Below, piece after piece: positions 1 through 64,000 of a stretch of 64,000 nucleotides of DNA. Made by a program: the position numbers and the translations under genes. Below the pieces are notes generated by a model. That model saw only the letters and a program-made list of their open reading frames with translations. It made no database searches and had not been told where the DNA came from. Origin of the DNA: Polytrichum commune (taxonomy: Eukaryota; Streptophyta; Polytrichopsida; Polytrichales; Polytrichaceae); NCBI GenBank assembly GCA_950295325.1, contig OX485807.1, positions 13,481,001-13,545,000 on the forward strand. The letters run 5' to 3'. Positions within the stretch are counted from its first letter, which is position 1. Every line of letters begins with the position of its first letter.

Positions 1-586
1 AAGCTCACATCATTCATCAAACTTATAATACCTTCACACTTCAAAGATTGCATAGACCACGACAAGTTTGAGTTGACCAAAAAGAAAACATTGAACATGG
101 TGTCTGATCAATTACATCATTCACTTCGAATCTACGACCTACATGTGTGAACTTACGACCTATGAGGACCCATCCAACCTACCTCCCGTAAACGGCCCCT
201 CAACTCCCTCATACCACCACTGCCACACGAGGGTGGGCGATAAATTATCCCCAGATTCGATCCACCAGCATCCACAATGACCATCTCCCACAAGCTCGGT
301 GGAGATGCCAGAAAGAACGGATCCAACCACCAAGCCCACGATTCTACCCTCTCGCCCATGCCAAACGCCAGGCCCAAGATGAGAAATGTTATGCACATTT
401 ATAAGTACTTCAGAAACAGACACTCAATTCACGCCGGCCCCTTTAAAAGGGCAGGTGTTTATATCTATCTATCTACTTCAGAAATATGAGTGCCAAAATC
501 CTCCCACCAAATATTCGCAAATCTTAGCCATGGCCCACATAACACCATGGCCAAGATGAGCAACGTTATGACCAAAAAGGCTTCAA

Positions 587-608
587 TCTCTCTCTCTCTC
601 TCTCTCTC
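587..608. repeat. TC dinucleotide array
   Basis: Eleven TC units. Similar CT/GA arrays occur at 4961-4982, 5978-6012, 39733-39750 and 43353-43370. Confidence 0.95.
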
Positions 609-1026
609 AAAATAAAATAAAATAAAAGAGTGTCCACTTAGTTAAGCCGCGACTAAGTGCCTTAGTGTGAACCACTAACTCTTCAATAGCGTCTTCTTTT
701 CAGGAACCAAAAATCCAGTAGGCGATTCAAGCAGTGCAAAAAGGGGTCAACCCTCGTTATATAACATAACATAGGCTGCCTCGATCGGAATAATTCCAGA
801 AGCACAGTTCACGATACTTTCAAAGGCCCCAATCATACTGTTGACTTTTATATTTGGCTTAGCCACAGTAGAGCTTAACATATTAGTAAATGGAAATATT
901 CATTCCAGGAGGAAGAAATTAAATGGAGGCTTCCACCATCTAAGTTAATTATTGCTGACCAATAAATTACGCCTCTAACTTATAACTTCAACTCACTGCG
1001 GCTCTCTCTCTCTGGTGGGATGGGGT

Positions 1027-1051
1027 GATATATATATATATATATATATAT
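1027..1051. repeat. AT dinucleotide array
   Basis: About 12 AT units. Similar arrays at 5789-5806, 44383-44400, 51926-51950 and 58409-58424. Confidence 0.95.
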
Positions 1052-3890
1052 CATGACGATTTCAATTTGCGCAATTAAATCTGCAAAGGAAAACCACGTT
1101 TTAATTGAGCTTCAAATAAATTAATTTACTCCCGACCACAAGAACTTGACTTCATCATCATCATCAGTCTTTACCTGGAGCTTGAGATACTTACCTAATG
1201 AGATCTTGAAACTTTAAGTCGAGGAGTCAGTAACTCATTGCTTGTTGCACCAACTTTGTACATAAAATAATAAATAAATAATCAACATTGGCCAATCCGA
1301 CGTGAATTTGAGTTCGTTGGTCTTACCTTGTTCAAGAATTTTCTTGGTGCAGGGTGGGGTTTATTGCCTACTTTGCGGGGGTGGGTTTCTGGCTTTCTAT
1401 CTAATTAGGTGGTGGTGATTGTTGTTGTTGTTTTAAATAAATAAATAAATAGATGGTAAGTTGAGAGAAGATTTCACAATGGGAATCGAACCGCCAACCA
1501 CTCCATTCGAAAATGAGTACCTCTTCACTATCATCTGGTAGTTTTAGGGTCATCTAGAATCACAAACTCTATAACTTCGTGCATCCGAATAATATGATCA
1601 TAACATTACTCAACGGTAGGCTCTTGCACATTAGGGCTGAGAATAACATGGGTGTAACCCCTCCTTAATGTTGGGAATGTCCTCCAAAATGAGAAAATAT
1701 TAACATGAGTATCGTTGAATCTGACACAATAACCAGATAGTCAGGTTATTTTTAAAACAAGTTTGACATTTTTTTGGGGGGGGGGGGGGGTGGGGGGAGC
1801 TTGCCCTCTAGGTTGTGGGTGGCAACCCATTTTGGTAGGGCGGTATTTGGCAAAGAATTCTCAAGCTAGAAATCATGGTTAGCCAACTCAAATGTTGCTT
1901 ACTATAGCCTAAGGGCTTCCCTCCTCTTTTGGAAAGGAGTAGTGCCCATAGGCTTAGTGAAAGTTTTGATGTTATTATACGTAAGATATGTATGTGGGTG
2001 TTAATTGGTACATGTTTCTTGTTTCCCACCTTGCTTAGAGTATTAACATATGCATATGTTAGACATTGTGTCTCGCATTGGCAAATATATGATTTAAAAT
2101 CAACATAAATTGGGTTAGAATTTTGGACATGTCCTTACTTAGTTATGGTTGTCGCAAGTGCAAGTGTGTTGATTCATGAAATGCACACGTAAGTCTTCCG
2201 AATTGTGTTGACTATTGAGTGTAGAGTAATCAATAATACTTGAAGACCAAGTCCAATATCCTTTAAGCATAAGTCTTTACGATGTAGGTCTTAAATATGC
2301 ACTTACAAACATCAAATGAATGTACATAAATCCGTTAAGAATGTTAATCGAATTGCATCTGCATATCTTAGTTGATGCATATATTGTATGTAGTTTCTTG
2401 GTACACACATCCTCATAAGGTGTATGGCCATGTTGTTTCTTTAAACTCAATGGACCAATTTGATGAGTGGGTGGGATCGGGAACTGTCTCACCCAATGAT
2501 CAATTGCAAACTACAAAGACTATAATCTTAAGTTTCCGAATATGTAGGCTTGAAATGCAAAAGTTCAACAAAAAGTCAAATGGAGATATTTTGCCTTGAA
2601 GAGGTGATCTCACAAGGGCCTTCCCACTCGCCTAGGCTAGACGCCACTTCTTTGAGTTAGGCCCTCGCCAATGTTACCCAAGGTTGAGAAGGCAATCAAT
2701 TACCTCAAAATATTGTAGGTTTATTTCTTTAGATGTTTTGATTTCATACTTATTATTGATACTCACAAATTAGTCTTATAAAATAAAAGAAAAACCCCTT
2801 CAAGCGAAATAACCACAAACCTATAGAGGTCTATTTTTCACTGGACCCCCTTTACTTTGGTAACAATGATGTTGGGGGACCCAACTCAAAGAGGTGGGTA
2901 TTTGGCCCTGGACCTCACAACACCTTGCTTCTCATTATGCAATTACTAGGCCATAGGATGCCTTGCTCTCGATTGGTTTGAAAACAAGCCCATGGTGTTA
3001 ACTATTGAACCTAGACCAAACACCGTATCCTGACCATTTGGAGCAGCGCGTCCCATAAATCTAATCCTAATTCAAGTTATAAAGATTCTCATAAATTTTT
3101 TTTGAATCGAAAGAAAAAGGTCCAAGAATTTCACCCCACTTTCAAACTTAGCCTCCAATACAAGACACACCTTAATAGACTAAGTTTCGTAAGAGGGGGG
3201 AAAGAGGGCGACTTTGCGGACAACTTCAACTTCAATGAATTGAAACATTCAAATTTTGAGGTGTGAATTTCGAGCCAATTCAAGTGAAGTCGTTAACTTC
3301 AAAGTTAGTTTGAAGTTTGAGAACCCCCCCCCCCCCCCACAAACGCCTAACTTAATGAATGTGCGCTTTGAATATATAGAAGGGTCATATATATCATCGT
3401 GTCTTGGGAATGGAAGTTGGAGCAGTACAATTATTTGCACACTATAACTTATGCGGTCCTCGCGTGTAGGATTGTTATTGTGTCAAAGAAGGACTTAAAG
3501 GGAAGAAGAAGAAAAAAAAAAGGGGAGGAGGGGGGGGGGGGTGGAAGGAGCAATGCAATGACCTTTAGTAGGTCATTGATCCGACTTTCCAAGTTTCTTG
3601 GTGAATTATTGACTGGAAATTTCAAAATTGCAATTCTAGGATTCTCTTGGGAGTCACTACTCCCAACACTACTGGTGATTGATCTCGATCTCCATCTATC
3701 TAAATATTCATGCTCAGATCTACAGCACAACTTTCGAATCAAATTAATCACATGCCTGTAAGAAGAAGAAGAAGAAGTAATTAACTACTATGCATATATA
3801 ACACGGGTGCTATTAATTGCCACTCTATTAATTTGCAGTCAATCGACATTTTTTGCAGTAGATTTATACCCAAAGCACGGCTTGAAACGC

Positions 3891-4286
3891 GATTATTCAG
3901 TGTCATGTGGTAGTTAATGCCACTATGGTAACTTTTTGGATGAAACTTCTTATGAATAAGTGAACAAATATTTGTCACGGGTGATGGATGAGTTCATCTC
4001 ATCTGTTGGCCGAAACCCTACCCTGCCTTTGCTTGTATGGTGAAATATTCACATGGATGATTGAAATTTGGACCAAAAAGTCACTTGGTAAGTGTCAGTA
4101 ATTGCAACATTGTAAAATTTATAACTCCCCCCCCCCCAAAAAAAATAAAATAATAATAATAAATTACAAGGAATGAGAAATGATGTTGGGTTAGCATGTA
4201 GTGTTGGTGACACTATACTGTGGCTTACAATTAGTATTGAGGAAGACAAATAGAATTGGTGAAACTAAATATCACAGTTTAGTGTA
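3891..4286 (-). mobile_element. MITE family B, copy 1
   Basis: About 400 bp in reverse orientation to copies 3 and 4. Shares ATGGATGATTGAAATTTGGA, AATTGCAACATTGTAAAATT and ATTAGTATTGAGGAAGAC. Contains a C11 tract (4127-4137) near its middle. Confidence 0.7.
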
Positions 4287-4581
4287 ACTTTTGTTACCCA
4301 TGGACTTACTTTGAATCATAAATTTCTTATACACCGTGACTCGAAGGTTCAAAAAAGGGTTATGAAGAGTGAATTTTGTATTAAATGTGTACAGTTGTGA
4401 CAAAACATCGTGTCATTGATCCCTCTCAAAACAAAATCTAAAGTATGAGAAAGAAGAAGTAGAAGAAGTGATTATAATCCCAACTCTAAGTGAAACATGA
4501 AAAGAGTGGTTTGATTGAATGAAAACATCATTATCATGCCAAACAACTTCATGTTTGCCCGCATGTGCGTGTGTTTGTCTA

Positions 4582-4602
4582 AGTGTGTGTGTGTGTGTGT
4601 GA
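4582..4602. repeat. GT dinucleotide array
   Basis: Ten GT units. A CA array lies at about 56849-56864. Confidence 0.93.
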
Positions 4603-5209
4603 GGTATTTGAACTTGCAAATCAATTGTAAAACCAACATGAAACGGGTCCATGCAAAGGAAAATCTAAGAAGAGAATACGGTAAGTTATTGAACACAACA
4701 AAATAAGTATATAATGCCAATTGTAGATCCCTTGTGGTGTAATTGGATTTCTCAATAGTTTGTCACTTTGTTCCAAACCCAACATCAAGCTCGAATCCAA
4801 TAAGATGGGACATATTCTATTGAGATCGGATGACATCATCAACCCTCGGAACAATTTTCAAGAAATTCAATGCCAACAACACATCCGAATTTCCCGGCCG
4901 ATAGTGTTTTGTGTCTTCATTTGTTGGAATTAGTTAGCAACAAATAGCATAGTACCAAGGTCTCTCTCTCTCTCTCTCTCTCTAAAAAAATTCCATCAAA
5001 GCAAAATCTAGCAACCACATTTAGGACGGCTCCTAGGCCTTAATCCAAGGTTACCCTAAGACCGGCGGCAATGTGAGAAGGCCGTCATTGACTTAAACAT
5101 ACCTAGCTATGTGTAAACATTCCCAAACTTTGTGCATGTGGAACTTTAACAACTTCACTTGAGCTCACTCAAGACAATGAACGATGGGAACCGACTGCTA
5201 CACTAAATT

Positions 5210-5778
5210 GTACTACTAGTGTAGGTTACCAATCGAAGCTACATGTCGCTATAATGTTTTTACCCCACACTATCATAATTTCACCAACTAAGTTATATCA
5301 CATTCTTTAGTATGCATACTAACAATTCTAATTGTCTTGCTCAATTCTAATTGAAAGCCGCGGTATAGTGTCACCAACCCTAATTGTGAACCAAACATTA
5401 GTTGTCATTCCTTGTAAATTTTTATTTTATTTTTTGGTGGGGGGTGGGGGGTGGCATGGGGGGATTATAGAGTTACAGTGTTGCAATTACTGGAAATTAC
5501 CAAGTGATTTCTCATCCAATTTTCAAATCATCCATGACATTATTTCATCACAAGTTGTAGGGTTTTGGCCAACGGACGAACTCATCCATCACCCATGACA
5601 ATATTTGTTCACTTGTTCATAAGAAGTGTTAGCTGAAAAAGTTACCATAGCGACATAAAATACCATATGACACTAAATATCATATTTAGTGTACTAATGC
5701 TATTTGGCTTTATAATGATACTCTTAGTAAAATGTTAAAGCAATGTGTAACTCCAAATGGTGACCTACACTAATTAGA
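5210..5778. mobile_element. MITE family D, copy 1 (split by family B)
   Basis: Left ACTAGTGTAGGTTACC and right GGTGACCTACACTAATTAG are inverted ends. The left half stops at 5322 and the right half resumes at 5693 around family B copy 2. Confidence 0.7.
5323..5692 (+). mobile_element. MITE family B, copy 2, nested in family D
   Basis: Bounded by TACTAA direct repeats (5317-5322 and 5692-5697). Has GTTACAGTGTTGCAATTACT and ends CTAAATATCATATTTAGTG. Its left TIR is missing relative to copy 1, so it inserted truncated or lost the end. Confidence 0.72.
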
Positions 5779-5814
5779 CCCGAGGGGGAAATATATATAT
5801 ATATATAACATACA

Positions 5815-5971
5815 CCAATGGAGTTTGAGAAATAAATGATTGAGGTTCAAGACTTCAAGGAAACTAACCATCATCTTAGAGGAATATCAAGAATATTCCT
5901 CATATTAGTAAAGATCGCAACATATAATTGGTAGGACTTGGAGACATTGGGATTTTGACCAATTATACCCA

Positions 5972-5978
<7 letters not shown>
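5815..5978 (+). repeat. Family F, partial copy
   Basis: Matches the right arm of 47741-48163 (GAGGTTCAAGACTTCAAG, then ACCAATTATACCCAAAAA). It ends in the GA repeat that precedes family C copy 1. Confidence 0.65.
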
Positions 5979-6011
<33 letters not shown>

Positions 6012-6014
<3 letters not shown>

Positions 6015-6506
6015 ACTTCACATACGAGCCAAGAGTTGTGACCATGAAATTTTGAGAGCCCAAAAAAAAGTGTCCACAGGCCGTCCCAAGACACCTTCAA
6101 AGCCACGTAGTGTGGTCACAAACCCTCAAGTGTAGGGTGAAGTCGTATGTGACCATGCCCTCAACCAAATGCTATTTTAATGAATGCGGGTCCTCACACA
6201 TGATAAAATAGGATAAATCAACGGCTATGAACGTTCGGAATGCCATGGTCTCCCAACGGTTTTGTGTTAGACCTACCTCCAAGAGGCGGTTTTTGAAAAC
6301 AGTCCAAAGTGACCATGAAACACGATCCATTCGATGCCACGCAGGAATCTATGTCGACTTTACATCCATCTTGCATTCACATACTCACTCTGTCGGTCCC
6401 TCAAGCGTAGTGTGGAGCGAACTTGGACCAGCCCCACCTTTTCCACCAACGAGAGTGCTCGAAGTGTAACGGTCACGGGCTCGCAGTCTCGTGGGTGAAG
6501 TGGCCC
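6012..6506. mobile_element. Harbinger-type MITE, family C, copy 1 (left end eroded)
   Basis: The interior and right end (GAAGTGGCCC then TTA at 6507-6509) match the other family C copies. On the left the first bases of the TIR are merged with a GA repeat (5978-6012), so the left TSD is lost. It contains the recurrent internal segment with CCTCCAAGAGG near 6278. Confidence 0.82.
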
Positions 6507-6509
6507 TTA

Positions 6510-8583
6510 CTCAAGGTAATTAGCACGGATTCCGCTCACGAAGAAGATTGGGGTAGGTGAATGACTCCTGTCGAGAATCTCACATGCTCCTTGGGGACCA
6601 AGACTAATAATAAAAAGTGGCCAAAGGCGGTTTCATTGGGACCACTTCACTTCACTTCACTTCACTTCACTTCATGGAGGCAAGGCAAGGGCCATCTTCC
6701 TCCTCAATGGTCCCCAATCGATTAATTGAAGCAACGGTTGATATATATATAGGAGAGGAGAGAGAGAAAAAACATGAGAGCTTAATTTTATTATTACGCG
6801 GTTTGAATGCAAGTTAGTAGCACAAGGCACACCCTCCTAGCTAGCTACCGCATGGCTTCATTGTGGCTCGCTCGCTTGATTGATTGACCCACGAAACCAA
6901 CAAACAATTGAGAAATTTTGACTCCGTTGCAAGTGATGAAGGAGGTTTGAAGCATGGGAAGATTCAAGGGAGGCGGGGACGTGAGTGCATTGAGTGAGTG
7001 TGATTACTAACTCTTACCGAAATGGTGTGAAAGGGCCGTTAGAAACACGGCACCAAGTGGCTATGATGGATTTTTTATTTTTTATTTTTTATTTTAAAAA
7101 ACAAGATGATAGAGGATTTCACGTGGTCATAGTGGGTGGTCTAATCCTTAGGAGTCTTTGGACACGGGACATAGTGTGAATGTGGACTTTAGACTTTAGA
7201 CTGGGCGTAGTAATGTCTTTGATGAGCATTGCGAAATCGGGATTCACTAATGCAGGTTGTGATAGAAACAATATAAGTTGTTGAAGTAGGAAGTGTTTTT
7301 GGACATGGTTACTTCCACTCTCCCTTGAAACAATCACCCATTTGGGTTGTCTCGTTGCAAGGGTCAAGTGATCGTCAAACGCTATTCGTTTTTTTGGACG
7401 TGTAGGGTCTCTTCTCGTTTTCTTGTTCATTTTTTGACATGGTCGAATCTCGTGTTTTGATGATCTTGTGTAGAGTGAGGTGGGGGGATTGTCACTCATT
7501 TCTTCAACCAATGAGGGAGTCTGATACGCAGCGGTCATGGTCCGTGGTCGTTAATGTAAGCATGTCTTAATGTATGTGGATCTTATGTGGTCACTCTCCT
7601 TGACTCTTAAAGGCGCATCAATCTACTTCCTATGGTCTACGACGGTGATAGTGTGTACAAGCCAAAGTGATATAACACTCAAATTTTCACTTTGGTCTAT
7701 GAGACTCAAATTATATTTGACACATTTATTGTGCAAAGAGGAAGTGGAGCATTGAAGTGGAAATAAATTGCATGTGACGATGGTGATAAGACACCGGGAG
7801 GGATCATCTTTGACAAAACTTGCCTCGGGTTTACATCGAGTTCGCAGCTTTAATCTAAAATTAAAGCTTATTTCATTTATGCGCACCGTGTATTGGCGTC
7901 AACTCTCTCTTGTGATTTGAATCTATAATGCCATTTGACAATCATTGATGCAATTGGAGGGATGCAATTTACATGCATGTTGTTTTTGGATTGGGTCACT
8001 TTTACATTCATGACTTATTATAGCATGCAACAAGTCCCCTTAAATGCCTCCATACGATGTTTTGAGGCCCAAAATGGACCTTTTTGGTCATTATGGGTTA
8101 ATTGAACGCTTATGTTTGCACGGCATATGATAAGGCTTGTACTTAGGACCGTGCATCAAAAAGACATAATAGAAATGCATGTTACAATGAGATTGGATTT
8201 GTGTCAAAATATAGAAATTGTTCTAGACTCAATATTGAACACAAGTTGGGAGGGTATGTAAATATTAATGGATACGAGGTAGACTCCAATGGAACATACC
8301 CCTCTTAGCTCGGAATAGCCTGAGGAAATCTATTAAAAACAAGTGTACTTCTAAACCATTAACAAGTGTACATGCATATTATGAATATCTAAACCATATA
8401 GATAGTTGCACAAACTATAAGCACACAAAATTCTTATTCAACATCACGTTATTGCATGTTGAAGTACAATTGATCATATGAAACCATGTATGAAAGGTGT
8501 TTAAACTAATGAATAGTTTATGCGGGAAACCTCGTCCAATACTGATATTATAACATATGGAAACACGATACTTGCATACTAAG
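6510..8583. other. No gene or bounded element recognised
   Basis: The longest open frame (7119-7538, minus strand, 139 codons) has no motif and no recognisable neighbour. Apart from the CACTT array, no structure stands out. Confidence 0.45.
6644..6675. repeat. CACTT pentanucleotide array
   Basis: Six tandem units. Confidence 0.92.
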
Positions 8584-8963
8584 GGCCGGTTTACACTACG
8601 GTGGAGAAGGCCTCCGGTCAGTGTTCAAGATTGAAGTCTTCAATGCCCTTCAAACGCGATTTGGCCCTTCAAAATATACCTCTCTCAAAACAACCCTTCA
8701 AAATGCAACCCCAAACTCAAAATGAAAACTTCACTTGACGTCCTCAAATTTTTTACACCCGTCAACACTGTAGCACTACAGTGACGAGGAGGTCGCTACA
8801 GTGACAACCTCAACACCTAGCAAATGATTCATTCAACATCGATCTGACTTGGAATTCAACTTTTTAGGTCTTGCAAAAGATTGGAATCCAACCCTTTCTT
8901 TGGTAAACATTGAGTCAGTGTTGTAGTGTGATGTGATTCAATCAATGTGAAATCAGTGCTGAT

Positions 8964-10986
8964 TTGAAATCCCGTGCAGCTTTACAGATCCATTCGGTGA
9001 GATGGTTATCCCGTGGCTTGGTCATGGAGAGATTGGTATTTTGTATGCCTGCAATTTTAGAAATTTGGGAGGTTGAAGAACCCACATGGTACAAGGATCT
9101 AACTTCTCTTCAGTTCCAATTTTTCATTCACATGCTAGCTGATATATTATCAGAGTTGAATAAGGTCAATCGCAAGTTTCAGATTGATCTTGTAGATATC
9201 ACTAGGATAGCTTCTACGATTGATGTAACAATTAGCTTGTTTTGTAGACACTATCTGGGTGTAAGTTTTGGCCTGACAACCAAACACCTAGGAAAGTTTC
9301 TCCGCGAGGTGGTACCCAATGGGCAGATATTGTATGTTGATAGTTTTGGGTGTGAAAAAATGCATATCTTGCATTATGATTCCATGCCCGAGTGTGACGT
9401 AGGAGGCTCATTGGAGGCATGCATCATGTTGGGGAGGCAGTATGTGCAGAAGATCATCGATTCACTCAATGTGTCGCAACCCTTGCTAAGCCCCCTTGAC
9501 AATCTTGCCAATTTTCAATTTTAGCAAAGGTTACGAGCGCTAACCATTCGCATTCCGCCATGCTAATGGTTAGCTCCTCCTACCCCGGACCTTATAGTTC
9601 ATAGGAGGGAACCAACCCTCCTACTTTGCTTTTGGGACTCACCCCTTAATCGGTAACCATTCCTTAGATGTGGACTTCCATCCATGGAAGTCCAATCCTA
9701 TGTTGATCATCGCATTGCCGGAGCAACACTACAACAACCCGAACCATACTAGGCAACTATGGCCTCACAATGGGCCAATGCTCATGGACGCCTTGCCGTT
9801 TGGCCTCGGGTGGGTGAGGCCACACCACCTCACCCATATAAGCCTCTAGGACTTCACGCGGGGCCCCTACCCCACCGTCAACCAACCTCTTGTCTCTCTA
9901 CCAAGAGTTGGGGCCAAGTGGACATTTCCCTTTAGCTGCTGGGCCTAGAACCCCCCCAGCAGCTTCAGACCATCATAACTTCCTTGTATGATGTCCGATC
10001 AGAACAACCAACCACTTCATCTTCATCTACGCTTCACGTAGATGCCGATGGACTCCTCACTTGCCCCATTCGGGCAAGTCTTGGGGAAGTTATGCCTGTT
10101 TGAACCTTGGCAGTCCCGGGAATCACTCCCAGGCACTGCTGTACCAGGGCGCTGTCCCGGGACAGCGCCCCACTCAAATGGCCATAACTCCTAGCTCACA
10201 CCTCCGATTGAGGTGTTCTTGAGCTTTCTAGAATCACCACGCCATGAGCTACGCATAACTCATGGCCTTACCCTTGTGCCTCCTAATCTTCGTGGGTGGG
10301 AGGCGTTCCCAACGCCCGGGGCCCTCACCCACACTAGGATCACTTGGGCCCTCTCACCAACGGCGCCACAAGTCCCGGGTGTCACTCCGGGGTCCCCCTT
10401 GTGCCCATGGTGTTCCGGGCACTCCTCATGGAGAGGTGCGCGACACAATGATCGATTTCCTGACTTGTCCATTTTCAATGCGGCTCGGCTTTTTAGCCCG
10501 AAGCACTATCCCGTAGATGAATTGGACAGAGGGACATTAACGGAACAATGGTTGAACCGGTTGGTGACACATTTCCGTTGGAGCGATGACCTTGTTAATC
10601 AATGCAATGCGGAATTGCTAGAATTCGTGGAGATGTTATGTTCCGTTTGTGAACGCCGAAGTATGCAAGAAGCTTGGGTTTTTTGTGGCAATGACTGGGA
10701 GTTCATGATTAATTGGCCAACTATGATGTCGCTATGGCAAGCCATACTTGTGATCCCAACTAGCACTGCTGTTTGTGAGCGTGGTTTTTCAAAGCAAAAT
10801 TGGGTTAAGAGTGAAAGGAGAACTAGACTCAACCTTGACACACTAGATGCTTTAATGAGGGTTAGTCTAAATGGGTTAGGAGTTGAATTCATGGATTGGG
10901 ATAGTATTTTTGAATCTTGGAAAATTGGCACAAGAACCAACAAGCGTAGGGCATTATCACTAGAAGAGGTGGAGTTAGATGGTTGA
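8964..10986 (+). pseudogene. hAT transposase (DUF4371/ZNF862-like clade) remnant, split by insertion
   Basis: Two open segments of one transposase remain. The first (8964-9524, 186 codons, beginning mid-protein without an ATG) has HSVRWLSRGLVMERLV and SELNKVNRKFQIDLVDIT, typical of the ZNF862/KIAA1586-like hAT group. The second (in frame from about 10453 to 10986) starts at RFPDLSIFNAARLF and contains the C-terminal dimerisation motif LWQAILVIPTSTAVCERGFS followed by NWVKSERRTRL. The two halves follow each other in family order but are separated by about 0.95 kb of unrelated sequence. The N-terminal part (BED finger and first catalytic region) is absent, so no active enzyme can be made. Confidence 0.88.
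9514..10470. mobile_element. GC-rich chain-of-hairpins island inserted in the hAT transposase
   Basis: This segment is GC-rich and unlike its surroundings. It contains successive short perfect inverted repeats: GCTAACCATT (9539/9565), AGGAGGG (9603/9616), GGACTTCCA (9672/9685), TGGGTGAGG (9811/9828), CTCTTG (9887/9903), AGCTGCTGGG (9934/9955), CATCATA (9971/9987), CATCTACG (10024/10037), ACTTGCCC (10059/10072), a 24-bp perfect palindrome (10147-10170), CACCTC with outer GCTCA (10194-10224), GCCATGAG (10241/10259), GCCTCC (10278/10299), GGCGTT (10302/10311) and GTGCCC (10401/10417). There are no clear TIRs, TG/CA ends or poly(A). A 9-bp direct repeat ATTTTCAAT lies at 9511-9519 and 10471-10479, but the protein frame suggests a right edge nearer 10453, so the edges are uncertain. 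Confidence 0.65.
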
Positions 10987-12229
10987 TTCTTAATTCTTCA
11001 CATTATATTGGAAGCATGCACCATATAAATCATGCATAAGTTTAATATGAGTTTTTTTATATTTTATTTCTATATTACTGAATTAACGTCTTGAATTTGA
11101 ACTAGCCCTTCAACCGAAGGGCTCGAATTTTAGAGCCCTTCAAAATGAAACTCATATGAGGGCTTCAATCTTGAACACTGCCTCCGGTCGGTCAAGAATG
11201 CTTGGCCAAGACATGGTTATATGAGGCAAATGGTGGATGTGCCGGAGAAGAATTAAAGGCAATAAAATATTTTTATTGAGTTGGGCTTCTCCGGCCTCTT
11301 GAGGCTGGACAAGAAACTCCTCCTCCGGAGAAGCCCAACTCCAAGAAGTGCCGCCATGTAGGCGGCCATGTCATTTTATCATCCATGAGAAAAGTTCACC
11401 ACCATTGTTTTCTTCACCTAGTGTAAACACCCACCGGTCAAGAGTTGCATTTTCGACCAATCACAATGAAGAAACGCCCTTTTTTTCATAACTAATATCA
11501 CCCCAACTTGAAAAGCATGAGAGCTCAACAACCAAATGAGTGGAGGATTGATGTGAGTAATGGAATGTTAACAAACACATGTTGCCCAAGTGTTGAGCTT
11601 TCAAGTCCTTCAAAACACAGTGAGCCTCCTAAGTTAGCTCATGAAGCTCCAGGAGAAGGAAGGATTTTGACACCCACAAACATACCAAATAACAAATACA
11701 TTGGAGATGATATATAATCTACTCTTCAAATAGGATCAGTATCATAGATAACACAAAAGCAAACTTAAGTACTTTCCTTTCACTTAAGATGACCTTCTGA
11801 AATCAAACTCCTATACTTACAAATGATGTAAATGTGAAGGTAAAACCTGCATATATACCAACAAATATATTTTTTCATGTACAAATTTCATGTCTGCAGA
11901 TACCCTGCAAGCAGTTTAGATTCTTGCCTTTCTAAAATTAATTAATACAAACACCTCATGCCACTACTTTTTAGAATTGCAACATGATCAATGTCAGAAA
12001 TTCAATTATTACACAACACCTTCTTATCTATCAAAGACCGAATTTACAACCGCAACCTAACAAATTAAGATAAGTTGATAGTATAACACTAAAATATACC
12101 TACCTACTTACTCCTCCTTCTCACGTACGTGGACAACCCTAACGCATGTGGACGAAGTGTTTGGAATGACATTATAAATTTCATCCAAATTGATGTCACC
12201 CAAGGCAAGTACGAAAAAAAAAAACACTA

Positions 12230-12616
12230 GTTTTCAACGCCCCGGGCTAGATCACATCTTCATTCGGTTGCGCCCCGCCCTTCCCACGTCTCCTTCACTG
12301 CCCGGTCTTCCCACCCGGACCTGCGTGGGAACTCTTCCCCATTGGGAACCAATGTGACACTTAAGCCATTACGCGCCCGGTCACTTAAGCCATCAAGCTC
12401 CTTGACCATGTGAAGGAACTCCTTCAATCAACTTGGGAATAATGAAAGTGATGTCAACTCGAGTCTTTGTAAAATTAACCAGGTATTGTCACATTGGTTC
12501 CCAACGAGGAAAAGTTCCCATGCAAGTGCAGGCATGAAGACCAGGCAGTGAAGGAGGCATGGGAGGGGCGGGACCCAACTGAATGACAACGTGATCTAGC
12601 CCGGGCCGTTTCCAAC
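12230..12616. mobile_element. Foldback element with about 125-bp TIRs
   Basis: The left arm (12230 to about 12360) and the right arm (about 12485-12616) are imperfect complements. They share CCCGGGCTAGATCAC, CTCCTTCACTGCC and GGGAACCAATGTGACA. It is GC-rich compared with its flanks. Long TIRs with a short unique centre suggest a Mutator-type or foldback MITE, but no TSD could be fixed. Confidence 0.75.
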
Positions 12617-12706
12617 TCACATGAATTCCCCACCCACACTCTTAAAGAAGTCGGCTCTCCCGGTTCATTGGTAAGGTAAAAGCGGTTTCTTGTAAAGAAG
12701 GGAGGC

Positions 12707-12724
12707 GGGGGGGGGGGGGGGGGG
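12707..12724. repeat. Homopolymer G18
   Basis: Longest of at least 13 G or C runs of nine or more bases in the window. An A-homopolymer of about 22 occurs at 51294-51315. Confidence 0.95.
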
Positions 12725-12848
12725 AGGAGGGGGCTGGGGCAAACCTATATGTACACTAGTTCCTTGGAGGCAAAGGTTTAGGCATCCAACAAGGAACGAG
12801 TGTATGGGTTGGTTCGCCAAAATGGGGGGGGGGGTGACGAGTGAGGAT

Positions 12849-13097
12849 CAGTGCCCGGGAAGTGTTTGGGCATAGTCAATCAAGATCCTAGTGATTCTAA
12901 ATCCAGCCGGTTACATGTTGACATCATCTTCCGGTTTTGTTTTATTCATTTGGAGCATATTCCATAGACTCCTCTAAAACGATCGGTAGACTTTTCCGAA
13001 GTCTCCAACTTCAACCGGTCATTCCTCAAACTCAACCGGTCATTCCTCAAACTCAACCGGTCCATGTGTAAGTAACCACCGGTTCTTCCCGGACATA
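12849..13097 (-). repeat. Family F, single arm with internal 21-bp duplication
   Basis: Left-arm orientation, beginning AGTGCCCGGGAAGTGTTTGG. Contains a local tandem duplication of CTCAACCGGTCATTCCTCAAA at about 13007-13055. Confidence 0.72.
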
Positions 13098-13099
13098 GG

Positions 13100-15515
13100 T
13101 GAGGATAATAAAAAGAAGTTGGGCTGTAAAAGGGAGTGGGGATATTGGGGTGCCGTGCGGGTGGGGAGGGGGGGGATGCATACTATATATATATATAATG
13201 GAAGGGGGGCTAGGGTTAGGCGGGCGTCAGCAGTCAATGAGGATGGCTGTGCTTTTTGATGGGCCGCATTGCCATGTTGATCTTCAAATCATCAGGCCTC
13301 CACTCCACTCCACTCCACTCCAAGGCCGCCCGAATGCCTCTTTGACCCACCCACCCACCCACCGGCATCATGCATGTGTAACATAAAGAAGTTAAAGGCG
13401 AATTCATTTTGCATCATCCGGGCGGCTGCCGAGGAGTCCCGCTTGTTATATAGGACCCGCCCGCCGCCCGATTACACATGTCCAATACCACAATGGAATG
13501 CCCCATTTCCCCCTCCTATATATAAGAAACTCTAGGCCTCCTGCAGGCCGGCGTGAATATAGTGTATGTTCGTAATGTGAATGGCCTAGTGTCCACCAGG
13601 CAAAAGGTCATTGGGGCACTACTACTCTCCTCTGTCAAGAATAGACACTTTAGTGACTGATAACGAGTGAAAGTAACTTTCCCCTCCTGTTATTACTACC
13701 TCTTGCAACAGCAACTGCGGCGTTGCGTTTGGTTGGGGGGGGGTACCGAATAGTGAAAATGAATATCTTATGAGTCGATTGTTGGTTCATCCCGATTTGA
13801 GTTTACGAGACTAACTTTGGGTGTGTGCTTTTGATTTATGAATTAGTGTAGCTGAAATGACAATACCTCGGGCTCTATAATGGTAATTAATGTTTTCGTT
13901 CTCCCCTCGGCGAGTTTGTCTTGCCCCTTGGTGGGTGTTGTGAACATTCACCCGACATTGGGTTGGAGATGTGTAGGTACATTATTTAGGGTGAAATTGG
14001 TGGGCACGCTTTTAGTGTGACTTACCATTCGTTGTATTGTAGTGTGGCTCCGTTAGTATACATCGTCACTCGTTGACAATAGCGTGGAACTTTATATTTG
14101 AGTGTTATTTTTTTGCATCAATTTTTTCACATAATCTTCTTTGACATTTTTTACTTTGAGAAATCACATCGCCGATATAGGGACTCATCAAATAAAACAC
14201 CATATGTTTGTTATAAAATGTCATGTTACATTTGTGGGTCTAAGGGAGAAAAGAAAATTAAGATTTTGAAATTAAAATCCTAACATTGAATTGAGAAGTT
14301 AAAATGTTTGGCAAAAAGAATGAACACCAATCATCCACCCCTAAAAATCCAAGTGATGTCTCCCAAAAACCTCCTAAAGGCATTTCTAACGGCGGATTTG
14401 ACTACATGGACATCATCACACAAAATTTTAGCTAAACACATGCCCCAAATTAGAAGTTCACAACGTAAACATGTACTATGGTATGGTCGGCAAGAGGTAG
14501 TTGCCCAGTCAAAACAATCCTTCTTGTTTTTAGGGGTTTGATATATAAGTGAATGCATGGATATCAATAATCAACATCATTCATGGCATCAAAGAACCCA
14601 CACCACGGGTATCAAAATTGTGATACCAATCCAATATTGGTGGGTACGCTCGTCGATCTTTATATACCCAAGTCATTATTTGGGTAAATACCATCCTAAA
14701 ACATATCGTTACTAGGATGATATTGCGTAGGTATGAAGGTTCTTGAGTTGTATATAGAACCAAATATACCATTGAGCGACATCTAGCCATAGGCCAATAG
14801 TAAGGTAGGAGCCGTGAGTGAGTTAGTGAACACTGGTAGCTTAGGACGAGTTCAAAGGAGGCTAAAGGCCTTTGAACTCCCATACCCAGATCATACCAAA
14901 CTTTTTGTCCGGTTCCAGCCGTAAAATTTCTAGAGATTGTGATAAAAAACATATGTCGGCCCACCACTTTTTCACATTGTTACAGTCGGAGATGCTAACG
15001 GGTGGTGCTAAAAGTGGTTGGTGTGGTCAACTCATCACCTACCTAGTAGTGTCAATTACCCGGCCACCAGGGTTGGCCTGCCAGGTCGACCGGCGAACTT
15101 TGCACCGGTCACCTGTCCTGAACCACTCCATTGTCGTATGAAGTACCACCAGCTATATCAGGTATCAAATGTTGATGAACTCATGGTTATTATGTACTTA
15201 CTGCCACTGCTAGCTAATAAGGTTCTTCTTCTTCTTCTAAAAAGCTACTTTACTTTGTGAGGTTTTTGGGGGAGACTAACAAAGCAAGCAAGCTGCCGGA
15301 CTAACTATCATGCTCCTGATTCAGAAAGATTGGTTTCTTTTGTACTATACCCTCCAAAATGGGGCTCGGCTAAGAAGTCGAGTTCGTTTTTGTTTTGAAA
15401 AACATAGTCAATTTGAAGGTTCTATTTTCGAGTTCGCCAAAGGTGGCCAAGCCTGCTAATGCACCTACTATTCTAATAAAGACCCAGTTTGAGTTGAATT
15501 ATAGAGGCATCATAT
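13100..15515. other. No gene recognised
   Basis: Mixed GC-rich (13130-13560) and AT-rich spacer. The ORFs at 14308-14967 on both strands lack family motifs. Confidence 0.45.
13300..13321. repeat. CCACT pentanucleotide array
   Basis: Four tandem CCACT units, close to a CCCA run at about 13348-13362. Confidence 0.9.
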
Positions 15516-15521
15516 GACTTA

Positions 15522-16428
15522 GGGGTGGTTCACCTTATGGCCGTCCAAGTTGAGTGGCCAAACGTTGTTGAGAGGCCAAAGAACATGGGTTGAAAATAGA
15601 TAGATAGCCAATGAAATATAGTAAGTGGAGCCTTCGGCCGGGCATAGTGTGAAGCTTCCAAAGGCCAAGCCCAAAGTCCAAACCCAAAGGGCCATCCCAC
15701 TTTATTCCTTGTCCAAAACAACCCCTCCAATCTAACAGCCAAAATCTTGCCAATGATTGATTTTCTAATGGAAAAGACCGACGGCCTCTCGACCATCGCT
15801 TGGGTTTCCATTCATGTCCGACCCAAACTTCCTTCAAGAGTCTGTCACCTTCGTCAAAAAGTAAGGGCGTCCCCAGCAGCCTCGCCATAGGGCATGCCAA
15901 CGCCAAAAATGGGGCATCCCGGGTTCTTAGGTGGCGGTACCGGCATAAATTGATCCCCACCAATGTCCGGTCCGGCATAATTTAGAAGCGGCCCGGGTAT
16001 AGTAAAGGCCTTCCAACGCCATAAATGGTTCATATGGCGGCCCTCCTCCGGCCCGCCAAGAGATTACTTTAATATCAGATACTCCGATATCCTACTTTAT
16101 CCCATGTCAGATAATAGGTGTCGTTGTCTTATTGATTGCTTCCTAATTATACCGGGGGTATGCCTAGGCTTTGGTGGGCTCTGACTCAAGATGAGCGGCC
16201 CCGCCCAAGATGGAGGGCTCCCCAAACACCCTAAACACCATATAATATATTATTTTTGGCGGGTTGCTTACTATCTCTCCTGGGGATGCCCTAAGCATCT
16301 TGAATTATGATGGCCTTTGGACTTTTGCCTCTAGTGTGAAGGGTCGAGAGCCAAACTCTTGGTTTCTTGCAATCTCATTGGTGGGAATCAACGGCCTCTC
16401 GACCTTTGGCCATAGTGTGAAGCGCCCC
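15522..16428. mobile_element. 907-bp Harbinger-type MITE
   Basis: The left end GGGGTGGTTCACCTTATGGC and the right end (complement GGGGCGCTTCACACTATGGC) are inverted repeats flanked by TTA (15519-15521 and 16429-16431). It contains a second, nested MITE. The 147-codon minus-strand ORF at 15535-15978 spans its left part and resembles no protein. Confidence 0.83.
15865..16291. mobile_element. 427-bp MITE nested in the 15522-16428 element
   Basis: The left end GGGCGTCCCCAGCAG and the right end (complement GGGCATCCCCAGGAG) are flanked by TAA at 15862-15864 and 16292-16294. GGGCATCCCCAGCAG-like ends are typical of plant Tourist/Harbinger MITEs. It must be younger than its host element. Confidence 0.83.
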
Positions 16429-16456
16429 TTAGAGGCGGTTCACATAGGGTCCCTGT

Positions 16457-16544
16457 AAGTCCCAAGTCACCCTCATGTTAGCAAGTCCCAAGTCGCGCTC
16501 ATGTTAGCAAGTCCCAAGTCGCGCTCATGTTAGCAAGTCACAAC
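16457..16544. repeat. 26-bp tandem repeat, 3.4 copies
   Basis: Unit AAGTCCCAAGTCGCGCTCAT plus GTTAGC at 16457, 16483 and 16509, then a partial fourth. The first copy differs by two bases. Confidence 0.92.
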
Positions 16545-18538
16545 ATGGAGGCAAATTTCCCAACTTTTGAGCATTGAGAAACCATTAAATCATGATTTTT
16601 ATTCATTAACGTTAGGTCTTGGTTATTTATATGAAAAAATATTCACAAGACTTGTATTTAGAGTTCGGTTTAGTAGTTTGTTCAACCCAACTCTCAACAT
16701 AAGTTCCAAGCCTCACTTCCGAAAAAGTGTTGCCATGTAGGCATCCATGTCATGTGTAGAAGTTAGGATTTGGAAGCCCGTGTGAAGTGGTAAGTCCCAA
16801 CTTCCATGCTCTTAACGGTTGAGATTGCACAAATTGACCTCAAGTGACTTGGGACTTAGGAGTTAGGATCCCAAGTGCACTGGCCCTAATTGAGATGGAG
16901 TTTTGGGAGCTTGGGGGGGGGGGTATGCTCATAAAACAATGGTAAGTTACTTGTTGTTGTAACATGCTTATATGTTAAGTTAACCCTTGATGTCCTATGT
17001 GGCCATAATTTGGTCATGAACAATTCGCTCTGACCCCTTTGACACCAATTCGGTTGGGTTCTAGACTGTTTCAACTACTTCTCTTGTTCATGTTCATGTG
17101 TGCTATGTTATGTCATGTGGATAATTTTGACTATGTTATGTCAACATAGTTAGCTATTTATGGATTAATTAAAATTATGGGAGTGTGCTCTCAACTAGTT
17201 TACAATGGAACTGGTCCACACACCAAAACTTGACATTTGTCAAGTTTGCGGTTTAAGGGTAGCATATCCTAACACATTTTTTTTGTTGATCCATATATGC
17301 AAATGATTCCCAATTGATACAAAAATTTACATGATACTCATCATATCCTAGACATATACCGTTTGAATTTTTAGTTGGACATGTGTTGGTGGGTACAAAT
17401 CCATGTGGAAGGTGCATAGTTGTCTCACCGCTGTCTCAAATTACAAAGCTTTCCAAAAAAAAAAATCACAAAATGATGGTTTCAAGATTTGTGACGTGAC
17501 TTGAGTAGGTATATTGCCCCTCTTTTAAACAAGGGTAATATTTTGTCATTTGGAGATGATTTGAGTGGAAGTTCAATTAAAAAAAAACACCAATTTCATC
17601 TCTAAATTGCTATTCCTCAAGGCCACTATGTCCAATCTTATTATAATCTCCTACGTAACATAACTCCAACGCCAAAATGACTGGAATGTGAGTCGTCACC
17701 TCTAACAAGCAAACATCTAAGTTATACAGTTGGATTTGTCAACAAAGCTTCGGATTTTCAGCTACGGTCTTTGAAATCAAGGTCACATATTACGGATAGA
17801 TTTGAGAGAAGTTAGGGGCTACAACAAGCATCACGGTTGGGGAAAAAGGTTGCAAGAGAGATTAGATGCAACATTTGACAATTACAAGGAGGACAACAAC
17901 TTAGTTGTCACTTGGAAGGTTAGGCCACAGATGGGCATTATTCCTTGATCTCCACTCGGGTTGTGTCAGTCCGCCCGTGTTGGGTTGTATTTTCAGTTTA
18001 CTCTCTTGCAATTAAATTTTCAATTCGTGCCCAAAAAAGAAGAAACGGAAAGAAAAAAAAGAAGACAATTGAAAGGAGGACGTGCACTAAATAGTGTGAA
18101 AGAAAGCAAGAAAGGCAAAGGAGGTGGTGGGGGGAAAGGTGAGCCTGGGTGTGGCTGCTATGGTGGCTAGCTTCAGATAGGAGGAGGCTCTAAAACTGGG
18201 TCTTCTGAGCATGAGAATGGCAGGAGATCCAATTAGTGTGGCAGAAAACACTCAACCCAGGCTTCACTTATTAAGAAGGTTAAGTTAACGTATCTGGCAG
18301 GGTGTGATAGCCACCCCTCTTGTCATGGATCATGGCCTAAAGTTATGATGAATCCGGCTCTCTTGTGTCCTCAAAAGTAGACGTGCCAAATTCAGTTACA
18401 AATTCTTAATCGGACGGACACCCATGCATGCCATGTTTGAGTGGTATGTGGTTATGTGTGACTTTCCAAAACCGGATACCACAATAATTAACAAGCGCTT
18501 CAAAAGAGATTGAAATATGATGACCATCTCATGCTAAG
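16545..18538. other. No gene recognised
   Basis: AT-rich spacer with a G11 run (16913-16923). No inverted-repeat element could be bounded. Confidence 0.4.
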
Positions 18539-18541
18539 TTA

Positions 18542-19053
18542 GGGCCACTTCACACACGAGACCGAGAGCCCGTGACCTTTACACGCCAAGCATTACACTC
18601 TCGTCGGTGGAAAAGGTGGGGCCGGTCCAAGTTCGCTTCACACCATGCTTGAAGGACGAACGGCGGAGTGAGTGTGTGAATGCAAGATGGATGTAAAGTC
18701 GACATGGATCCCTAGATGGCATCGAATTGATTGTGTTTCGTGGTCACTTGGATTGTTTTCAAAAACCAGCTTGTGGAGGTAGGCCTAACACAAAAAACCG
18801 GGAGGCCATGGCACTGCGAACGCTCACCATTGTTGGTTTACTATGTTTTATCATGTGTGAGGACCCACGTGAATAGAAATTCGTTGGAAAAGCATTTGGT
18901 TGAGGGCCCGGTCACATATGGCTTCACACTACACTTGAGGATCCATGACCACACTATGATTGCTGGAGGGGTCTTGGGACAACCTTTGGACACTTTCTTT
19001 TGGGCTCTCACAATTTCATGGTCACGGCTCTTGGCTTGTGTGTGAAATGGCCC
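18542..19053. mobile_element. Harbinger-type MITE, family C, copy 2
   Basis: The left TIR GGGCCACTTCACACACGAG is preceded by TTA. The right end (complement GGGCCATTTCACACAC) is followed by TAA, so the TSD is imperfect. It is about 512 bp long and includes the chance ORF 18731-19045, which resembles no protein. Confidence 0.87.
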
Positions 19054-19213
19054 TAACTGCGTGTTTCATATCCTAGAAGAAGTGGAGTAGTGGTGAAACA
19101 AAACTACCATTAAAGACCCAACTTCCTTACCCGAACAAATCTGATAGACTCATCACGCGGAACTTGAAAGAAATCTTCCAATTTGACTCGGGAAGAGAGG
19201 ATGGTCCCCACAT

Positions 19214-19438
19214 CACTACACTAAATATTGTATTTAGTGTCATTTAATTTTTTGAATTACACAGTTTCATATATTTTTACTAGTAATGTCATTTTTACCA
19301 AGTAAACATGTTAATGGTCTATAATGTCCAAACAACCAATTTTACCTTTGTTAGACCAAAAAAATATGAGAAATACATCAAATAGTTATAGCATTGCGTA
19401 ATTCCAAATAGTAAGTGACACTAAATACAATTAATGTA
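19214..19438. mobile_element. MITE family A, copy 1
   Basis: Starts CACTACACTAAATATTG. The interior TTGAATTACACAG...ATAATGTCC and the right end ATAGTAAGTGACACTAAATA match the other A copies, about 225 bp. The right TIR is partly decayed. Confidence 0.72.
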
Positions 19439-19998
19439 GATTTCGGTGTTCAACACTTGTTGGGAGAGGAGGAACAAGGGTGCAAAAACATGCCCTCTAT
19501 ATGTTGTGGATGATTTAGCCCGATTTTAGATTCAGTTTACTAATTCAAAGACAAAGCTATTGTACATGGTTTAGGGTGAATTTCCACAACACATTCCAAG
19601 GGGGAAAGGAAATTGGGGGAGGGGAAAACACTAATTTTTGTCATAGAGTTTAATAGTTGCTATTTAAAGCCGAATCGTACCCTTAAATTGGGGTCAAAGA
19701 CTTTTAATCATTTGAGGGAGCCTATTTTGGGATGAATTAACAACTAACTTCATACATGATATGTTTTTAATATTACCTATGTGCTAGGTGTTAGGAAATC
19801 AAACTATAATTAGATGCCTTGCCCTTTGAGTTGGCCTCATAGATCTTATGAAAAGTGAACATGCAATCAATTGTATTATAGCATATATGTTTTTTTTTTA
19901 AAGTTCATTTGACCCCGAAGTTTACATCAAAGTTTATTAATATATTCATGAATTAGTCTATGGGGACTCAAAACGGTCGACTACTACCACCACCACCA

Positions 19999-20556
19999 CA
20001 CCACTTATGATATTTAGTGTCATGTACACTATTTGCAAAGGGCCTGAACTAAATGCACGGAGGTCTAAAGTGTCACGTTTGCTAATTATCAATATGATAC
20101 TATTTGTGAACATAAGTGAACATAAGTGAACATAAGTAAACATAAGTAACTTTTTAAGTGAAGAAAATATTTGCATTATGACATTTAGCATAGGACATTG
20201 GATACTTTAGATGATAGTTTTGTGTTTTTGTATGCAAAGGGAACATATTACGGAACATACTAATGGCAAGTGTCATGTGTTTTTTTTATAATTAAATAGG
20301 CAAGAGCACACTAATTTCAAGTGTTATTTGTGTACACATTTAGTCAATTATTTATCAATTGTGTAATATATGCATACACCTCATAGCACTATTGAAATCA
20401 CACTCATGTGAAGATATTAGATAGCGCACTTGAATGCCAAGTGTCACGAGGTGACAATATCAAGAAGTTGTTGATCATTATTGTAATCTAGCATGTGCCT
20501 CAAAACATGGTAAGTGACACTATTACCCACCGGACATTAGATACCATAAATGGTGT
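19999..20556. mobile_element. MITE family H, copy 1
   Basis: About 550 bp. Left ACACCACTTATGATATTTAG and right complement AACACCATTTATGGTATCTA form TIRs. Contains the 10-bp tandem array at 20106-20147. Colinear with 42667-43150. Confidence 0.75.
20106..20147. repeat. 10-bp tandem repeat (GTGAACATAA), 4 copies
   Basis: Four adjacent copies with one changed base, inside family H copy 1. Copy 2 of family H has only one unit, so the array expanded after divergence. Confidence 0.9.
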
Positions 20557-20559
20557 TTT

Positions 20560-22600
20560 CCTTCTTATTATTCTTCTTCAACTTTTCAAATTTCCTTAAG
20601 TTGCGTCACATGTGACAATGATCATGTAGTAAAGTGTATACATGCAAATGGGAGCATTTAATTGTGCCCAACCAAATAATCTAACCCCACCGGCCACCAA
20701 GCTCCTCAATCAATTCCCCGTTTTAATTCCCAATTAGCCACCCTCAGCTCATCCTAACAATAAATCAAGCCACATTCCACCAAACAAAACGACCACAAAA
20801 ATCCATTACTTGACCCTAGTCCCTCCTCATGATCATAGTGCTCCATTATTATTCATGGGTGGCAAGTGGGACTCAACTCGGAGAGTCCGACTTGTCTACA
20901 AAAGCTAGTTTTAGTATTTTTTGTTCTTTTTACTTTTTGGGAACAACTCAAGAAATCAATTCATGAGGGAATCAAAGTACATAACATCACTTGTCTCTAG
21001 GGTGATGCACCCCTTAGTGTCGGCAAATTCATAAGACTGATTCTTTGCTTACGTTGGTTCAACCTTGCAAAATGAACAATAGAAAAAAGGGTGAATAAAC
21101 ATGTGAGGATCTATCACCAACGATTGAATGATGTTTAGTTTTATTTACTGTGCTAGCCAACTAGTTGGTCCCATGGTCAATTGGGCCAAGAATCTTTTAA
21201 AGGTGCCCCCATAGATGTTGGGCTTGCTTGGAGCCCTCCCCTTTTTTTTGTAAAGGAACTCATCCTCTAGATTGTACGAACAAGGCAACCGACAAGGCAA
21301 ACCTAGCACATGGGAACCCCATGATATCAAGAAATGGTGTCCATCAAGGGACCTTTGAGATTCCAAGTCAACCTAAGATTGTTACATCGAGCAATGATAC
21401 CTCTAACGATCTAATTAATATCAAAGACTTTAAAGATGTTGGTGCATCATCGGTATCTAAAATCATTGAGGATGATCCATAAATTAGTGAAGTGGTAGTT
21501 CCTAATGTTTCACTTTCTCAAGTGTGAGAAACAATGGCAACCCTATCTACATTTATAGAACAACAATAGAGTAATGTCAATGAACTTAGGACAAAGCTTT
21601 TGGCTTTCCAAAAATCCATCATTGTTTCACGTATTCAAGAGTCTCATCAAACAACAAAAATAGACTCTTATTCTGGTCACTAAGTAGGAGTAAGTTTAAT
21701 ATTGTTTATCAAACAAATGTGAAGACATTTAGAAGTGTTACAAATGAATATTATTTTAACCGTTTAATCGTTACTCTCGTAATTGTTATTTTTGGCATTG
21801 CCCACCCTCTCTAACTGGCATTGTATTAAAATTATAGAAATGTTGCAAATTCTATGCTTCTAAAAGGTAGCATTCAAAGAGGGAAGATTGCATCCGTATA
21901 CTCCCACTATGTAAGTCAAGTCCAAGGCTTGTGAATCTTGTGTTCAACATATTAGATATAAAAGGCATGGGTTGGCCAATGTTTTATTTTAGGCATATGT
22001 ATAAGGTGCCTACCTCCATCCATGAAGTGAAGTGATTAAATGATATTGATATTAAATTTGGGAAAGTCAAACAAAAAAGGAACTAATGAAATTGAAAGTA
22101 TGTCATGATGGTTTCAAGCTAACTAATTCTCTAGAGTGGCAAAGTGTGGTAGCCTTCACGAGATAGAGACTAATGTCAACTTGATGGTGTACTTAAAGAA
22201 AGACTTGAAACTCCCTAGAACCACATTCTTAAATAGTGATGAAAACTTATATTTAATGAGATTATAAAAGGTCAATCCAACACAAAATGTGCTCCATTTT
22301 CAACTGCATCATATGAAATGTGAACATCGTTCCAAACGGTAAATGCACTTGTTCGCCACATTCCTTTATTATACATTGAAAATGATAACCCAACTTGTGA
22401 ATAATTGCTATGGGTGGGGGGAGGGGGGGTCGGGCAAAACTTGAAAAATGCTACTCCAAAAGTGCATGTGATACACTATCTAAGAGCTTGCTACCAACTG
22501 TGAGTTGCAGCACTTGACACAATATTTGGCATGCCCCCCGAAATTGAAGTCATGGTCTTACTCAAGAAAATAAACATGCAATTTATCTCGTTACTAGGAA
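20560..22600. other. Spacer with a weak, degenerate ORF
   Basis: The frame 21228-21482, followed by further stop-broken codons to about 21680, is Ser/Asn/Asp-rich and could be an old retroelement gag remnant. No zinc knuckle, protease or polymerase motif supports this. Confidence 0.3.
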
Positions 22601-22606
22601 TTTAGG

Positions 22607-22857
22607 AAAGAGGGAATTAATTGTATACGAGTGGAATTTTTCTCATCCATCCAACATAAAAACTTGATCCCTATTCAGGTTTGATGCCGATTCATCTCAA
22701 ATGACCCCAAGTAGATCATTTGGGGCCTTTATAAGATGATCGTGATGTCAAATCAACTAAAAAAAGCAATCTCCATGTTGCATATTATTTCAAGGTTTTA
22801 TGTTGGATGAATGAGAAATACACCTATCTATAAAAATTCCCTCTCTTTGGGAATTTG
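22607..22857. mobile_element. MITE family G, copy 1
   Basis: TGTATACGAGTGGAATTTTT and CATCCATCCAACATAAAA at the left are inverted at the right (TTTTATGTTGGATGAATGAG). About 250 bp. Confidence 0.75.
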
Positions 22858-22904
22858 TGGATAACCCCTACCATTTGTATTATTTTGTACCATAATATTA
22901 TATT

Positions 22905-23330
22905 GTTGAGTATGTACGTTGAGTGGGGCCGGGATTAAGCCAAATTTTATTGTAATCATACTTGGTTTATTCACACAACATAACATTACACTGACAAATT
23001 TAGGCTAAAAACTTGGGTGAAGCAATAAATTGACATTATCATAATGAAAACGGTTGATATCGGTTGAATAATGCTATGTGCCATTTTTGTTTGTGAATTC
23101 CATATAATAAGTGGCTCTACTGAAAACAAAGTAACCAATATTGTAGGTGTGACTACTACCTAGTAGTTGCCAACATATCATTTTAACATGGAGATTTTAT
23201 AGTACATATTGGATAGCTGAGTATGTATGTTGGGTGGGGTTGGGAATAAGCCAAATTCTATATGGAATTATACTTTGCTTATTCTCTCAACACAACATAT
23301 TCAACTTGATAAACTCGGGTGATGCAATGT
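22905..23330. repeat. Diverged direct duplication of an about 115-bp segment
   Basis: About 22905-23030 and 23215-23330 share GAGTATGTA.GTTG.GTGGGG, AATAAGCCAAATT and TTATTC with CAACA. Each copy also has short inverted ends, so these may be two insertions of one small MITE. Confidence 0.6.
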
Positions 23331-23601
23331 CATTGTGATTATTAGAATGGACTAGCATATAGCATCCGAATAATGTTATGTGATCTTCCTTCCTCAAAAT
23401 ATTGTGCTTGTGATGAGAGGTATCAATATGAGCGTTAGGTGGAGGGCTAGGCTATTTGGGGGTCTAATGGCGCCTTCATACATACACAACACACATGCAC
23501 AATAGAGTTAATCGAAATCTATGGGAATCAATTGGCATTGCATCGTCTTAATGGTCCCTTGTTTGGAGGGCTTCTTTGAGTTTTAGGTGCTGACATGTTT
23601 T

Positions 23602-23666
23602 ATCTTTGTACAACTTGTGATCTTCTCGTTATCTTTGTACAACTTGTGATCTTCTCGTTATCTTTG
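23602..23666. repeat. 29-bp tandem duplication
   Basis: Unit beginning ATCTTTGTACAACTTGTGAT occurs identically at 23602-23630 and 23631-23659, then a short partial copy. Confidence 0.92.
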
Positions 23667-23857
23667 CCATCTATGTGCACATGCATCTCTTTGCTCCTCT
23701 CACCACTTGTGTACTCCTTAAGTAGAGTCAAGGTTAGGAAAGAATTGAATTTTTTGTCAAAGTTTTTTGTCTCGAAATAAAGCAAAACGATTTCCCTTCC
23801 TAGTTTTATTTTTAACTTACTAACAAGAGGACTGGGGTGGCAAGTATGGAAACTCCA

Positions 23858-24108
23858 TCAAAAAACTTGAGTTGGTGCCCACTTTTGGTGAGTTCTCGAT
23901 TAACTCCAATGAACATGAAGAACCGACCGCTAGGTACAGATGAGCCAGTCGAAGTTCAAGACCTCGGTAAAATTAGAGGAACTCGAAGAAAATGCCTCAA
24001 AATCAATAAAAGAAAACCTAAACGATGTCAATTTGAAACCAGCTAGACTTGGAAACACATGGACCTCGACCAATTATATCCAAAAATCTCCCCAAACACT
24101 AGAATCAT
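23858..24108 (+). repeat. Family F, partial copy
   Basis: Right-arm type (GAAGTTCAAGACCTCGG, GGACCTCGACCAATTATATC, then CCCCAAACACTAG). The ORFs crossing it are chance frames. Confidence 0.62.
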
Positions 24109-24491
24109 CCATAAAGTCCCTCAAATACAGATGGAACCATGCATTCGGTCCTTCCTTGAGACAACTTTCCACTAAGAGCTCATTAGCTCGCCGTGTTCCA
24201 AAACCTATTTTCAAAATCGGTTGAAACTTTCAAACTTTGGAATCTAAAACTTGGGATCGAAAGTAGGGTATGCGCGTGAGACCCACTATCCAAAATCTCA
24301 GCTCAACTTACGTAAGGCGAGCTTGGCCCACCTATCCTAGCAGGACACGCTAGAAAACCGTTTTTGGATAGCCGAACACCATGCTTTGTGTGTATGATAA
24401 TTTAAGCATCAAGAAAACTCGGGTAGCTCGCTCGGTGTGTTCATTCTCATGGACCCTACCCGAGGGTTGGGACTAAGTAACTAACTTAAAC

Positions 24492-24525
24492 CCATGGGGT
24501 TTCATCTACCATGGGGTTTCATCTA
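24492..24525. repeat. 17-bp tandem duplication
   Basis: CCATGGGGTTTCATCTA is repeated head to tail. Confidence 0.85.
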
Positions 24526-24885
24526 CCAAACAACTCCACACTGTACGTCCCGATGTAAAGCTGTGATTCGGACTCGGCATCATCATCATCAGGTGCCCCT
24601 TGTTAAGTGCTCCAGAATGTTCTGGGCCTGGGGAGATGTGCCGCCTATTTTAACATGGGGCAACCCAACAACTCCTGCTTTTGCTGAATCACGGGGGCCG
24701 GGCCAACTAAATTGAAAAGGCCCTCTTTCACACTACCCACCAAGCTAGCTAGCTAGCTAGGTAGGTTCACACTAGGGTCCAAGACTCCAATAAGACCATA
24801 GAAACTCCAAAGTCGAATGATCCTATATATGAAAGTTACGGAGTATATATGTGTAAAGTCATGGGACCAAAATGAGTGTGTGTGT

Positions 24886-25018
24886 GAGAGAGAGAGAGGG
24901 GGGGGGGGGGGATTGTCGTACACAAGCATACCTCTCATTCCTCCAACATAAAAGCTTTGAAGTAATATGCAGCACGGAGGTTACTTTTTTTTAGTTTAGT
25001 TTCTAAGACCCCAAACTG
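24886..25018. repeat. MITE family G, left half with G14 tract
   Basis: GA/G-rich start, then ACCTCTCATTCCTCCAACAT and GCAGCACGGAGG. The right half is not found; family A copy 2 begins at 25019. Confidence 0.6.
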
Positions 25019-25240
25019 CACTAAATGTGATCTTTAATGTCACTTGCTAGTTGGAATTGCGCAATGCTAGGTCTCTTTATTGTATATCGCATGTTTTACT
25101 AGCGAATGTCATGGTTGTTTGGACATTATAGACATCGCCAACTTTACTTGGTGAACAAATTACATCAACAGTAAAAAATGTATAGTGTTGCGTAAGTTCA
25201 AATAGTAAGCGACATTAAATATCATATTTAGTTTAGTGTA
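25019..25240. mobile_element. MITE family A, copy 2
   Basis: CACTAAATGTGATC start, conserved GGAATTGCGCAATGCTA and GTTTGGACATTATAG, right end ATCATATTTAGTTTAGTG. It interrupts or abuts the family G half-copy on its left. Confidence 0.75.
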
Positions 25241-26467
25241 TTGGTTTTGGACCCCAAGTTTCCTTGGACATGGACCCTAACGTAAACCCGCCGTAATAGA
25301 GGTTGTGAGCTCAAAAACTGAAAATTTGAAACGAGTGGATCAACTACACTACACTAAACATGCTCATTGGTGTAACTTTGTGAATTAGTTGACTTATTGT
25401 GTGGACTTGTGGTCCCAAGGTACTGCTCAAGAAAGTCAAATTCACTATTTGACACATGAAGACATGAGGAGTTGTGTGAGCATGTTTGTTAGTGTTGCGT
25501 AAGTATGTGCACTTACTTGTTCACTACAACAAAATCGGTCCATTTATAGTGGATATTCGAAACATGTCGGGAAACTATAAATTTTCTTCTTCTCTTCTTA
25601 AGTGTTAGCCTTGTAGTTTTGAACTAATTATTTATTGAGCCAATCATCATCTATCCACTTATTTGGAAGCTACTCATTCTTTGACAACCAATTTGAAACC
25701 CCAATGCTTGAATGGCACATGCCCTGCACAAAGTATTTGAGTTCCCTCACCAAAGAGAAGAAAGAGAGCATTGATAGTCACACTAATGAGCATGTTTAGT
25801 ATAGAGAGGTTGGAAGCTTGAAGAATTGGAGCCTCCATTGTCGACATGGGAATCGAACTAGTGCTCACTTGCTCAAGTCCACTCCACACTTGAGTTTTCA
25901 ACTCAAGAGCTTGACCTTTTCTTAATTGGCCTTACAATGCTTAGATGGCGTCTTGATGGATCCCACGGGAAACGTCTATGACAAGTTTCTCGTCGAAATC
26001 TCAAGCTACCTCGTGGAGGTCTCTTAGGAGGAGCATTGAGAGTTCAAGGTATTGTTTTACGGGTCCCAAGGTGGTAATTAATGGGCTTTCGATTTTTTTT
26101 GGGGGGTTTCGTTATGTTTTTCCTTTGTCGTCCCATTCGGCTCTCAACCTAATCTCTAGTGTAAAGGGAACCCGAGCCACCCGTGACATGAGGCGACATC
26201 ATACATGTGAAAGACGGGGAAAAGGCCCTTCATTCATGCTTGCTCATGTGGAAGTCAACTTTCACGTTTCTTGTAGGTCACTAGGCCTTGTGTGGCCATG
26301 CTTTTGAATTGGACACCCATGTATGAATGGTAAATGGCAAGGCTCGTAGTCGAGAACGGACATCAAAAGAGAAACATGTTACGACAAGATTCGACATGTG
26401 TACATCCGCTATGATATTTAATGTCATTGGCGAAGTGACACTGACCTAATTACGAGGCCTATGCTTA

Positions 26468-27057
26468 GGGCCACTTCACACATGAGCCAAGAGTTGTGAC
26501 CTTGTAATGGTGAAGGCCCTTGACTCTCATCCAAAGGCCGTACCATGGGTGTTGGGAAAGCCATTTTATCTAGTCTCGGGCCCTCAAGCATAGTGTGAAG
26601 TGAGAATGAACCATGTTGCGGGACCATTGCATATTCTGTTGGCGGAAAGAGAGGGGAGGATTTGGTTTAATATAATATGTCTTCAAGTTTATCAATTTAA
26701 GATAATTACTTGGTGGTGTTTGTATGTCCTGGAATATGTCTTGGAATATGCCATGCAATCTGTCCTGAAATTTATCTTGCTGGAAAAAATATTAAAAAAA
26801 TCATGGTCTCCTGGAATTTGCGTCAAGCCCACCTCTTGGAGGTGGGTGTGACGCAAATTCCGATAGACCATGCACCCTTATCCACAACCAGCCATGTAGG
26901 ACTCCATGTAGACGTTTCATCCACGAACTTTTCTTTGGGCCTTTAGGCCTTCACCTCCTAGTGTGAAGTGAACTTGGACGGTGTCCGCCTTTTCGACCAA
27001 TGAGAGCTCTTACATTGCCATGGTCAAGGGCCTTTAGTCTTGTGTGTGAAGTGACCC
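26468..27057. mobile_element. Harbinger-type MITE, family C, copy 3
   Basis: The TIR GGGCCACTTCACACATGAG is preceded by TTA (26465-26467). The right end GAAGTGACCC is followed by TTA (27058-27060), a matching Harbinger TSD. At 590 bp it is longer than its relatives because of an AT-rich internal stretch at about 26630-26820. Confidence 0.9.
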
Positions 27058-27540
27058 TTAGGTGACACACTAATGGCCGTTATTGCAAACACACGACACT
27101 TGACATCAACAACTGGATAACATCTCCTTCTCGCATACAAAAATCACCAAATCGTCAATTCAAGTACTCCAGTGTGCTACGCTAAATGTCATATTCTTCT
27201 GAATAACCATACAAACACTTCAAAGAATTACTTTCATCGACAAATGATGTCCAAAAATATTTATCCAGCTACTACCAACCGTTACATCCTAGTAACATCA
27301 ATGACATTGCTTCACCCAAATTTACCAGGTTGAATCTACCGGTGTTATGCCCTGGTCGGAGAATAAACAAACTATAACTCCGAATAGAATTTGGTTCATT
27401 CCCGCCCCACCAACGCACAAACTCACTTGGATGGATGATGTTGTTGCCCTCCACTTCCCCCACAATCCCCCACATCAATGCCGCTCCCGTCTTGTAGTCT
27501 CTTGTAATTTCAAAGACCGTGAGATAAATCGTTATACTAA

Positions 27541-28018
27541 GGGCCACTTCACACACGAGATTGAGAGCCCATGACCATTACACTTCAAGCACTCTGATCG
27601 GTGGAAAAGGCGGAGCCGGTCCAAGTTCGCTTCACACTACGCTTGAGGGGCCAACAGAGTATGTGAATGCAAGATGGATGTAACGTCTACATGAATCCCT
27701 ACATGGCATCAAATGGATCATGTTTCATGATCACTCGGACTATATTCCAAAACCACCTCTTGGAGGTAGGCCCAACACAAAACCGGGAGACCATGGCACT
27801 CCGAACGCTCACAACCATTGGTTTACTCTATTTTCTCACATGTGAAGACCTGCATGAATAGAAATTCATTGAAATAGCATTTGGTTGAGGGCCCCGTCAC
27901 ACACTTAAGGGTCCGTGACCACACTACATGAGGTGCGTTGGGACGGCCTTTGGACACTTTTCTTTTGGGCTCTCACAATCTCATGGTCACGGCTCTTGGC
28001 TCGTGTGTGAAGTGGCCC
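27541..28018. mobile_element. Harbinger-type MITE, family C, copy 4
   Basis: GGGCCACTTCACACACGAG at the left and its complement at the right are flanked by TAA on both sides (27538-27540 and 28019-28021). It is 478 bp long, the cleanest family member here, and lies about 0.5 kb after copy 3. Confidence 0.92.
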
Positions 28019-28021
28019 TAA

Positions 28022-30003
28022 AGATATGACTGCGGCCACCCATCCCTCCCAACGTAAGTGAGGCCGGCCATTCAGATCTTTCTCCATGAATTAAGTTACC
28101 AAAGCCTGGTATATCAGATCACATTCGACTTCAATTAATTAATTAATTTACATACACTTTGGCAGGCACCGAAGCCGCCCATGACATGGCCAAATGCTGA
28201 CTCGACGTGTCGTCAGCCACTTGCCGCAAGTCTCCTTGAATCCAACTCCCTGACCCATTCCATTCACATCAACTTACCAGGAAGGGAAGTTAATGCACTG
28301 CAATCAATAATAATTGGGACTAGAGGTAATGAGATTTCTTGTGAAGCCGTATATATATTCAATGAGAATATTCCTTCTCGGGCAGTTTGAAAAAATGAGC
28401 ACAAGAAACGAAAGCAGCCTGATAAAACGGGAAGTCGGTAAGTAAAGTAGCGGCCATATGTAAAGTACCTGCAGTTAATGACAACACGAAGGCGAGTGTG
28501 AATTATTAGAGTAGAGGCCGCTTCTTGACTAGGACCTACCCGGGCCAGAAGCAATAGTGTCATGACACATGTCATGGTTTTGAGTGCGAGAGCGAGGAGG
28601 AATGAGCGGTCATGGCAGACTATACACTACATTGGTAATATGTTTGGGTCAATTTTTGGCTACAAACACATTTGTAGTGATTTGAATTGAAGGAATAAAA
28701 CTACATAAAAATTCAGAGTCATGTTTGTTTCTATCTTTTTACAGGGGAAAAAATTGTATTGTTTTATACTTCTTGGAATTTGGCGCGAAATCTCTTAAGT
28801 GATTGGTTGTGGGCGCCTCTACTCTAGATAGCATATGGTGGTTTCTAATGAGATGATGTATATATAAGGGTACACCGAAGTGTATTGGTTCAAGTTAATG
28901 AGCATACTTAGCACAACACCGAGCTTGAGACTCGAGCGATGCAATGATGGGAAATCACGAGAGTTGGTGTTGGGTGGTTAAGGGGCCATTGGTTTCTCAT
29001 TTATGGCCCTAACAAGAAATGGTTGAAAGGGCACACGACCGGAGTGTGTACAATGTTTGTGAATTAACTTACACTCGGGGTTTATGATCTCATGATGTGT
29101 GGTTGGGTTCGTGTCTCACGCAAGCAACATGAGTCTCTTACTTGTCACACCTGCCACTTTTAATGAAATACAAAGACGGGCTCTGATACTTTCGTAAGGC
29201 CTTTAGTGTTACCCTAAAAATCGCCTTAGATTTGGTAGCAAAATCATGCCCCTAATATATACTAGTGATGGCCCGTGCCGGAAGACCGGCTCGGTGACTA
29301 TATCATTCAAGCAAAATATGTTAAGATTAAAAATATATAATGGATTTTTCATTTTACATTGACGATTGTCAATGATACTCTGGATCTCTTGTTGAGAATA
29401 AAGCTCGCATGAAGACAATTTTAAAAGTACCCCAATCTCGCTATTCTCAATGTTGATTGTGTTAGGTTGATCCACGAATTGCAAGAACCTCACTTGACCC
29501 TTCGAAGTGGCATAGGCCCCCTCGCAATGGACAACGGTGATCATTAACATCTTGTCTTCAATGATCAACGAGTTGCGCTTGCAGTCCTTAGAATAATATA
29601 TTTAATGTTCTTGTTGAAGAACGTAGTTGCCCACCTTGGGGAAAAGTTGGTGTTGGAATTGGGTGTTTCTACATTATGTGTTGTGAACCCTTGCCCCCAA
29701 AACTTTGTGATGCGGTTGAATAAATATTAGGCTACACCCATTCACGGTCTTTAGTGTCACTTACTTCCCAAGTACGAGGTGACAATAAACACCATAAACA
29801 AGGTAGCATTACGTTTGAGTGTAACTCGACACTAAGTTTCAAAGCACCCCAACTTCCAGTAATAATTACAGTCAAATCTCAATTTATCCAACTAGGTCTT
29901 GGTCTATTCAATTAAGTCAATATAGAAGCTTTCCTTCATTTAAATTATGCACATGTCCCGCATCCAATGTCCACGGATATTTGTGGGCATGCATATTTAG
30001 TTG
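28022..30003. other. No gene recognised; one uncharacterised ORF
   Basis: The 119-codon minus-strand frame 29209-29568 has no recognisable domain. A segment at about 28775-28835 (TTTGGCGCGAAATCTCTTAA, GGCGCCTCTACTCTAG) is repeated in reverse at about 48695-48750. Confidence 0.4.
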
Positions 30004-30200
30004 AGATCCTAGTGGTGTTTCCAAGGCCAACTAGTCACTTGTTGTGATCTTCTAGATTTCTTTATTAATTTGAAGTGTGTTCCATAGAGTCCTCCACGAG
30101 GATTGCTAGTTTTCATGAGAGTCTTGAACTTCAAAAGGTTATTTCTCAAACTCAACTAGTTTATTTGTAACTACATGTCGGTTGTTCATGCTCATTGGAT
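30004..30200 (-). repeat. Family F, single arm
   Basis: Left-arm type, with GAGATCCTAGTGGTGTTTCC and CTCAAACTCAACTAG. Strongly diverged. Confidence 0.62.
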
Positions 30201-30571
30201 GCATGCATGCATGGGAGGGTCGGACTTTTTTCCACGGCCGGAACCGTCTCATGGAGTTTTGAAAAGGGTGTACTGGACCAAATACACGACTCATACCACC
30301 TAGCAATCAACTCAAAAGACTCGAAGACTTAGAAGATTGCAAGAATAAACAAAAAGAACAACGAGAACGCTCAAGAACATCATGGGCGCATGTTGAAGAA
30401 ACAAAAGGAAAAAAAAAAAACCGCAATAACAACGTCAAACTTTCTTTTCCCAATCGACTCATTGTAGGGACCAATGAAGCTTTCATGATTACAAATAGAA
30501 GCTTGTATACATAATTCGAGCCGAGGAAAGAAACTACAATCGCTACAAGCACACGAGTCGTGGACAACTTG

Positions 30572-30693
30572 CATTACTAAAAAAATGTCCTATGACAAAG
30601 GAAAGTATGCAAATCTACCACAATGATACATTTGCAAATGCCTTTGGAGTGATGAGTGACGATTGCCTAGGACTCATATGTTTGTAAGTAGTG
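30572..30693. repeat. Short MITE family J, copy 1
   Basis: CATTACTA start, GCAAATCTACCACAATG in the middle, and GGACTCATATGTTTGTAAGT near the end. Confidence 0.55.
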
Positions 30694-31142
30694 CAAGTTT
30701 GGACATTCAAAAGGGACCGAGTTGGGTCCGGCGAAGGACAAGAAGTGAAAGGAAAAGCGTTCTCCCTTTTAATTTGCTTTGGTTCAAGGGATCTACGGCA
30801 CAACACTCGATGCATCTCTGAAAGGGCAACAACACTCGAGGAAGGGAAGAGAATTTCTTTTTTTTAAAAGGGAGGAAAATAAATGGACTCACTCATCAGT
30901 TAGGTTAGTGGCTGCATGAAGCAACCCGGCCTGTCTGCATGAGTGTGATTGACGAATGTATTGTTCTCTCTCAAGCGAAATTCGAAAAGCCCGGGTTCAT
31001 GGAAAGAGGAGCCTGGGGAAGGATGGCCCATAATAATAATAATATTATTATTAAGAAGAAGAAGAACTCTGATATTCTCTTGTGGAGGTTGGAGTGAATA
31101 AAGTGTATGTTTGTAATATTAAGTGGTGTTCACAAGGTCGTG

Positions 31143-31345
31143 GCCAGGGTTCGGGGAGAACCGGCAGTTAGTTACAGATGAACTGGTTGAGTTTGAAAAA
31201 TAACATGTTGAAGTTCGAGACTTCAAAAGGATTATCGATCACTTTAGAGGATTTTATAGAAGAGTAAACTTCAAATGAATCAAGCAAAACTGGAAGATGT
31301 CAACTTGACCGACTATGCCCAAAAACATCCCGGGCACTGGCCATG
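31143..31345 (+). repeat. Family F, single arm
   Basis: Right-arm type, starting GGGGAGAACCGG and ending at CATCCCGGGCACTGG. Directly followed by a family G element. Confidence 0.7.
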
Positions 31346-31797
31346 GCAATAGGAGAGAGGGGGGGGGGTAATCGTATGTGATCGTAGTTCTTATTCATCC
31401 AACATAAAAGCTTTGAAATATTGTAATATCCTTACCACTTTGGCACTAATTAAACCACTTTAAGGAAAACTGCAACTTTGAAAGTTGTATTTAAAAAAAA
31501 TTAATATGGGAAAATTTTGATTTTCCTTTGAATCCGGGATTGTTGAATCTGAAAAGATAAATTACAATAAATAGTTGATTATAAATAGCCAATGTGGTAA
31601 AGGTACTGCAATAATATGCAGCATGGAGGCGGATGTTTACAATTAATTTGAAACTGAGATTAGCTTTAAAGATCCCAAAATAGTCTACTCAAGATCATTT
31701 GACATGAGCCGACAACAAACCTATAGGGGGTCAAATTTTTATGTTGGATGGATGAGAGGTGCTAAGCTCGTATACAATAATTCCCTCTCTCCATGGC
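31346..31797. mobile_element. MITE family G, copy 3, with a nested element
   Basis: Left TTATTCATCCAACATAAAAG is matched by right TTTTATGTTGGATGGATGAG. A foreign segment at about 31413-31612 separates the two halves. Confidence 0.72.
31413..31612. mobile_element. Small AT-rich MITE nested in family G
   Basis: GTAATATCCTTACCACTTTGG at the left edge resembles the complement of the right edge (GCAGTACCTTTACCACATTGG), with some mismatches; about 200 bp. No clear TSD. Confidence 0.55.
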
Positions 31798-32067
31798 TAG
31801 ATGTCTTGCTCTTTGACTTGGCCCACACCAAATCTTACCAAGGGTGAAAAGACAATCAACTACACAATAACATGGAAATTATTTGACTTTGGAATTAGCA
31901 TCATGGGGGCAATTTTGTACAAGTATATTTTATAGATCAAAGGGAAGACATTAAGCCAACCCCAGCACATGTGCCCACTTGGGTATGGGTGGCAAGTTGG
32001 TGAACATACATCACATGTCCATGTGCATATACATTGATGTCCTTTTTTCTCTTGTTTGTTTCTTTCA

Positions 32068-32550
32068 AAGGGCAAGACATTTGGCCATGGCCGTGTTCAC
32101 ACCAACATGTTTTTGTTGTGGCCTTCTAGCGATTCCATGGCTAGCACCATTGCCTTCACACCAAACTAATGTCGTTCAACAAAACACATTGCCATGGGGA
32201 CGTGAGGTCGATATCAAGTGACCCATAGGGTGGGTGGTCAAGCTTATGTACATACCAAGTGGTTATGAGGGTGGGTTGGTTGGTTGAGAGTGGTACCCTA
32301 GATTAGTATGAAGGGCCGCAATTGGGGTAAATCAACCACAAACTTATGGAAGACATGATTTCACCACATATTCTAATCTCAGAAAGAGTATTGAGGTTCC
32401 AACTCAAAGAGCAAAGCATCTAGCCCTAGCTGCATTCTCACAACAAAGTTTTTCCTTCTACCCTTTTGATGATTCCATGGATGACACCAACAACTTCACA
32501 CCATACAAACAATGTCTCACAAACAAGGTGTCCTAATACCTTGGAGCGTC
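32068..32550. repeat. Diverged direct repeat, about 145-bp unit
   Basis: 32068-32215 and 32408-32550 share GATTCCATGG, ACACCA and CTTCACACCA in the same order. Related fragments occur at about 2625-2960 and near 19810. Confidence 0.55.
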
Positions 32551-33407
32551 GGGCAAAATTGTCGACTGACATGGTATTTAGCATTGGCAAAGTACATCTG
32601 CTTTAAGTAGGTGGGTCAAACACATGCCGAGTGGTTCGAGCTTCCCGGTGTTTATGTAAAGTTACATGTTGTGGGTGAGGAGGTTCTAGGATGAACAAAC
32701 CCTTTAGAGGATGAGGGCTTATTCATTTGCAATTGGCCCCCACTAGAATCAATGGAGGGTGCAAACCTTATGGGGGTTGGGGGAGGACACATTTTTACTA
32801 GATTGTGTAGCCCTTGCATTCACACAAACATGCTCTACACTAAATAAGGTCATTAGTGTGATCTTCGAAGAGTGTGACCCATGGGGTTGACTTATGATTC
32901 CAAAACATTTGGATAAACTCAATTTCACTTACTGACACGTGGAGACTTGTGAGCATACTGACACATTTGAGTGAGATTTATTTTCCAAAGTAAAATCGGT
33001 TTGAATTACAATTATCATTCAAATAAAATTTAACATTTTGGATATTTACAAAATGCCAAGAATTTAGTATTAGTCACACTACTTACAAGTTGTTTACATT
33101 AGGAATGATCGTGGTTGTGGTTTACCTTTGTTGTTTCTATTTCCATGCAAAGACCCATCCACCTCAATGCATGGTGATTAGCCAAAACCATCTTTATAGG
33201 TCATGGGTTACACCCATGTGTATATTTTCTGAACATCGTGGTTATATTATCTACATTCACATGTGGTTCATCGCTAAGTGACATCAAATTACCATTGCTA
33301 GGTTAAGTTACCACATAATTATAATCTACCAACATCGTTAGTGCCTAATTGCGTACTAGAATGGCTAGCTAAATCTAAAGATCATACTAGTGACTAGCGG
33401 CTTATTG

Positions 33408-33723
33408 CACTGAATATTTTGATTCAGTGCCATCGACACTAAATGTAAACCTAGCATCATTTGTCATGAATTTGGGCATCAAATAGATTTACAATGTTAC
33501 AATTATTGTCACTTCCTACGTGACTTTTCCATCCAAAATTTTGTCATCCATGACAATATTTCGTTACAAATTTGTTTGGATGCAAATGACACCAAAAGTG
33601 GATGAACTGGAAGTAAGTTGGGACGACAATACTTGTGAACTTATTCATAAGTGGTCTCAATTAGAAACTTACCATAGTGACATGAAATATCATGTGACAC
33701 TAGATACAATATTTAGTGTGGTG
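33408..33723 (+). mobile_element. MITE family B, copy 3
   Basis: CACTGAATATTTTGATTCAG start, TTTACAATGTTACAATTATT interior, GATACAATATTTAGTG end. Confidence 0.7.
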
Positions 33724-33796
33724 ATTGAATGGCATGTTGATGTTGTGACACGTGGCAAGCAAAGTAAGTTTGATGATGGTCATGTGTGAATAGAAG

Positions 33797-34017
33797 TACA
33801 CCGATTATGATAATTAGTGGCACTTACTATTTGAAGTTACGCAAAGCTATAACTATTTCCATAGATCTCGTCTTTTACTAACCAAGATCAAATTGGTTGT
33901 TTGAACATTATAGACAATAAACATTTGTACTTTGTCAAAACTTAAACGAGCAATAAAAAGTCATAACTTAGCACTGGGTGACTCCAAACAACAAGTGAGT
34001 CTAAATACGGTGCAGTA
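33797..34017. mobile_element. MITE family A, copy 3 (diverged)
   Basis: TACACCGATTATGATAATTA start and GGCACTTACTATTTGAAGTT. The interior TTGGTTGTTTGAACATTATA matches family A. The right TIR is degraded. Confidence 0.62.
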
Positions 34018-34071
34018 CATAACCCACTTTAGATAGGTGATGTGTTTGGTAGAGTGACCTAACTTATAGGC

Positions 34072-34305
34072 AGTGTCCCGGGAGATTTTTGGGGCATAAT
34101 TTGTCGAGATCCTAGAGCTTCCAAGTCCAACCAGGTTTCATGTTGACATCTTTTGGATGTTCTCTACTAAGTCGAGGCATATCCTATAGATTCCTCTAAA
34201 ATGATCGATACTTTTCCTGGAGTCTTGAACTTCAACCGGCCATTTCTCAAACTCAACTAGTTCATTTATAACTAGCGGCCAGTTCTCACCGTTTGTTGCT
34301 TACAA
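34072..34305 (-). repeat. Family F, single arm
   Basis: Left-arm type, AGTGTCCCGGGAGATTTTTG to GGCCAGTTCTCACCG. Follows family A copy 3. Confidence 0.7.
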
Positions 34306-34835
34306 TGTCGTGAATGGAATGACATCTAGGTTAATTTAAAGTTAGCTTATTACACAAGATGGTGATTTATTTGTGGCCTTGTGCGCCGGTTCCACATATA
34401 TATGATGTCATGGGCCTCACACCATACAAATCACATATGACATGTCATGCTCGTTCTCATCATTCATCACTACCTTACATACCACATGTGCCCATATCCT
34501 CGTGGGCGATGAGGTGGATGGTGATCACCACCAATGACTCCGAATTTGACCCAATTTGCTCGTTCCCTCCTTACCAATTCGCATGATCGCCTCCACTCGG
34601 TGAAGCATGCATGCTACACAACCACTCAGTTGCTTGTGTGAGTTGAGTGGTAAGTAAAACCATGCGGCATCGCTAGGTGAGTTGGTTTAAGAAGGACCTC
34701 CTCCTCCTCCTATCGGTGTTTGCATGCAATGACGGTCATGGATGATGGGTACACAGTCGTAAGGTCACGGGTGTAGACTAATACTAAACTTATTAGTGTT
34801 GGAGATGGTGGTGGAGGCGGAAGAGTACTTACTTA

Positions 34836-35349
34836 GGGCCACTTCACACACAAGTCGAGAGCTGCGACCATGAAATTGTGAGAGCCCGAAAGAAAGTGTC
34901 CAAAGGCCGTCCCAACACACCTCCAAAATCATGTAGTGTGGTCACGGATCCTCAAGTGTAGTGTGAAGTCACATGTGACCGGGCCCTCAACCAAACGCTA
35001 TTTCAATGAATCTTTATTCACACGGACACGATAAAATAGAATAAACCAACGGTTGTGAGCGGGCGGAGTGCCATGGTCCCCCAACGGTTTTGTGTTAGGC
35101 CTACCTCCAAGAGGTGGTTTTTGAAAACGAGCCAAGTGACCATGAAACATGATCCAACACATGCCATGTAGGAATCCATCCATGTAAACTTTTACATCCA
35201 TCTTGCATCCACATACTCACTCCGTTGGTCCCTCAAGCGTAGTGTGAAGTGCACTTGGAGCGGCTCCGCCTTCTTTTCCACCAACGGGAGTGCTTGAAGT
35301 ACAATGGTCACGCATGGGCTCTCAGTCTCTCTCATACGTGAAGTTGCAG
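34836..35349. mobile_element. Harbinger-type MITE, family C, copy 5 (right end diverged)
   Basis: The left TIR GGGCCACTTCACACACAAG follows TTA (34833-34835), and the interior matches copies 1-4. The right TIR has decayed to GTGAAGTTGCAG, so the exact end is approximate. It is the nearest element upstream of the RING gene's promoter region. Confidence 0.83.
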
Positions 35350-35439
35350 TAGGGCCTCCTGGAGTGGAGTGGCAAGAGGGAGATGAGAAATTTGAGGGAG
35401 GGAAGGAGGGAGGTCCTCCTCCTCCTCCACCTCAATCAG

Positions 35440-35938
35440 ACTTATTACCGAGCACCCTAGTGAAGTAAAGTAAAGTAAAGGAAAGGAAAGTAAGGCAAGG
35501 CATGTGGCGTAGTGTTGTTGTCATGACTCCCACACTTGGCTGCCAGTCCAGTCCAGTCCAGACCCCTCCAGTCCCTTCCCTGGACTCGTGGTGGCTGGAA
35601 GGCAAGGGAGGGAGTGGGGTTAGCAGGCGCCTGGGCGGAGGGGAGGGGGGACTCCTCCTCCTCCTCCTCAGTTGTCAGACAGAGTTTACCCTGAATACTG
35701 CCTGCCTGCCTGCAATGTGGAGTAATGTGGGGCTCACTCCGGGGCAGTAGTTAAGTTAGCAGCCCCCCTGCGTTGGCTTGGCTTGGCTTGGCTTGGCTGG
35801 GCGTGGGCTTAAGTTAGATGATAACATGGGCTTAGCGAGGCTGCCCATCCTCCCGCAGGGCAGGGCTGGGCTCCTTCCCACTTTCTGTCGTTTCCCCCCT
35901 GCCCCCGCTCTCTCCACTTAACCCCCCCCCCACCCCAC

Positions 35939-35971
<33 letters not shown>

Positions 35972-36670
35972 GCCAAGTGAGGTGGACGAGGACTACACTT
36001 ACCCCCAGGCTTTATTGAGAGCGCATGAAAGAAAGGACGCACGAACGAACGAACGACCGAAAGGAAGGAAGGAAGGAAGGAAGGAAAGCAAGAAAGAAAG
36101 AAAGAAAGAAAGAAAGCGTCAAGGTCGTCATCAAGCACCCCCCCTGAGAGATCTGGTGGCATCATAGTCGCAGATTTGCATCTCATTCAATCGTCACGGG
36201 AAGGGAGCTGGGAGTAAGTTAGGCAAGTTGCCAGCAGACTCACCGGGACTCCACAAGTGACGTCAATCCTCTTACGGACGACGGACGACGGACGACAAGG
36301 GGCTTGGAAGACAGGAAGCGAAGGCACACTGGCGGGATTGGTTGTTGGTGTCAAGTCTGCCAGGATCGCGAGAGTTTGATTAGGAGAAGAAGAAGAGGAG
36401 GAGGAGTAGGAGTCTACTTGGAAGAATAGGAGGAGAGGGAAGGACTTAGTTATACTGGCAGGATTGATTGGTTGGTTGGTCGTTTGTGGGAATCTGCAAC
36501 GAGAGTTTTGAGAGGTTGGGTATTGGAGCATGAGACGATCAATGTTGCGGTGAGGAGTGGGAGGCCGCAAAGACTGCAGTTTTGGTAGCGGTGGGTTCGT
36601 GGAGCGACAAAAAAATTTTATTTCTATTTTTTGCGTTCATTGTTGCGGTTGTTGTTGGTTGCCCACTTCG
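35440..36670 (+). promoter_or_regulatory. Upstream/5' UTR region of the RING gene, packed with short tandem arrays
   Basis: The 1.2 kb before the ATG holds at least nine different arrays: GTAAA/GGAAA (35463-35493), CCAGT (35543-35560), CTC (35652-35669), CCTG (35701-35713), TTGGC (35773-35799), CCAG (35944-35970), GAAC (36042-36056), GAAG (36060-36087) and AAAG (36091-36116), then a 7-bp ACGGACG array (36274-36294). A GGA-rich stretch near 36385-36430 could lie in the 5' UTR. No TATA box or transcription start can be assigned from sequence alone. Purine-rich arrays of this kind are frequent in plant core promoters and leaders, so a regulatory role is plausible but inferred. Confidence 0.45.
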
Positions 36671-39435
36671 ATGGCTGTGCAACCTCAGTACCCTGCATCC
36701 AACGTTGTGATTCCCGCCGACCACAGCAACAGGTGTCTTAATTTCTTCTCTCCCCTCAAAACAATGATGCTTTTAAACGCATACGAGAATGCATGAAACC
36801 TTCTCTCGTGTTTGTGGTGATCGACGGGGACAGATGTTGTGCTGCCTGGTGAATTCGCATCGAGTTGCAATCCGACTTGCAGGTTACATGAATTAAAAGC
36901 TCCTGGAAGAAAAAGTATCCTAATTCTTGGTATTGGAATGGAACAGGTCGGGCAGGCCATCGTCTGCTGTGGGCAATGACAACAGGAGCTTCTTGACACC
37001 GGGGCTCAACTTGAACTCGTTTCTCAGCAAGTTCCAGATTCACCAACCCGTCGTGGGAGGATCGAATCAGCTTCGCATCTTCAACCAATGTAAGTTACCA
37101 TCAGATTCTCCGCAAAACATCATCATCTTTGCCACAAGAGTACACCAAGGAGGCGAGCCAAGCAGGGTTGATTTCGATGATTATGGTGTTCAGCAATCAA
37201 AGACGTTCTTTCCAGCTTCCACTGTGCATAGAATTGGTGACCTAATCGTATCCGCCATCAATTCCTCCGTCGGAACGGAACGGCGATCATCAATTTCAGA
37301 ACACGTCCAATCATCAACCGTTGTAGTAGTAGCAGTAGTAGCAGAGCCAGGAAGAGCAGTGGTCCAACTTTCCCCCCTCTACGTTTCATCATTCTATCAC
37401 CTACCCTAGCATGGGTGAAATTAGGCTATGGTCATTTCTTGCGCCATTTTGCATCAAGCTCAGCATGAAATCCATCCTTCATTCTTCAAGGTTGCGACTT
37501 GTGACGTTGAAGAGATTCGGTACTCGCATAGTCCGAGAGCTAGAATCTTTCATCATACCTTCCTCCCTCTTGATTGAAGTTCGGGTAGGTAAGTGATGTT
37601 TTTTTCCTGTTTGGTTTTGCAGTGACCGGAGGAAGGCACGCATACCCTCCCCAAGTCAATGTAGCAGCAACACACGCAGAGAATGAGGGAAATGTCCCTG
37701 CAGCTGCGGGTGGATCCAGAAAGAGAGGCAGGGAAGTAGGAGACGACTTAGCCAGCCAGTGGCATCAACAACATCAGCAACACCAGCAGCACCTTCTCAA
37801 TGTCCCAAACTTCCATCAAACTCAAACCACTGGCCCTGGGTCGGTGGTTAATCCGCAGTCTACCACTGCTGCAGCAGCAGCACCAGGAGGAGGAGGAGTC
37901 TCCACAGGCTTGCGTCTCGCCTTCGAGAATGATCGTCTCCGCTCCACCTCGCCTGTTTCCACAAGCGGAAGACCCGAAGTGACTGCTAAGAATCTCGTCG
38001 CCAGCATGGCGGAGGATTTCAGTTCGCATCTCCAGAAAGAGCGTGACGAAATTGAACATCTCCTCAAAATACAGGTACACATATGAATGCATTTCGAACT
38101 GTGATACAAACCTGTGTCCATAAAAACAAGCAAGAAACCCTAGAGAGAGAGAGATTGCTTGCTTATGCTTTCTTGCTCTGGAGGAGCTGTTGTTCCGCTG
38201 TGTAGACGAGTGTCCTGAATGGATTTACACCTTGGACAATGTGGATTGGATTTATGTGTAGTCCATGTCACATGGGAATCTCGATGTCGACCTTCCAAGG
38301 TTTCTGCCCCGTTTCATCATTCCATTCTGAAATTGGGTTATGATGCTTGATAAGAATGGGGTCCGAATTCAATTGGGGCTTCGCTTGAACCAACATGTTT
38401 GCCTGTCATGAATAGAGAAACATGACTACTGCCAAGTAGATTAGAACATGTAAGATCCTTGAGAAAGTAGAGGAAAGGCAGCTATGTGCACACGTGCAAG
38501 TTTGTTTGAAAGGATTTCTCCTTTGCACTACACTAAAACAGATCTGATTTATCGTGGCATTCACATTGGCGTGCCATGTTTATTGGAGTGGTCTTCATGC
38601 CTTGTTATGTAGTGGCAAGATTCGCATGATATCTTCTCTAGTTGTCTCCAAGTGGATTGCAAGACAACGAATAATGTGGGTTTATGATCTGGCCCACACA
38701 GAACCAGATGTTTAGTGTAGTGCAATCACTGGATCCCTTGTTGTTTTCACCACTTTTGGTAAGATCTTTTTGGCATGGGAGTGAGGAGTGGGTGGATGAA
38801 TCAAAGATCTGTAGGGTGCTTGACCTATTTTATCCCAACCAACCCTAACCTAACCTTTTCTGTGTAATGCTGTTGTTTAGGGAGAGCAAGTGAGACAGCT
38901 TCTGGAAGAAAAGCGGCAGCGGCATTGCCGCCAGCTGATCGCTGCAGTGGAATTAGGGTTTTCACGCAAGCTCCGGGAGAAGGACTTGGAAGCGGAGAAG
39001 GTGAAGCACCAGAATCAGGAGCTGCTGGACAGACTACAACACCTGAGTGCGGAATCTATCAACTGGCAGAACAAGCTTCGACAATCGGAGCAGAATGTCA
39101 ACTTATTGAGGTCCAGTATACACCAGGCCTCGCAGCACCAACCCTATGCTCTCAACAGGGAGCAACAAAGCAAGGAAGGGTGTGGAGACAGCGAGGTTGA
39201 TGACTGTGCTTCTTCGTATGTAGACGACAGGATTGACGCTCATGCCCGAACTTTCAACGAGAACAAGGAGCTTCGGGAGCAGTGGACTTGTCGTGTGTGC
39301 CGGTGTAAGGATGTGTCCATGTTGCTGTTACCTTGCAGACATCTCTGCTTGTGCAAGGATTGCGAGGGACAACTCGATGCTTGCCCTCTCTGCCGAGCTC
39401 CCAAGAACGCCTCTGTCCAAGTTTACATGTCGTGA
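36671..39435 (+). CDS. BOI/BRG-like RING-type E3 ubiquitin ligase (4 exons, 403 aa)
   Basis: Proposed exons are 36671-36732, 36947-37089, 37623-38074 and 38881-39435; every intron begins GT and ends AG, with phases 2, 1 and 0. The joined frame is 1212 nt including the TGA stop. The ATG was chosen because the N-terminus MAVQPQYP matches the usual BOI-family start. Visible parts: basic patch SRKRGREV at residues 100-107, a His/Gln run near 116-125, an Ala/Gly run near 150, a Glu/Lys/Leu-rich coiled coil about 195-300 with the family's conserved Trp segment (W281), and a C-terminal RING with C356, C359, C371, H373, C377, C380, C387 and C390, all eight ligands present. Family knowledge: Arabidopsis BOI and BRG proteins are nuclear E3 ligases that restrain cell death, act in defence against Botrytis, and bind DELLA proteins in gibberellin signalling. 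Which paralogue this is, and whether it has that role, is inference. No disabling mutation is seen. Confidence 0.93.
38135..38154 (+). promoter_or_regulatory. Telo-box fused to GA repeat in intron 3
   Basis: AAACCCTA (telo-box) runs directly into a 13-nt GA repeat, 60 nt inside intron 3 of the RING gene. A second telomere-like CCCTAACC lies near 38845, close to the exon 4 acceptor. In Arabidopsis, telo-boxes and GA repeats are bound by TRB/AZF and BPC proteins that recruit Polycomb. That this copy works so is inference. Confidence 0.4.
38526..38722. mobile_element. 0.2-kb MITE in intron 3 (CACTACACTAAA termini)
   Basis: CACTACACTAAA at 38526 is matched by its inverted copy TTTAGTGTAGTG ending at 38722. 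The inverted match extends outward to TTGCAC/GTGCAA and inward to an ATCTG motif. The interior is unlike the other families. It lies wholly inside the intron, away from both splice sites, so it should not alter the protein. Confidence 0.7.
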
Positions 39436-40380
39436 CATACCAATTTCACATGTTTCTCAACATGTTTCCAAATCTCTGCACAGGTTCACAACTCTGGACA
39501 TGGCGTGTACATGTCACGAGGCTAATTTGGAAGCTGAGCTGAACCATGGCATGATGACATGGAGGAATTCACCACCATAGGAAAATTTGACATACAGTGG
39601 GGCTCATAGGGCACCAGAAAACTGAAAACCCATCACCACCAATACAGAAAGCTCAATTCATCAACAACAATGAGTCTTTACATACCAACCAACACATTAG
39701 GTTAGTAGGATCATCATCATTTCATGCGTAGGGAGAGAGAGAGAGAGAGAGGAGAGTGAGATAGAGAGGGGTTTAGTCCATTTTTTTAATACCATCACCA
39801 CCCAACATCTGAAGAGCCAACAGCAGACCTCCCCTTCTTCTTGGCGAGGTCAAGATTGTTCAGGGCTCCACTACTTTTTTGTAGAGTAGGTCGTGCCTAT
39901 TCTTGCACTACATTTGCCAACAACGCAACTTGTTGTATATGCAATTTAATTATAACAATTTTGTTTTTCCCACAGACTGAACTTCAGTATGTGCTTACGG
40001 CTTCTTTTTCAATCACAACTCTAACCTGTGATTCTGTGACAAAAACTTTTCGAATGTCTCTTGAGATTGTTTGTGTGATGGATTGTCTTGGCAAAGAATG
40101 CCAGCGTGCAAGTGTATGTGTGTGCCAAGAATGCCAGTTGAATGCCAAGAACAAACATTCTTACAGTACAATTCCAATGCGATGGTTACCATGAGATTAT
40201 TTTTTCGTTTCCATTATGCATACACTAAACCTTGGTGTTACCCTCCACTCTGAACTTCTTGTATGCAACTCCTCTCACGATGATGGTAATTATCGCATGT
40301 CAATCCTAGAGAACCGTGGACTTCCCAAACCCCCAAAACCCTGAACTTTGAAGATTAGTTTTTCAGGCGAAACTACGATA
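39436..40380 (+). other. 3' flank of the RING gene
   Basis: Non-coding stretch after the stop. It has a GA repeat at about 39733-39750. A splice-acceptor-like pyrimidine run ending CCCACAG precedes 39976, so a 3' UTR intron is possible. No canonical AATAAA signal was found, and no further coding exon could be supported. Confidence 0.3.
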
Positions 40381-40389
40381 AACGTTTTT

Positions 40390-40719
40390 ATTTAGTGTCA
40401 CCGATTCTATTCGTCTTGCTCAATAATAATCTTAACATTATTTGCCATTCCTTGCAAATTGTTTTGGACATTCTAGATTTACAGTGTTGCAATTATTGTC
40501 CCTTATGAAGTGATTTTTCATCCAAGTTTCAATCATCCATGACAATAATTCACCACAGATATGTACCAAACTTTGTTTCAATAATTGATATTTAGATGAA
40601 CTAAAAGTGAGCTGGGATTACAGTACTTGCAAACTTATTTATAACAAGTGTCAGTAGAAAATTTACCACAGTGACATAGAATACTGTATTCTATGTCACT
40701 AAATACAATATTTAGTGTA
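40390..40719 (+). mobile_element. MITE family B, copy 4
   Basis: ATTTAGTGTCACCGATTC start and AATACAATATTTAGTGTAG end. Near its right end is a perfect 14-bp inverted repeat GTGACATAGAATAC (40671-40684 and 40686-40699). Lies about 1 kb after the RING gene stop. Confidence 0.74.
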
Positions 40720-42207
40720 GTTCTTAGTTTTGAGCATGCATTTCTATGTGTTGGGATCGTGTATAAGTGTGGTTCACTGTTGATATTTTGATGCGTTGTC
40801 TGATCACCTATTGGAACCTTCATGAATTAGAAGCTCACTGCCAGGAGGTGGTGGTAGATAAGTAAGTGACCGAATGTGGCATTTGTATATCTGCAAATCT
40901 GCCACAGTTGTTAAGATGGCTGACCTTTAATTTCTTCTTTGGATTAATCGGCTTGCCAAAATCTTGTTTTGCATCACATGAAATTCATTTATTGATTCCA
41001 GCAAGTGTACATGTTCTGAAAATTCCCACTTTCATCACCCGTTGAATCTCCCAGACTTGGAACTGGAATCAAATTGTAGTGTGTCCTTTCTTCAGTTATT
41101 TCTCTCTCTCTAGACCTACATATATAGAGTAGCCAAGTGTGCGAGGCCGTTGGAACTGCATAAGGTAGATGTGTAATTCCAACAATAATCTAGACATCTA
41201 GGGTAAGTGCACCTATAGTTGTGCACCTTGACCCTCTAAGGGTGAGTTTTCATGTAGGTTGCTAGCGCACCAGATTCTAGTGTGAATAAGGACAAACCCG
41301 CCCAAATGTGGAGGGAGTCTGGTGGGGAAGGGTTCGTATGTGCCAACTAGCTAGCTACTTCTCATCTTCTCAAATCTAGGTCCACCTACTAATCTCGTCC
41401 TCGTGGTTACCAAGGATGGACTTCTGACCAACATTGGTTCTCTGGAGCCTTCAACCGGTCTTAATTGTTCAATGATTGGCACGTGTAGGTTGAGGATTTT
41501 TTAGTGGGCACATGGAATTGTAGAGGCCCGTGTCCATGGCCCTCCACATTCTAGCGGACTGCCATAACGTGGTTGGATGGTGGCTTGTGCTTAACTACAT
41601 GAGAACACCTCCGACCCACTATTATCTAGAAACTAATGAGCAATCGGCGTACATGGAAACTCACCCTAATTGTGCACTTGTCCCACCTTAATCTTGGATC
41701 AATAGATTTACTCTCCTTTATTGGTTGCTCCTTGGGCACATGCTTCCTATGTTGAGACCTCCTACTCAATTGTATGATGCGCAATAATAGTAACGTTGGT
41801 GCGTGATAATAAGAGCAATGAAGATAAAGATCCACCATCTACCTATGCTCAATTTGCAACAATTTTGGATTCCATGCCTTTGTGAAAACAATACTTTGTT
41901 TTTGAGTGTCTTAGAAACTTGATTTTTGAACATTTTGATCCCCAAAAATCTATGAATTTTTTTTTCTTTCTTTCCACTATAGACTATTTAACTAAAGTGC
42001 AAGTGCACAGTACTAGGTACACCTACCCTATAATTAAATGATATGTGGTTAGGTGTGGATCTAAGAAAGGACACTAGAAAGAGATCATATTATGTGTTGA
42101 AAAAGTGCTAATGATTCCAGTCTCAATAGTCAAGTTACATGATTGGGAAGACCTATATGAACACAAGAATCTTCACTTTGGTAACGAATAAGATAAATAT
42201 AAAACAA
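40720..42207. other. Spacer with a loose inverted repeat
   Basis: AGTGCACCTATAGTTGTGCA...GGGTGAGTTTTCATGTA (about 41197-41257) is matched in inverse by TACATGGAAACTCACCCTAA near 41652, suggesting an old element of about 0.5 kb. No coding region. Confidence 0.4.
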
Positions 42208-42443
42208 AAGCGGGGATTAGTGCATATGAGCATACATTTCATCCATCCAACATAAAAAAATTGACCACTATAAGTTTGTGACTGATTCACCTCAAATGAC
42301 TTGGACTAGACTAGATTTTGGACTTTAAAACTACTGTTGATGTCCAATCAACTAATGTCTATTAACCTCCGGGCTGCATACTATTTCGGGGCTTCTATCT
42401 TGGATGAATGAGAGGTACCCTCATATGCAACAATTTTTCCTCC
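42208..42443. mobile_element. MITE family G, copy 4
   Basis: TTTCATCCATCCAACATAAA at the left, TTGGATGAATGAGAGGTACC at the right. Interior CATACTATTTCGGGG as in copy 1. Confidence 0.7.
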
Positions 42444-42666
42444 GACACAAAAAGATAGAAAAGAAAAGCTAACATTTCATTCATCCATCATAAGTTCTGT
42501 AAGTGGATGTTTCATTTATAACCATTACCTTACAAACCCTTTAATTTTCTCTTGGGACGGCAGTTAAATCACTAATTGTAATCGCCTTCTGTTGACATGT
42601 TCATGTTGCTTTTGTCACAATCTCGCCTCCAACATGCTCTGAAATTCCAACACTGACTACTACTAC

Positions 42667-43150
42667 TACACCATTTATGATATTTAGTATCACATTCACC
42701 TTTTGGGAAGGGGCTTAAACTAGATGCCTAGAGATCTCAAAGTGCTGCGCCCGTTAATTGCCATTATGATACTATTCGTCCACATGAGCAACATTTTTAA
42801 GTGAAAATTATTTACATTTTGACATTTAGTGTAGAACATTGCGAAACTTGAAATGATAGTTTTGCAAGTTTAGTATACAGAGGAAGATATTATTAAGTAT
42901 ACTAATTTAAAGTGTCATTTATGCACACTTGAGTCAATTTGTGAAACCATTGTGTAACATAGGTATACACCTCGTAACACTACTGAACACACCCATGGTC
43001 AAGATTTTAGTAAGCGCACTTGAATGCCAAGTGACATGCGGTGACACTAATGGTTAAGTCGTTAATCATCAGTGCAACCTAGCATACGCCTCAAAATAGG
43101 ATAAGTGACACTAAAAACGCATGTGACACTCAATACCATAAACGGTGTAC
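42667..43150. mobile_element. MITE family H, copy 2
   Basis: TACACCATTTATGATATTTA left and complement TACACCGTTTATGGTATTG right, TA flanked. Shares GCGCACTTGAATGCCAAGTG with copy 1. Confidence 0.77.
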
Positions 43151-45918
43151 TACGCCAGCAGTAGTTGTAGTACTACAACAACAGCGGCCTCCACATCTTC
43201 CCGCTTTCATTGCTGTGGCCTGGCCTTAAAAAAAGCTTATGGCAGCTCTTTGATGTCGAGCTTCTCACATTCGCACATGATGTAAGTAAAGTTAAGGTAC
43301 TCACGCGGGGTAGTTGGTCAAATTCATGGAGCCTGATAAGTGTAAAAGTACTCCTCTCTCTCTCTCTCTCACAGTGTACACCTCCTTTGATAATGGAGTT
43401 CAACACACTTAAAGTTAACACCCACTTAACCTTAACCATGCTCATGCACGCCCGCCACTATTGCTGTAGGCCAGGGTTTCGTGGCCACCCTGCATGCATC
43501 AAGAACCGAAAAAGTTGGCAGCAAGCAATCAATTAAACCTTGCCCGCTTGCTCGCTCATTCATCAATCCATTTACGCTCCTCCACCAGGCACAAATTTAT
43601 GTGTTAAGTGAGATCGATGTACGATTCTCGGTCGCAACCCACCCGCCCCACCCGCCCCGCCCGCCCATGTTCTCATCACACCCATCTGTTAATCTATGAA
43701 ATCTAATCTACACAGATCATCTGACCAGAGAGATATACATTATTACCAACCCTCAGGCCCGATCTTAATGACTTCTGTGAGTTGACCTGGGTCAAAATCA
43801 GAGTGGCAGGCCGGGGTGTGTAATAACGTCGCCAAGACTTTCCCTTCACTTGTATTATGTGATTACTTGCGTGAACAAGGACAGCTGCGAGTCAGTGCTT
43901 TGGTACCCAGCTACCTAGTGTAAATCAGCAGATCAGACATGCAGGCATTTATTAGCGCCCATTTTGTCGTTGCAGGCGGCAAATCTTTTAACCTTGCATT
44001 GGGGCGTTAACTTCGTACATCTATATATCTATATATATAAATTTAGCTTTCAAGTTAGTCTACTCCATAAGCAAGCCCAGGCTATAAGTTAAGCTGCTCA
44101 GTGGCGCGGCCTGCCAGCCATGATCAGCAGCACGCACAAATGCAAATGCTGATGCTGATGCTCCTGCTGCTGGCTGTGGCTGACTGAATGTTTTTTGGGC
44201 CCTGCAGGCACCTCTGTTTGAGTGTCAAGTTGTCAACCTTCGAGTTCGCCAGTACCATGATCCAGACAACCAAACCACACCTGCTACAATGCCTTGTCTT
44301 ATTTGACCAGGAGATTCAAAGTAATTTACCTCCCTTCAAGCCGCACGTCATTGCTTCAATCCGGGGTTGACGTCAATATCTAGATATATATATATATATA
44401 GATAGATATAGATAGATATATTCTCGTACTCTACTGGTGAATTCCATACCACAATGGGTATGATGGTAGTTTGCTCATTTTTGAATCCAAGCATCAGAGT
44501 AGCGAGCAGGTGAACGGAGGGCAGGTCATTTGTTTTGTGCTGCTCAAGCCTCACACATGTTTACACGCGCTGCTGGAATTTTTGCAAGAAATATATGACC
44601 ATGGCAGATACGCAAGGTTTTTCAGTTGCACTCGACATGTGCTGCTTTGGGATTCGAATGCCAGTCGTGTACGTTGGTTTAGATGCAATCTTGATTTTCA
44701 AGAGCTCACAAATGATGGGTACATGGCATCGTCCGAGATCGGATCTGAAAGTGAGTGGTTTCCAAGAATCCAAAAACCTGTTGAGGGAAATGCAGGGTTG
44801 CTCAATGGTGCTAGTGCTCTGGTCCACACGTCCTAGGCAACTGAAAATTTTGCGCAAATCTATCATCGTGCTGTGGTAGATTTGCAAACGGAAGACACGT
44901 GCTTTGAGGCTCATGTATATGCTCGCCATGTATGTTCACAAGCCTTTTGGGTGCATCTCTAGTCTTCCAAAACGTTGCAAATGGGGCGCACTACAGTGCC
45001 TGATTTGATATTTGAAAACGAATGCAGCCTTTGAAGTGTCCATTCCACTGACATGGTTGCTTAGTGGTGCTAGTGCTCTCACACACGTACTCCACAATGA
45101 TTTTTTTATAAGTAAAATCTACCAACCGTATAGATTTACTGAGGTTCGAAATGGGCTTGTGTGCTGGTAGTGGATGTTCACAAGCTTTTGGGTGCAAAAT
45201 GAAAATCATATAGTCAAGAGTTGAATTAAAAGGGCCGAAGAAATGGCTGCCAATTGCTTGATTACTGTCAGGTCAGTATCTGCAGTAATAACTTACACTG
45301 GGTGAGGTTGAGGCAACTATAACCGATAATATAAGAGAGTCTGCATCTGTTTAGGAGGAGTAATAGCGGAGAATTATTTTTCTTGTGAAGAGAAACAAAT
45401 TATAAGGAGAATGCAAAGTTCTTCTTCTTCTTCTTATTATTATTTCTTTTCATGAATACGAAAATGATTACAAATTTTGAAGCGGTAAAGTTAGGGTGAT
45501 GTATAGTCGATTTATAGGTTAACCCATAATCACTCATATTAATTCTAATACTTGGCTATAACAATTATCAAAACTCTTATGAGGGTAATCAATCACAAGC
45601 CGCCACCACGTAAACCTTAACTATGTTAAGTACAAACTTTAGATCTCATCCATGTCGGCATTACATGATCCTGGTGAGCAGTGAAAAGGACTTGGGCAAC
45701 TATGGATGCCTCGACCTTATAAGTTAAGCAGCTTGAACTTTTAGCTTGAACTTTGAAGGTTGGTGAGGATAGAATGCCCACTCTACAAGTTGGCACAACT
45801 GTCTAATTTTTTTAGTACCTTATCTCTAAGTAGTATGAGAAAAATCATGTCATACATATATTATAGGACCTCAAGCCAGAGATTTTATTTACATGTCCTT
45901 TTTGCAGTTGCTACTGCA
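43151..45918. other. No gene recognised
   Basis: CT array, AT array and a GTTGTAG palindrome (43164-43179). Several ORFs of 100-120 codons at 44471-44929 overlap on both strands and have no domain features. Confidence 0.4.
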
Positions 45919-46237
45919 CTAAATAGTCTTATTCGTGTGCATTACCGTAATTTTCTAGAGCCCACGCTAATTCTCATTATGAGGACCACATTAATTGTCA
46001 ACCCATGCTAGGTTTATACTTAGAAAATCAATATGGGTGATTTTTTTTAATTTTTTTTTTTAAAACATTTGTATTGCTTGTGTCTCATAACCACTATTCA
46101 ATGTGTTGGTATGAGGACTTAGGGGAAGACTTGGGGTCTTGGACCCATGTTAATTCCACTTTGACTAGAAAATTAGTGTGGCCCACAGTAATTTTCATGC
46201 TAATTTTTCACCCACACTATTAACACTATTTAGTGTA
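45919..46237. mobile_element. MITE family I, copy 1
   Basis: GCACTAAATAGTCTTATTCG start and complement TACACTAAATAGTGTTAATA end. GTGGCCCAC-type motifs inside pair with each other. Confidence 0.7.
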
Positions 46238-46279
46238 CTTTACAATCATCTTGGGGATTTGAAAGGAGGGACTAAGTAA

Positions 46280-46670
46280 TACACTAGATATTGTACTTAG
46301 TGTCATATGATACTACCGTACTTTATGTTATTGTGGTAAATATTCTAATGACTCTTCTCATGAATAAATTTTCAAGTATTTACATGGATGATTGAAATTT
46401 GGATGAGAGCTATGCCAATTATTGAAATGAAATTTATTATATTCTGCATCGTAACAATAATATAACACATAATATAATAATTCATGGATTATTGAAATTT
46501 GGATGAAATTTCACGTCCTAAGTGACAATAATTGCAACATTGAAAATCTATAATGCCCAATTTTTTCTTACAAGAATTGACAAATCATGTTGAGTTTTCA
46601 TTAGTATTGATGAGACTACATGGGCCGTTTATAATTAGTATTGAGCGAGACACATAGAATGATATTTAGT
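46280..46670 (-). mobile_element. MITE family B, copy 5
   Basis: TACACTAGATATTGTACTTA start. ATGGATTATTGAAATTTGGA is present twice (near 46397 and 46483) owing to an internal duplication. Ends at ATGATATTTAGT and joins family A copy 4. Confidence 0.7.
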
Positions 46671-46671
46671 A

Positions 46672-46891
46672 CTACACTAAATATGATATTTTTTTGTCAC
46701 TTACTATTTGAAATTATGCAATGCTATATCTATTTAATGCACATCTCATAATTTACAAAAATGTTGAATTGGTTGTTTGGACATTATAGAACATCATAAA
46801 CTTTACTTGGTGAAAAATTACATCAATAATAAAAAGATATAGCACTATGTAAATCCAAATAGTAAGTGACACTAAATATCATATTTAGTGG
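46672..46891. mobile_element. MITE family A, copy 4
   Basis: CTACACTAAATATGATATTT start, matching ACTAAATATCATATTTAGTG end, with GGTTGTTTGGACATTATAG inside. Lies back to back with family B copy 5. Confidence 0.78.
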
Positions 46892-47097
46892 AGTTGTTGG
46901 GTATATGCTAGCTTAGCGGATGAATGCACAAATTATGTCGCCAGTTGAAATGAGGTGAGACACAAGCATCATGTCAAAAGATAAGTGCAACTCACAATAC
47001 TGTAGATTCGAATTTGAACAAATTACAATTCAAAGTCCTTGATTCAACTGTATAACATTATTTAGCCATGTGGATCGGTTCCTTGACCCTAGAATAT

Positions 47098-47394
47098 GTC
47101 AACTATGGTAATATGTGGAAGTTACATGTTTGAATTTAGTGTTAATAAGGATATGAAAAAAATGATGTCGACTTTGGTAGACGAGAGATCAACGAGCAGG
47201 AAGGTGGGGCGCCACATCTAAAATCGCAAGTCCAGTGAAATTCATGCTTCACATGAAGGGAGGTGGCAGTAGGGAAGGTAGCGGCACATTTACGTCTAAC
47301 ACTAATTGTCAAGGGATTGAAAATTAATGTTGAGCAGGGTAGGGTGGTAACAACATTAGATATAATCAAACACTAAATATCATATTCAGTGTAG
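47098..47394 (+). mobile_element. MITE family E, copy 1
   Basis: Begins with TGTCAACTATGGTAATATGT and ends ACTAAATATCATATTCAGTG. The centre is GC-rich. Confidence 0.65.
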
Positions 47395-47740
47395 TGCTGG
47401 CTCGGGGGGGGGGGTAGTCATTGGTTGGAGTAGCAATATACGTGCGAACAAATGATAGGGTATTTTAAAAACATGGGGGCTAAAAATTATAAATGGACTT
47501 AAGAGTAATATAGGGTATGAAAAATGGCATTGGACATCTTTAAAGTACTATAGGGTATGGAATAATAGGTAATTTGGAATTATAAGTAATGCAAGCCATT
47601 TTTCTATTAACCCAAAGTAGAAATTTACATAATGATAGCATGTGAAAAAAAGAAGAGAATTGAAAGTAATACCCCCCTATAAATAGTGGTTGTTCGCACC
47701 TACATCCTTAACTTTTTAACACATTGCCCCCCCCCCTGAG

Positions 47741-48163
47741 AGTGTTGGGGAGATTTCTGGCATAATTAGTCGAGATCCTATTCTTTCCAATGTAAACCAG
47801 TTACACATTGACATCTTTCAGGTTATCTTTGAATATATTGAGGAATATTCGACATATTCATGTAAATCGATTGGCAATTTTTCCAAAGTCTTGAATTTGA
47901 ACCGGTTATATCTCAAGCTCAATAGGCTCATCAGTAACAATGAATGGGGAGAACCGGTTGCTAGTTACAAATGAACCAATTGAGTTTGAGAAATAATCAG
48001 TTGAGGTTTAAGACTTCAAGATAATTACGGATCATTTCAGAGTAATTTATGGAATATACCTCAAATTAATAAAGAAAAACTGAAGGATGTCACCATGTAA
48101 TTGGTTGGGCTTGGAAACACTAGGATATCGACCGATCATGTCCAAAAACCTCCTTGGACACTA
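47741..48163. mobile_element. Family F foldback element, complete two-arm copy
   Basis: The left arm (47741 to about 47945) and right arm (about 47950-48163) are diverged inverted copies of the same about 200-bp sequence, with ACCGGTT motifs near the centre and AGTGT-type ends. Seven other places in the window carry one arm or a disrupted copy. A C10 tract abuts the left end. Confidence 0.78.
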
Positions 48164-48185
48164 ATATGTAACTATGCTGAATTAT

Positions 48186-48380
48186 CCTATTAGTGTGGGT
48201 TATCATTTGGAGATTCATGCTGCTATAACTTTTTGCCAACATGATCCCTTTTTACCAAGTAAGTTACATCATGTTTTTTTGATGTGCATACTAACTATTT
48301 ATGTAGCTTGAGTAAAAAATTAAGCTCAGTATAAATGTAATACCAATGCGTAAATCCAAATGGTAACCCACACTAATAGG
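48186..48380. mobile_element. MITE family D, copy 2 (intact)
   Basis: CCTATTAGTGTGGGTTATCA and its complement at the right end, about 195 bp. It is the uninterrupted form of copy 1 and directly follows the family F foldback. Confidence 0.75.
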
Positions 48381-48389
48381 ACAATTCAG

Positions 48390-51300
48390 TTCTCCCTATT
48401 CATTGTAATCAATGGTTTTTAATATTATTTGTATAATCTTATATGGTGTTCCAGGGAGTGACCAAATGGCCATGTGTGAGCCCAGCTGGCAACGTGGCTG
48501 TCCATGTCATCGTACCTAGTTGGCAACAACGTCAATGTGGGAATAAATGCCACTTTGCTTCGACATGTGCATTCTTTGGAGAAAATTAAAGAATTTGGGG
48601 ATTGTCAACTCCATATATACTCTTGGCCATTAAGTAGATTGCATAGGGAATTGTTTATTGGCTTAGTTGCAATCACGTAGATTGTCATTTCAAGTCTTCT
48701 AGAGTAGAGGTGCCCATGACCAATGACTTAAGAGATTTTGCGCCAGATCTGGAGAAGTATAACTTGGTGTGAATTTCTCCCATGTAGGAAGATAGACATG
48801 AGGAGGACTGTATTTTATTTTTTGGTATTTTTCTTCTTTTTTAAATTGAAATTACTGTGAATGAATTTTTGAAGCCAAAAGTTGGCTTGAACATATTACC
48901 AATGTCTAGAGTTTGCCATAACCGCTCATTCTAACAGTTCATTCCTCCTCACTTTAGCACTCAAAATGAGGATATGTGGTCGTGGTACTATTGGGGCGAG
49001 CATGATTGAAATTCAATCCCAACCTAATCAATATTGAGTCTCAGCCTAATCAAAATTCTATCCCAACTTGATTGAAATTCCAGTATCCTATAGATTGCTG
49101 ATGGGTTCATGATTGGGAATAGGCACCTCTACTATATAATTGGAGTTGAGATCTAAGAGTTGTAGGAGGTCAACGTGAAGATTCTTTTCTCTTTCACAAT
49201 TTGATCATAGAATAGTTATTCCTAAAAGGTCGGGCCTCATAGATAATATGCTAGCCTTAATCCGAGTCAATCAATCTTAAGATAATATGGGATTGCCATT
49301 CAATTGACTATGGTAACAAGTGTACTTTTGAAAATTGTAGACTCCTCTACATCTACATAAGCCACAATGGACTTCACATTACATTAAGAGGGCATTTCAA
49401 TATTTCCATGTTCATCAATTTGAACATCCCAGGCAAGTCCAAGCTCACTTTGCAACTCCACATCGTCATGTAAATCATTTGCAACCCTCAAGTACATCAA
49501 TCCCGTCTCTATGACAAAATCCTTGCACATGTTTGATATGTCTTCTCCAACACTCTAATTTTCTTTGTCACTACCTTGTGCACAAGAATCATCAATCAAT
49601 GTGTGATCATAATCCCACTGTCTCCTCATCTTTCTCCATACTTCCGAATAAATGAACCTCAATAAATGACCCTATCATACAAGCACAAATGTTGAATATT
49701 TACTAGAGGTCCTCCACACATGCACATAACTATAAGTTATAATTTGTGTAGAATATGTACATATGTAATATGGAAAAGTTCAAATTCATACCCCTTTTTG
49801 TGCAGTCACGTATACTCAAACATGTTATGAAAGGTGCACCCCCTGGGTTTAAAGGTACCTTGTCATGAGAAATTGGAATATGTGATGCAACACCGATGGG
49901 CACGCTCTAACTATGATGGTGGCACTTGACATACAAATCAAAATTCTTTCTATAGCATTGACCTCATGATTCACACCAATTTTGAGCATTGGAATTTGGA
50001 ACAATGTCTTGTGATACAAAGCAATTTTACATAAGCGAATTCGACGTTTGCCTCAAAATTAGTTCTAGTTGTGGTGGCTTGGGATCAGTAAGGACCGCAC
50101 TTAATAACAAAACAACCTTCTCGTTTACTTTTTTCTCGATCTTCAAGTGATTCGATCGATGATGGAATTGGGGTACAATGATTTACGAGAAGGGTTCTTA
50201 ATGAGAAACACATTGTAATGGGGATTTAGAACTTTTGCAGTCCCAACAGAAGAAGAGAAACTTCGGTCTCCATTAGGAGGCCGACGAGAATGAAGTGTTT
50301 GTTCGTTCCACCCCTAGACCTATGTCCACTGGACAAAGGAATAAAGGCATAGAACTACTTCCCCCTTTCGAGAGTAGACACTATAGTCACAAGTAACCAG
50401 TAATAGATAGAACCAGTATCCAATAAGGACTGGTTAGTCTTGGATTTGTTTGGCAGTCCCAACATGTTATACCGATACCTTAAAAAGATGAGGAGATGTA
50501 CGCCCTCATGAATGTAGTGGTTGTGTGTACATTAACCGCTAACTTCCCAAGTTGATGAAAGGGTTGTTTTGAGTGCAATTCATTCAATGTCAGTTGTGGA
50601 ATTTCGTGGGCAAGTTTTGAGGTTACAATGGGATTTATCCGTAAGATCTTGAAACATGGGAGACGAGCTCTTTCAAGGAAGAAAAATGGGGCTTAAATAA
50701 CCTTTTGAGTTTGTATATTATAACAAATGAAGGAGAGGATGCACATGAAATTGTTATGTTTTATCACCTCAAAAAGACCTTTATCCAATCAAATTCACCT
50801 AGAAAGTGAGTGGAATGCTTGTGTGATCCACTAGATGGGATAGACATTATAGTTGAGCACCTCCACAAATTCTCATGCCAAACTATGCAAACCACAATAA
50901 TCTAGACATCATGCATTTAAAATATGTAAATTGACCCATATTTCTAACCACGTACACATAAAGAATTCCCTAAAAATCAAAGAGTGTCCAAATGTTAGAC
51001 TATACAGTTGATGTGAGCACAAAGGCCGTTTCTACAAGAATGTAGAAATAAATAAAATCACTTTTACCAAATGAAACATCAATGTTGTTCATGCAAAATT
51101 TGCATTAGAATGACAACCAATGATTGGCGTCAACACCCACCTTGGATTTTGAAATATGTTTGAAGCAAACTTGTTGAAAAAATGATAGGTTGTAACCTTA
51201 TGGTTGAGATTTATAGTCTAGTTTATGAGTATTGTGTAAGACTTCTCGATGCATAAATATTTTAAAAACTTCATAACACAAAGATGCGTCCTTAAAAAAA

Positions 51301-53169
51301 AAAAAAAAAAAAAAACAAACCATGTGTATCCCATGTGCATCATGTGTAGAGTGACATATCTAAAGATGCATCGAAAACATGATTGTATATGCAGTATATG
51401 TACACAATGTAAAATTGAAAGTGACATCAAACCCACAATTTGGTTATAGTTTTGTCACATGGATAATACACATACTTTATTGAAACAATGCAAATATGAT
51501 CATCAATTCGTATTATTTCTTGAAGTTGGATGATCCAATATTTGTTTGGTGCAACCAATTTTAAGTAGTTGATATTTGTAGATATAGGTTTGAGTTTAGA
51601 CACAAATTTCCAACAATTCCTTTTTGGAGGGGAGCAACATTGAAGGATTGAGAGTTCATATTTTGAAGTGATACCAAACACGGTCAATGTTTGGTAGGTT
51701 GGCCCAAGGGCGAAGCAAAAATAGCATAGTAACACCAAATCCACTTCTCAAAACATCGCTTTGAAGGGAGCTTTGAGCACTACCCTCAAAAACACTTAAC
51801 AGAATCTCTTGATGGTGCTAAGGGGCTTGGAATGATGATGCGGCAACCACATTGTGGCCTTAAAGAACTTGAAGAATTAAAATTTTTAGGTAGTACACAT
51901 AGTCCTCACGACTAAGTAAGTAAGTTATATATATATATATATATATATATCTATATATATGTTGATTGATTGATTACGAGGTCACAAAACGCTCGTCAAT
52001 TTGATTCAATTTGGCACAAATCTTGAAAATAAAATAAAATAAAACTTGTGCTAAACCTCATGGCAAGAGTTTCGTGGCATCTACTTCAATTGAAAACGAG
52101 GTACATTTTGTGTTGGAGTGTCCCCTATATAACCCTATTAGAGAAAAGAAAAGCATGAATATTTGAGAATATAGTTTTATGAAGCCTCACGTCTTTCTTT
52201 CAATCGCATCATGAAGTTGATATTTGTCCCTATCTCACGAAGGCTACCTCACTCGGCCATGCTAGGGAATTAGATGGTTTGAAACCATCTTGATGTACTC
52301 TTAGTCCCATTAGCCTTTTGGTTTCCCAGACTCTAAACTCAATTTCATTTCATTTCATTTCATTTCATTTCACTTCTAGTCATATATTGGGAAGGTGAAA
52401 TATAGCGAGTTATTCTATAGCGAGATTTTCTTCCTTAGAAAATGGTGTTGGTAGACCTTGAATTCATGTAGTGAGGTTCAATTGGCATGAGTTGACCTTC
52501 AAAATGTAGTGGAGTTGTTTTCCCCCCCGTAGAACCCCTTAATCCAAGATTCATGAGTGTATAGATAATACCACAAAATCACTTGGACTTTGTAAGTCTA
52601 TGTAAATTCAACCATCTTGGATGAAGGGACTCTGTAGAACAAGCCCCCCTATAGGTTGAGGGTTGATTCATGCCAATAACAACCTGCTACCATATTTCAT
52701 GATCTTTGATGCCAATTTTGAAACCAAAATCATTTAGCAATTAAACACTTGTGAAAAAAAATCCAAGCCATATAGACAGTTGAGTATGTTATCACCTTCT
52801 AGTGGACGATTTTACGTAGACACATGAAGCTCTACCAACAACAAGAGAGCTTGGGATTCATGACGTCTACGTAAACTCATCCATCGTGGATGAAAAGGAC
52901 CAGTTAAAAATCCCATACAAAATTGAGGGCCGATTTGATTCATTCCAATTCAAGACAACTAAGCTAATTTGGGAGTCTTAGCTCTAATTCCAGAGTCAAA
53001 TAATCTTAAAAAAAATCATTTATGGGTTATAATATATTTCCTACTTTTTCACGTTCCAAATGGACAAGTTTACACAGACACCACGAACCCCTAGCCCAAG
53101 AAGAGAAGCTTTATAGGAGGCACAATCAAGTAGAGTTATCCCTAAATAAGACTTGTTCTTCAAGGCTTA
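48390..53169. other. Long gene-free AT-rich stretch
   Basis: No TIR-bounded element or recognisable coding region was seen in this 4.8 kb. It holds the A22 and AT arrays and the TTTCA array. Confidence 0.4.
52342..52371. repeat. TTTCA pentanucleotide array
   Basis: Five to six tandem units. Confidence 0.92.
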
Positions 53170-53172
53170 TAA

Positions 53173-54001
53173 GGGCCAAGTTCCATGTGCCGGTCCCGGT
53201 CCGTTTTTCTCAAAACAAATGGGTGGGCCGGTGAAAAGAGGGTGGTGCCATGTGCCCATCCCTCTCACCCAAGGACCGGTACCCCCCATGGATGGGTGTC
53301 CCACATTTTGTTTTGTGCAAGATCAGGTGCCAAAGGACCGGCGGTCTTAACGGTCACAAGAAGGACATGTGCCGGTTAGAAAGCTCCGGTGACCGATTGT
53401 CCGGTCACCTAGGGTACACCCTTGGATACTAAAGGCCACTTTGTTCTTCAAGTCCTTTCTTTTGAGGAGTGCTCTTAGGGAACGTGTATTTTATGATGTT
53501 TTTAGAATCTAGATCTTAACTATATATATAAGGCAAACAAAACAAAGGAAACACTCATGAAATATTTAAAAAACTATTTTGGTATCATTTAGGTGTCACA
53601 GTTAAAATCACTTATAAACAATGTACAATGACAATTTCAACTAAAAAAATAATATATATAAATATTTACATATTTGCATAGATGACAATATTACCAACCT
53701 ACGCATATCAACAAACACATAATTTGAAATTCATTCAATAAATGTATGAAAATTGATGTGCAAATCAAATATGAAAAGTTAAATGATGATGACCTCCATT
53801 GCCGGTGACCTTCATAAAGTGTCATGTCTTATCACTCACCAAATTTAGTTAGAAAGTAGGAAATCGAAATGAACCGGCACCCCACATAGAAGTACCCCTC
53901 CATAAAATGGGTGACATCACCCATTTTTTGGATGATGTCACCCGTTCCTCACCCATTTAAAAAACGGACTGGGACCGGGACCAGCACATGGAACTTGGCC
54001 C
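53173..54001. mobile_element. 829-bp Harbinger-type element with long TIRs
   Basis: The left end GGGCCAAGTTCCATGTGCCG and its right-end complement match over about 55 bp with few changes, and are flanked by TAA (53170-53172 and 54002-54004). Internal GGGTGACATCACCC-type motifs repeat near 53918-53945. No transposase ORF is present, so it is non-autonomous. Confidence 0.87.
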
Positions 54002-54152
54002 TAAGTGGTTCAACACAAGGGTATCATTTTCATAGTCAAGTCCGCCACACCATGATGACTGATGACCCACACAAATAGGTACGCTTTTTGGAATAAGAAT
54101 GCCACTATGTGCTCAAATCATAGTCACTATTCTAGGCTCAGTAGCTAACACA

Positions 54153-54266
54153 CACTACTTACAAGTCCTAGGCAATTGTCAAACGTCGGTGAAAGAAATA
54201 TGCAAATCTACCCCATGTGATAGATTTTATGAACATCCCAGTGACGAAGACTCGTATGCTTGTAGT
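54153..54266. repeat. Short MITE family J, copy 2
   Basis: CACTACTTACAAGTCCTAGG start, GACTCGTATGCTTGTAGTG end, GCAAATCTACC in the middle. It supplies most of the chance ORF at 54099-54329. Confidence 0.6.
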
Positions 54267-54517
54267 GATGATTGGGAGGGTCTACGTAACCATTTTAGAG
54301 TCAAAGATGCTTACCACTTTTCACTTTGATGGTTTCTACTTCTTACCTTAGATTTGGGAATCTAAAGTGGCCTTCTTTATGATACAATCGCAATTTTTGA
54401 TACATGATGAGACGATTCCCAATTCAATATGAAATGATCCAACAAGTTTGAATTGTTTGTGGAGTTCAAAGTGGTCACAAGAAGGCCATGTACATTATAA
54501 GTTACTTGTCGACGTCC

Positions 54518-54670
54518 CATTACTACAAGCATACGAGTCCTAGGCAATTGATCCACGTCACTGGAAACTTCTCCTATGTATTTGGAAGATTTACAAATTT
54601 GGCACTATGGTAGATTTGCATTGTTTTTGTTGATGTGGCGCGATTGCGCAACACTCGTATGCTAGTAATG
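54518..54670. mobile_element. Short MITE family J, copy 3
   Basis: CATTACTACAAGCATACGAG left and complement CATTACTAGCATACGAGTG right, with TGGTAGATTTGCA inside. Confidence 0.65.
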
Positions 54671-54984
54671 CATATTCCCCAGTACATGCTAATGGGGTTG
54701 ATCAATCATGAGATGAAAAAACTTGTCATTAGGTAGAACTCCACACTGGATTTTGGTTCATGATAGTTCATGGTATTGTAGAGAGCACTCTATTTCATCT
54801 TTACGAGTGCTGAAGTGTAGTTTCCCATCGGTCTCATCTGATGCAAGAATGACACATGGAATAAATGCTAAGATTAAATAATCAATTTAGTATTCAAATA
54901 GAGAACCCTCTACAATAATGGGACTTAAACTTAAAGATACGTTTTTACCACAACCCCCATGGTACACGAAATAGTCCTAATACT

Positions 54985-55318
54985 CTGGGCCGCAATAATT
55001 TTCTAGAGCCCACATTGATTCTCATAATGATAATTAATGTGGGCCACATTAATTGCCAACCCACGCTAAATTTCTAGTTAAAAATCAGCGTGGGCCACGT
55101 TAATTGTTTTTCCAACAAATTACTGTGAGCGATTACTTTAATTTGTGCTACTTTTATCCTACACCTAATAGTCAATGTGCTTGTCAAAATTCTTCATGAA
55201 GACTTAAGAAAAGACGTGGAATCTTAGACCCACGTTAACTCCACCTTCACAAGAAAATTAGTGTGGCCCACGCCAATTACTTTCACGCTAATTTTCCACC
55301 CGGGACTATTTAGTGTAG
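54985..55318. mobile_element. MITE family I, copy 2
   Basis: Shares AATTTTCTAGAGCCCAC and AGAAAATTAGTGTGGCCCAC with 45919-46237. Ends at ACTATTTAGTGTAGT. The left TIR has decayed. Confidence 0.68.
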
Positions 55319-56012
55319 TCGCCATGAACCGAAATTCCCATGCACTTCACTTTGCTTGTCATTTCAAGTGACACGAACACCATGTTTTCCATGATCGTAT
55401 AGAACATGAGTACTAGGTAGGGGGAGTGCCTATTCTTGTCCTTTGTATGCCAAGTGTAGTGTAGTATATTATAATAGGCAACCTCCATCTAGCCTTGAAA
55501 TAACTAACGACCGTGGCATTGGAGGTGGTAAGGGTAGTATATATGTATGACATGTAAAGATAGTGCCAAGAAGCCGCCAACAACACCAACACTTTTTGCG
55601 CTTTGCAATATACCCGTCGGTGCATTGATGGGCGTGCATGAGTATGAGTATGAGTTGACGTCATCTCCCTCTCACTTTCTATCTACCCACCCACCAACCT
55701 CATAAAAATTCCCACTTCACTTGACCTTCGATTGTGTCAAAGGCATCCTATGCACACATCAATGACTAGGGAGAACCAACCACGACACTATGATCAAACC
55801 CAATTAGTGTGTGTTATTATTCGGAGTTACGCAATGCTATGGCTATTTAATGAGACTGTAATGTTTTACTAAGAAAAGTCATTTTGTGTTTTACAATGTT
55901 TGAATAACTTACTGAACTTTTGGTAGTGAAAGTTGAACTCTTGGGTGAGAAGTTATTGCATTGCGTAACTCCGAGTAGTAAAACTCTCGTTACTATTTCG
56001 TGGTAGTTCGTG

Positions 56013-56437
56013 TAGTTGTAGATGAACCGGTTGAAGTTCAAGACTTCAAGAACACTACACTAAATATGATATTTAGTGTGACTTAATATTTGGAATTACA
56101 CAATGCTATATCTATCTACTATACATCTCATATATTACCAACAAATGTTAGATTCGTAGCCTGGACATTATAGAACATTGACAACTTTACTTGGGTAAAA
56201 AAAATGTTCCAATAGTTAAAAAGCTATATCACCGTGTAAATCCAAATAGGAAGACACACTAAAATATCATATTTGGTGTACCCTTTGTTTTTTTGGGCGG
56301 ATCTATGGCATGTACCTCAAGTTAATGAAGAAAAAATGAAAGATGAGAACATGTGGGCGGTTGGACTTGGAAACACTAGGATTTGGACTGATTGTGCACA
56401 AAAATCTCCCCGAAGACTAATACATATCCGTCATTCT
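56013..56437 (+). repeat. Family F copy interrupted by family A
   Basis: The right arm begins at about 56013 (GATGAACCGGTTGAAGTTC), stops at 56052, and resumes after 56283 with GGCGGATCTATGGCATGTAC through to the CCCCGAAGACTAAT end. The gap is exactly a family A element. Confidence 0.72.
56053..56280. mobile_element. MITE family A, copy 5, nested in family F
   Basis: CACTACACTAAATATGATAT start and ACTAAAATATCATATTTGG end with TA flanking the core. The family F sequence resumes immediately beyond it, so it inserted into F. Confidence 0.8.
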
Positions 56438-57311
56438 AGTGAACTGTCAAAGGGGCACACGTTCATTAAAAAAATAAAAATAAAAATAAAAATAAAAAAA
56501 TCTTTGGAATCCCACATCATGGATAATTTTTTACCTTGTATGTATGTATGTATGTATATATATATAGAGAGAGAGATATAAAGGCATATTTTTATAACAC
56601 CCCTGATGGAAGATGTTGTGAAACAAAATTCAGGTGGAAGCAAGATTTAGTTTCACAAACTTAATGTAGTCAAACTTGTGACAATTATTGAAGTAATGGA
56701 GGCAAATCGTGTACCAAATTTCATCCAAATAATTATACATTCATCCACATTTCGCAGGATCATCCGATTTCTAGGACCTGTTCTTTGGGTTCTTTTTGTC
56801 AATTCATCCATTGAAATACATACATAAATAAATATGCACACCTGCGCGCGCACACACACACACACGTGTTTTTTTGGTTTTTATTTCATTTCTAATTTTT
56901 TGATCACATTTATTTGTTGTTGTTATTGGGTAGAATTATGGTTTGACGTCAATGAAGTTTAATGTATTATTCCGGAACCACAAACATATGGAAGTCTACC
57001 TCGAGTTTAGCTATGGTATTAGTTAGGCTGTTGACTTAACCAACAACTCAAGATTTCATTTAGGCCCACTTTGTGTCCTTGAAAAGAACATTGTGTCCAT
57101 AGGAATGGATGATAATCTAATGAGAGGATGAACTTGTATTGCACATGTGAACTTTAGGATTAGCACTTTGTCAATCCAAAAGCCATCTTATGTATTGATC
57201 ATTATGGGAGTGTGCTTTCTGAAAGAGCACACTAAAGTAGAGAGATCACAATAATTATCACTTGTGACGGCACTAAACTTGGACAATTTCTTTTTATAAT
57301 CAACACTTCTA

Positions 57312-57802
57312 CAGTAATCTCCCGCTTAAGTATGCACTTTGAACTCGAGCCATTGGTGTGCACTTAGTTGGTAGGTGCGTACTTTACTCATATCGCTTTC
57401 TAGACCCTCTGATTCGATGAACCGCAACAGGAAACGGATGAAACCTAAGGCAACCTGCTGCTTGACCGAAGCCCAACGATGTGAAATCATTGTTGACTCT
57501 GAAAGTGCTACCGACTTCAAAGGCATTGCAGCTCTACCCAGAGTTGTCCTTGGCATCGATGACCAATTGCTTTGCTCCGATGTTCAAACGGGAGCTGAAC
57601 AAATGTTTGATGAACTACACCAATCGTGTGAGACGTTTCAACGAAACGTTAACAAACCGGCATTGAATGTCAAGGGTTAAAAATTCATGCATTCGCGGCA
57701 AATGACTCTACATGACATGTTCAAACAATAAAGTATGAACCCTGATTTTTGTCAAAAAAGTTGCGCACTTAACCGGGTGCGTACTTACGCGGGATATTAC
57801 TG
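57312..57802 (+). mobile_element. Short pogo/Tigger-like element with TA TSD
   Basis: The left TIR CAGTAATCTCCCGCTTAAG and the complement of the right end, CAGTAATATCCCGCGTAAG, continue matching over about 26 bp with a few changes. TA flanks both sides (57310-57311, 57803-57804). The CAGT ends and TA target fit plant pogo-like elements. At 491 bp it is far too short for a full transposase, but it contains an intact small ORF. Confidence 0.82.
57417..57680 (+). CDS. 87-aa ORF in the pogo-like element, possible helix-turn-helix fragment
   Basis: The ATG at 57417 opens a frame to TAA at 57678-57680 that fills more than half of the element between the TIRs. The N-terminal part is basic (RNRKRMKPKAT) and leads into LTEAQRCEIIVDSES, which resembles the start of a pogo/CENP-B-type helix-turn-helix (LTLxEKxxII). 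The rest is not recognised, and no DDE catalytic region follows. It is either a truncated transposase or a small DNA-binding protein; expression is unknown. The start at 57417 is the first ATG in frame. Confidence 0.4.
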   Translation: MNRNRKRMKPKATCCLTEAQRCEIIVDSESATDFKGIAALPRVVLGIDDQLLCSDVQTGAEQMFDELHQSCETFQRNVNKPALNVKG

Positions 57803-57804
57803 TA

Positions 57805-60800
57805 GTGAATTGTTGTTGTGTTCCACATACAATACTATTTTCTAGGCTACTTTCTCATACTTATGCAAGCTCAAATTTTTTTTCTTTTTCCTTTCTTTGT
57901 GGATTCTAGGTCAAAACTCAAGCCACATCGTGTTAAAAACCAATTTGTAGATTGCATAACGTGGACTACATTAGTATATCTACCCACTACCAAATCATGC
58001 GTGCATCGTGGTTACTAATCCCTAATCCATGAAAATATGATTTGGAATCAATAACGTCAATCAAGACCAGCACAAGCATATGAGACAAATCGTAAACCAT
58101 TGGTCATTCGCCTACAGTCTGCTAGATAATATCATCCCATCCACAACATTACTCAACGTTCAATCCTCATCCCGTGGGCCTTCGGAATACAACAGTCGGA
58201 TGCTCGAAAAGCTGTGCAGGGAGACTCAACTTCAAACTGAGCTCCCGACATATCCCACAATCATATTACGAAGACCCACGTCGCTGAATAATGCTAAGTT
58301 TCCATCCTTCTTCAAGATACACCAAAGTGGGAGTTTTAGCCCCATTTGTCGTACACAAGATTCACGCGGGAATGATGTAGATAATTCGGTGTGAAACTCA
58401 ACGAAGTTATATATATATATATATATGCATATATTCCATACTATGGTTTGGTCAAAGAGTGAGTTCACTTCCCTTATGTGTGAGTACAAAAGAGACACGA
58501 TCTATGTGGAAATCGTACAATCTAGGTGGCAAGCCAAGTGTGACAAGAGGATGAGGAGTGGGTGTTGGAGGAGTGTTGACCGAGTGCTAAGTTAGTTTAG
58601 TTTACTTCATTTCTTTCTATGTTATTTATCCGCCGTTTGATTCACGTGCCCAATTCAATGACGCGATGTGGGTCGTGACTTGGATGACGTATTATATTCC
58701 ATGTTATGTCATTCAAGCCACCTCGTGCAGTGTCCCTAGGGTGTATTATACACACGTATGTAATTTGGTTTAGGTCATTCTAGAGTACTAGTCGTGTATT
58801 GTACATGTTTTCATTTGATTTTTTCTTGTGAGTCTTAAATGGAATATTTTTAATAATGTAAATTCATGTTAACTAAGTCATCTTACCAAAAAAAATGCAA
58901 CTATATGCTTTTTGTATTTTAAAGTTATGGGCTCCATAATGCTTCACCTAACCGTTGACGGTAGTATGTAATTTAGGTAGTGGGGGAAAGAAAACCAAAT
59001 GATATTGGTATGTTTATTTAGAGGTTCTGATTATTATTAGCTAGGATTTAAGTGTATATGGATTTATGCATGAATTTTGGACAATTCCAACTACCAACAT
59101 GACATACACTAGCTCTGAAAACTACACAAATACGATGATTGGCAAACATGGAATACAAACATTCAAAGTTGTTGGTGTTGTTTTTGTTATTGAGATTTGA
59201 TGTTTTTGTCTCTTATTATTTCTGGACATGTGGTTTGTCCAAATATACTTAAATGTCAAATTAATTTCAAATATGTATCAATTTGTATTTGGATATTAAG
59301 ATTCTTTTTTTATAAACTTTTGATTTGGATATTGATGTGTACTACTTGGAGGGGGGGGGGGGGTTTGGGCAAGTGATAAATGTCCCCTACATGTTCACTT
59401 TGAAAAATAAAATTTCATAATAATGATAAAATATCATATTTTGTGATATTACTTTTCTTTGTACTCAAATAATAAAATTAAGGGCAAAATGACCATTTAA
59501 AGCATTGAATCTCCAAGTCAAATCAATTGTAATGTAGATTGTAATGTAATTTAAATGAAATGCTTGCTTTGGAGTGAACAAACAAAAGAAAGTTGTACAA
59601 GGTGCATTTCAAACTAGGTTCATACATCTAGAACTAGCAACATCATTGTTGTTTTTCATCAAATATTTCTAGAAACATTTGACATCAAATAGAAATATTC
59701 TGATTGATCTGGCCCCTCCAGTATGGTTTGAAGATATGTAATATTTATTGCCTTGCAAACCCTTGGTATTTGCCATCCCAACCCATGTGCAAATGAGCAG
59801 TTTATCTCTTCTCTTTCTATCTCTATGCCTCCACCTATTTTGCCACAACCACTTCAAATGTGAAGGAACACATTTAGTTCAACCCTACTGTCAAAATTTG
59901 AATTTGACAATGTACGTGTATAAAACATGCCCAAAAATGATGGTTGAAACTTTATCGGTTGACCACTTCAAAGTTCATCACAAAAAGGCATAAGCCAACT
60001 ATGACTTTAGGTTGTCAATGGAATTAAAAAGTTGAGTAATGGGTATCCTAAGGCAAGAACCTCCATAGAATATGTTGATTCAATTAAATAAAAATAAACT
60101 TAAGAGTTTGTTATTTAGTTTTTACCTACTAGTTTAGGTGCATTTTATGCGCGGGGGGGGGGGGGGTTCACTTGTGAATACTAAAAAAACGTGAGTTGAA
60201 TGGGAAGGTTTATTTTATTCTTGAGAGATGATATGTTATTTGGAGTTGAAATAAGAAATAGTTTCAGAATTAGCGTGGAGGAATTGACCATTTAGAGTGG
60301 GATTAAAAACCCCCAAAAAACTTGATTTATTATGTTTCACGACAATGAAATCAAAGAAGAGTGGACACATATCAAGGTTTGCACTTTCCATCCACTTTAA
60401 AATAAAAAGTGGATGATCTCCGTGGTGTTTTTCCATCTACACTATTTTTCCATCCCCACTACACTAATTTATCCCAATAAGTGTGTGTGGTACTAATTCT
60501 TGAAATATGTACGATTTTGCCAAGTCTCAAAATTAGTGAAAACTAAATCATTTACTAAGTGATACTAAATTCATGAACACATGTTCATTTACCATTATAT
60601 TTCAAGAAAATTAGTGCATGCTCTAAGATGTTGGTAGAATGAGAAGAAACTATGCAGATACACTATGAACTCCATAATATCATGCTTGTGGCAACCAAAG
60701 TACACGTGACATTAAGGATTTTTTTAGTGTTAACATGAATGCTTGATAAAAGAGAATTAGTGTAGCATGTGACATTATGGAGTAACACAAAGTCAACGTT

Positions 60801-61800
60801 ATAATATTGACAATAATTACAAAGATGACAACGTGATGCATGTGAGCGTGTGGTTTGAATTCTTTGGCAATTTATTTAAATATCAAAACATGTGATATAT
60901 GAGAGGGAAACATGACAATAAGGAGTGACATTTAAACTAAGAACATTTGTTCCCTATGCTTTCGGGATAAAAGAGGAGGAGAGACACTAAGGAGGTTGGT
61001 ATTACAAAGTTTAGAATGTATATGCTTGTCATTGAATAATGTCAAGATGAATAATCCCAATACTTTCAATGAATGATGTTGTTATGAATAATATTTTGCA
61101 GTGAATAGTGTCAAGATGAACTGTGCTTCCTAGGTCTTTCGGTGGCACTAATTTCAAAGCGTAAAGAAATTTAATATTACCTTCTCTAATTTCTTACACA
61201 CACTTTTAATTCTCTCTCTAATTGGGATATTTAGTGTAATTATACACTTTAGCATGTAGTACATCAAGTTCAACTCCCTCTCTCAGTACATTAGATTTTG
61301 GTAGCATGAATGGTGAGACCACAGTATCCAATGGAATCATGCCCCCATCTTGCAAATATGAAAGAGTAAACTAGAATTATGCTAAGTATGCCTAATTGTG
61401 ACCCTTACCTAGAAGTAACCCCTATATTCTTGCCTTTAAAAATATGGCTCATGAACATGAAAATGTAGGGTTCGTTTTGGATACACATGTGATCAACACT
61501 TTCAAAACTCATTGGTTATCTAGGTTATCTTAACAAACTTGCATGCTAAAATACGCCGAGCTCATTACAAGGATGTGTGGTCAATACACTGGCAAATCAA
61601 GCATTTTAGAAGGTAGAAAAATGGTGCATATCCCTAGTCCATTTATGTGGTCTAATGTGATATAATATAATGGTATGGAACTAGTGGTGGTGCTCACTCA
61701 TAACACAACATTGACTTGGGAAAGTATGGACATGATCACAATAATTACAATCATTAGGTCTACCCAACCAAAAAACCCCCATTTAACACGTGTAGAACGC
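57805..61800. other. Gene-free AT-rich stretch
   Basis: Contains G13 (59351-59363), G14 (60153-60166) and an AT array. The ORFs at 58080-58498 and 59669-59993 are short, overlapping and without motifs. Confidence 0.4.
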
Positions 61801-61802
61801 TA

Positions 61803-62100
61803 TGCCTAAAAAAACCGCACTCGAAATGGGTTGCGGTTCTTTTGACCAGCCTGGGCTGCACTTGATAAACGACTACATTTTTTTAAAGTTTTTTTTGGGC
61901 GACTGAAATTTCAAACTTTTGGGGCATATAATATACTGTTGGAAAGGTATTTTTAGGACCTTTCCAACAGTATGTTACATGCCCCCAAATTCCTAAAATT
62001 TCAATTGCTAATCCAAAAAAAAATCTGCAGTAGTTTAGCAACTGCAGATCAGGCTGGTCAAAGGAACTGCAGCCGATTGTTGCTACGGTTCTTTTTGGCA
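61803..62100. mobile_element. Near-complete foldback MITE with TA TSD
   Basis: The arms 61803 to about 61950 and about 61955-62100 are inverted copies almost to the centre. The outer end is TGCCTAAAAAAACCG (complement of right end TGCCAAAAAGAACCG), and the inner stem includes ATACTGTTGGAAAGGT facing its complement. It is bounded by TA on both sides (61801-61802, 62101-62102), as in Tc1/mariner-type MITEs. A transcript would form a stem of nearly 150 bp. Confidence 0.85.
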
Positions 62101-62104
62101 TAGT

Positions 62105-63649
62105 TTTCTACTAGTTTGATAAGCTTAAACTTACATCAAGGTATGTCACCACACAGTGTGCACCTTGCCTAGGCATGCATGGCTTTGCTAAGGAGGGTAG
62201 CCAAGGATTTAACTACAAACATTTAAGATAAACATGAATTATTGTGTCGGAGCTGCAAATTTGGAGGCCAAATAATGAAGAAAAAAAATGTGCTAATGGT
62301 TCCTGAGCGTTGAGGATGAGCAAACATAAGATCAAGCTACTATGACTTGACGGGTACTTGAGAGATGGCGAGGTATCGGGGTGCAAGCACAAAAACGTGG
62401 ACAAATCTTGATCCTTGCCTAGGTTCAAGTGAAAGCGATTTAAAATTAAACACTAACTTTGAATTTTGTAAAGAAAAAGGTCATAGATATTCAAAAAAAA
62501 ATATTGATTTACAAGGCCAAGCATTTTATGATGACAAAAAAAATTCCAAGAAAAGTCTACATATTCTAGAAGATGGTGCAAGTGGTGTGCAAGTATGTGA
62601 TATTAACAAGTAATTGTCAAAAAAATAAAATAAAATGATAAAATTGCATTAAATCAATGATATTCTACAAAAATTTGTGACTATGATCTCAAGTATATAA
62701 TGGATACAAGGGCTATGTAAAAAGTCCAACTTCAAAATATTTAAGGTCATAAAATTACGTTCAAAACCATATTCAATCATGTGCTTTTGAGCATCAATTT
62801 TAATGATAAGTTCTGAAGATCTCAACTTGATAATCTACATTTGAGTAATTAACACAACAATAAAGGTCATCATGAAAGAAATTATCCAATTCAAACAACC
62901 TTTTGCTACTACTTTTAGGCCTTTGACAAAAAAAAGACAAAAAAAGACATGGTTTTAGTGTACTAGAGCACTATTTTGGTCCACTTTACCATGCTTGCAC
63001 CTATCGGTTTTTGATTTTTCCTTTCAAAAGCTTTGACCAACACAACACAATATCAAATTCATGGGCGATGAAACCATACAAGTTTTTATTTATTCCACTT
63101 TCCTTCATATTGTTGTTGAGCGAGCAATATGAAGGTAGACATCCCTAATGATCTGGTTACATATCTTATTAGGACACCTATATAAATTGAGTGTAATGTG
63201 GCTTGGTGTGGCTCCAAGAACGAATGATACCAAAAAGGCATGATTCTTGTGTTGGAAAAAGATTGGAAAGAGATTGGATTGTGTATTCAAAATAGTCGTC
63301 AACATGATTAGGGGGAGCTCCATGTAACCATTCAATGAGCACGAGAATCTTCAATTGGATAATTGAGAAAGATATTCATATGAGCTCCAAAACTTTGAGG
63401 AAAGTGGCTACTAAGATTACGGCCTCGATTTGGATTTGATTTTGGAAACCATCGTGTACTAATCACGTGTTTGCATATCCCATGAGAAGTGGGCTCGGTT
63501 GGAAAAAGTAACCATTCAAGACCCATCTAACTTACCTCAATGCCTATGAAGATGATTACCCTACTAAAGGGATCACATGGTGTGGAAGTGTATCTTGATC
63601 CCGGTGACGAACAAAGTATTTGATTCTCAAAGTTGTAGTCCACATGTGG
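62105..63649. other. No gene recognised
   Basis: The frame 62365-62613 contains FCKEKGHRY, a faint echo of a gag zinc knuckle but missing its other cysteines. Nothing else is identifiable. Confidence 0.35.
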
Positions 63650-63930
63650 ACTACACTAAATAAATAAGATATTTAGTGTTGTTACCTTGCTCAACACTAA
63701 TTTTCAAATCCTTAACAATGTGTCGCTATCTTCGCTACTGCCACCTCCCTTATTATATATATTTTTTCATATCCTTACTAACACTTAATTCAAACATGTA
63801 ACTTCCACATATTACCATAGTTGATATTTAGTGTTTGAGTTTACATTTAATGTTACTTACTTTCATAGGGTTATTGACATTTAGTGTATGCGTTTGTATT
63901 TAGTGTATCAAACACTAAATATCCTATTTA
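63650..63930 (-). mobile_element. MITE family E, copy 2
   Basis: Reverse orientation of 47098-47394 (ACATATTACCATAGTTGATA, CATATCCTTACTAACACTTA). Followed to 63940 by several repeats of the ATTTAGTGTA end motif. Confidence 0.65.
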
Positions 63931-64000
63931 GTGTACTTTTATTATAATCACACAGCTTCTTCGTGCTTAAATCTCTTTTTAGTCACTTGTTGGTGCTCTC

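Follow-up and report, generated by a model that had tools for sequence, protein, structure and literature searches.

A 64,000-nt stretch of Polytrichum commune DNA (contig OX485807.1, positions 13,481,001 to 13,545,000; hereafter the window) contains a hAT transposase gene that is interrupted by a segment rich in short hairpins, which raises the question of what was inserted there and why it folds as it does. An earlier note, made from the letters alone, had placed this segment at 9514–10470, denied it TG/CA ends and suggested that folded RNA or DNA cruciforms were under selection, or else that it was an uncharacterised non-autonomous element. That a foreign segment splits the transposase gene, with the two halves continuing in order, was borne out, and the breakpoints were found by tracing the hAT frame rather than the visible hairpins. 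Left of the insert the frame reads …GRQYVQKIIDSLN and right of it DRFPDLSIFNAARLFSPKHYP…; removing the 974-bp segment together with one copy of CAATG restores the frame (…KIIDSLN followed directly by DRFPDLSIFNAARLF…) and yields 356 codons without a stop from 8937 to 10986. The segment thus delimited has TGTCGCAACC as its first letters and GGTGCGCGACA as its last, so that TGTCGC at the start faces GCGACA at the end, a perfect 6-bp inversion with the TG...CA ends, and a perfect 5-bp TSD, that had been missed. The edges first proposed lay 42 bp short on the left and 25 bp too far on the right. The TG start and the left TSD had escaped notice through this misplaced left edge, which falls within the LTR; position 9514 sits near the stop of the run-on hAT frame (9524).

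How specific are these ends? When every left edge from 9440 to 9530 was paired with every right edge from 10420 to 10480 (a 91 x 61 grid), 9472/10445 alone combined TG..CA ends with a 5-bp TSD free of mismatches. As a control, 3000 random grids of the same size were placed elsewhere in the window with the true site left out: 168 contained TG..CA ends with a 5-bp TSD and 7 contained these together with 6-bp inverted ends, restoration of a reading frame lying outside this test. When the grids were permitted to include the true site, the counts were 171 and 11 of 3000. The full signature (TSD, TG..CA and 6-bp inverted ends) occurs at 10 pairs of positions 200–3000 bp apart in the 64 kb, 9472/10445 among them. 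For 9472/10445 the end signature alone is suggestive; the evidence becomes strong once frame restoration, and the agreement of these ends with the borders of the foreign segment, are added. By eye we also weighed an intron, a Helitron and breakpoints closer to 9514; we preferred 9472/10445 because it stands alone in the grid with a perfect 5-bp duplication and TG…CA, and also leaves an intact frame. A MITE or foldback element was rejected, as long terminal inverted repeats are absent and the end inversion is only 6 bp perfect. Elsewhere in the window, a 946-bp segment at 19238–20183 has TG..CA ends whose outermost 6 bp are inverted, with TTTAG as a 5-bp direct repeat, and may represent a second solo LTR or a chance occurrence.

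We conclude that the insert is very probably a solo LTR of an LTR retrotransposon, which landed in an older hAT transposase gene. Since hAT sequence flanks it on both sides, no internal retrotransposon region is left. The recombination that produces a solo LTR runs between two LTRs of the same element. We postulate that a retrotransposon integrated into the transposase gene, duplicating CAATG, and that LTR–LTR recombination would then have deleted the internal region and one LTR. Unequal homologous recombination is given as the origin of solo LTRs in excerpted text of PMC7251063, which also reports two peaks, near 300 and 1000 bp, in LTR length among the most abundant plant families; according to an excerpt of PMC6911290, 5-bp TSDs prevail in most plant LTR families (~80% of TSDs). 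The insert resembles plant solo LTRs of Ty1/copia and Ty3/gypsy elements in its TG...CA ends, short inverted termini, 5-bp TSD and length of ~1 kb, as well as in its missing internal region and its nesting within another transposon. That the window comes from a plant is also suggested by its repeats and genes.

The host is a hAT element, with the 8-bp TSD, the TIRs and the dimerisation domain all present (Table 1). Matches of its 3' part to the Hermes transposase are weak (best E 0.013), and a search of viral_contigs with the right hAT piece returned no relative. At ~350 codons, set against the usual length of a hAT transposase, the host is probably a deleted copy. Just outside it lies a 20-bp inverted repeat (8589–8608 and 11410–11428; 90% identity, E 0.002), and the hAT element may itself have inserted in an older element with these ends, which would make three nested layers. 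Beside its right end we also observed a 17-bp perfect inverted repeat with arms 30 nt apart (11278–11294 and 11325–11341) and, further on, an inverted repeat with 131-nt arms, 82% complementary and 127 nt apart (12229–12617), that has the look of a foldback or MITE-type element.

Table 1. Coordinates of the host hAT element, the insert and its hairpins (positions in the window)
Feature	Position	Strand	Details
Host hAT element	8619–11180	+	18-bp perfect TIR CAGTGTTCAAGATTGAAG; 8-bp TSD CCTCCGGT at 8611–8618 and 11181–11188
hAT transposase frame, 5' part	8937–9470	+	no Pfam match on its own, up to E 1
Left TSD copy	9467–9471		CAATG; 5 bp, perfect
Solo LTR (very probable)	9472–10445	+ (putative, from the TATA-like motif only)	974 bp; TGTCGC...GCGACA; GC 0.549
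Hairpin	9539–9574		15-bp arms, one mismatch, 6-nt loop
Perfect hairpin	9602–9623		stem 8, loop 6
Perfect hairpin	9671–9694		stem 11, loop 2
Perfect hairpin	9811–9836		stem 9, loop 8; adjoins TATA-like motif
TATA-like motif, candidate promoter	9837–9842	+	TATAAG; motif scan; directly after hairpin 9811–9836
Perfect hairpin	9887–9907		stem 6, loop 9
Perfect hairpin	9934–9964		stem 10, loop 11
Perfect hairpin	9971–9993		stem 7, loop 9
Hairpin	10018–10050		14-bp arms, two mismatches, loop 5; inner perfect stem 8 at 10024–10044
Perfect hairpin	10059–10079		stem 8, loop 5
Perfect palindrome	10147–10170		24 bp; GGGCGCTGTCCC/GGGACAGCGCCC
Perfect hairpin	10198–10216		stem 7, loop 5
Hairpin	10241–10266		one mismatch in the 11-bp arms; perfect stem 8
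Perfect hairpin	10302–10316		stem 6, loop 3
Perfect hairpin	10401–10422		stem 6, loop 10
Right TSD copy	10446–10450		CAATG; 5 bp, perfect
hAT transposase frame, 3' part with C-terminal dimerisation region	10450–10986	+	PF05699, E 5e-07

The chain of hairpins that first drew attention to the locus is real. Counting non-overlapping perfect hairpins with a stem of at least 6 and a loop of at most 12, we found 13 in the LTR against a mean of 2.39 (maximum 6) in 100 dinucleotide shuffles; for stems of at least 8 the count was 8 against 0.20, and for stems of at least 10 it was 3 against 0.01 (n = 100 for both). The 24-bp palindrome that had been singled out is present, the GC content exceeds that of most 1-kb bins of the window, and the stems are indeed unlike one another and make up no tandem repeat. 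The hairpins do not follow each other almost without gaps, as had been written: 17 of them, imperfect ones included, occupy 44% of the LTR. Three divisions into tandem units were tried and rejected as unconvincing against shuffled sequence: divergent units at 9955–10150 and 10165–10445, prompted by the common motifs CATAACT…TCCGAT and AGTCCCGGGNNTCACTCC, were equalled by 22 of 300 shuffles (54 of 300 with cheaper gaps), a split into 9472–9865 and 9866–10445 by 20 of 300, and one into 9472–9700 and 9701–9955 by 186 of 300. In the hAT flanks, perfect hairpins with a stem of at least 6 number 6 on the left (848 bp) and 2 on the right (730 bp), one on each side having a stem of at least 8; given the 6 on the left, the contrast of the LTR with that flank is about twofold at stems of at least 6 and clear only for longer stems.

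Predicted folding energies agree with the counts. The full LTR folds far better than its dinucleotide shuffles (z −12.0 for the + and −9.4 for the − strand, with 0 of 40 shuffles as good on each), and z barely changes when pairing is limited to a span of 80 nt (−12.1 and −9.6), so that the effect is local. Control segments at 8000–8973 and 10451–11180 gave z values no lower than −2.1 and no higher than −0.6, whichever strand or folding mode was used. The segment as first delimited, 9514–10470, folds as RNA at −382.4 kcal/mol against −296.85 (sd 8.42) for shuffles (z −10.16, 0 of 20 as good), and z is likewise −10.16 with DNA parameters. We also applied a criterion used for maize, 110-nt windows with a limit of −40 kcal/mol (taken from an excerpt of PMC10760457): 31% of 173 windows in the LTR pass on the + strand against 0.93% of 12,606 elsewhere, and 60% against 1.15% on the − strand.

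Measured against the whole window, 974-bp tiles scored for stems of at least 7 reach 9 and 8 on the insert, with 6 as the next best and a mean of 1.88, a yardstick made of window tiles and not of other LTRs. When the 64 kb were covered with 639 windows of 200 nt, z fell below −3.5 in 28, of which 5 lie in the insert; weaker ones within the insert start at 9601, 9701, 10201 and 10301 (z −2.6, −2.7, −2.4 and −1.0). Three other strongly folding regions that we inspected each consist of one or two large inverted repeats and not of a series of small ones. The strongest folding window of the 64 kb (61901–62100, z −10.1) belongs to nested inverted repeats with 93-nt and 43-nt arms at 61792–62111, which are MITE-like. 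Within the LTR, mismatches in stems are few, only 8 in all, with no G/T and one A/C; this small set carries no G-U excess and so no mark of RNA selection. With strong structure on both strands and no G·T mismatch, nothing favours RNA over DNA. CpG observed/expected over the whole LTR is 0.56, equal to the window, as a comparison of overall ratios.

Relatives of the insert were sought within the window and in sequence collections, and neither a second copy nor a full-length relative turned up in these. With 9514–10470 as query there are no other copies in the 64 kb, the only outside matches being two of 19 and 22 nt (E 0.62), and in a comparison of the window with itself at E 1e-5 the LTR was involved in none of the pairs longer than 60 nt. 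A degenerate motif had no match in either viral_contigs or genome_contigs, collections of prokaryotes and viruses; there, the 24-bp palindrome had 0 matches in viral_contigs and one stretch in genome_contigs, on an Amycolatopsis contig, which we take as chance. No Rfam family reached its gathering score anywhere in the window. In its TGTCGC…ACC beginning and its CATAACT…TCCGAT motif the insert may resemble other plant LTRs. The window further holds a ~500-bp repeat in four copies, 79–82% identical and in both orientations (6009–6511, 18537–19056, 27538–28021 and 34833–35329), and a RING-finger coding exon of a probable host gene (38881–39435; PF13920, E 3.1e-11).

Palindrome-rich, structured LTRs are known from plants, in Sireviruses and maize Copia elements (PMC2829016 and PMC10760457, both in excerpt; the latter cites Bousios 2016 on Sirevirus palindromes). 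In the excerpt of PMC2829016, Sirevirus LTRs carry, upstream of the TATA box, a single palindromic motif in repeated copies, most of which have a CGG...CCG core; the symmetry of these palindromes is likened by the authors to that of transcriptional activator sites. Our insert is like Sirevirus LTRs in its palindrome cluster, its strong predicted folding and a TATA-like motif located approximately in its inner portion. The difference is that the one repeated motif upstream of TATA is replaced in the insert by unrelated stems, which are found upstream as well as downstream of the TATA-like motif and over most of the LTR. The Sirevirus core, searched as CGG-N0-5-CCG, has no match in the LTR at 9472–10445; Tnd-1 is one Sirevirus that lacks a CGG...CCG core. 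A further Sirevirus feature is a CpG island bordered by the repeated motifs. Structured non-coding retrotransposon sequence is also found in non-autonomous LTR elements of the LARD and TRIM type, which the insert resembles in this respect; with hAT sequence directly on both sides, however, an internal domain, PBS and polypurine tract cannot be present in it, unlike in LARD and TRIM elements. Among the papers listed in our literature search we recognised none describing an LTR of mutually different hairpins, an absence that is not proof, and PMC11656987 makes no mention of palindromes, hairpins, inverted repeats or secondary structure.

If the insert is a solo LTR, the hairpins would be the LTR's own sequence, and hence part of the promoter, transcript leader and 3' end of the parent element. 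The candidate promoter motif is a bare consensus match, with one TATAA also on the − strand at 9596, and a motif scan of the LTR found AATAAA on neither strand. Relative to TATAAG, 3 of the 13 perfect hairpins are upstream and 10 downstream. We postulate, as our preferred reading, that the hairpins could have been cis-acting structure of the parent: near the promoter they would be dyad-symmetric regulatory sites, and the 10 beyond TATAAG would give the transcript a leader with strong folding. That such a cis-acting role, of either DNA or RNA kind, was selected has in our judgement slightly less than an even chance; we infer it, as we do the orientation and the promoter. A special case would make the hairpins dyad-symmetric protein-binding sites, that is, cis-regulatory DNA whose RNA folding would be a side effect that may also feed host small RNAs. 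The Sirevirus palindromes offer a precedent for this (PMC2829016 and PMC10760457, in excerpt), one perfect hairpin abuts the TATA-like motif and the symmetry is strong on both strands, but the missing CGG-N0-5-CCG, the differences between the stems and the position of 10 of 13 perfect hairpins downstream of the motif speak against it, and we consider it rather unlikely.

The insert could instead be a solo LTR whose hairpins have no selected function, template switching during reverse transcription or replication having perfected near-palindromes that retrotransposition then fixed. Such copying would leave stems that are mutually unrelated, mostly perfect Watson–Crick and free of a G-U excess, as seen among the 8 mismatches, and would suit the extreme values on both strands (z −12.0 and −9.4), although its action here is supposition. 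It needs many separate events within one LTR, and the three other strong-fold regions, compared here in place of other LTRs, contain one or two large inverted repeats each; we consider it rather unlikely too. Far less credible is a hairpin-built, non-autonomous element of a separate and uncharacterised kind that lacks both TIRs and TG/CA ends. The strong hairpin excess and the lack of a second copy in the window would fit such an element, but it is contradicted by the TG...CA ends, the inverted termini, the 5-bp TSD and the clean empty site, and we regard it as highly improbable. From the earlier note there survives a foreign insert with folding beyond chance, whereas the element without termini falls to the LTR ends, TSD and empty site. 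Two outcomes had been named there as speaking against it: folding no better than that of shuffled sequence, which is not what we find, and a segment belonging to a known LTR or other element with hairpins that are not conserved among its copies, of which the first half, a known kind of LTR element, very probably applies.

The solo LTR is thus ordinary as a kind of element, and its sequence is unusually dense in small, mutually different hairpins. A puzzling hairpin chain can now be read as the relic of a retrotransposon, its ends having been concealed when one edge was misplaced by 42 bp. Still noteworthy is the hairpin density of this LTR, whose perfect hairpins outnumber those of its own shuffles about fivefold (13 against 2.39). 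We think it improbable, though less so than an element of unknown kind, that a retrotransposon family exists in which distinct hairpins, preserved through compensatory changes, make up the whole LTR and act together as a single structured RNA domain; if this were true, such an LTR would serve packaging, dimerisation or translation, or would be a source of small RNAs, deliberate or accidental, and would not be a repeated palindromic enhancer. Should copies with covarying stems exist, they would provide a test of whether palindromes in LTRs benefit the element as RNA or as regulatory DNA, or instead arise as a by-product of copying and lay the element open to silencing by small RNAs.
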